This document shows, piece by piece, positions 1 through 34,199 of a stretch of DNA of 34,199 bases. The stretch is from Coriobacteriia bacterium (GTDB lineage Bacteria > Actinomycetota > Coriobacteriia > Coriobacteriales > Eggerthellaceae), in contig JAUNIP010000016.1 of assembly GCA_030523425.1 (NCBI GenBank), positions 1 through 34,199 on the forward strand, in the 5' to 3' direction. Numbering within the stretch: the first letter of the stretch is position 1; every line of letters begins with the position of its first letter. The notes under the pieces are model-generated. The model saw only the letters and a program-made list of their open reading frames with translations, did no database searches and was not told the origin of the DNA. A program made the position numbers and the translations under genes.

Positions 1-30
1 TTTCACATTTTGGGGGAGCAAAATGTGAAA
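1..30. repeat. Perfect inverted repeat, 12-bp arms
   Basis: The arms TTTCACATTTTG (1-12) and CAAAATGTGAAA (19-30) are exact reverse complements around a 6-base loop. A third copy of the end motif, TTTCACAT, sits at 46-53. The element lies in the non-coding leader before parAB and may continue past the window edge. It resembles the dispersed intergenic hairpins seen at the other end of this window in design but not in sequence. Its function is unknown. Confidence 0.7.
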
Positions 31-135
31 AATGCTACGTCCCCATTTCACATGTTAAGCAGCGGAACGGGTCGCCCGAAAGGTATCCGTCATCACCCGC
101 CGAGTGGACTTCGGAGCTCTTCGGCGCAACGAAAA

Positions 136-151
136 GGTTTCACGTGAAACA
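136..151. promoter_or_regulatory. parS centromere site 1
   Basis: The 14-base palindrome GTTTCACGTGAAAC occupies 137-150. The 16-base form differs from the usual TGTTTCACGTGAAACA only at its first base (G instead of T). ParB loads here as a CTP-dependent clamp. The site is 12 bases upstream of the -35 hexamer of the parAB promoter, so bound ParB could also damp parAB transcription; that regulatory role is inference. Confidence 0.95.
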
Positions 152-162
152 TTGCTGTTTTG

Positions 163-191
163 TTGAAAGTGGCTTGTTGTTACCGTATACT
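163..191 (+). promoter_or_regulatory. parAB promoter
   Basis: A -35 hexamer TTGAAA (163-168) and a -10 hexamer TATACT (186-191) are separated by exactly 17 bases, a near-consensus housekeeping sigma promoter. Transcription would start near 198, giving a leader of about 74 bases before the chosen parA start. Confidence 0.75.
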
Positions 192-271
192 TTTCACTAC
201 CCGATTTTGGTACCAGGGCTTCTGCCTTTTTGATACAAAAGCAGCATAAACAGACTACGAAAGGGGTCTTT

Positions 272-1345
272 GTGGGGTTTCTCGACAATTTTAGAAAGCC
301 AAAATCAGACGGAACTACAACTTCTTCGAACCAGCTGCAAGACATGGAAAAGCAGTTGGAGGATTCGTATACTGACAGAATTATTGGCGAAAAACCGGCT
401 GTTTCTTCGCCTGACGAGGAACTTTATACAGAAGAGGACCCCGAGAGCGCTTCTGCTGATACTGAAAGCATTCCTGTTATTCTTCGGGACACTGATCAAC
501 CAGAAGACGCCGCTGAGGAAGAGATTCCCTATAAGGAAATTAAGTCTTACAGCGAGAAGGCCCCCGTTACGCGGGTTGTCGGCGAAACAAAGATTATTTC
601 TATCATCAACCAGAAGGGCGGCGTGGGCAAGTCCACCACTGCTGTGAATTTGGCTGCCGCATTGGGCGAACAAGGACGCCAGGTGCTGGTGGTTGACCTT
701 GATCCTCAGGGAAACACCTCTAGCGGCCTGGGCATCGAAAAGTCGCGCATTCAATATTGCGTGTACGACGTTTTGTTGAACGACGTCCCGATGGAGCAAG
801 TTATCATCCCCGACGTGTGCCAAGGGTTAGACCTGGTGCCGGCAACCATCAACCTTGCCGGGGCTGAAGTCGAATTGGTGTCGGAAATTGCACGTGAAAA
901 CCGCTTGAAGGACGCCGTGGGCCAATTCCGCGGGAAATATGACTACATTTTCATCGATTGCCCGCCTTCGCTGGGCTTGTTGACCATCAACGCCTTTGTG
1001 GCGGCGGACAAGCTGCTGATCCCCATTCAGTGTGAGTTCTATGCCTTGGAAGGCGTGACAAAACTTCTCGATTCGATGAAACGTGTCAAAAGTAGGCTTA
1101 ATCCCACGCTTGATATCTTCGGCGTGCTGCTGACCATGTATGACGGAAGGACCATCCTTTCCAAGCAGGTGGCGGCAGAAGTAAAAAATTATTTCGGGAA
1201 ATTGGTGTTTGAAACGCTGATTCCCCGCACCGTGAAGCTTTCCGAAGCTCCCAGCTTCGGACAACCCATTACACAATACGACCCCAGCGGCAAGGGAGCG
1301 CAGTCCTATGTCGACCTGGCGAAGGAAGTGATTTCTCGTGGCTAA
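272..1345 (+). CDS. parA: Chromosome-partitioning ATPase ParA (Soj)
   Basis: ParA is the dimerising, DNA-binding ATPase that moves ParB-parS complexes during origin segregation. The start chosen is GTG at 272: it has a good ribosome site (GAAAGGGG, 259-266) and gives the N-terminus MGFLDNFRKP; an in-frame ATG at 230 lacks one. The protein is 357 residues. The deviant Walker A motif KGGVGKST is at 115-122, followed by the Walker A' stretch VVDLDPQGN and then IDCPPSLG. The first ~105 residues are acidic, Ser/Thr/Glu-rich and predicted disordered, whereas ParA/Soj proteins are usually about 250-280 residues without this. This 5' part is also more A+T-rich than the window. The stop overlaps parB, so the two are translationally coupled. 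Confidence 0.95.
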   Translation: MGFLDNFRKPKSDGTTTSSNQLQDMEKQLEDSYTDRIIGEKPAVSSPDEELYTEEDPESASADTESIPVILRDTDQPEDAAEEEIPYKEIKSYSEKAPVTRVVGETKIISIINQKGGVGKSTTAVNLAAALGEQGRQVLVVDLDPQGNTSSGLGIEKSRIQYCVYDVLLNDVPMEQVIIPDVCQGLDLVPATINLAGAEVELVSEIARENRLKDAVGQFRGKYDYIFIDCPPSLGLLTINAFVAADKLLIPIQCEFYALEGVTKLLDSMKRVKSRLNPTLDIFGVLLTMYDGRTILSKQVAAEVKNYFGKLVFETLIPRTVKLSEAPSFGQPITQYDPSGKGAQSYVDLAKEVISRG

Positions 1346-2510
1346 TAAGAACAAAGGTGGCCTTGGCAGGGGCCTGAACGCCTTGTTGGGCGGATCGTAC
1401 GAGGAAGGCATTCCGGCTGAACCTGCACCGCAGGTTGAAGAAAAGGCGGAACCCAAGCCTGCGACAAAGGCGCCTGCAGCACCTAAGCCTGCAGAAAAAC
1501 CGCCCGTTGTTGTTCAATCGCAGGAAGAACAGCACGTGGCAGAAGAAAACATCACCATCAAAAGCGTAGCTTCCCGCGAAGCCAGGCCCGCGAAGCCGAA
1601 AGAAACGAAAACCGAAGCCCCGAAAAAAGACAGCAAGGCTGTGGAAACACAGCCAGCGGAAAATAAAGAAACCCCTGTTCAAGAGCAGAAAAATAACGAA
1701 GAGGTTGACATAACCCTGGTGTTTCCCAACCCCAACCAGCCTCGAACCAACTTCAAGAAGGAAGAACTGGAAGAACTGGCCGGCTCTATCGAGCGGGATG
1801 GCTTGCTGCAGCCTATTTTGGTGCGAACCATGCCCAACGGCACCTATCAAATTATTGCTGGTGAGCGCCGGTGGCAGGCGTGCAAGCAGGTGGGCCTGAA
1901 AAAAGTACCCGTCCGCATTCGCGAAGCGTCGGAAGACGAGGCGCTTGAGCTGGCGTTGATCGAGAACATCCAGCGCTCCGACCTGAACCCCATCGAAGAA
2001 GCGTACGGTTACAAGCGCGTCATGGAGCGGCAGGGCCTTACGCAGTCAGAGCTGGCGCAGATGCTGTCCAAGGGGCGTTCCACCATCGCGAATGCGCTGC
2101 GCTTGCTGGACTTACCCGAAGACGCGCAGCAGCTGCTGTTCGAAGAAAAGATTACCGCAGGCCATGCCCGTGCCATTCTATCTATTTCTTCCAAAGAAGG
2201 GCGTCAAAAGCTTACTGAGAAGATGGTTGCCGAAAAGATTTCGGTGCGCGAAGCCGAAAACATTGCGCGCCTGTTGGACAACCGCCCGAAGACCACCGAA
2301 GGCACGAAGCGCCCGGAAACGCCCAAGTCTTTCAAAGTGGTTGCCCGTTCTTTGCGCAAGAAGTTCGAAACCAACGTGCGTGTGAAAACCGTTCAAGGCA
2401 AGAACAAGATAGAAATCGAGTTCAAAGACGAAGAAGAGCTTCAGCGCATCTTCAAAAACATCATGAACGAACAGGAAGAGTCCCAAGAAGAAGCGCAGAC
2501 CGAAGCGTAA
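1338..2510 (+). CDS. parB: Chromosome-partitioning protein ParB (Spo0J)
   Basis: ParB binds parS, hydrolyses CTP and spreads along DNA as a sliding clamp; it stimulates ParA. It starts at GTG 1338, overlapping parA by 8 bases. The 390 residues begin with the family's N-terminal motif (GGLGRGLNALLGG, 7-19), thought to contact ParA. A long Ala/Pro/Lys/Glu-rich linker (about 25-120) follows. The ParB/Srx CTP-binding domain covers about 124-195 and contains GERRWQA (175-181) and the ENIQRSDLNPIEEA segment (209-222). A helix-turn-helix lies at about 235-258 (TQSELAQMLSKGRSTIANAL), and a basic/acidic C-terminal dimerisation region ends the protein. The linker is longer than in many ParB proteins. 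A perfect parS lies 34 bases past the stop. Confidence 0.97.
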   Translation: MANKNKGGLGRGLNALLGGSYEEGIPAEPAPQVEEKAEPKPATKAPAAPKPAEKPPVVVQSQEEQHVAEENITIKSVASREARPAKPKETKTEAPKKDSKAVETQPAENKETPVQEQKNNEEVDITLVFPNPNQPRTNFKKEELEELAGSIERDGLLQPILVRTMPNGTYQIIAGERRWQACKQVGLKKVPVRIREASEDEALELALIENIQRSDLNPIEEAYGYKRVMERQGLTQSELAQMLSKGRSTIANALRLLDLPEDAQQLLFEEKITAGHARAILSISSKEGRQKLTEKMVAEKISVREAENIARLLDNRPKTTEGTKRPETPKSFKVVARSLRKKFETNVRVKTVQGKNKIEIEFKDEEELQRIFKNIMNEQEESQEEAQTEA

Positions 2511-2544
2511 CCAGGACTGAAAAACAGCGCGTGCGAAACAAAAT

Positions 2545-2560
2545 TGTTTCACGTGAAACA
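2545..2560. promoter_or_regulatory. parS centromere site 2 (perfect)
   Basis: TGTTTCACGTGAAACA at 2545-2560 is an exact match to the 16-base bacterial parS consensus. It sits in the parB/rlmN convergent gap. Together with the site at 136-151 it brackets the parAB operon. Confidence 0.97.
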
Positions 2561-2561
2561 C

Positions 2562-2597
2562 GTTCGTTGCGACGTTCGATAGAACGCCGCAACGAAC
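2562..2597. terminator. Hairpin between convergent parB and rlmN
   Basis: A strong stem-loop: GTTCGTTGCG (2562-2571) pairs with CGCAACGAAC (2588-2597), and inside it CGTTC (2573-2577) pairs with GAACG (2582-2586) around a GATA tetraloop, with one A/C mismatch. It directly abuts parS and ends 3 bases before rlmN. There is no T-tract on either side, so a role as a bidirectional terminator is plausible but unproven. Confidence 0.5.
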
Positions 2598-2599
2598 AG

Positions 2600-3631
2600 C
2601 TAGCGGACGGCGTTCTTTAGTTGGCCGCAGGCGCCTTCTATGTCGGAGCCTCGGGAGGTGCGTAGGGTGGCTTCTGTGTGGTTGGCTTCCAGCGCGGCAA
2701 GCCAGCGTTCAACGGTTTTGTGAGCCGCAGGCTGGTAGGGTGAACCTTCAACAGCGTTCACGGGCAGCAGGTTCACGTGGCACAGCAGGCCGTCGCAGAA
2801 CTGCTGCAGCGCACGCAGATCTTCGTCCCCATCGTTCACGCCCTTGATCAGCAAGTACTCGAATGTCACGCGGCGGTCAGTCTTTTCCAGGTAGTCAAAC
2901 AACGCACTACGCAGCTGCGAAAGGGGATAGGCCTGCATCTTGGGCATCAGCACATCACGCTTTTCCTGCAGGGCCGAATGCAGCGAAACTGCCAGCGTGT
3001 ACTGGTAGGGCTCTTCCGCAAAACGCGCTATGCCGGGAATAACGCCGCAGGTTGAAACCGTTATACGCCGTGCGCCGATGCCCACCAGCTGCTTGTGGTT
3101 CAGTACGTGCAAGGCGTCAATTGTGTTCTGGTAGTTCAAAAACGGCTCGCCTTGGCCCATGGCCACCACGTTGCTCACCCGCATGCCCATGTCTTCTTGG
3201 GCAACTAAAATCTGGTCCACCATTTCGCCCATGCCCAAGTTGCGCGTGAAGCCTTCGTGCCCGGTGGCGCAAAACGCGCACGCCATGGCGCAGCCCACTT
3301 GGGTGCTGAAGCACACCGTCAGGCGGTCCTTGCCTTTCGAAGAGGGGATGGCCACCGTTTCCACCAGGTTCCCATCGTGCAGCTGCAGCAAGTACTTGCG
3401 CGTGCCGTCCTTGGATACGCGCTTGTTCGCCACCACGGGCTCATCCAGCGAAAACGCATTTTCAAGCGAAGCGCGAAACGCCTTGGACAGGTTGGTCATC
3501 TGGTCAAACGACGCAGCTCGCTTCGCATACACCCATTCCAGCAGTTGCTGCGTGCGGAAAGGTTTTTCACCTGCGGAAGACACAAAGTCTTGCAGTTGGC
3601 CCAGGTTGTATGTCTTGAAAGAACAGGTCAT
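2600..3631 (-). CDS. rlmN: Dual-specificity 23S rRNA/tRNA m2A methyltransferase RlmN
   Basis: A radical-SAM enzyme that methylates C2 of A2503 in 23S rRNA and A37 in a subset of tRNAs. The 343-residue protein from ATG 3631 has the normal family length. The radical-SAM cluster motif CxxxCxxC is Cys114, Cys118 and Cys121 (CAMACAFC), and the acceptor cysteine is Cys335 in the C-terminal motif SRGSDIEGACGQL. The segment GQGEPFLNYQN is the expected GGEP-type SAM-binding loop. A longer open frame to 3670 exists, but the start at 3631 fits the family N-terminus and the promoter position. It is convergent with parB and divergent from ddl. Confidence 0.96.
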   Translation of the reverse strand: MTCSFKTYNLGQLQDFVSSAGEKPFRTQQLLEWVYAKRAASFDQMTNLSKAFRASLENAFSLDEPVVANKRVSKDGTRKYLLQLHDGNLVETVAIPSSKGKDRLTVCFSTQVGCAMACAFCATGHEGFTRNLGMGEMVDQILVAQEDMGMRVSNVVAMGQGEPFLNYQNTIDALHVLNHKQLVGIGARRITVSTCGVIPGIARFAEEPYQYTLAVSLHSALQEKRDVLMPKMQAYPLSQLRSALFDYLEKTDRRVTFEYLLIKGVNDGDEDLRALQQFCDGLLCHVNLLPVNAVEGSPYQPAAHKTVERWLAALEANHTEATLRTSRGSDIEGACGQLKNAVR

Positions 3632-3637
3632 GGGACC

Positions 3638-3643
3638 ATTATA
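3638..3643 (-). promoter_or_regulatory. -10 element of rlmN, probable leaderless transcript
   Basis: On the minus strand a perfect TATAAT (3643 to 3638) is followed by six bases (GGTCCC) and then the rlmN ATG. A start 7 bases past the -10 would fall on the A of ATG, so the mRNA would have no leader and no ribosome site. No convincing -35 is visible. Leaderless mRNAs of this layout are common in Actinobacteria; their use here is inference. Confidence 0.55.
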
Positions 3644-3677
3644 CGCAATGGTTTGTACCAGCGAACGCATACGGCTT

Positions 3678-3686
3678 TGCTATACT
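3678..3686 (+). promoter_or_regulatory. Extended -10 promoter of ddl
   Basis: TGC immediately before TATACT (3681-3686) forms an extended -10 element, with no good -35. Transcription would start near 3693, about 30 bases before the ddl start. It lies back-to-back with the rlmN promoter. Confidence 0.55.
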
Positions 3687-3722
3687 GCTACCGTCCGAAA
3701 TTTCTGCGGGGAAGGAAATCCT

Positions 3723-4679
3723 ATGGCTGAAACGTTTGACCCGAAGTCTTGCAAAGTGGCGCTGCTGGCCGGCGGCCGAAGCGGCGAACGCGAAATATCC
3801 ATCACGTCGGGCAAGGGTTCGCGCCAAGCCTTGGAGGAAGCGGGCTTCCCAGTGACCACGCTTGACCCCGCCAAGAAGGAAGACCTGGTGGAACTGATCA
3901 ACGGCGACTACGACGTGGCCTTCCTGTGCACGCACGGCCGCTACGGTGAAGATGGCGTGCTGCAGGGCATGCTGGAGCTTATAGACCTTCCATACACGGG
4001 GTCTGGCGTGTGGGCCAGCGCTGTGGCCATGGACAAAAGCAAGGCGAAGCTGTTCTACCAGCGCGCTGGCGTGGACACCCCGGCTTCGGTGACGCTGCGC
4101 AAAGGCGAACCGCTCGACGCCGCCGCAATCGTGGAGCAGCTGGGCGAACACAGCGTGGTGAAGGCCGCCTGCGAAGGATCCACCTTGGGCATTTACGTGG
4201 TCACGCAGGGCAGCGCCTTGGAAGACGCCATCAACCAAGCATTCGAATTCGACAACACCGTGGTGGTGGAGCAGTTCGTGGAAGGAAATGAATACACCGT
4301 GGCCGTGCTGGGCAACGAAGACGCCCAGGCGCTTCCCGTCATCAACATTGTGCCTGCGAAGGGCTTCTACGACTTTGAAGCGAAATACGCGCCCGGCGGG
4401 TCGGAGCACATCTGCCCCGCGCCCATTTCCGAAGAGCTCACAGCCACGCTGCAGCAAAACGCGGTGCGCGCACATAAGGCCCTGGAATGCACGGGCGTTT
4501 CCCGCACGGATTTCATAGTGGACGCCAACGGCAAGGCGTGGGCGCTTGAAACCAACACGCTGCCAGGCATGACGGGCACATCGTTGCTGCCCGACGCCGC
4601 GCGCGTTGCCGGCATGTCGTTCCCGCAGCTGTGCACGAAGATGGTGCAGGACGCCTTAGCGGCGCACCCGCGGGCCTAA
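3723..4679 (+). CDS. ddl: D-alanine--D-alanine ligase
   Basis: An ATP-grasp ligase that joins two D-alanines for peptidoglycan precursors in the cytoplasm. The start ATG 3723 follows a clear ribosome site (GGGGAAGGAAA); the frame is open further upstream but that part is antisense to rlmN. The product is 318 residues, in the normal range. Visible family features are the N-terminal GGRSGEREISITSG loop (about 17-30), the EGSTLGI segment of the ATP-grasp fold, and the C-terminal metal/substrate motif ETNTLPGMTGTSLLP. It is a single gene with its own promoter, and its stop overlaps the tail of the convergent gene on the minus strand by four bases. Confidence 0.95.
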   Translation: MAETFDPKSCKVALLAGGRSGEREISITSGKGSRQALEEAGFPVTTLDPAKKEDLVELINGDYDVAFLCTHGRYGEDGVLQGMLELIDLPYTGSGVWASAVAMDKSKAKLFYQRAGVDTPASVTLRKGEPLDAAAIVEQLGEHSVVKAACEGSTLGIYVVTQGSALEDAINQAFEFDNTVVVEQFVEGNEYTVAVLGNEDAQALPVINIVPAKGFYDFEAKYAPGGSEHICPAPISEELTATLQQNAVRAHKALECTGVSRTDFIVDANGKAWALETNTLPGMTGTSLLPDAARVAGMSFPQLCTKMVQDALAAHPRA

Positions 4680-5323
4680 AACCAGCCTACCAGCTTCCCC
4701 ACAACAAATACGACCAGCGCCACCAGCGCAATAATAAACAGCCAGCTGACCACATAGCAGCCTGGGTTGCGTGCACGCCCTTGCTCTACCATCTTGTCCA
4801 GAAACGACTGCGAGTCCTTCACCAGCACCGTGCCCTTCGGCGGGTTTTCCAGGGGAAGGTGGTCTGACGAAAGCCAGTCACCGCCGGCGGCCAGCAGCGC
4901 ATCCACGCCCGCCGGCGCAAGGTCTACGACCGGCCGAATGCCTTTTCCCAGTTCAGCGCCCAGTTTTGCAAGGTAAACACCAATTTCGGGTTCATAGCGC
5001 GCTTCGTTGCACACCAAGGCCACCCGGCCCCAATAGGTGCCCGGGTCAGGGGCGTTGTCGCAAAACACCTGCGAAAGCAGGGCGTGCAGGCACCAACCAC
5101 GCGCACGCAAAACGTCTAACCGGTGGGTAAGGCTTTGGTCCAGGCGTCCAATGGCCACGCCGAACTTGTTCACAATCCATGCCGTGGTGCGCCCGTTTTC
5201 CACGCGAAAATCAACGGTGAACAGGTCGCCCACAAGGTTGTCGGCGCCAACCAGCACTTCGCTTTCCTTTTTCGACGCGGCGCGGAAATCGGCGTAGGTT
5301 CCAAAGTAGCGCATGTCTGACAT
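4676..5323 (-). CDS. Unknown protein with C-terminal membrane anchor
   Basis: I do not recognise this family. ATG 5323 is chosen because AGGAG lies 7 bases upstream; the frame also opens with TTG at 5326. The product is 215 residues. Residues 1-190 look soluble and alpha/beta, with a segment around 45-110 (VGADNLVGDLFTVDF ... AWIVNKFGVAIGRLD) that faintly recalls HIRAN-type small beta domains; that comparison is weak. The last ~25 residues form one hydrophobic helix (about 189-212: VVSWLFIIALVALVVFVVGKL) ending in GWF, with no N-terminal signal, so a tail-anchored protein facing the cytoplasm is likely. It is convergent with ddl and divergent from dinG. Confidence 0.85.
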   Translation of the reverse strand: MSDMRYFGTYADFRAASKKESEVLVGADNLVGDLFTVDFRVENGRTTAWIVNKFGVAIGRLDQSLTHRLDVLRARGWCLHALLSQVFCDNAPDPGTYWGRVALVCNEARYEPEIGVYLAKLGAELGKGIRPVVDLAPAGVDALLAAGGDWLSSDHLPLENPPKGTVLVKDSQSFLDKMVEQGRARNPGCYVVSWLFIIALVALVVFVVGKLVGWF

Positions 5324-5372
5324 CAAGAAACTCCTAAGGTGTTTTAGTTCTTAGCGCACGAACGCATGCAGG

Positions 5373-5383
5373 TATTCTAAAAT
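5373..5383 (+). promoter_or_regulatory. Probable dinG -10 region
   Basis: Two overlapping -10-like hexamers, TATTCT (5373-5378) and TAAAAT (5378-5383), lie 12-17 bases before the dinG ATG. No ribosome site precedes the ATG, so a very short leader or leaderless mRNA is likely. The -35 is not obvious. Confidence 0.35.
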
Positions 5384-5395
5384 AAACAAACTACC

Positions 5396-8300
5396 ATGAA
5401 AGACCCCAAAGGCAGCAGTGTGGAAAAGAAACAAAAAGGCATACCAGAATCCCTGCGGATGTTCATAACCGACGGCACGCCGGACTTCGTGTGTGCCCGT
5501 TACGCTTCGCTGAAGGCCGCCGCCCAGGCGGGCCACTACGGCGTGTTCGACGAAAACGTGGTGGTGCTAGACACCGAAACCACTGGCCTTTCCTTCGCGC
5601 ACGACGAACTGATCCAGATTGCCGCCGCACGCATGGTGAACGGCGAAATTACGGAGTGGTACACCACGTTCGTGAATCCGGGCAAGCCCATTCCGGAAGA
5701 CATCACGCACCTGACCGGCATCACGGACGCCCACGTGGAAGGCGCGCCATGCCCCGATGCCGCCCTGCAGGGCCTGGCGAACTTCGTGGGCGACGCGTAC
5801 GTGGTGGCGCATAACGTGGGGTTTGACCACAACTTCGTGACCAAGCACCCCGGCGGGTACCCGCTGCTGGAAAACACTTGGGTGGATTCGCTGGACCTGG
5901 CGCGTATTGCGCTGCCGCGGCTGACGTCGCACCGGCTGCTGGATTTGGTGCGCGCCTTCGACGCCCCGCTTTCCACGCACCGGGCCGACGCCGACGTTGA
6001 AGCAACGTGTGCCATGTTCCGCATACTGTTGGCCGCGGTAGACGCCATGCCTGCCGCGCTGGTTTCCAAGATTGCGGCCCTTGCGCCGCGCGAAGAATGG
6101 CCCACCGGCGTGGTGTTCGACTATTTCGCCCAGCGCAAGCAACAGGAAGGCGCCGCGGCGCCCGAAGTGGGCGGCGAACCCGAAGTCGGCACCAGCCCCG
6201 CGACCGTCCCCGCCCCCGCGGACAGTTCCCCCGCCCCCGCAACCAACGTGGACGCACTGTTTTCCCTGCGCAGCCTGCGCCGACAAGCGGTGAAGGACGC
6301 GCGGTCCAAACCCAAGGAAGACGCCGACGAATTGGCCGCCGACCCCGCGCGCGGCATAAGCGCGCCCGACGAAGCCATGGTGGCCGCCGCCTTCAACAAG
6401 GGCGGCCTGGTGGGCCGGCTGTATCCCCGCTTCGAAAAGCGCCAGGAACAAGCAGACATGGCCGTGGCCGTGACCAGGGCTTTTGCCGCCAGCGAAAACT
6501 TGGTGGTGGAAGCGGGCACCGGTGTGGGGAAGTCCATGGCCTACCTTTTGCCCGCGGCGCTGCTGGCCAAGCGCAACAACATAACGGTGGGCATTGCCAC
6601 CAAGACAAACGCCCTGCTAGACCAGCTGATGTATCACGAATTGCCCGCGCTGGCAGAAGGCTTAGGCGGCCTGACCTATGCCAGCCTGAAGGGCTTTTCC
6701 CACTACCCGTGCCTGCTGAAGGTGGACCGCCTGGTGGCGGAAGGCGCCAAAATGCGGGAAGTGGCCGGCAAGGAAGTGTCCCAGGCGCCGGCACTGGCGG
6801 GCCTGCTTTCGTTCATAGAGCAAACCGTCTACGACGACATAGACACCCTGAAAATTGACTACCGCAGCGTGCCGCGGTGGCTGTTCACCACCACCAGCCA
6901 CGACTGCCTGCGCCGAAAGTGCCCGTACTTCGGCACCAGCTGCTTTGTGCACGGCGCGCGCCGGCAGGCTGAAAGCGCCGACATTGTGGTAACGAACCAC
7001 ACGCTGATGTTTTGCGACCTGAAGGCTGACGGCGGCCTGCTTCCCACCGCGCGCCATTGGGTGATAGACGAAGCCCACGGCGCCGAAACCGAGGCGCGCC
7101 GTGCGTTTTCCCTGACACTGGCTGCCGAAGACATCCTGCGTGTGGCCAACCGCCTGCGCACAACGGAACCCGCGCGCAATCCCTTTGTGCGTGCCGAACG
7201 CGTGGTTGCCGGCAGCTGCGGCGAAGAGGCGCAAACGCTGCTGTATGCCTTGACGGCTAAGGCGAAGGCAGCGGGGGAGTCATTCGCGGAAACCGGCCTG
7301 GACTTCGTGAAGCACATGAAGGACCTGCTGTACTTTGACCAGGCAAAACGCGGCAAAGGCTACGAAATCTTCGAGCTGTGGATCAACGACCAGGTGCGCA
7401 ATAGCGCCACGTTTAGCACGTTGGCGGGCAAGGGCCGCAACCTGTGCGAAGCCTTAGACAAGCTGATTCGCGCCGCGCAGGACGTGGTGGCCTACCTGGA
7501 AGACTTCGACGAGGCGTCCAACGTGCAGCGCGACATAGCGTCGCTGACCATGAACTGCAAGGACCTGCTTTCCGCCGCGGAGGTGGTGCTAGGCCCCGCG
7601 CGGGACGAGTTCGCGTATTCGGCCACCCTGAACCGCAAGAAGGACAAGGTGGGGGAGCGGCTGGAAGCGTTGCTGGTGAACGTGAGCAGCGAACTGGACG
7701 AGCGGCTGTACCAGCGCACCCATTCGATCATCTTCGCTTCGGCCACGTTGACGGTGAACAACGCGTTTTCCGCGTTTGAGCAGGCCTTGGGGCTGAACGC
7801 GTCCGAACATGCAAGGGCGCGCACGCTAAAGCTTGATTCCAGCTACAACTTCGACAAGAACATGACGGTCTACATCCCCAGCGACCTGCCCGAACCCAAC
7901 GACTTGGCGTACCTGCCGGCGCTGCAGCACTTCCTGCGCGTGGTGCACGTGGCCCAAGGCGGGTCCATGCTGACGCTGTTCACAAACCGAAAGGAAATGG
8001 AAAGCTGCTTTGACCAGGTGAATCCCGCCCTAAAGGAAGCAGGCCTGCGCTTGGTGTGCCAAAAGTGGGGCGTTTCCGTGAAGGGCCTGCGGGACGACTT
8101 CCTGAAAGACGAAAGCCTTTCGCTGTTCGCGCTGAAAAGCTTTTGGGAAGGCTTCGACGCGCCTGGAAGCACGCTGCGGGGCGTCATCATCCCCAAGCTG
8201 CCCTTCGCCAAGCCTTCCGACCCGCTTTCCTGCGAACGCGCCACCCGCGACGACAACGCCTGGCGCCACTACGTGCTGCCCGCCGCGGTCATTGAGACCA

Positions 8301-8485
8301 AGCAGGCAGCAGGGCGCCTGATCCGCACCGAACACGACACCGGCGTGCTCATCTTGGCTGACCGTCGCCTGCTGACGAAAAGCTACGGCAAGGCGTTCAT
8401 CAATTCCATGCCCAGCAAAAACGTGAAGGTGCTGACCTGCGCCGAAATTGCCCAAGACATAGCAAACGGCAGGCGGAGCGACTGA
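5396..8485 (+). CDS. dinG: DinG-family helicase with N-terminal DEDDh exonuclease domain and FeS cysteines
   Basis: A 1029-residue two-domain protein. Residues about 54-210 are a DnaQ/PolC-epsilon-type 3'-5' exonuclease with the full DEDDh set: Asp59, Glu61 (DTETTG), Asp144 (GFDHNF), His195 and Asp200. A Pro/Ala-rich linker (about 245-290) follows. The XPD/DinG superfamily-2 helicase begins near 335: Q-motif-like EKRQEQADMA, Walker A GTGVGKS (374-380), DEAH (558-561). Four cysteines, Cys439, Cys504, Cys509 and Cys516, have the spacing of the 4Fe-4S domain in E. coli DinG and XPD. The C-terminal part has SATL, the DSSYNF segment and the QAAGRLIR motif VI. It is expected to unwind 5'-tailed or forked DNA, with nuclease activity possible. 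It heads a likely three-gene unit; its TGA overlaps the next ATG by one base. Confidence 0.92.
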   Translation: MKDPKGSSVEKKQKGIPESLRMFITDGTPDFVCARYASLKAAAQAGHYGVFDENVVVLDTETTGLSFAHDELIQIAAARMVNGEITEWYTTFVNPGKPIPEDITHLTGITDAHVEGAPCPDAALQGLANFVGDAYVVAHNVGFDHNFVTKHPGGYPLLENTWVDSLDLARIALPRLTSHRLLDLVRAFDAPLSTHRADADVEATCAMFRILLAAVDAMPAALVSKIAALAPREEWPTGVVFDYFAQRKQQEGAAAPEVGGEPEVGTSPATVPAPADSSPAPATNVDALFSLRSLRRQAVKDARSKPKEDADELAADPARGISAPDEAMVAAAFNKGGLVGRLYPRFEKRQEQADMAVAVTRAFAASENLVVEAGTGVGKSMAYLLPAALLAKRNNITVGIATKTNALLDQLMYHELPALAEGLGGLTYASLKGFSHYPCLLKVDRLVAEGAKMREVAGKEVSQAPALAGLLSFIEQTVYDDIDTLKIDYRSVPRWLFTTTSHDCLRRKCPYFGTSCFVHGARRQAESADIVVTNHTLMFCDLKADGGLLPTARHWVIDEAHGAETEARRAFSLTLAAEDILRVANRLRTTEPARNPFVRAERVVAGSCGEEAQTLLYALTAKAKAAGESFAETGLDFVKHMKDLLYFDQAKRGKGYEIFELWINDQVRNSATFSTLAGKGRNLCEALDKLIRAAQDVVAYLEDFDEASNVQRDIASLTMNCKDLLSAAEVVLGPARDEFAYSATLNRKKDKVGERLEALLVNVSSELDERLYQRTHSIIFASATLTVNNAFSAFEQALGLNASEHARARTLKLDSSYNFDKNMTVYIPSDLPEPNDLAYLPALQHFLRVVHVAQGGSMLTLFTNRKEMESCFDQVNPALKEAGLRLVCQKWGVSVKGLRDDFLKDESLSLFALKSFWEGFDAPGSTLRGVIIPKLPFAKPSDPLSCERATRDDNAWRHYVLPAAVIETKQAAGRLIRTEHDTGVLILADRRLLTKSYGKAFINSMPSKNVKVLTCAEIAQDIANGRRSD

Positions 8486-9909
8486 TGGCGCTGTTCGGCA
8501 AAAAAGGCAGCCTGTCGAAGGGCGCCCACATCAAGCGCGGCACGCAGGGGTCCTCCAACGAAGTTTCCTTGAGCGTGCTTGACGCCGCGCGTGATGTGTT
8601 AGACGCCGAACAAGGCGAAGCCCCTCGTCAGAAGCTAGGCGAAATCAGCCTGTTCACCCTAGACGGCAACGAATCCAGCAACATAGCGGTTTCCAGCAGC
8701 GCCGTTTCGGGCCTGAGCCTCCAAGAAGGCGAATCTTCCGGCACCGGCCTTTCGCAGCCTGCCGCCGCGCCTACTGCCGCCGCGCCAGCTGCGCCGGCCG
8801 AGGACGCCCGCGCGCGCAAGCAGGCAGCAAAGCAGGCCAAGCGCGAAGCGAAGGCCCAGGCCGCGCAGCTGCGGGCCCAAGCCGAAGCTGCAAGCTTGGG
8901 CCGCCACGCCAAGCCCCGCACCGAAAAAAGCATTGCGAGCATGCCCCAGCAGGGCATGGAACAGCGCGTGGTGCAGAAAAAGGCACGCCGCCGGGTTCAG
9001 CGTGCGGCACTGATAGGTGGCTTGGTGCTGGTGGTGGCAATCGCGTGCGCCGTGGCGGGGTATTTCCTGCACCAAAACAGCCTTGAACAGCAAAAACACG
9101 TGGCCGTGTTAGACCAGGCGCTGGCCCAAATAGAAGCAGCGGACGAAACGTTGGTACAGCTGAGCAACGTGTTGGCCATGCCCAACGAAGAAGGCGCCGT
9201 TGAAACCCTGCAAAGCCTGCAGACCAGCCTTCCGCAGACCAAGCTGACGCTGCAGCGCGCCCAGTCGCTGCTGCAACAAGGCGCCGCGGGCCTGCAAAAC
9301 GAAGTGGACAAGGAAGCCGCCGTGCAGGCCGGCAAGGCCATAGAGGCGCGGCAGGGCATGTGCGACAGCGGGTTGGTGCTGGTGGGCGCCCTGCTGACGG
9401 AAAAGCAAGAAGCGGCCACGGTCAACGCGGCCTGGGAGGACCTGCTGAAAGCCGACGCGCAAGCCCGCGAAAACGCCACGCTGCTGCTTGACCCCACCGA
9501 AGAAAACCTGAACAAGGCAACCGAAGGCATAACCGAGGTCATTTCGGCCTTCCAGCAGGTGCAATACGTAATGACCACGCTAAACCAAACGGCCACCTAT
9601 GCAGACATGGCCCCGTATCTTTCTTACTTGGACGCGCGCCTGACGGCCCTTGACCACGCAAAAGCCGCCATAGAGGCCCTGAAGGTGGAAGACCTGGACG
9701 TGGCCCGCGCCGAACAAGACGCCTATTCCAAGGCAGACGCCGAAGCCACCGATTGGGCCTTGAAGCTGCCCAGCAATCCTTCTGCGCCCATAGAGGAGGC
9801 CTATACCGTGGATGTGGCCCCCACGGTGGAAACCTACACCCAGCAGCGCAACGCCGCTGGCAGTGCCGACGATACCTTGCGCAGTTACTACAGTTCTGCT
9901 GCAAAATAG
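8485..9909 (+). CDS. Membrane-anchored helical protein of unknown function
   Basis: A 474-residue protein, not recognised. Its ATG shares one base with the dinG stop, so translation is coupled. Residues 1-90 are mixed and contain two short repeats of the form SLSVLD/SLFTLD. Residues 90-140 are Ala/Pro and then Ala/Lys/Arg/Gln-rich and likely helical. A basic stretch (KKARRRVQR, 165-173) precedes a single transmembrane helix (about 174-195), giving an N-in topology. Residues 200-470 are outside and almost entirely helical, with regular Ala/Leu/Gln/Glu patterning suggesting a long bundle or coiled coil. No enzyme motif is visible. The following gene is also a membrane protein with long low-complexity segments, so the two may act together. 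Confidence 0.85.
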   Translation: MALFGKKGSLSKGAHIKRGTQGSSNEVSLSVLDAARDVLDAEQGEAPRQKLGEISLFTLDGNESSNIAVSSSAVSGLSLQEGESSGTGLSQPAAAPTAAAPAAPAEDARARKQAAKQAKREAKAQAAQLRAQAEAASLGRHAKPRTEKSIASMPQQGMEQRVVQKKARRRVQRAALIGGLVLVVAIACAVAGYFLHQNSLEQQKHVAVLDQALAQIEAADETLVQLSNVLAMPNEEGAVETLQSLQTSLPQTKLTLQRAQSLLQQGAAGLQNEVDKEAAVQAGKAIEARQGMCDSGLVLVGALLTEKQEAATVNAAWEDLLKADAQARENATLLLDPTEENLNKATEGITEVISAFQQVQYVMTTLNQTATYADMAPYLSYLDARLTALDHAKAAIEALKVEDLDVARAEQDAYSKADAEATDWALKLPSNPSAPIEEAYTVDVAPTVETYTQQRNAAGSADDTLRSYYSSAAK

Positions 9910-9911
9910 CG

Positions 9912-9954
9912 TATACTGTTCATTACATGTGTCTACGGACCGTTGGACACGTGT
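9912..9954 (+). promoter_or_regulatory. Possible promoter and leader hairpin before the M28-like gene
   Basis: TATACT at 9912-9917 is a good -10, starting two bases after the preceding stop; the -35 is weak. The leader then contains a 9-bp stem, ACATGTGTC (9925-9933) with GACACGTGT (9946-9954), one G-T pair, with a small inner CGG/CCG pairing. This suggests the next gene can be transcribed separately from dinG. Confidence 0.4.
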
Positions 9955-9985
9955 GCCTATTATCAGAAAAACGAAAGGCAAACCA

Positions 9986-12900
9986 ATGCCGAACATGATT
10001 GATCACGTAACGTATCTGGCGCAAGAAATAGGGCCGCGACCTGCGGGAACAGAAGAAGAGCAGCAAGCGGCGCTGTACATACAGGAAAGCTTCCAGAAAC
10101 AAACCCAGCTTCCTGCCGAAATTGAAGAATTCGACGGTGCAACGGGCAACTGCACCACGCCGTTGGTGTGGGCCGCGCTTTCCTTGGTGGGCGCGCTGCT
10201 GTTCATGATCACGTCCGCATTGGCCATCCCCGGGCTTATCTTGGCCTTGTTGGGTGCCGTGCTGTTTGTGTGCGAATTCCTGGACAAGCCGCTGATTTCA
10301 CGTTTCTTGCGCAGGGGCATAAGCCAAAACGTGATTGCGAAGTACAAGCCGGAAGTAGAAACGGCCGACGTGCGCGGCCGCAAGCGCAAGATTGTGGTGG
10401 TGGCGCGCTACGACAGCGGCAAGGTTCGCCCGGAACTGAAGCCCGCCCTTCTGAAGGGTCTGGGCATTGCCGGGCGCGTGTCCGGCTGGGCCACCGTGTT
10501 TTTGTTTGTGTGGCTGGTCATCCGCGCTATTTTCGCGCTGAACCCCGAAGGCGGCGCGGCCATCTTCTTCAACGTGGTCACCATTGTGGCCATGCTGTGC
10601 GTGGCCTTGCCGCTGGTGCTGAAGCTGCTGTCCCAGACGGCCGCCTACAACGACGGCGCTAATTCCAGCGCCGCTGGCCCCGCCGTGATGCTGGAAGTTG
10701 CCCAGCGCGTGGCGGAAAGCGCGTTCTATGTTCCCGAATTCGACGAAAGCCAGCAGCCTGTGGTGCACGGCGAACAGGAAGCCTACGACCAGGGGCTGGT
10801 GCCGGAAGGTGCCCAGCTTGCCTACCAGGTTGCGCCCACGTCGGACGCCGCGACCGAGGCGGCGCCGGAAGCCGCCCCGGCTACGATTTCGCGAGCACTC
10901 AGCGCTGCTGAAACGGCCACGTTCAAGCCAGTAGACGTTGAGCCGGCCGCTGTGCCTGCCGCGGGGGAGGGCGCTGCCGAAGCGCCCACGTCCAACGTGG
11001 TGGCTGTGGCTTCGGCTTTAGGTGCGGCTTCCATGACCGCTGCCGCTGCTGCGGCCCCTGCCCCGGCTGCTCCCGCGTATGACGCCCCCGCTGCGTCCGC
11101 GGAAGACGACGTTCCTTCTTGGTTCAAGTCTGCCCAGGCCAAGGCCAAAAAGACCGGCGATGATTCAAACATCCAGCGTTCCCGCTACGCCGACGCGTTA
11201 GAAGCGGGCTTGCAGCGCCAAGCCGAAGCGCAGGCTGCCGCCGAAGCTGCCGCGCAAGCCGCCGCCCAGGCCGAAGCCGCTGCCCAGGCTGCCGCGGCCG
11301 CCGAAGAGCAGGCCGCTGCCCAGGCTGCCGCCGAAGCTGCCGCGGCCGCCGAAGCTGCTGCCCAGGCTGCACCCGCACAAGCCCAGCCCGACGCCCAGTC
11401 TGTTAGCGAAATGCCGCAAGGGCACGTGGCGGAAGGGGAAGACATTCTTTCTTCGGTGCTCATCGAAAGCGTGGGCGACATTCCCACGGCTCCCGAAGTC
11501 AAGCTGCCCGCCTTCTTGAGCGGCGAAATGCGGCAGCTGCGCGACGGCGACCGCGTGACCGTAAGCGCGTACGCCGAAGAACAAGACGACCAGCCTTCCG
11601 AAGCGGTGGACGACTTCATCGACTTCGAAGAGCAAGATGCTGCGCCTAAGCCCACTCGTGCGCCGGTGGTACTGCCGGACGTGTTCGCAACCAACCTGGC
11701 GCCGCTTGAGGAAATGAAGCAGCAGCGGGCTCCCTTGGCGGACGCCGCCGCGGCATCTGATGGCAAGGTGGCGGCAAAGGGCCTGTTGAACATGCTGCCC
11801 ACCATCGGCGCAGAAGAAGGCGAGGCTGCGGGTGAAACCGCGGACAGGCCTTCGCTGGTGCTGCCTTCGCTTTCCGGCGCCATGCCCAGCGTTTCTGCTG
11901 GCGGGTCGGGTTCTGCCGGCATGACGGGGTCGTTTGCCCCGGTGGCAGAAACGTTGGTGGTTGAGGCTGAACAGGAAGAAGAGGACCTGTTCATCGACGA
12001 CGCCGACGATTCCGCTTTTGAAGAGAACTTCACGGAATCGGGTGCTTATGCCGGCCCGGATTACGTGGACATGCCGCGTTCCCGCTTCGGCGGCTTCTTT
12101 GGTCGCTTCCGCAAGAAGAAGACCCCCGACTACGTGGCGCCCGTTGCCCCCGCACCACAGGACTTCGTGCAGGTGAGCGAACAGGACTTCGCGGAGTCGG
12201 CGGACAGCTGGGGCGATGGCGGCTGGGATGCCGGTGCCACCACGGCTTTCGACAATTCTGCCATCCGCACCGAAGGGCTGCGCGAAGAAGACTTTGATGA
12301 TTACGACTACCAAGACCACTTCAGCGAGCAAGAAGACGATGGCTTTGACGATTACGCGCCGCGCCGGTGGGAAGGCGGTGCCTTCTCCAACATGAAGGAC
12401 CGGCTGCCGTTTGGCAAGAAAGACGAAGCGCAGGACCCGCAGGAATACGATGACCAGGGCGTTTACGACCCACAGTACGACGACCAAGCATACGCGGACG
12501 GCGACTACGCCGACCCCTACCAGCAAGACGCCTACTACGACGACCAGCCGTATGAGCAGCCGGACGACCAGTTTGTGCCCGAGCTCGAGCCCGAGCCCGA
12601 AAGCCGTGGACGTAGGTCCCGCCGTTCTGACGGGTCCGGTGAAAGCGCCGGCGGTCGTACGCGCAGGCCGTACCGCAGCGAATTCGCAGGCCTGGGCTTA
12701 AACCTTTCGGCTGAAGCCTTTGCCGACGACCAGCAGGCGGTTGCCCAGTTCCAAAACCCCGCCATCCAAAAGGAAGTGTGGTTTGTGGCCTTGGGGTCTG
12801 ACCTGGACGGCAATGCCGGCATGAAGGCCTTCATAGACGCGCATCACGACGAGCTGCGCGGCGCCATCATCATAGAGCTTGACAGCGTGGGGTCCGGCCG

Positions 12901-13201
12901 CCTTTCGCTGGTGTCGCCCGAAGGGTCGCTGAAGGCCGTGCAGTCGTCTTCGCGCATGAAGCGCTTTGTGCGCAAGGCTTCCCAGGTGCTAGGCATCAGT
13001 GTTCCCACCGTGGCTATGACCTGGAACGACAGCGCCACGTCCTACGCCAACGCCCACGGCTGCCAAGCCATGCACGTTGCAGGCATGGAAGGCGCAAAGC
13101 CGGCGCTGTTCGGTGAAGCCGCCGACGTGGCCGAAAACGTAGACCAGCGCACCCTAGAAGAAGCCAGCGACTTCATAATGGAGCTGCTTCGCTCTATTTA
13201 A
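9986..13201 (+). CDS. Large membrane protein with degenerate M28-peptidase-like frame and giant low-complexity insert
   Basis: A 1071-residue protein. ATG 9986 follows GAAAGG; the longer open frame overlaps the upstream gene and has no ribosome site. The N-terminus (HVTYLAQEIGPRPAGTEEE, 7-25) matches the start of M28 aminopeptidases. Four hydrophobic helices lie at about 60-78, 81-99, 167-185 and 191-214. VVVARYDSG (138-145) and NDGANSSAAG (222-231) sit where M28 enzymes have HYDS and DDNASG. The frame resumes at about 930 (VWFVALGSDLDGNAG, IIIELDSVGSG, TWNDSATSYA, final helix). Usual metal ligands are altered: His to Arg in HYDS, His to Ser in SDH, and no His before AADVAENVD. Between about 245 and 925 is a disordered Ala-rich, then Asp/Glu/Tyr-rich insert, including an Ala/Gln/Glu block at about 405-470. 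Likely a non-catalytic membrane scaffold; function unknown. Confidence 0.8.
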   Translation: MPNMIDHVTYLAQEIGPRPAGTEEEQQAALYIQESFQKQTQLPAEIEEFDGATGNCTTPLVWAALSLVGALLFMITSALAIPGLILALLGAVLFVCEFLDKPLISRFLRRGISQNVIAKYKPEVETADVRGRKRKIVVVARYDSGKVRPELKPALLKGLGIAGRVSGWATVFLFVWLVIRAIFALNPEGGAAIFFNVVTIVAMLCVALPLVLKLLSQTAAYNDGANSSAAGPAVMLEVAQRVAESAFYVPEFDESQQPVVHGEQEAYDQGLVPEGAQLAYQVAPTSDAATEAAPEAAPATISRALSAAETATFKPVDVEPAAVPAAGEGAAEAPTSNVVAVASALGAASMTAAAAAAPAPAAPAYDAPAASAEDDVPSWFKSAQAKAKKTGDDSNIQRSRYADALEAGLQRQAEAQAAAEAAAQAAAQAEAAAQAAAAAEEQAAAQAAAEAAAAAEAAAQAAPAQAQPDAQSVSEMPQGHVAEGEDILSSVLIESVGDIPTAPEVKLPAFLSGEMRQLRDGDRVTVSAYAEEQDDQPSEAVDDFIDFEEQDAAPKPTRAPVVLPDVFATNLAPLEEMKQQRAPLADAAAASDGKVAAKGLLNMLPTIGAEEGEAAGETADRPSLVLPSLSGAMPSVSAGGSGSAGMTGSFAPVAETLVVEAEQEEEDLFIDDADDSAFEENFTESGAYAGPDYVDMPRSRFGGFFGRFRKKKTPDYVAPVAPAPQDFVQVSEQDFAESADSWGDGGWDAGATTAFDNSAIRTEGLREEDFDDYDYQDHFSEQEDDGFDDYAPRRWEGGAFSNMKDRLPFGKKDEAQDPQEYDDQGVYDPQYDDQAYADGDYADPYQQDAYYDDQPYEQPDDQFVPELEPEPESRGRRSRRSDGSGESAGGRTRRPYRSEFAGLGLNLSAEAFADDQQAVAQFQNPAIQKEVWFVALGSDLDGNAGMKAFIDAHHDELRGAIIIELDSVGSGRLSLVSPEGSLKAVQSSSRMKRFVRKASQVLGISVPTVAMTWNDSATSYANAHGCQAMHVAGMEGAKPALFGEAADVAENVDQRTLEEASDFIMELLRSI
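11200..11400 (+). repeat. Alanine-rich degenerate triplet repeat inside the M28-like gene
   Basis: About 200 bases consist of reiterated GCC/GCT-GAA-CAG codons, encoding AEAQAAAEAAAQAAAQAEAA-type sequence over about 65 residues. Units such as GCTGCCGCCGAAGCTGC recur several times, so slippage or recombination could change the length. The protein segment is expected to form a long Ala-rich helix. Confidence 0.75.
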
Positions 13202-13251
13202 AGAGTTGCGCTCACTGACTTTGCCAACAATGGGGGAAGTAATCATTTCGG

Positions 13252-13289
13252 AAAAGACGACAAGTGACCCGGGCTCTTGTCGTCTTTTT
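13252..13289 (+). terminator. Intrinsic terminator after the M28-like gene
   Basis: AAAAGACGACAAG (13252-13264) pairs perfectly with CTTGTCGTCTTTT (13276-13288) around an 11-base loop, and the right arm ends in a run of five T. It separates the dinG block from the tRNA genes. Confidence 0.9.
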
Positions 13290-13297
13290 CACGCCCC

Positions 13298-13326
13298 TTG
13301 CAAGTGGGGGGTTGCTTCTTTATAAT
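13298..13326 (+). promoter_or_regulatory. tRNA-Gly promoter
   Basis: TTGCAA (13298-13303), a 17-base spacer and a perfect TATAAT (13321-13326). The start would be near 13333, about 22 bases before the mature tRNA 5' end. Confidence 0.85.
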
Positions 13327-13354
13327 CTAGCGGCGTCAGCAGATGCTGCTATGA

Positions 13355-13429
13355 GCGGGTATCGCCAAGTGGTAAGGCAATGGCTTCCCAAGCCATCATT
13401 CGCGGGTTCGAGTCCCGTTACCCGCTCCA
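13355..13429 (+). tRNA. tRNA-Gly (anticodon CCC)
   Basis: A full cloverleaf can be drawn. The acceptor stem is GCGGGTA (13355-13361) with TACCCGC (13419-13425). The D arm is GCCAAGTGGTAAGGC. The anticodon stem ATGGC/GCCAT encloses the loop TTCCCAA, giving anticodon CCC for the codon GGG. The T arm is CGGG-TTCGAGT-CCCG. The CCA end is encoded (13427-13429). Confidence 0.96.
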
Positions 13430-13446
13430 TTTTTTCAAACTTTTCA

Positions 13447-13475
13447 TTGACAGGGGTGTTTTTGCGCGTCATAAT
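13447..13475 (+). promoter_or_regulatory. tRNA-Arg promoter
   Basis: A perfect -35 TTGACA (13447-13452), a 17-base spacer and CATAAT (13470-13475). The start would be near 13482, 13 bases before the tRNA. The two tRNA genes therefore have separate promoters. Confidence 0.85.
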
Positions 13476-13494
13476 GTCTGACGCTGCATTTAAC

Positions 13495-13571
13495 GCGCCA
13501 TTACCTCAGCTGGATAGAGGGACTGACTACGAATCAGTACGTCGGGGGTTCGAATCCCTCATGGCGCACCA
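13495..13571 (+). tRNA. tRNA-Arg (anticodon ACG)
   Basis: The acceptor stem is GCGCCAT (13495-13501) with ATGGCGC (13561-13567), followed by A and encoded CCA. The anticodon stem ACTGA/TCAGT encloses CTACGAA, giving anticodon ACG; A34 would normally be edited to inosine to read CGU, CGC and CGA. The T arm contains GTTCGAAT. The D arm contains CCTCAGCTGGATAGAGG. Confidence 0.96.
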
Positions 13572-13581
13572 GGCATTTACG

Positions 13582-13622
13582 CAGGTCAGAAGCTTATAAA
13601 ACTTCTGGCCTGTTTTCTTTTC
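13582..13622 (+). terminator. Intrinsic terminator after tRNA-Arg
   Basis: CAGGTCAGAAG (13582-13592) pairs with CTTCTGGCCTG (13602-13612), with one G-T pair, around a 9-base A+T-rich loop. It is followed by TTTTCTTTT. Confidence 0.92.
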
Positions 13623-13753
13623 CAAGGCGGATTCTGCCAAATTTCTGCAAACGATCCCAGACACGCGCCTTTTCTTCGCAGGGAATGCCCTTTGTTTTCG
13701 CGCACCACATGACGAATGGGGGCAACTGTGGTATGGTGTGCGGTGGATTGTTC

Positions 13754-13787
13754 TCGAAAGGCAGCGCTTTGTGCGCCGCGCTTTCGA
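13754..13787 (+). other. Leader hairpin before the LytTR regulator
   Basis: TCGAAAG (13754-13760) pairs with CTTTCGA (13781-13787), and GCGC with GCGC inside, closing a TTTGT loop with an internal bulge. It lies 15 bases before the ribosome site. A TGG-TATGGT (13729-13737) just upstream is a weak extended -10 candidate. A regulatory role is unproven. Confidence 0.35.
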
Positions 13788-13813
13788 AGAAGATAAACAA
13801 CAGGAGAAGAAGT

Positions 13814-14545
13814 ATGAGCTTAGATTCAACGTTGCTGAAAGCCATAATCGTTGATGACGAAGCGCCTGCCCGGTCGGAACTGCGGTTCCTGCTAGACGAA
13901 ATTGGTCAGACAGACGTGGTGGCGGAAGCTGCCAGCGTCCGCGAGGCCATTGAGAAGCTGAAGGAATATCCGTGCGACGTCATGTTCTTGGACGTGAACA
14001 TGCCGGAAGCCACGGGCTTGCAGCTGGCAGATGCCCTGCAGCACCTGAAGTTCCCGCCCGCGGTGGTGTTCGTTACCGCCTACAGCGAATTCGCGTTGGA
14101 AGCTTTCAAGGTGAACGCCATCGATTACCTGGTGAAACCGGTGGAAACCGACCGCCTGGAGCAGGCCATTGCGCGCGTGACCGAACACGTGACGCTGCAT
14201 GCGAAGGCCCAGCGGTCCGAACGTATCCCGGTGGAAAAGGCCGGCAAGAAGATTTTGATCAACGTGGACAAAATCCGCTTCGTGATGGCGCGTGACGACT
14301 ATGCGTACCTGCAAACGGACACCGACCGCTTCTTCAGCACCGTCAGCTTGGCCCACCTGGAAAAACGCCTGGAAGGCCACGGCTTCTTCCGTGTGCATCG
14401 CGGCTACCTGGTGAACCTTTCGCTGGTGGAAGAAGTGGAGGCCGTTTCCGGCGGCACCTTGCTGCTGACGCTTAACCAAGTCGACGAAAAAATACCCGTT
14501 TCGCGCCGCCGCGTTTCTGCCTTGAAAAAGGCCCTGGGCATTTAG
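13814..14545 (+). CDS. LytTR-family response regulator (orphan)
   Basis: A 243-residue cytoplasmic transcription regulator of the LytR/AgrA type. ATG 13814 has AGGAG 7 bases upstream. The receiver domain (about 8-125) has the acidic pair Asp14/Asp15, phospho-acceptor Asp60 (MFLDVNMP), Thr88 and Lys108. The LytTR DNA-binding domain (about 137-243) contains KILINVDKIRFVMARDDYAYL and the conserved FFRVHRGYLVNL segment. Such regulators normally pair with a multi-pass membrane histidine kinase in the same operon, but none is encoded nearby, so the partner is elsewhere or absent. The neighbours are tRNA genes upstream and pgi downstream, which give no hint of target genes. Confidence 0.93.
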   Translation: MSLDSTLLKAIIVDDEAPARSELRFLLDEIGQTDVVAEAASVREAIEKLKEYPCDVMFLDVNMPEATGLQLADALQHLKFPPAVVFVTAYSEFALEAFKVNAIDYLVKPVETDRLEQAIARVTEHVTLHAKAQRSERIPVEKAGKKILINVDKIRFVMARDDYAYLQTDTDRFFSTVSLAHLEKRLEGHGFFRVHRGYLVNLSLVEEVEAVSGGTLLLTLNQVDEKIPVSRRRVSALKKALGI

Positions 14546-14571
14546 GCGCAACAGGGGGCACCACAGGTAAA

Positions 14572-14593
14572 AAGGGCGCTTGAGGGCGCCCTT
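14572..14593. other. Hairpin between the LytTR gene and pgi
   Basis: AAGGGCGC (14572-14579) pairs perfectly with GCGCCCTT (14586-14593) around TTGAGG. No T-tract follows. It could end the upstream transcript or structure the pgi leader; the sequence does not decide. Confidence 0.4.
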
Positions 14594-14613
14594 GCTGGTA
14601 TAAAGGAGGACTC

Positions 14614-16317
14614 ATGATTGCCGGCATTATGGACAAGACCTATCCGTCCGCACAAACCCTGGTAGCAAATGCCGCAGCCAGCCGCGTGCACGCCAAAGAC
14701 GCCACGCTGTACGATTTTTCGCCTGAAGCGCAGCAGGTGGCGCAAAACTTCATGGGTTGGGCAGATTTGGCCTCCAACCCGCCCTACCCGGTGGAAAAGG
14801 TGCAGCAGCTGGCTGACGAAATTGTGGCGAGCGGCATAGAATACGTGTGCTTGATAGGCCAAGGCGGGTCCACCCAAGCACCCATGACCATTTCCAAGTA
14901 CAACAAGAAGAACAACCGCGTGACGTTCAAAACCATGGACAGTGATTCCCCGGTGCGCCTGCGCAAGAACCTGGCGGGCATACAACCCGAAAAGACCCTG
15001 TTCATACTGGCGTCGAAGAGCGGCGGTACTATAGAGCCGCGCCTGATGCTGAGCGCCGTGCGCGACTACCTGGAAACCGTCATGGCCCCCGAAGAAACCG
15101 TAAAGCACCTGGTGGCCATCACCGACCCGGGCAGCAAGGTGGAACAGCAGGCCACCGAAGAAGGCTGGCTGGCCATTTTGCCGGGCGAACCCACCGTGGG
15201 CGGCCGCTTCAGCGCGCTTTCCGTGTTCGGCCTGCTGCCGGCGGCTCTGATTGGCCTGGACCTGAACGCCGTCATAGAGCACGGCAAGGCCGCCGAAGCC
15301 CGTTGCAGCGAAGATTCGCTGGACAACCCGGCCATCCAGTTGGCCGCCTTCCTGTACGACGGCTACGTGAACGGCCGCGACAAGTTCAGCTTCGTGACGC
15401 CTAAGCGCGGCCGCGTGTTGGGCCTGTGGATTGAACAGTTGGTGGCCGAAAGCGTGGGCAAGCAGGGCAAAGGCATTCTGCCCAACGTGGAAGTTGATTC
15501 GCTGCTGTTAGCCTCTGACGCAGGCGACCGCAGCGCCGTGGTGTATGAAACCGAATACGACCTGCCCGACGAAGGCAACGACTTCGCCGCCGCCGTGGCC
15601 TGCATAAGCCCCGAAATGCCGAAGGCCACGTATCGCATCGAATCGGCCGAGGAGCTGATTGAGCATTTCGTGCTGTGGGAATACGCCACAGCCATGTGCG
15701 GCTACCTGATGCAGGTGTGCCCCTTCGACCAGCCCGACGTGGCGTCCGCGAAGGCCGTGGTGCTTGACATCCTGCGCGACGGCATGCCCGAACCCAGCTT
15801 CACGCAGCCGTTTGAGGGCGCCCTGGATGGCGGCATGGCCGAAGTGCGCGTGAGCGAGCAGTTCGCCGGCGCCACCACGCTGCCGCAGGCAATCCAGCAG
15901 CTGGTGGGCAGCATCCGCCCCGGCGACTTCTTCGCCATCAACGCGTTTCTGCCCTTTGACGGCGAAGGCCGCCGCGAAGCGTTGGAAGCCATGCGCCACG
16001 AAGTGGCCGAAGCCTACGGCGTGTTCAGTTCGCTGGAGATAGGCCCGCGCTACCTGCACTCCACCGGCCAGCTGCAAAAGGGTGGCCCCAACGAAGGCGT
16101 GTTCCTGATTCTTTCCGCCGAAGAAACCATTGACGTGCCGCTGCGCAACGAAGCGGACAGCTTGGGCGCGCTGGCGAAATCCCAGGCCGTGGGCGACTTC
16201 GTGACGCTGGCCAACCGCGGGCGCCGCTGCGTGCACGTGCATCTGCCCAACAACGCGGCCGTCACGCTGCGCTTGCTGCTGGCACAACTGCGCGCCGCCG
16301 TGAAGGCCGACGCCTAA
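14614..16317 (+). CDS. pgi: Glucose-6-phosphate isomerase
   Basis: It interconverts glucose-6-phosphate and fructose-6-phosphate in glycolysis and gluconeogenesis. ATG 14614 follows a strong ribosome site (AAAGGAGGA). The 567 residues carry the first family signature GGRFSALSVFGLLPAAL, a sugar-phosphate-binding SIS-type segment (ASKSGGTIEP), and the C-terminal GPRYLHSTGQLQKGGPNEG. The second classical PGI signature is only loosely kept (PFDQPDVASAK). The overall pattern looks closer to the isomerase half of transaldolase-PGI fusion proteins than to E. coli Pgi; this comparison is from memory of the motifs. The next gene, hypF, begins 3 bases after the stop, so the two are co-transcribed despite unrelated roles. 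Confidence 0.92.
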   Translation: MIAGIMDKTYPSAQTLVANAAASRVHAKDATLYDFSPEAQQVAQNFMGWADLASNPPYPVEKVQQLADEIVASGIEYVCLIGQGGSTQAPMTISKYNKKNNRVTFKTMDSDSPVRLRKNLAGIQPEKTLFILASKSGGTIEPRLMLSAVRDYLETVMAPEETVKHLVAITDPGSKVEQQATEEGWLAILPGEPTVGGRFSALSVFGLLPAALIGLDLNAVIEHGKAAEARCSEDSLDNPAIQLAAFLYDGYVNGRDKFSFVTPKRGRVLGLWIEQLVAESVGKQGKGILPNVEVDSLLLASDAGDRSAVVYETEYDLPDEGNDFAAAVACISPEMPKATYRIESAEELIEHFVLWEYATAMCGYLMQVCPFDQPDVASAKAVVLDILRDGMPEPSFTQPFEGALDGGMAEVRVSEQFAGATTLPQAIQQLVGSIRPGDFFAINAFLPFDGEGRREALEAMRHEVAEAYGVFSSLEIGPRYLHSTGQLQKGGPNEGVFLILSAEETIDVPLRNEADSLGALAKSQAVGDFVTLANRGRRCVHVHLPNNAAVTLRLLLAQLRAAVKADA

Positions 16318-16320
16318 CCT

Positions 16321-18816
16321 ATGACAGACGCGCTGCGCATACACGTAACCGGCATAGTACAAGGGGTGGGTTTCCGCCCCTTTGTCTATAGGTTGGCGAA
16401 GAAATACCTGATAAGTGGGTGGGTTTTGAACGCCACCGACGGCGTGCACATCCATGCCGAAGGCGAAAGCGCGTTGGTGGACGAATTCGTGCTGGAACTG
16501 AGCGAGCACGCCCCGGCGGCGGCCCAGGTGAAGGAAATCACGCTGACCGAGGTGCCGCTGGAAGACTTCACCACTTTCGAAATTAGGCAGTCCGAACAGG
16601 CCGCGGTACAGCAGACCACGCTGGTGTCGCCCGACTTGGCCACCTGCGCAGACTGCGAACGCGAACTGTTCGACCCCGCCGACCGGCGTTTCCGGTACCC
16701 GTTCATCAACTGCACCAACTGCGGGCCGCGGTTCACCATCATCGACCGGTTGCCGTACGACCGGCCACGCACCAGCATGAAGGCGTTCCCCATGTGCGAA
16801 GCCTGCGCGCAGGAGTACGCGAACCCGGCCGATCGGCGCTTCCACGCGCAGCCGGACGCCTGCTGGGACTGCGGCCCGAAGGTTTCCTGGAGCGTGGTGG
16901 AGCCGCGCGCAGGGGAGGCCGCGGGCGCAGGTGCGTCCCCGGCTGCGGGCGCGGGCGCGTCCCCAAGCGCGGCCCCGGCCGCGGGCGCGGCCCCGGCCAC
17001 CGTTGCCTGGGGCACCACGCGGGCCGAAAGCGACGCCATCTTCGCCGCGGCGGTTGACCTGCTGAAACGCGGGGGCATAGTGGCGGTGAAGGGCCTGGGC
17101 GGCTTCCACTTGGCGTGCGACGCGGACAATCCGCAGGCCGTGGCCACGCTGCGGCAGCGCAAAGCACGCGACGGCAAGGCCTTCGCCGTGATGATGGCCG
17201 ACTGCGCTACCGTGCGCACGGTGTGCGAAGTAAGCCCCGAAGAGGAAAAACTGCTTACCGGCGCGGTGCGGCCTATAGTGCTGCTGCACAAACGCGCAGA
17301 CGCGCAATTGGCGCCCGGTGTGGCGGACCACCTGCCGGAACTGGGCGTGATGCTGCCCTACACGCCGGTACAGCACCTGCTGCTGCACGACTTCGCAGCC
17401 GCCGGCGGCCGCATGCTGGTCATGACTTCGGGCAACGTGCACGACGAACCCATCGAAACCGACGACGACCAGGCCCGGCAGCGCCTGGCCGGCGTGGCGG
17501 ACGCCTTCTTGGGCAACAGTCGCCCGGTGCTTTCCCGCTTCGACGATTCGGTGGTGCGCGTGTTGGACTTCGGTGCCGCTGGCACGGCCGTGCAAGTGCT
17601 GCGTCGCGCCCGCGGGTATGCCCCGGCGCCCATCACGCTGGGCGAAGCGGTGCTGCCCGCGCGGGGTGAAAGCCCCTGCGTGTTGGCCGTGGGCCCAGAA
17701 CAAAAAAGCACGGTGTGCCTGCTGCGCGGCAACCAAGCCTTCGTTTCCCAGCACGTGGGCGACCTGGAAAACGCCGAAACCTACGACGCCTGGCTGCAGG
17801 CAAAAGACCGCCTGACCAGCCTGTTCCAAGAAACTCCCACCTTGCTGGCCTTCGACATGCACCCGGAATACCTGTCCAGCAAGTGGGCCGCAAAACAGTC
17901 CACACCCCGCGCCAACGTGCAGCACCACCACGCGCACGTGGTGGCGGCCTTGGCGGAAGCCGGCGTGGCGGGCCCGGTGTGCGGCTTCGCCTTCGACGGC
18001 ACCGGTTATGGCGTTGACGGCGCCGTGTGGGGTGGGGAAGTGCTGTTGGCCAACTGCGAAAACTTCGAACGCTTCGCGAACTTGGCTTACGTGCCCATGC
18101 CTGGCGGCGCGGCGGCGGTGAAAAACCCGCTGCGCATGGCCTACGGCGTGCTGTGGGCCTACGACCTGCTGGAACACCCCGCGGCCGCAAGCGCCCTGGA
18201 ACAACTGGGGCAAAGTACGCAGCTGCTGGACGCCATGATAGAACAGGGCCTGAACACGCCCTACACGTCTTCGGCCGGCCGCCTGTTCGACGCGCTTTCC
18301 GCCCTGTTAGGCATATGCCCGCACCCCACCTACGAAGGCGAAGCGGCCATCCGCCTGGAAGCCGCCGCCGCGCCCGGCGTGCCCTTCGACGAACGTTACG
18401 CCTTGGCCGTGGTGAAAAACCAAGCCACGGAAACCAGCACCGCGCAAGACACCTCCGTGCTGCTGCTAGACGCCGCCCCCGCGTTCGCCGCCGCGCTGGA
18501 TGACCTGGCCGCGGGTGTGGACCCCGGCGTCATAGCCGCGCGCTTCCACCAGGCCTTCGCCGCCGTGGTGGTGCAGGTGGCGCAGCTGGTGCAGGCGCTG
18601 TACGGCGTTGCCACCGTGGCGCTGACCGGCGGCGTGTTCATGAACCGCACGCTGATGGAAGCCGTGGTGCCCGCGTTGGCCAACCAAGGCTTCACGGTGG
18701 TGCTGAACAAGGAACTGCCGCCTAACGATGGCGGTGTTTCTTTGGGCCAAGCCGTGATAGCATGGCATGCAGCAACCGAACAACGCAGCGAAGAAAACGG
18801 CGGCGCGCCCGCCTAA
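16321..18816 (+). CDS. hypF: Carbamoyltransferase HypF (NiFe-hydrogenase maturation)
   Basis: HypF uses carbamoyl phosphate and ATP to carbamoylate the C-terminal Cys of HypE, the source of the CN ligands of NiFe hydrogenases. The 831 residues show all family domains: acylphosphatase (1-95, GIVQGVGFRPFVYRLA), two zinc-finger-like units with eight cysteines (Cys109, 112, 131, 134, 159, 162, 181, 184), a YrdC/Sua5-like domain (about 235-420, KGLGGFHLACDA) and a Kae1-like C-terminal domain (VQHHHAHVVAALAE, FAFDGTGYGVDGAVWGGE). Residues about 196-227 are an Ala/Gly/Pro/Ser linker between zinc fingers and YrdC that most HypF proteins lack. hypC and hypD follow directly. Confidence 0.97.
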   Translation: MTDALRIHVTGIVQGVGFRPFVYRLAKKYLISGWVLNATDGVHIHAEGESALVDEFVLELSEHAPAAAQVKEITLTEVPLEDFTTFEIRQSEQAAVQQTTLVSPDLATCADCERELFDPADRRFRYPFINCTNCGPRFTIIDRLPYDRPRTSMKAFPMCEACAQEYANPADRRFHAQPDACWDCGPKVSWSVVEPRAGEAAGAGASPAAGAGASPSAAPAAGAAPATVAWGTTRAESDAIFAAAVDLLKRGGIVAVKGLGGFHLACDADNPQAVATLRQRKARDGKAFAVMMADCATVRTVCEVSPEEEKLLTGAVRPIVLLHKRADAQLAPGVADHLPELGVMLPYTPVQHLLLHDFAAAGGRMLVMTSGNVHDEPIETDDDQARQRLAGVADAFLGNSRPVLSRFDDSVVRVLDFGAAGTAVQVLRRARGYAPAPITLGEAVLPARGESPCVLAVGPEQKSTVCLLRGNQAFVSQHVGDLENAETYDAWLQAKDRLTSLFQETPTLLAFDMHPEYLSSKWAAKQSTPRANVQHHHAHVVAALAEAGVAGPVCGFAFDGTGYGVDGAVWGGEVLLANCENFERFANLAYVPMPGGAAAVKNPLRMAYGVLWAYDLLEHPAAASALEQLGQSTQLLDAMIEQGLNTPYTSSAGRLFDALSALLGICPHPTYEGEAAIRLEAAAAPGVPFDERYALAVVKNQATETSTAQDTSVLLLDAAPAFAAALDDLAAGVDPGVIAARFHQAFAAVVVQVAQLVQALYGVATVALTGGVFMNRTLMEAVVPALANQGFTVVLNKELPPNDGGVSLGQAVIAWHAATEQRSEENGGAPA

Positions 18817-18828
18817 AGGAGAACAACC

Positions 18829-19074
18829 ATGTGTTTGGCCATCCCGGCGCACATCACACAGCTGAAAGAACAGAACCTGGCCCAGGTGGACATCCTGGGC
18901 GTGTCCCGTGAGATTTCGGTGGACCTAACGCCTTTGGCGCAGGTGGGCGACTACGTGTTGGTGCATGCGGGTTTCGCCATAGAAATTGTGGACGAAGAAA
19001 ACGCCCAGGAAACCATAGACCTTATAAAGCAATTCCCCGAACTGGTGGGAGAAGACCTGCAGGCGGCGGGGTAG
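18829..19074 (+). CDS. hypC: Hydrogenase maturation chaperone HypC
   Basis: An 81-residue protein of normal family length. It starts MCLAIP, and Cys2 is the essential residue that, with HypD, holds the Fe(CN)2CO unit and passes it to the hydrogenase large subunit. The beta-barrel pattern (GVSREISVDL, VGDYVLVHAGFAIEIV) is clear. The ribosome site AAAGGAG precedes ATG 18829. It sits 12 bases after hypF and 9 bases before hypD. Confidence 0.97.
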   Translation: MCLAIPAHITQLKEQNLAQVDILGVSREISVDLTPLAQVGDYVLVHAGFAIEIVDEENAQETIDLIKQFPELVGEDLQAAG

Positions 19075-19083
19075 GGAAGCGGC

Positions 19084-20163
19084 ATGGACCTTTCGCTGTT
19101 CAAAGACCCAGCATTGGCGCGCGGCCTGGTGGAATCCATCCAGAAGATGGCCCCGGCCGGCGGCGCCACGCTGATGGAAGTGTGCGGCACGCACACGGTG
19201 GCCATCGCGCGCAACGGGCTGCGGTCGCTGATGCCCGAAGGCGTGCGCTTGGCTTCCGGCCCGGGCTGCCCGGTGTGCGTGACGGCCAACAAAGACATAG
19301 ACACCGTGATTGCCCTAGCGCGCATACCCGGCGTGATTGTGACCACCTTCGGCGACATGACGCGCGTGCCCGGCAGCACGTCTTCCCTGTTGGCCGAACA
19401 GGCCGCCGGCCGCGACGTGCGCATTGTGTATTCGCCGCTTGACGCCCTGCGCATAGCGCAGGAAAACCCCGCCAACCAGGTGGTGTTCGTGGGAGTGGGC
19501 TTCGAAACCACCACGCCGCTGGTGGCCATGGCCGTCAAGCGCGCCAAGCAGCTGGGCTTGGGCAACTTCACCGTGTTCGGCGCGCACAAGAACATGCCTG
19601 GCGCCCTGGAGCAGATTGTGGCCGACCCGCAGCTGCAGGTGAGCGCGCTCATTCTGCCCGGTCACGTGAGCACCATCATAGGCAGCGCGCCCTACGAATT
19701 CTTGGCGCAGCGCTACGGCATCCCCGGCGTGATCACCGGCTTTGAGCCCGTAGACGTGTTGCAAGGTGTGGCCATGCTGCTGCGACAGCTGCACGAAGGC
19801 CGCGCCGAGATTGAGATTGCCTATTCCCGTGGCGTGATGCCCGAAGGCAACCCCGTGGCCTTGGCCGCCATCGAAGAGGTGTTTGACACTTGCACCGCCA
19901 CCTGGCGCGGCCTGGGCGAAATCCCCGGCAGCGGGTACACCTTGCGCCCGGAATACGCGCACTTCGACGCCGTTGCCCGCCTGAACCCGCAGGTGGAGCC
20001 CACCCAGGACCACAAGGGCTGCCGCTGCGGCGACGTTCTGCGCGCACACCTGGCGCCCAACGAATGTCCGCTGTTTCGCACGGTGTGCACCCCCGAAAAC
20101 CCCGTGGGCCCCTGTATGGTCTCCAGCGAAGGAAGCTGCGCGGCCTATTTCCGCTACTACTAA
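19084..20163 (+). CDS. hypD: Hydrogenase maturation protein HypD
   Basis: HypD is the 4Fe-4S scaffold on which the Fe(CN)2CO group is built together with HypC and HypE. The 359 residues contain the conserved CGTHT (Cys34) and GPGCPVC (Cys62, Cys65) active-site motifs, the segment VGVGFETTTP, and the C-terminal cysteine-rich region (HKGCRCGDVL ... NECPLF ... PVGPCMVSSEGSCAAYF) that binds the cluster. The length is typical. hypE, hypA and hypB do not follow; the next gene is unrelated, so the rest of the pathway must be elsewhere in the genome. Confidence 0.97.
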   Translation: MDLSLFKDPALARGLVESIQKMAPAGGATLMEVCGTHTVAIARNGLRSLMPEGVRLASGPGCPVCVTANKDIDTVIALARIPGVIVTTFGDMTRVPGSTSSLLAEQAAGRDVRIVYSPLDALRIAQENPANQVVFVGVGFETTTPLVAMAVKRAKQLGLGNFTVFGAHKNMPGALEQIVADPQLQVSALILPGHVSTIIGSAPYEFLAQRYGIPGVITGFEPVDVLQGVAMLLRQLHEGRAEIEIAYSRGVMPEGNPVALAAIEEVFDTCTATWRGLGEIPGSGYTLRPEYAHFDAVARLNPQVEPTQDHKGCRCGDVLRAHLAPNECPLFRTVCTPENPVGPCMVSSEGSCAAYFRYY

Positions 20164-20184
20164 GGCATCTTTAGGAGCTTGCAC

Positions 20185-21042
20185 ATGAATCCCCTGGTCA
20201 TAGTTACGTTCGTGATTGCTGTATTGCTGATTGCGGCCGCCGCCGTGCTGGCGTTTTACGGCGCACGCTGCAAGTACAAAACCGACGCGCAGGACGTGTC
20301 CGAAGAAGAAATCCGCAGCCTGGTCACCGAAAACGAAGAGCTGCAAGACGACGAGAAGCGCATGATTCACGAGATCATCAACCTGGGAGACATGCGCGCC
20401 GAAGAGGCCATGCAGCCCCGCGTGGACATGATACTGGTGCAGGACAACGAAACCGTGCGCCAAGCCGCCGACCGCATGCGCGGCACGGGCTTTTCGCGCC
20501 TGCCGGTGTACCACGAAGACTACGACCACATTATTGGCATAGTGCACTTCAAAGACCTGGTGCCCGCCCTGTTGGACGGCCAAAGCGAAGACAACGTGGG
20601 CGATTACGCCTACCAGGCGCTGTTCGTGCCCGAAACGAAGGACCTGATTCCGCTGCTCACCGAAATGCGCGACACGCACCAGCAGATGGCCATAGTGGTT
20701 GACGAATACGGCGGCACGGGCGGCTTGATAACTATTGAAGATATTGTGGAGGAAATCGTGGGCGAAATTGCCGACGAATCCGACCAAGAACGCGGCTTTC
20801 TGCGCGTGACCCGCAAGGACCAGTGGGTGGCCGACGGCCGCTTGCCGGTGGAAGAGGCCCTTTCCCTGGGGTGGCCCGTGGAAGAAAGTGACGATTACGA
20901 AACCTTGGCCGGGTGGCTGCTCACCAAGTTCGAATCGGTGCCCCAAGCTGGGGATATGACCGAGGTGGACAATTTCACTTTCAAGATTGAAGGCATGCGC
21001 CGCCGCCGAATTCAACGGGTCCGCGTGACAAAAGTTGTGTAG
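20185..21042 (+). CDS. CBS-domain protein with CorC/HlyC C-terminal domain
   Basis: ATG 20185 is chosen because AGGAG lies 7 bases upstream. The 285 residues begin with one hydrophobic helix (about 4-26), then a segment EEEIRSLVTENEELQDDEKRMIHEI typical of CorC/HlyC proteins. Two CBS domains follow (about 75-135 and 140-195: MQPRVDMILV, GFSRLPVYHEDYDHIIGIVHFKDL, MAIVVDEYGGTGGLITIEDIVEEIVGEI) and a transporter-associated CorC_HlyC domain (about 205-285). Full CNNM-type magnesium exporters carry a four-segment DUF21 domain in front; here a single anchor replaces it, so this is a short relative that may modulate ion transport. Binding of adenine nucleotides by the CBS pair is a family property, not visible directly. 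Confidence 0.9.
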   Translation: MNPLVIVTFVIAVLLIAAAAVLAFYGARCKYKTDAQDVSEEEIRSLVTENEELQDDEKRMIHEIINLGDMRAEEAMQPRVDMILVQDNETVRQAADRMRGTGFSRLPVYHEDYDHIIGIVHFKDLVPALLDGQSEDNVGDYAYQALFVPETKDLIPLLTEMRDTHQQMAIVVDEYGGTGGLITIEDIVEEIVGEIADESDQERGFLRVTRKDQWVADGRLPVEEALSLGWPVEESDDYETLAGWLLTKFESVPQAGDMTEVDNFTFKIEGMRRRRIQRVRVTKVV

Positions 21043-21063
21043 CCGGCCAACTTAGGGTAGAAT
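21035..21063 (+). promoter_or_regulatory. Promoter of the secreted lysozyme-like gene
   Basis: TTGTGT (21035-21040), a 17-base spacer and TAGAAT (21058-21063). It overlaps the end of the CBS-protein gene. Transcription from about 21070 gives a leader of about 112 bases, in which I see no known riboswitch. Confidence 0.65.
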
Positions 21064-21181
21064 AGTTCGACCAAAACATATCAGCCGTTTACGGGCAGCA
21101 ATCATTCTTAACTCAAACTACGCTGTCGCCGCATCTGCGGTCTGGGGTGTTTTTGTCTGCAATGAAGAGAAAAGGGAACAC

Positions 21182-22009
21182 GTGGGCTCTGCCAGCAAGA
21201 ACATACGCAACACGGTGATCGCCGCAGTTTCAGCTGCAGCGGTTGTGGTTGCCATTGCTGCGGCCACCGTTGTTGCCCCCACCTTCGCCGTGGCCGACCG
21301 GTCAAGCGGCGAAGCCACCACCTTCGGCATAGGCAAGTCCACGGCTTCCCTTACCGCTTCGGTGGCAAACATTTCCGAAACCGACGCCACCGCCGCGTAC
21401 AGTGAAGCCCCCTTGGCCGTGACGGACACAGCTGAAACCAGCGTGTTGGCCACCTCTGTGAACTACGACGTGATGGTGGGCGTGAACAAGGTGGAAGAAC
21501 GCCGCGAAGCCGAACGCCGCGCCGCTGAAGAGGCCGAACGTCGTGCCCAGCAGGAAAAGATTGACCAAGCAGCCGCCAACGAAGCCGCATGGCGCGCCAT
21601 GGGCGACGGCGCCGTGAATGCCGTTGGCAGCGTGGATTTCAGCGTGGGCAAGGAAGCCTTCATTGCCGAATGGGGCGCCCGCATTGATGCGTACCTGTCC
21701 CACAGCGTGTTGGCTGGCTACGGCGAAACGTTCGCCGCCGCCGCCTGGGAATACGGCGTGGACCCGCGTTGGTCGCCCGCCATTTCCAACACCGAAAGCG
21801 GCAACGGCTTCAACTGCTTCTTGCCGCACAACGCCTGGGGTTGGGGCAGTTCCAGCTGGAGCAGCTGGTCGGAAGCCATCAACGCGCATGTGGCCGGCCT
21901 GGCTTCCGCGTACGGCTACTCCATCACGTATGCGTTCGCGGCAAAATACTGCCCGCCGAACACCCAACACTGGTATAACAACACCATCAGCCAAATGCAG
22001 CTGATTTAA
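21182..22009 (+). CDS. Secreted lysozyme-like cell-wall protein
   Basis: A 275-residue exported protein starting at GTG 21182 after AAAGGGA. A signal peptide (hydrophobic core about 12-32, cleavage probably near AFAVA-D around 36-39) is followed by a Ser/Thr/Ala-rich stretch and a charged coiled coil (about 103-130, VEERREAERRAAEEAERRAQQ). Residues about 155-275 look like a lysozyme/transglycosylase-fold domain: WEYGVDPRWSPAISNTESGNG with likely catalytic Glu205, then HNAWGWGSSSWSSWSEAI and the YGYSITYAFAAKYCPP end. Cys212 and Cys257 may form a disulfide. It should act on peptidoglycan outside the cell; catalysis is inferred. Two TrkA genes follow after 24 bases. Confidence 0.82.
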   Translation: MGSASKNIRNTVIAAVSAAAVVVAIAAATVVAPTFAVADRSSGEATTFGIGKSTASLTASVANISETDATAAYSEAPLAVTDTAETSVLATSVNYDVMVGVNKVEERREAERRAAEEAERRAQQEKIDQAAANEAAWRAMGDGAVNAVGSVDFSVGKEAFIAEWGARIDAYLSHSVLAGYGETFAAAAWEYGVDPRWSPAISNTESGNGFNCFLPHNAWGWGSSSWSSWSEAINAHVAGLASAYGYSITYAFAAKYCPPNTQHWYNNTISQMQLI

Positions 22010-22033
22010 GTTCCCTACAGAATTGAGGGCACC

Positions 22034-22693
22034 GTGAGCAATGTGATTGTCGTTGGTTGCGGACGCGTGGGATCGCAGCTGGCAACCACCCTTTCAGACG
22101 GCGGGCACAACGTGAGCGTGGTGGACCGCGTGGCGGATTCGTTTCGCAACCTGGGCCAAGGCTTCAACGGCTCAACCGTGATGGGCGTGGGCTTCGACGA
22201 AGAGGTGCTGGTGAAATCCGGCGTTGAGGAGTGCGACATTTTGGCCGCCGTGACCGCGTCCGACACCGCCAACCTGATGACCTGCGAAGTGGCCAAGCGC
22301 CTGTTCCACGTGCCCCACGTGATGGCGCGCCTGTACAACCCCGACCACGAGCGCGCGTATTCCCAGCTGGGCCTGGACTACGTGTGCGGCACCACCTTGG
22401 TGGCCGAAGAGATGGTGTCCAAGATTTCTTCGGGTCACGGGGCGTACAAGGAAACGTTCGGCGACTTCGAGGTGCTTGAGTTTTCCCTGAACCTGGCGCC
22501 GCTGGGGAAGAAATCCATCCGCGCGAAGGACCTGGAGCGCGAACACGACGTGCGCATCGTGGCCTTCGAGCGCGGCGACGGCTCCATCAGTTCCATTCCC
22601 AACAAGAATTCCGTGCTCTACCACGGGGATTCCATTTTGGCCTGCGTGCGACGCGAGCTGGTGCAAGCGTTTTCGCCGTACATGCAAAACTAG
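22034..22693 (+). CDS. TrkA/KtrA-type potassium uptake regulator 1
   Basis: A 219-residue cytoplasmic RCK protein. It starts at GTG 22034 after TTGAGGG. The RCK-N Rossmann fold (1-130) has the nucleotide-binding motif VVGCGRVGSQLA and the acidic end of strand 2 (VVDR). The RCK-C (TrkA-C) domain is at about 135-219. Such proteins form a gating ring on a TrkH/KtrB membrane subunit and sense NAD(H), ATP/ADP or cyclic di-AMP. No membrane subunit is encoded next to it. Its paralogue follows 17 bases later. Confidence 0.93.
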   Translation: MSNVIVVGCGRVGSQLATTLSDGGHNVSVVDRVADSFRNLGQGFNGSTVMGVGFDEEVLVKSGVEECDILAAVTASDTANLMTCEVAKRLFHVPHVMARLYNPDHERAYSQLGLDYVCGTTLVAEEMVSKISSGHGAYKETFGDFEVLEFSLNLAPLGKKSIRAKDLEREHDVRIVAFERGDGSISSIPNKNSVLYHGDSILACVRRELVQAFSPYMQN

Positions 22694-22710
22694 GGGGCGA
22701 AGGCGCGGCA

Positions 22711-23376
22711 ATGTATGTGATCATCATGGGCGGCGGCAAGGTGGGAGAATACTTGGCTTCCACGCTGCTGAAGTCGGGAAATGAAGTGGCCATCATCGAA
22801 AAGGACCTGGAAACCGCCGATACGCTATCCGAGCAGTTCGACGGCCCCTGCTTGGTCATCTGCGGCGACGGCTGCGACTCCCGCGTGCAGGAAGACGCCG
22901 GCATCCGTCGGGCCGACGTGTTTGTGGCGGCCACCGGCTTCGACGACGCCAACTTGGTGTCGTGCGAGATTGCCCAGCGCGTGTTCAACGCGCCGCGCGC
23001 CGTGGCCCGCGTGAACAACCCCAAAAACCAGCGCATCTTCCGCGCGGTGGGCATTGAAAGCATCAACTCCACCACGCTGATTGCCAACTACATCGAAGAA
23101 GAGGCCATGCTTGGCGGCATCAGCATCGTCAGCTCGCTGGCGCAAAGCAACGTGGCCTTGGCCGAGGTGACCGTGCCGCGCATGCGCTTCAATCCCGAAG
23201 GCATAGAAGTGATGGACGTGCCGCTGCCGGAAGGTTCCCTGATAGTGGCCACGGCCGACGCTGACGGCGTGGAAGTGATAGGCGAAGAAACCGTCATCCA
23301 TTCCGGCGACCGCCTGATAGTAATAGCCGATAGCGACGTAATAGACGAAGTCCGCAGCGTGATCCGCGGGTTGTAG
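22711..23376 (+). CDS. TrkA/KtrA-type potassium uptake regulator 2
   Basis: A 221-residue RCK protein, a diverged paralogue of the gene just upstream. The Rossmann motif is IIMGGGKVGEYLA with IIEKD at the end of strand 2; the RCK-N half contains ICGDGCDSRVQEDAG and ATGFDDANLVSCEIAQ, and the RCK-C domain (about 140-221) ends VIHSGDRLIVIAD. Two adjacent single-RCK genes suggest a mixed gating ring, or two regulators for one channel; that is inference. The gene ends in a hairpin and a long non-coding element. Confidence 0.93.
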   Translation: MYVIIMGGGKVGEYLASTLLKSGNEVAIIEKDLETADTLSEQFDGPCLVICGDGCDSRVQEDAGIRRADVFVAATGFDDANLVSCEIAQRVFNAPRAVARVNNPKNQRIFRAVGIESINSTTLIANYIEEEAMLGGISIVSSLAQSNVALAEVTVPRMRFNPEGIEVMDVPLPEGSLIVATADADGVEVIGEETVIHSGDRLIVIADSDVIDEVRSVIRGL

Positions 23377-23403
23377 TTCCGCCGTTTTGCCAAACGGCGG
23401 AAC
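23376..23403 (+). terminator. Hairpin at the end of the trkA pair
   Basis: GTTCCGCCGTTT (23376-23387) and AAACGGCGGAAC (23392-23403) are exact reverse complements around TGCC. The stem begins on the last base of the stop codon. No T-tract follows, so termination is plausible but not certain. Confidence 0.6.
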
Positions 23404-23429
23404 CAGTCGGCGCTGCGCGGGACGCTAAG

Positions 23430-23476
23430 CCCCTTTCAAAGTGACCTCTGTCACGCTCACTTAGAACCGTCCCCAT
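23430..23476. repeat. Possible degenerate copy of a dispersed GGGGACGGTTCT-type repeat
   Basis: The stretch holds AAAGTGACCTCTGTCAC (with the small stem GTGAC/GTCAC) and, 10 bases on, TTAGAACCGTCCCC. Read on the minus strand this gives GGGGACGGTTCTAA, a sequence I recall as a dispersed intergenic repeat in several bacterial genomes. There is only one copy in this window, so the identification is tentative. Confidence 0.3.
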
Positions 23477-23501
23477 CGTACCACTCCCAGAGGCGGGACG
23501 T

Positions 23502-23731
23502 AAAAAGGCCGGTCGTGAACGAATGGGCTTCTGCTGAAAAAGTAAAATGCTAATCGTGAACGAATTGGTTGCTTGACATGCGCCCGCAAACGGTCAAAAA
23601 GGCCTTTTGTTCGTTCACGACCGGCCTTTTTGCGCCCTAAGCTCCTGATTCCCTAAGCCAATTCGTTCACGATTAGCATTTTACTTTTTCTCGTTCGCCC
23701 CATTCGTTCACGACCGGCCTTTTTGCGCCCT
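23502..23731. repeat. Nested perfect inverted-repeat element with a third alternative arm
   Basis: Within the 424-base gap between trkA-2 and purB. The outer 26-bp arms are 23502-23527 and 23699-23724, exact reverse complements that begin AAAAAGGCCGGTCG and end CGACCGGCCTTTTT. Nested inside are 33-bp arms, 23536-23568 and 23658-23690, also exact. A 29-base direct repeat (23610-23638 and 23703-23731) places a second copy of the right outer arm in the centre, so the left arm can pair with either copy. All arms contain TCGTGAACGAA or its complement. No open frame of note lies in it. Ends of the CGACCGGCCTTTTT type look terminator-like. Confidence 0.9.
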
Positions 23732-23758
23732 GGTCCCCCCTGGAACCGGCTCAAACCC

Positions 23759-23764
23759 TATAAT
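23759..23764 (+). promoter_or_regulatory. purB -10 element
   Basis: A perfect TATAAT 28 bases after the inverted-repeat element. The -35 position is occupied by a C-run and is poor. Transcription near 23771 gives a leader of about 30 bases with GGAAGGG (23786-23792) 8 bases before the chosen ATG. Confidence 0.55.
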
Positions 23765-23800
23765 GGAAGGGCTATGCAATCTACTGGAAGGGCGCTTCTT

Positions 23801-25144
23801 ATGATCAATCGTTACACCCGGCCTGCCATGGGCAACATCTGGACGCTGCAAAACAAGTTTTCCATCTGGAAAGAAATTGAGGTGCTGGCCTGCGAAGCCC
23901 AATCTGAGCTGGGGCAATGCGGCATCACCAAGGAAGAAGCAGCCTGGATACGCGCGCACGCCAATTTCACGGTGGAAGAAATCGACGAAATTGAAAAGGT
24001 TACCAACCACGACGTGATAGCCTTCACCACTTGCATGGCCAACTACATTGACGCCGAAGTGCCCGCGGGCGAACAGAAGCCCAGCCGGTGGGTGCACTAC
24101 GGCATGACCTCCAGCGACTTGGGCGACACCGCCCTTTCCTACCAGATCACCCAAGCGGCCGACATCATCTTGGAAGACATCAAGGCCCTTGGCGAAACCT
24201 GCAAGCGCCGCGCCTTTGAGTTCGAAGATTCTCTGTGCGTGGGCCGCACGCACGGCATCCACGCCGAGCCCATGACGTTCGGCATGAAGTTTGGCAGTTG
24301 GGCATGGGCCTTGAAACGCGCGCAGACCCGCATGGAGCAGGCGCGCGAAGTGAGCGCCACGGGCGCCATCAGCGGCGCGGTGGGCACTTATTCCAGCATC
24401 GACCCGTTTGTGGAGCGCTACGTGTGTGAAAAAATGGGCCTGACGCCCGACCCGCTGTCCACCCAGGTTTTGGCGCGCGACCGCCACGCCCAAATGATGA
24501 GCGCCCTGGCCGTGACCGCGTCCACCCTGGAAAGCATTGCCATGCAGGTTCGTCTGCTGCAGCAATCCGACGTCATAGAAGCCGAAGAGCCGTTCACGAA
24601 GGGGCAAAAGGGCAGCTCCGCCATGCCCCACAAGCGCAACCCCATCACGGCCGAGCGCGTGTGCGGCCTGGCGCGCGTGGTGAAATCCAACGCGCAGGTG
24701 GCCTTTGACAACGTGGCCCTGTGGTACGAACGCGACATCTCGCATTCCGGCGCGGAACGCGTGGCGCTGGCTGACAGCTTCACGGCGCTTGATTACATGT
24801 TCGGCAAAATGCAGTGGATGTTGGACGGCCTGAACGTGTACACCAACAAAAGCGAACACAACCTGTGGCGCACCCGCGGGCTCATCTTCAGCTCCAAGGT
24901 CATCTTGGCGCTGGTGGACTCAGGCATGACCCGCGAAGACGCCTACGTGGCTGTGCAGCGCAACGCCATGGCCGTGTGGGACGACATCCAGCAGGCCGTT
25001 GACGGCCCCACCTACCGCGAACGCCTGGAAGCCGACCCCGACTGCCCCCTGACCGCCGCCCAACTAGACGCCATCTTCGACCCCTGGGCCTTCCTGACCC
25101 ACAAGGATGTGGTATTCGAAAAGCTGCAAGGGCTGGAGTTCTAG
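23801..25144 (+). CDS. purB: Adenylosuccinate lyase
   Basis: It acts twice in purine synthesis: SAICAR to AICAR plus fumarate, and adenylosuccinate to AMP plus fumarate. ATG 23801 gives the family N-terminus MINRYTRPAMGNIW and has the best ribosome site; in-frame ATGs at 23723 and 23774 lie in the promoter. The 447 residues are of normal length for the Bacillus/Thermotoga type. The fumarase/lyase superfamily signature GSSAMPHKRNP is at 271-281, and the substrate segments SSDLGDTA and GRTHGIHAEPMTFG are intact. It is a single gene, convergent with the next. Confidence 0.97.
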   Translation: MINRYTRPAMGNIWTLQNKFSIWKEIEVLACEAQSELGQCGITKEEAAWIRAHANFTVEEIDEIEKVTNHDVIAFTTCMANYIDAEVPAGEQKPSRWVHYGMTSSDLGDTALSYQITQAADIILEDIKALGETCKRRAFEFEDSLCVGRTHGIHAEPMTFGMKFGSWAWALKRAQTRMEQAREVSATGAISGAVGTYSSIDPFVERYVCEKMGLTPDPLSTQVLARDRHAQMMSALAVTASTLESIAMQVRLLQQSDVIEAEEPFTKGQKGSSAMPHKRNPITAERVCGLARVVKSNAQVAFDNVALWYERDISHSGAERVALADSFTALDYMFGKMQWMLDGLNVYTNKSEHNLWRTRGLIFSSKVILALVDSGMTREDAYVAVQRNAMAVWDDIQQAVDGPTYRERLEADPDCPLTAAQLDAIFDPWAFLTHKDVVFEKLQGLEF

Positions 25145-25157
25145 GCAGGCCGCGCCC

Positions 25158-26606
25158 CTACAGCGGGGCATATACGCGGACGGCGCATAGTTGCTCTTCG
25201 GCTTGGTTAATCAGGCTGCGGGTTATGTTGGCGAACGTCACCATTATGTCTTGTTCGCCGGTGGTGGCCAAGAAGTCGCCGTAGTCGGCCGAGCCGGTCA
25301 GCACGTCGGTGGCGAAGTAGGTGCTGCTGGAAAAGTCGATGCCGCACACGGCCTGGGTGGACTTCACCACCAGGTAGTCACCGCACCAGCACGGTGCGCA
25401 CGCCGGCGTGCGGCTGAAGCGGAACCAAGGCACGTAGTTGTAGTCGGCGCCGGTGGCCCGTTGCAGCGGCACGTAGGTGCCCAGGTTGGCAATGCCGTCG
25501 CCGTAGTCGTAAATGCCATCGAAGCAGAACGTGAAGCCGGTCTTGCCGTAGCCCGCTTCCAGGGGCTTCATGGCTTGGGGCAGCACCATGGTGTCCACCA
25601 CGCTGCCCGAAGCGGCGTCCACATACGTAAGCTGGTAGTGCACAGCGGACGTGGGCGTGCGCGGCGTGATGACCACTCCGTGCAAGGTGGGGTTCGGCGG
25701 CGTGGCCATGCGGCCGGGCGAAGAATACACCACGTCCACGTTGGTGGTGCCCACCACGGCCTTCTTCAGCACGGAATCGCTGGCGGCGGCGTTGCCGTTG
25801 GAACGTGGCATCACTTGCCAAAACGCCTTGTTGCCCACCAAGGCCAACGTGGGCGTTTCCCAATCGGCATTGCCGGAGTCCACGCGCACGTATTCCACCG
25901 GGTCGCCGTCGGAATCCAAGCGGGCGGTGTAAACGCGCCACACGCCTTCCAAAATGTCGGCTTCGGTCCAAACTACGCCGTCAGACGTGGCGCGCACGTC
26001 GTAAATCTCGAAGCCTTCGTCTTGGCCCACGGCCTGCCCCACAATGGTCTTGGTGCCGCCGTTTCCCAGGTACAGAAGCTGCACCTGTGTCAGCGGCTTG
26101 GCGGCTTCGCCGGGCACCAGGCAGGCGGCCACGTCGGGGTCGTTGCACCACACCAGCGTGCCGTAGGGCATCTCGAAGTCGCCCACCAGCCCGAAATGCG
26201 CGCTCAGTTCCACTTCGGAAAGCTCTTCGGAAGTGGTGACCGCCGAAGTGGGCACCGAAAGGATGGTCAGGTCGGCGGTGTCGTCGTGGCCCAACAGGCC
26301 TAACGCCCCGGCCGCCGTGGTGCCGGCAGCAATAACGCCCACGCCTATGGCCCCGTACAGCAAGTGCCGGCGCGACACCACCAGCTGCGAATTGGGGATG
26401 GTGAACACGCCTTTGTCCAGCGAACTGGGCGCTTCGGCGCGCAGCGTGGGCGAAACCTGCTGCACGGTGCGCACCGTGGGCCGCACGCTGGGGCCCGCTT
26501 GCGGCGTACCGCCCGCACCCCGCGCATGGCGCGCGGCCCGCGGCTGCCCGCCTGCGGCGCGCTGCGGCTGCCCGTTGGAGCTGGTATGTTTCTTCCGTGG
26601 TGTCAT
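25158..26606 (-). CDS. Exported unknown protein with Tat-like signal
   Basis: I do not recognise this 482-residue protein. Residues 1-65 are Arg/Ala/Gly/Pro-rich and cytoplasmic. SRRHLLYGA (about 78-86) followed by a hydrophobic stretch (GAIGVGVIAAGTTAAGALGLLG) resembles a twin-arginine (Tat) signal set unusually deep in the protein; it may serve as an uncleaved anchor. The rest is beta-rich with repeats of the type LVGNKAFWQVMP, VVWTEADILEGVWRVYTA and LAVR-like strands, suggesting a beta-propeller; six cysteines occur, four of them near the C-terminus. It is convergent with purB and divergent from the two-component operon, sharing a short promoter region with it. Confidence 0.85.
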   Translation of the reverse strand: MTPRKKHTSSNGQPQRAAGGQPRAARHARGAGGTPQAGPSVRPTVRTVQQVSPTLRAEAPSSLDKGVFTIPNSQLVVSRRHLLYGAIGVGVIAAGTTAAGALGLLGHDDTADLTILSVPTSAVTTSEELSEVELSAHFGLVGDFEMPYGTLVWCNDPDVAACLVPGEAAKPLTQVQLLYLGNGGTKTIVGQAVGQDEGFEIYDVRATSDGVVWTEADILEGVWRVYTARLDSDGDPVEYVRVDSGNADWETPTLALVGNKAFWQVMPRSNGNAAASDSVLKKAVVGTTNVDVVYSSPGRMATPPNPTLHGVVITPRTPTSAVHYQLTYVDAASGSVVDTMVLPQAMKPLEAGYGKTGFTFCFDGIYDYGDGIANLGTYVPLQRATGADYNYVPWFRFSRTPACAPCWCGDYLVVKSTQAVCGIDFSSSTYFATDVLTGSADYGDFLATTGEQDIMVTFANITRSLINQAEEQLCAVRVYAPL

Positions 26607-26614
26607 AGGTGTTT

Positions 26615-26620
26615 ATTGTG
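26615..26620 (-). promoter_or_regulatory. Possible -10 of the Tat-like gene, near-leaderless
   Basis: On the minus strand CACAAT (26620 to 26615) lies 8 bases before the ATG at 26606. No ribosome site is present, so a leaderless or nearly leaderless mRNA is possible. The hexamer is weak. Confidence 0.3.
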
Positions 26621-26658
26621 TCATTTCCCAGCAGCAACGGCGCGCGCGCAAGGGCAAT

Positions 26659-26667
26659 TGCTACAAT
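26659..26667 (+). promoter_or_regulatory. Extended -10 promoter of the two-component operon
   Basis: TGC followed by TACAAT (26662-26667), with no clear -35. The start would be near 26674, about 58 bases before the response-regulator ATG. It faces away from the promoter of the minus-strand gene about 40 bases away. Confidence 0.45.
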
Positions 26668-26731
26668 AAACGCAAACACGGCCCCAACGGCCCAGCGGCG
26701 CAGGCCGCGCCCGGCAAGAAAAGGAGCACCC

Positions 26732-27439
26732 ATGAGCAACGAAGCTGCGCGACGTATCCTGTTAGTGGAAGACGAAAAGACCATCCGCGACGCCGTGACG
26801 GCGTATCTGGAGCGCGAAAACTACTGGGTGACCGCGGTGGGCGACGGCCAAGACGCGCTTGACGAATTCAACAAGCACAACTTCGACCTGATCATCTTAG
26901 ACCTGATGCTGCCCCGCGTGCCGGGCGAACGCGTATGCCGCGAAATCCGCACCACGTCGGATGTGCCCATCATCATGCTCACGGCCAAAGGCGAAGTGGA
27001 AGACCGCATCATCGGCCTGGAGCTGGGCGCCGACGACTACCTGGTGAAGCCCTTCAGCCCGCGCGAATTGGTGGCCCGCACCCGCGCGCTTTTGCGCCGC
27101 GCCCACGCCGGCAACGAACCGTCGCGCGAAGTGCTGGAGTTCGGCGAACTGACCATAGACGTCACGGGTCACAAGGTTATGGTGGATGGCAAAGACGTTG
27201 ACCTGACCGCCAGCGAATTCAAGCTGCTGACCACGCTTTCCCGCTTCCCTGGCCGGGTGTATTCCCGCATGGAGCTGGTGGAAAAGGTGCTGGGGTACGA
27301 CTTCGAAGGCTACGAGCGCACCATAGACTCCCACGTGAAGAACCTGCGTGCCAAGATTGGCGACAACCCGCGCAGCCCCAAGTGGCTGCACACGGTGCAC
27401 GGCGTGGGATACCGGTTCGAAGACCCCACCAAGAACTAA
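26732..27439 (+). CDS. OmpR/PhoB-family response regulator
   Basis: A 235-residue DNA-binding regulator. ATG 26732 follows AAAGGAG by 5 bases. The receiver domain (about 7-120) has Glu13/Asp14, phospho-acceptor Asp57 (IILDLMLP), Thr84 and Lys106 (LVKPFSP). The winged-helix Trans_reg_C domain (about 135-230) has DLTASEFKLLTTLSRFPGRV and ERTIDSHVKNLRAKIG...VHGVGYRFE. It is paired with the sensor kinase 15 bases downstream. The signal is unknown; the operon that follows suggests it may control purE and arylpyruvate metabolism, which is inference. Confidence 0.96.
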   Translation: MSNEAARRILLVEDEKTIRDAVTAYLERENYWVTAVGDGQDALDEFNKHNFDLIILDLMLPRVPGERVCREIRTTSDVPIIMLTAKGEVEDRIIGLELGADDYLVKPFSPRELVARTRALLRRAHAGNEPSREVLEFGELTIDVTGHKVMVDGKDVDLTASEFKLLTTLSRFPGRVYSRMELVEKVLGYDFEGYERTIDSHVKNLRAKIGDNPRSPKWLHTVHGVGYRFEDPTKN

Positions 27440-27454
27440 CAGGGCGCGCGCTGT

Positions 27455-29023
27455 ATGGACAGTCAGCAGCAGCCCCAAGAAAAGCCCGTTGAACGCGAAC
27501 TGGTTTCGGCAACCGAACCGGTGCGCCAACCCCATGCCGACCCCGCGCCCGACGGCGAAGCCAGCAAGAAAGGCCGCAAGAAGAAGCGCGGTTTCACGTA
27601 CATTGCGCGTCTGACCTTGCTGTTTGCGGCCATCGCCATCATGACGGCGCTCATTTCCATCGCAGGCCTTTCCTTTGTGTGGGACCAACACTTCCGCACC
27701 TACACGCAGGAAAACATGCAGGCCACGGCCGAATCCACGGCTGACCGCATAGCCACGCAGCACAAAATGTACGGCGAATGGACCGTGGAGGTTATCATCC
27801 CCGCGGCCTACACCAGCATCGCGTACCCGGACGTGTGCATTCGCGTGGTGGACCGCGACGGCACGGTGCAGTATGACTCCACGCAGCAGGAAGAACGCAG
27901 CGCCGCGGGCAAGGTGCTGGAAGCGGTGCTGCCCGACCAAATGGTCACGGCGCCGGTGATTGTGGATGACCAAGTGGTGGGGTCGGTGCGCATGTGGGTG
28001 ACCGGGTCGGACAGCATGCTGCGCGATTCCGACATCCAATTCCGCGACAGCCTGTACTGGGCCGTGGTGGCCGCCGCCCTGTTCGCGGTGGTGCTGGCGT
28101 GCCTGATAGGCTTTGTGTTCGCGCGCAGCCTGGTGCGGCCTATAAACACCATGACGAAGACCGCCAAGGCCATTTCCGACGGCGACCTTTCCGCCCGCAC
28201 GGGCCTGACCGGCGAAGACGAGGTGCTGAAACTAGGCGAAGCGTTCGACGCCATGGCCGAAAGCATGGAAAAGGACCGCAACCTGGAGCGCCGCCTGACC
28301 ACCGACGTGGCCCACGAGCTGCGCACGCCGCTGATGGCCATCCAGTCCACGGTGGAAGCCATCCAAGACGGCGTGTTCGAAGCCGACGAAGAGCACTTGG
28401 GCACCATCAATTCCGAAGTGCGGCGCCTGGGCCGGCTGGTGGATTCGCTGCTGAAGCTTTCGCGTTTGGAAAACCGCACCACGCCGCTGAAGCAGGAAAT
28501 AGTGGACGTGGGCGACCTGGTTTCCACCATAGTTTCCACGCACGAATCGTTCGTGAACGATTCCGGCTTAACGCTAAGCTACGACGCCACGCCGAACGTG
28601 GTGGTGAAGGGCGACCCCGACATGATTCGCCAGGCCACGGCCAACCTGATTTCCAACGCCGTGCGCTACACGCCGGAAGGCGGCCACATTTGGGTGCGCG
28701 TGCGCAAGGGCGAAATCATGGCGTCCATCAGCGTGGAAGACACCGGCATTGGCCTTACGCCCGAAGAGGCGAAGATGGTGTTCAGCCGCTTCTGGCGCGC
28801 CGAAGCCGGGCGCAACCGCGAAAGCGGCGGGTTGGGCATTGGCCTTTCGGTGGTGAACGAAATTGTGAAGCGCCACGGCGGATGGGTGCAGGTGGAAGGC
28901 AAAAAGGGCGAAGGCGCCCGCTTCACCATCCACTTGCCGTTGTATGATAGGAAGGCTGAAGAAGAACGCAGACGCCAGCAGCAAAAGGGCCTTTCCATCA
29001 AGCTGCCGCGCGTGAAGAAGTAA
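27455..29023 (+). CDS. Membrane sensor histidine kinase (HAMP type)
   Basis: The 522-residue partner of the upstream regulator. Residues 1-47 are a charged cytoplasmic tail ending KKGRKKKRG. TM1 is about 51-75 and TM2 about 200-224, enclosing an extracytoplasmic sensor of about 125 residues with a PAS/Cache-like pattern (VCIRVVDRDGTVQYDS). HAMP follows (about 225-278), then HisKA with the phospho-acceptor His287 (DVAHELRTPL), and the HATPase domain with N box NLISNAVRYTPEGG, G1 EDTGIGL and G2 GGLGIGLSVV. All kinase motifs are intact. purE begins 10 bases after the stop, so the kinase and the metabolic genes are on one transcript. Confidence 0.96.
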   Translation: MDSQQQPQEKPVERELVSATEPVRQPHADPAPDGEASKKGRKKKRGFTYIARLTLLFAAIAIMTALISIAGLSFVWDQHFRTYTQENMQATAESTADRIATQHKMYGEWTVEVIIPAAYTSIAYPDVCIRVVDRDGTVQYDSTQQEERSAAGKVLEAVLPDQMVTAPVIVDDQVVGSVRMWVTGSDSMLRDSDIQFRDSLYWAVVAAALFAVVLACLIGFVFARSLVRPINTMTKTAKAISDGDLSARTGLTGEDEVLKLGEAFDAMAESMEKDRNLERRLTTDVAHELRTPLMAIQSTVEAIQDGVFEADEEHLGTINSEVRRLGRLVDSLLKLSRLENRTTPLKQEIVDVGDLVSTIVSTHESFVNDSGLTLSYDATPNVVVKGDPDMIRQATANLISNAVRYTPEGGHIWVRVRKGEIMASISVEDTGIGLTPEEAKMVFSRFWRAEAGRNRESGGLGIGLSVVNEIVKRHGGWVQVEGKKGEGARFTIHLPLYDRKAEEERRRQQQKGLSIKLPRVKK

Positions 29024-29033
29024 GGAGGGCGCC

Positions 29034-29501
29034 ATGGGCGAATCCGCAGCCCCGCTGGTGGGCGTGATCATGGGCTCTACCAGCGACATGCCGGTGATGG
29101 AAGCCTGCATGCAGCAGCTGGAAGAATTCGGAATCCCGTACGAAGTGAAGGTGGCCAGCGCGCATCGCAAGCCGCTTGAAGTGCACGAATGGGCGTCCAG
29201 CGCGCACACGCGGGGCATAAAGGTGATCATTGCGGCGGCCGGCAAGGCGGCGCACTTGGGCGGCGTGGTGGCTGCCTACACGCCGTGCCCGGTAATCGCC
29301 GTGCCCATGAAGACGTCTGACCTGGGCGGGCTGGATTCGCTGCTTTCCATGGTGCAGATGCCAAGCGGCGTGCCTGTGGCCACCGTGGCCATCAACGGCG
29401 CGAAGAACGCCGCCATCTTGGCATTGCAAATGCTGGGCACCGGTTGCGACGAATGCCGCCAAAAGGTGCTGGACTACAAGGCCGCCATGGCTGAAGCTTA
29501 G
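29034..29501 (+). CDS. purE: N5-carboxyaminoimidazole ribonucleotide mutase PurE
   Basis: A class I PurE, which converts N5-CAIR to CAIR in de novo purine synthesis (needing PurK elsewhere). The 155 residues are of normal length and show the conserved GSTSDMPVM, VASAHRKP and AGKAAHLGGVVAAYT motifs. The ribosome site AAGGAGG lies 7 bases before ATG 29034. It sits between a sensor kinase and iorA, not in a purine operon, although purB is about 4 kb upstream. Confidence 0.96.
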   Translation: MGESAAPLVGVIMGSTSDMPVMEACMQQLEEFGIPYEVKVASAHRKPLEVHEWASSAHTRGIKVIIAAAGKAAHLGGVVAAYTPCPVIAVPMKTSDLGGLDSLLSMVQMPSGVPVATVAINGAKNAAILALQMLGTGCDECRQKVLDYKAAMAEA

Positions 29502-29512
29502 GGGCGCGGGGC

Positions 29513-31732
29513 ATGGCCAAGCAGCTGCTTATGGGCAACGCCGCCTTCGCGCACGCCGCGCTGGAAAGCGGCGTGAACGTGGTGGCAGGGTATCCGGGCA
29601 CCCCGTCTTCCGAACTGGTGGAAACCGTGGCGGCGCTGCGGGCGTCCGGTGCGGCCGAAGGCGTGTACGTGGAGTGGTCCACCAACGAAAAGGCCGCCCT
29701 GGAAATGCTGGCCGGCGCTTCGCTGTGCGGCGCCCGCACGCTGTTCACCTGCAAGCAGGTGGGCCTGAATGTGGCCAGCGACCCGCTGCTAAGCCTGAAC
29801 TATGTGGGCGTGAAGGGCGGCACCGTGCTGTTTGTGGCCGACGACCCCGGCCCCATAAGTTCTCAAACCGAACAAGACACGCGGCGCTTCGCCAGCTTTG
29901 CGAAGGTGCCGGTGCTAGATCCCACTTCGCCCGAGCAGGGCTTTTCCATGATGAAGCTTGCCTTCGAGCTTTCGGAGGCCTACGGCACGCCGATCATTGT
30001 GCGGCCGACCACGCGCATCAACCATGCTTCCACGTACTTTGACGTGCAGGAACGCACGGTTGCGCGAGAGCTGCCGAAGGAAGGCTTTAAGAAGGACCCG
30101 AAGTGGGTGATCTTCCCCAAGCGCAGCTTCCAGGCGCACGGCGAAATCAACGACCGGTTGGTGGCCATGGCGCGGGATTTCTGCACGGAAGAGCGCCTGC
30201 TGTGGCTGAACCCCGTGACCGCGGGCGGCCTGGCGCGCTACGATGCGCCGTTCGACGAGGAAGGCGGCCAGCCGGCGGCGCTGCCGGAAGGGCTTACGCC
30301 GTCCATGGTGAAACCCAAGCTGGGCATTGTGGCCGGCGGTGTTTCTGCGGCGTACGCGCGGGAAGCGCTGGGGCTGCTGGAACAGCGTGCGGCTGTGGCC
30401 GGGCTGGAGTTGCCGGCGTATCGGTTTATGCAGGTGGGCACGCCCTTCCCGTTCCCGCAGGACCGTGCGGCGGACTTCGCGGCGGATTTAAGCAGCGTGT
30501 TGGTGCTGGAAGAGCTTGACCACGTGTTGGAAGACGAAATGCTGAAGCTGACCGGCACGCACCATCTTGACCTGGAAATTCACGGCAAGCTGGACTATTG
30601 CGCGCGCGACCGCGGCGAAAACGATGTGGACGACATAGCGCGGCGGATTGCGCTGTTCTTTGATATTTACGTGCGGGGCGGCGTGGCCGAAGTGCCCTGG
30701 TTTGGGCCGGTGGAGGGCGCGCCGTTTCTGAGCCTGTTCGATTCGCGCCAGGCGGGCGTGGCCAAACTTTCGTGGGAAGTGTCGTTTGACCAGCGCGTGA
30801 AGGACCGCCATCGCGCCCTGCTGGTGGAAGCCGGCCTGGACCCCGAAGGCCCCTTCGCCGGCGCCGAATACGGCGAAGGCCAGCTGAGCGCCCTGGTGGC
30901 GGATGCGGCGCCGTATGAGTATGCGCCCGCTGGGGACCAGGGGCAGGGAAACGCGCCCTTGCCCGTTCGCCCGCCGGTGTTGTGCGCGGGATGCCCGCAT
31001 AGGGGCAGCTTTTACGCCGTGAAGCAGGCGTTAGGCAAGCGCGAAGCGGTGTATTGCGGCGACATTGGCTGCTACACGCTGGGCAACGCCGCGCCCCTGT
31101 TCACCACCGACACCTGCCTGTGCATGGGCGCGGGCATCACCATGGCGCAGGGCTTCAACGTGGTGGAGCCGCACAAAAAGCAGATTGCCTTCGTGGGCGA
31201 TTCCACCTTCTTTGCCAGCGGCATGACGGGCATGGCCAACGCCGTGTACAACGGCCACGACATCACGCTGTGCGTGTTGGATAACTCCACCACCGCCATG
31301 ACCGGCAGCCAACCGCACCCCGGCACCGGCGTCACGCTGATGGGCGCGCGCCGGCGGCCCATAAGCATCCGTGCCGTGCTGGAAGCCATGGGCGTGGAAT
31401 GCATAGTGCGCGCGAACCCGCTTGATGTGGGCGAAAGCGTTATGGCGGCTTCGGTGGCCATCGACTTCAAAGGCCCTTCGGCCGTGCTGTTCGAAGAACC
31501 GTGCATCCAGCTGAAGAAGCCTTCCGCGCCCGCGCGGGTGGACCCGCAGACGTGCACGGGCTGCAAGAAATGCATCACCGAAATTGGGTGCCCGGGCATA
31601 GGGTTCAATGCTGGTGCCACGGGCCCGGCCAGCGGCAAGCGCGGGCAGGCCTTCGTGGACCGCAGCCTGTGCAACGGCTGCGGCTTGTGCCTGCAGGTGT
31701 GCCCTTTCCACAGCCTGCGGAAGGAGGCTTAA
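29513..31732 (+). CDS. iorA: Indolepyruvate ferredoxin oxidoreductase, alpha subunit
   Basis: The large subunit of IorAB, which oxidatively decarboxylates arylpyruvates (from Trp, Phe, Tyr) to arylacyl-CoA and reduces ferredoxin; oxygen-sensitive and cytoplasmic. The 739 residues comprise a pyrimidine-binding domain at the start (GYPGTPSSELVE, VEWSTNEKAALEMLAGASL), a middle transketolase-C-like part, a TPP-binding domain (CAGCPHRGSFYAVKQAL, GDIGCYTLG, VGDSTFFASGMTGMANAVYN, LDNSTTAMTG) and two 4Fe-4S motifs at the end (CTGCKKCITEIGCPG from Cys681 and CNGCGLCLQVCPFH from Cys720). It is longer than many archaeal IorA proteins. iorB follows 4 bases later. Confidence 0.96.
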   Translation: MAKQLLMGNAAFAHAALESGVNVVAGYPGTPSSELVETVAALRASGAAEGVYVEWSTNEKAALEMLAGASLCGARTLFTCKQVGLNVASDPLLSLNYVGVKGGTVLFVADDPGPISSQTEQDTRRFASFAKVPVLDPTSPEQGFSMMKLAFELSEAYGTPIIVRPTTRINHASTYFDVQERTVARELPKEGFKKDPKWVIFPKRSFQAHGEINDRLVAMARDFCTEERLLWLNPVTAGGLARYDAPFDEEGGQPAALPEGLTPSMVKPKLGIVAGGVSAAYAREALGLLEQRAAVAGLELPAYRFMQVGTPFPFPQDRAADFAADLSSVLVLEELDHVLEDEMLKLTGTHHLDLEIHGKLDYCARDRGENDVDDIARRIALFFDIYVRGGVAEVPWFGPVEGAPFLSLFDSRQAGVAKLSWEVSFDQRVKDRHRALLVEAGLDPEGPFAGAEYGEGQLSALVADAAPYEYAPAGDQGQGNAPLPVRPPVLCAGCPHRGSFYAVKQALGKREAVYCGDIGCYTLGNAAPLFTTDTCLCMGAGITMAQGFNVVEPHKKQIAFVGDSTFFASGMTGMANAVYNGHDITLCVLDNSTTAMTGSQPHPGTGVTLMGARRRPISIRAVLEAMGVECIVRANPLDVGESVMAASVAIDFKGPSAVLFEEPCIQLKKPSAPARVDPQTCTGCKKCITEIGCPGIGFNAGATGPASGKRGQAFVDRSLCNGCGLCLQVCPFHSLRKEA

Positions 31733-31736
31733 GGCC

Positions 31737-32348
31737 ATGCTGAACGTGTTGCTGTGCGGCATTGGCGGGCAAGGCACCGTGTTGGCCGCGAAGCTGTTGG
31801 CCCAGGCCGCCCAAAGCAAGGGGTGGCAGGTGCGCACGGCCGAAACCATAGGCATGGCGCAGCGCGGCGGCAGCGTGGTTTCGCACGTGCGCATGGGCAA
31901 CGACGTTGGGCCTGATGGTGCGCCTGAAAGCGTGGAAAGCCCGCTGTTGCCGCTGGGAAGCGCGGCGCTGGTGGTGGCCTTTGAGCCCTCCGAAGCCGCG
32001 CGGGCGCTTCCGTACTTGGCGCCCGACGGCGTGCTGGTGACGGCCACCACGGCCGTGCAGCCGGTGACCGCGGCGCTGTCCAAGAAGCCCTACCAGGCCG
32101 AAGGCGTGCTTGCCAACCTGCGCGCGCTGTTGGCTGGTTCGCCCGCCACGCTGGTGGAAGTGGACGACGCCGCCCTGCTTTCGCAGGTGGGAAGCCCCAA
32201 AGCCCTGAACGTGGTGCTGCTGGCCACCGCCCTTTCGCAAGGCCACGTGCCCCTAACCTTGGACGACCTGCGCGCCGCAGTGCGCGCCTGCGTAAAACCC
32301 GCATTCATAGACATGAACCTGCAAGCCATTAACATAGCTGCAAAGTAA
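31737..32348 (+). CDS. iorB: Indolepyruvate ferredoxin oxidoreductase, beta subunit
   Basis: The 203-residue gamma/beta-type subunit of the IorAB enzyme. ATG 31737 is chosen: GAAGGAGG lies in the end of iorA, and the product starts MLNVLLCGIGGQGTVLAAKLLA, the family's CoA/FAD-like glycine-rich motif. TIGMAQRGGSVVSHVR is the second conserved segment. An upstream in-frame start at 31608 would overlap the ferredoxin region of iorA and is rejected. It is co-transcribed with iorA and the ligase gene. Confidence 0.96.
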   Translation: MLNVLLCGIGGQGTVLAAKLLAQAAQSKGWQVRTAETIGMAQRGGSVVSHVRMGNDVGPDGAPESVESPLLPLGSAALVVAFEPSEAARALPYLAPDGVLVTATTAVQPVTAALSKKPYQAEGVLANLRALLAGSPATLVEVDDAALLSQVGSPKALNVVLLATALSQGHVPLTLDDLRAAVRACVKPAFIDMNLQAINIAAK

Positions 32349-32363
32349 GGAAAGAAGACCGCC

Positions 32364-33599
32364 ATGCGCATGACACAAGAACAGCTTGATATGCTGAAAG
32401 CCCAGCTGAAGGGCCTGAAGGAGCGCAGCCCGTTCTACGCCAAGAAATACGATGGCATCAACGTTGACGGCATCCAAACCCAGGAAGACTTCGAAACGCT
32501 GCCCTTCACGGAAAAGGCCGACCTGCGCGAAGCCTATCCCATGGGCCTTGCCGCCGTGCCGCGGGACAAGATTGTGCGCATCCACAGCTCTTCGGGCACC
32601 ACGGGCACGCCGGTGGTCATTCCTTACACGCAAAAGGACGTGGACGACTGGGCCATCCAGTTCGCGCGCTGCTTCGAATTCGCCGGCTGCACCAAGGACG
32701 ACATCATCCAGGTGACGCCCGGTTACGGCCTGTGGACCGCAGGCATCGGCTTCCAGGCGGGCATTGAACGTCTGGGCGCCATGTGCATTCCCATGGGCCC
32801 CGGCAACACCGAAAAGCAGCTGCAGTTCATGCAGGACTTCGGCACCACGGTGATCACCGCCACGTCCAGCTTCGCGCTGCTGTTGGCCGAAGAGATTTCC
32901 AAGCGTGGCCTGAAGGACCAGATATGCCTGAAGAAAGGCGTCATTGGTTCCGAGCGGTGGGGCGAAAAGATGCGCCGCCGCATCAGCAACGAACTGGGCG
33001 TGGAACTGTACGACATCTACGGCCTGACCGAGGTGTACGGCCCTGGCATTGGCATCAACTGCGCGGCCGACAGCGCCATGCACATCTGGGCCGACTACGT
33101 GTACGTGGAAATTGTGGACCCCGAAACCGGCGAACTGGTGCCCGACGGCGAACCCGGCGAAATTGTGCTGACCACCCTGCAAAAGGAAGGCGCGCCGCTC
33201 ATTCGCTTCCGCACGCATGACCTTTCGCGCATTGTGCCCGGCGATTGCCCCTGCGGCAGCAAACACCCGCGCATCGACATCATCACCGGCCGCACCGACG
33301 ACATGGTGAAGGTGCGCGGCTGCAACATCTTCCCTGCTCAGATTGAAGAAGTGATTGCGTTCACCGACGGCGCGTCCAGCGAATACCAGGTGTACATCAA
33401 CAACGAAGGCGGCCGCGACCACCTGAACCTGTACTTCGAAAGCGACGCCCCGCAGGCGCAGTGGTCCCAGATAGAAGAGAACCTGGCCGCCATCTTCAAG
33501 GCGAAGATAGGCATGACCCCCGACCCCAAAGCCGTAGCCGTAGGAGAACTCCCCCGCAGCGAAAAGAAAACCCGCCGCATCTTCGACGACCGCTACTAG
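32364..33599 (+). CDS. paaK: Phenylacetate-CoA ligase-type adenylating enzyme
   Basis: A 411-residue AMP-forming ligase joining an aryl acid such as phenylacetate or indoleacetate to CoA. The adenylate motif is IHSSSGTTGTPVVIPYT (about 73-89); later come YDIYGLTEVYGPG, IRFRTHDLSRI and a C-terminal GRTDDMVKVRGCNIFPAQIEEVI, all in PaaK order, and the length is slightly below the typical 420-440. In this operon, with IorAB making arylacyl-CoA, the enzyme may work with the same CoA esters, either reactivating aryl acids or, running in reverse, conserving energy. The direction is inference. A possible hairpin terminator follows. Confidence 0.94.
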   Translation: MRMTQEQLDMLKAQLKGLKERSPFYAKKYDGINVDGIQTQEDFETLPFTEKADLREAYPMGLAAVPRDKIVRIHSSSGTTGTPVVIPYTQKDVDDWAIQFARCFEFAGCTKDDIIQVTPGYGLWTAGIGFQAGIERLGAMCIPMGPGNTEKQLQFMQDFGTTVITATSSFALLLAEEISKRGLKDQICLKKGVIGSERWGEKMRRRISNELGVELYDIYGLTEVYGPGIGINCAADSAMHIWADYVYVEIVDPETGELVPDGEPGEIVLTTLQKEGAPLIRFRTHDLSRIVPGDCPCGSKHPRIDIITGRTDDMVKVRGCNIFPAQIEEVIAFTDGASSEYQVYINNEGGRDHLNLYFESDAPQAQWSQIEENLAAIFKAKIGMTPDPKAVAVGELPRSEKKTRRIFDDRY

Positions 33600-33601
33600 G
33601 G

Positions 33602-33635
33602 GACGTGCGCGCGGGGCAACCGCCCTGCGCGCGTC
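33602..33635 (+). terminator. G+C-rich hairpin at the end of the iorAB-paaK operon
   Basis: GACG (33602-33605) pairs with CGTC (33632-33635), then after a two-base bulge CGCGCGGGGC (33608-33617) pairs with GCCCTGCGCG (33622-33631), one G-T pair, around AACC. It starts 3 bases after the stop. No T-run follows; probable but weak terminator. Confidence 0.5.
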
Positions 33636-33679
33636 TTCCGCAGGCCCGGGCTTTTCGCCGCCCGCGCGCCGTGGCGCCG

Positions 33680-33790
33680 CTTGCTCGGAATGACAGGGGC
33701 GCGCAGTTTGGCCACGCTTGCCCGAGACGACATGGGCGCGCGTTTTGGCGTCGCCTGCTTGGAACGACATGGGCGCGCGGTTGTCGCGAT
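33680..33790. repeat. Three imperfect 37-bp tandem repeats
   Basis: The core GGAATGACAGGGGCGCGC (33687-33704) recurs as GAGACGACATGGGCGCGC (33724-33741) and GGAACGACATGGGCGCGC (33761-33778), each 37 bases apart. The unit also shares the preceding CTTGCTCGG-like segment. Open frames across it are compositional only. The first copy's GCTTGCTCGGAATGACAGGG resembles a repeat I recall from intergenic regions of many bacteria, so it may be part of a dispersed family. Confidence 0.75.
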
Positions 33791-33834
33791 GCGAGAAGGC
33801 AGCGCCCGCCTTAGGCCCCAAACCTGCCTGCGCG

Positions 33835-34160
33835 CGTTGTGTGAACGACGAAAGGGCCGTTTTCGTCGTTCACACAACGAAATATGCCCCTTTTTGGCGT
33901 TGTGTGAACGACGAAGGGTTTCCGCTCCTTGCCGCCGGGTTTTCGCGTTTAGTCGCCCTGGCTTTTTACGAATCGCTGACCTGGGGTTTCATGAAAAGAG
34001 CAAGGCACGCAGCCAAGCTGGGCGGTCCGCCTGGGCGACTTCGGGGGCAAAATGGGGCCAAACAGCCACGTCCGAGAGGCCTTCGTCGTTCACACAACGC
34101 GAAAACAGGGCAAAAACCATTGTGTGAACGACGAAATCGGGCGTTTCGTCGTTCACACAA
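33835..34160. repeat. Six-copy 16-bp inverted repeat cluster (TTGTGTGAACGACGAA)
   Basis: The 16-base unit TTGTGTGAACGACGAA occurs exactly at 33837-33852, 33900-33915 and 34120-34135 (+) and as its complement TTCGTCGTTCACACAA at 33862-33877, 34082-34097 and 34145-34160. The first pair forms a perfect 19-bp stem (33835-33853 with 33861-33879) with a 7-base loop; the last pair a 17-bp stem (34120-34136 with 34144-34160), also with a 7-base loop. The middle pair is 21 bp long and flanks about 160 bases. No coding sequence is evident. It fills the last third of the 600-base gap after paaK. Confidence 0.92.
33918..34078. other. Non-coding segment between the middle repeat arms
   Basis: About 160 bases bounded by the second and third 16-bp repeats. 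I find no credible gene, promoter or hairpin in it. The open frames that cross it read through the repeats and give recurring CERR/FRRSHN-like peptides on both strands, a sign of repeat DNA rather than protein. It may be an insert carried between repeat arms. Confidence 0.4.
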
Positions 34161-34199
34161 AATTTCAGGCCTATGACCAGCCGACGCCCCGGCCTTTCG

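Follow-up and report, generated by a model that had tools for sequence, protein, structure and literature searches.

The stretch of DNA analysed here (34,199 nucleotides, hereafter the window) carries, in this order, genes for ParA, ParB, RlmN (on the other strand), a D-Ala-D-Ala ligase, a DinG-type helicase, a membrane protein termed the partner here and a membrane protein with a degenerate M28 peptidase fold (pseudo-M28), followed by a terminator-like hairpin and two tRNAs. Judging from the ParA and ParB genes (230-2507), the window is close to a chromosome partition locus, and the origin may be nearby as well. The features relevant to the pseudo-M28 gene are given below; BSAP denotes YwaD, the zinc aminopeptidase of Bacillus subtilis.

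5396..8485, + strand, DinG-type exonuclease/helicase, head of an apparent operon (Pfam RNase_T and Helicase_C_2; syntenic in relatives)
8485..9909, + strand, upstream partner from a class-wide family: single-pass membrane protein with a disordered N-terminal part, one transmembrane helix and a helical outer domain
9986..13201, + strand, coding sequence of the pseudo-M28 membrane protein, 1071 aa (open frame, Pfam match, homologues, AF2)
9986..10135, + strand, M28 N-terminal segment, residues 1-50, EIGPRPAGTEEE helix leading to the EIEEF strand (profile match to BSAP 50-97; AF2 mostly >90)
10154..10279, + strand, predicted transmembrane hairpin 1 (residues 57-98), occupying the site of the PA-domain insertion in BSAP (AF2 helices 57-75 and 77-98; gap in the BSAP alignment)
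10301..10423, + strand, M28 strands NVIAKY and VVVARYDSG, the ligand His being Arg141 and the Asp of HxD kept as Asp143; basic, presumably cytosolic segment
10442..10636, + strand, predicted transmembrane hairpin 2, residues 153-217, between the first and second metal-ligand positions (AF2 helices 153-183 and 190-217)
10637..10726, + strand, M28 GAN(D)NASG loop and helix, the bridging Asp being Ser227 (profile, ligand table)
10727..12706, + strand, residues 248-907, disordered insert that begins Ala-rich and continues acidic and Tyr-rich, with a predicted long helix at 400-455 (pLDDT, composition)
12161..12235, + strand, eroded copy of the motif WLGVDxxFDARxxGxxIGSWDNF, DFVQVSEQDFAESADSWGDGGWDAG, residues 726-750 (recognised by eye against relatives; below profile detection)
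12368..12382, + strand, WEGGA, what is left of the conserved W.GGA element in the insert (alignment)
12707..13198, + strand, M28 C-terminal half, residues 908-1071 (Pfam stretch 921-1066, C-half profile, structural alignment)
13256..13290, + strand, probable intrinsic terminator GACGACAAG..CTTGTCGTCTTTTT, downstream of the coding sequence (read directly from the sequence)

The last of these is missing from the consensus scan for terminators, which permits loops of 3-8 only, its own loop being too long. The frame of the pseudo-M28 gene is intact from the ATG at 9986 to the stop ending at 13201. This start was preferred over a longer frame from 9812 because the homologues begin at 9986, where the ATG is preceded by AAAGG.

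An earlier reading, made from the sequence only, had recognised landmarks of M28 aminopeptidases at the two ends of the protein, and the profile searches agree with it. Pfam Peptidase_M28 scored 22.3 bits on the 1071-aa protein against a cut-off of 21.3 and also matched 35/35 family members from the same order. A profile of 35 N-terminal halves aligned with BSAP in three collinear pieces (E 1.2e-13), and the breaks between these pieces are the positions of the two transmembrane hairpins. The C-half profile also matched M28 aminopeptidases, although more weakly (best E 0.0013), so that M28 similarity is present in each half. In an AF2 model calculated from a 35-row alignment, 325 residues reach a pLDDT of at least 90; they are located in the M28 elements and in four long helices, and the pLDDT falls below 50 across most of residues 282-907. 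Aligned with BSAP (6hc6) by VIA-align, the model gave Z 32.8 over 281 residues with an rmsd of 3.7 and with both halves covered (rank 2: 251 residues, rmsd 2.1). According to this model, the protein is a single M28 aminopeptidase fold with breaks in three loops, where the two transmembrane hairpins and the disordered insert are placed. The split of one fold by an insert, as the sequence-only reading had it, is conserved throughout the order; the large insert has the composition described there (Ala-rich, then acidic and Tyr-rich) and a length of about 660 aa instead of ~680. The libraries searched gave no functional annotation for the gene beyond its M28 similarity, and a PDB search with the single sequence returned low-complexity matches to the insert only. 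A match to MmpL3 (NCBIfam) over the insert and the transmembrane part reached 25.5 bits, the cut-off being 1400, and was rejected as an effect of composition.

The four long, confident hydrophobic helices form two hairpins in all members of the family, which predicts integration into the membrane. Membrane helices near the N-terminus had been noticed before; four are indeed present, not as a separate N-terminal module but as hairpins inside the M28 fold. Between the hairpins, 15 of 54 residues are lysine or arginine, whereas the two outer loops have neither. A similar positive bias, with RRGERxRR beside the hairpins, is seen in homologues of deep-branching Coriobacteriia that have intact sites. 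Based on this charge distribution and the positive-inside rule, we infer that the M28 domain and the insert are cytosolic. An outward M28 domain, serving as a receptor or an adhesin-like platform on the cell surface, would be in keeping with M28 proteins at large, most of which, like transferrin receptor and nicalin, work outside the cell or in a lumen. However, no signal peptide is apparent in the 1071-aa protein, and the strong positive-inside bias to the M28 side, found likewise in the intact deep homologues, makes this orientation highly improbable. With the M28 domain in the cytosol, the cleft probably faces the membrane, because both hairpins sit on the active-site side of the fold, and the insert would emerge at the other end of the sheet and project into the cytosol.

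The metal site of the window protein is largely lost. The general base of M28 enzymes is a glutamate, which we take to be Glu131 in Streptomyces griseus numbering; the window protein has Asp939 at this position. The metal ligands in the same numbering are His85, Asp97, Glu132, Asp160 and His247 (PMC7522609). At the corresponding positions, the window protein carries Arg141 (His), Ser227 (bridging Asp), Leu940 (metal Glu), Asp966 and Gly1043 (last His), so that Asp966 is the one residue kept among six metal and catalytic positions. The replacement of the metal-site histidines (by Arg141 and Gly1043) had been anticipated and is accompanied by the further losses at Ser227 and Leu940. The histidine previously assigned as the last ligand (SDHxxF) was nevertheless at the wrong position; the metal-binding His of M28 belongs to [YW]H..D, the YHTPED segment of BSAP, which the C-half profile aligns to the Gly1043 column.

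These losses bear on whether the protein is still an enzyme, in which Asp966, Asp939 and Asp143 would support single-metal or metal-free chemistry, for example of a cyclase- or transferase-like kind on membrane peptides. One-zinc cyclases occur among the M28 relatives, as does GPAA1, a subunit whose M28 ligands are altered and which has been proposed as a peptide synthetase (PMC7522609). Asp143 of HxD is invariant across the order, many Eggerthellaceae keep the catalytic Glu, and certain order members, which keep up to 5/6 site residues, may have single-metal or different chemistry. Yet the published one-zinc set (Asp, Glu and His, as in glutaminyl cyclase and GPAA1) is lost from the window protein (Ser227, Leu940, Gly1043), and no single ligand position is conserved across the whole order. 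We therefore regard altered chemistry as quite unlikely.

The C-half profile found the gene in single copy in 240/248 Coriobacteriia genomes and in 220/221 of the good ones. It is thus near-universal in a class to which many human gut bacteria belong, and Eggerthella, Gordonibacter, Adlercreutzia and Slackia are among the genera that carry it. These relatives place the genome of the window within Eggerthellaceae or near that family. Relatives in other classes of the phylum are compact (385-450 aa); they have the same two hairpins with four helices and about ten linker residues at the insert point in place of a large insert. Complete ligand sets, for which Asp and Glu were treated as interchangeable at the second and fourth acidic positions, were counted in 10/20 compact relatives, in 16/23 deep-branching Coriobacteriia and in 0/37 members of the order of the window. 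The proposal of a non-catalytic M28 fold is therefore supported for the order, all 37 members of which lack a complete site. It does not extend to the family as a whole, because intact sites, at the same positions, occur in the deep and compact sets. The insert also differs in length, with 112-391 aa in deep members and 333-1281 aa in the order. A model of one intact deep homologue (L189) has the same split fold with its own insert disordered (Z 33.9 to BSAP). The order forms one clade in the tree with 100/100 support; degenerate compact relatives join its side, possibly by long-branch attraction, and no number of site losses is claimed. Some of the sister-class genomes (L211-L230) match the membrane-M28 profile as many as four or five times, with intact and degenerate copies side by side, and site loss may have been repeated there.

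Active-looking close relatives in deep Coriobacteriia suggest another role, in which the dead M28 core regulates proteolysis, capturing substrates or pairing with an active peptidase, rather than serving as a general scaffold. The iRhoms are pseudoproteases that regulate proteolysis in such a manner, and a substrate cleft could outlast the loss of the metal. We consider this role unlikely, since the class has one copy per genome and therefore no active paralogue to pair with. The same is true of the window's own genome, in which the sole match was the 1071-aa protein itself.

The insert of Coriobacteriia is located in the loop from the GANDNASG helix to the strand before the catalytic Glu, and its composition was compared in 60 homologues. 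Across the class it consists, in order, of a basic stretch (GLFGR.KRK), the motif WLGVDxxFDARxxGxxIGSWDNF, an acidic run and W.GGA; the Eggerthellaceae version of the motif is EWLDVDxxFDARxxGxxRGGWESF. None of the 12 genomes searched has more than one copy of the motif, which is confined to the pseudo-M28 protein and absent from the searched sister-class genomes with compact relatives. Other proteins, searched for the motif as a clue to a binding partner, contained none above chance. The window protein retains just a faint remnant of the motif, besides WEGGA, which implies that the Ala-rich and Tyr-rich parts are not the conserved element. For the same reason, recruitment based on this motif cannot be general.

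The lost ligands, the eroded motif and the low-complexity Ala-rich repeats present in the insert would also be expected of a functionless, decaying gene with an insert free to expand. This explanation is scarcely credible in view of the open frame and the single copy in nearly all genomes of the class. Moreover, in comparisons of related species and genera, the M28 and transmembrane parts had a dN/dS of 0.03-0.36, with the minima (0.03 and 0.09) in close pairs whose dS is unsaturated, and even the insert had about 0.10-0.53. The fold is thus under selection in an order that has no complete site, and Glu979 and Arg990, which are invariant in the order and in the deep set alike, indicate that constraint persists away from the metal site. 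Low dN/dS together with invariant off-site residues points to a maintained pseudoenzyme rather than a decaying gene.

The stop of the DinG-type helicase gene overlaps the start of the partner gene. The partner was found upstream of the pseudo-M28 gene and on the same strand in 34/34 neighbourhoods in which it was detected, at distances from directly adjacent to about 5 kb. It was undetected in 26/60 neighbourhoods, some of which are incomplete, and several partner-negative genomes had no convincing copy elsewhere either; we therefore regard the partner as likely but not obligatory. In Eggerthellaceae, it has a disordered N-terminal tail with the conserved sequence AHIKxxTxGTSNEISFSVLDAA. No Pfam family corresponds to the partner family, for which only scattered weak matches in one or two members were obtained. 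Many weak genome matches to the family are low-complexity stretches. The pseudo-M28 gene is apparently operonic with this class-wide gene for a single-pass membrane protein.

BSAP (6hc6, MEROPS M28) resembles the window protein in its fold and in having an insertion in the first loop. Unlike the window protein, it is soluble, has an intact two-zinc site and a PA domain in place of the transmembrane hairpin, and lacks both the second hairpin and the disordered insert. Transferrin receptor 1 (M28B; 6okd, 7zqs; Z about 27) is similar in its non-catalytic M28 fold, membrane anchor and binding function, but it is eukaryotic and single-pass with an outside domain, and it has no giant disordered split. 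Nicalin, another M28-like membrane protein, is part of the BOS complex of the multipass translocon (7tm3, 9c7u, 6w6l) and was matched to the window model by Foldseek. It is a eukaryotic ER protein with a lumenal M28 domain, and its likeness to the window protein is one of role only. Nicalin acts within the membrane complex of the multipass translocon (PMC9630114). The bacterial M28-like protein CA_C2195 (DUF4910, Clostridium acetobutylicum, 3k9t), also among the fold matches to the window model, lacks the conventional M28 active-site residues (PMC4000134); it differs in being soluble, with one bound zinc, a winged-helix domain and a sugar-gene context. MEROPS lists more than 550 non-peptidase homologues of M28, with transferrin receptor as a known case (PMC4000134). 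ERMP1 and the fungal vacuolar membrane proteases likewise combine M28 with several transmembrane helices. Their helices are not known to interrupt the catalytic domain, which is on the lumenal side, in contrast to the hairpins inside the fold and the presumably cytosol-facing M28 domain of the window protein.

A new architecture had been suggested for the window protein. Eukaryotes are already known to have membrane proteins with a non-catalytic M28 domain, and the novelty is confined to the presumably cytosol-facing bacterial form, of which we found no record, with two transmembrane hairpins and a giant disordered insert within the fold. In the literature searched, which was mostly open-access, we found no description of the pseudo-M28 family, the decay series or bacterial membrane M28 pseudoenzymes; the family, the series and the insert motif are thus apparently undescribed. 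The probable present role of the window protein, holding other proteins at the inner membrane face, is one that within the M28 fold is known mainly from eukaryotic relatives.

We consider it reasonably probable that a membrane peptidase was turned into a cytosol-facing pseudoenzyme scaffold or adaptor, with linked roles for the core, the insert and the partner gene. This reading is based on the loss of chemistry with retention of the fold, the growth of a disordered segment of the client-binding type, the membrane anchoring and the gene partner. It builds on the computed fold, split, site loss, lineage pattern and maintained selection; binding, recruitment and any signal, like topology and operon, are inferred. 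The family probably descends from a compact, zinc-dependent peptidase of some 390 aa; its cytosolic M28 domain would have been held to the membrane by two hairpins at the rim of the active site. Coriobacteriia may then have acquired a disordered segment between the GANDNASG helix and the strand toward the catalytic Glu, and in the order of the window the zinc site would have been lost while the insert grew. The dead M28 core could bind peptide ends or a membrane partner and the long insert recruit cytosolic clients, while the neighbouring single-pass protein may couple pseudo-M28 to the outer side of the membrane. More tentatively, a non-catalytic hub with up to about 1280 disordered residues might organise a membrane process together with the class-wide single-pass partner. 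If true, this would be a class-defining membrane hub of Coriobacteriia, converted from a zinc peptidase, the cytosolic cleft of which faced the membrane, in an order with common human gut bacteria. The graded series within one phylum, from a compact enzyme over an enzyme with a short insert to a dead enzyme with a giant insert, allows the conversion of an enzyme to a scaffold to be followed stepwise. Automated annotation of the gene would probably say peptidase, and this would be an error for the order of the window.

Two further observations were made elsewhere in the window. The long open reading frames at 21182-22009 (+) and 25158-26606 (-) have no Pfam match, and the latter, with other frames opposite to it, could be spurious. 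The D-Ala-D-Ala ligase frame (3159-4679) is unusually long with 506 aa; the matches to its N domain fall into two stretches, of which one is at 248-282, and its C domain starts at about residue 300.
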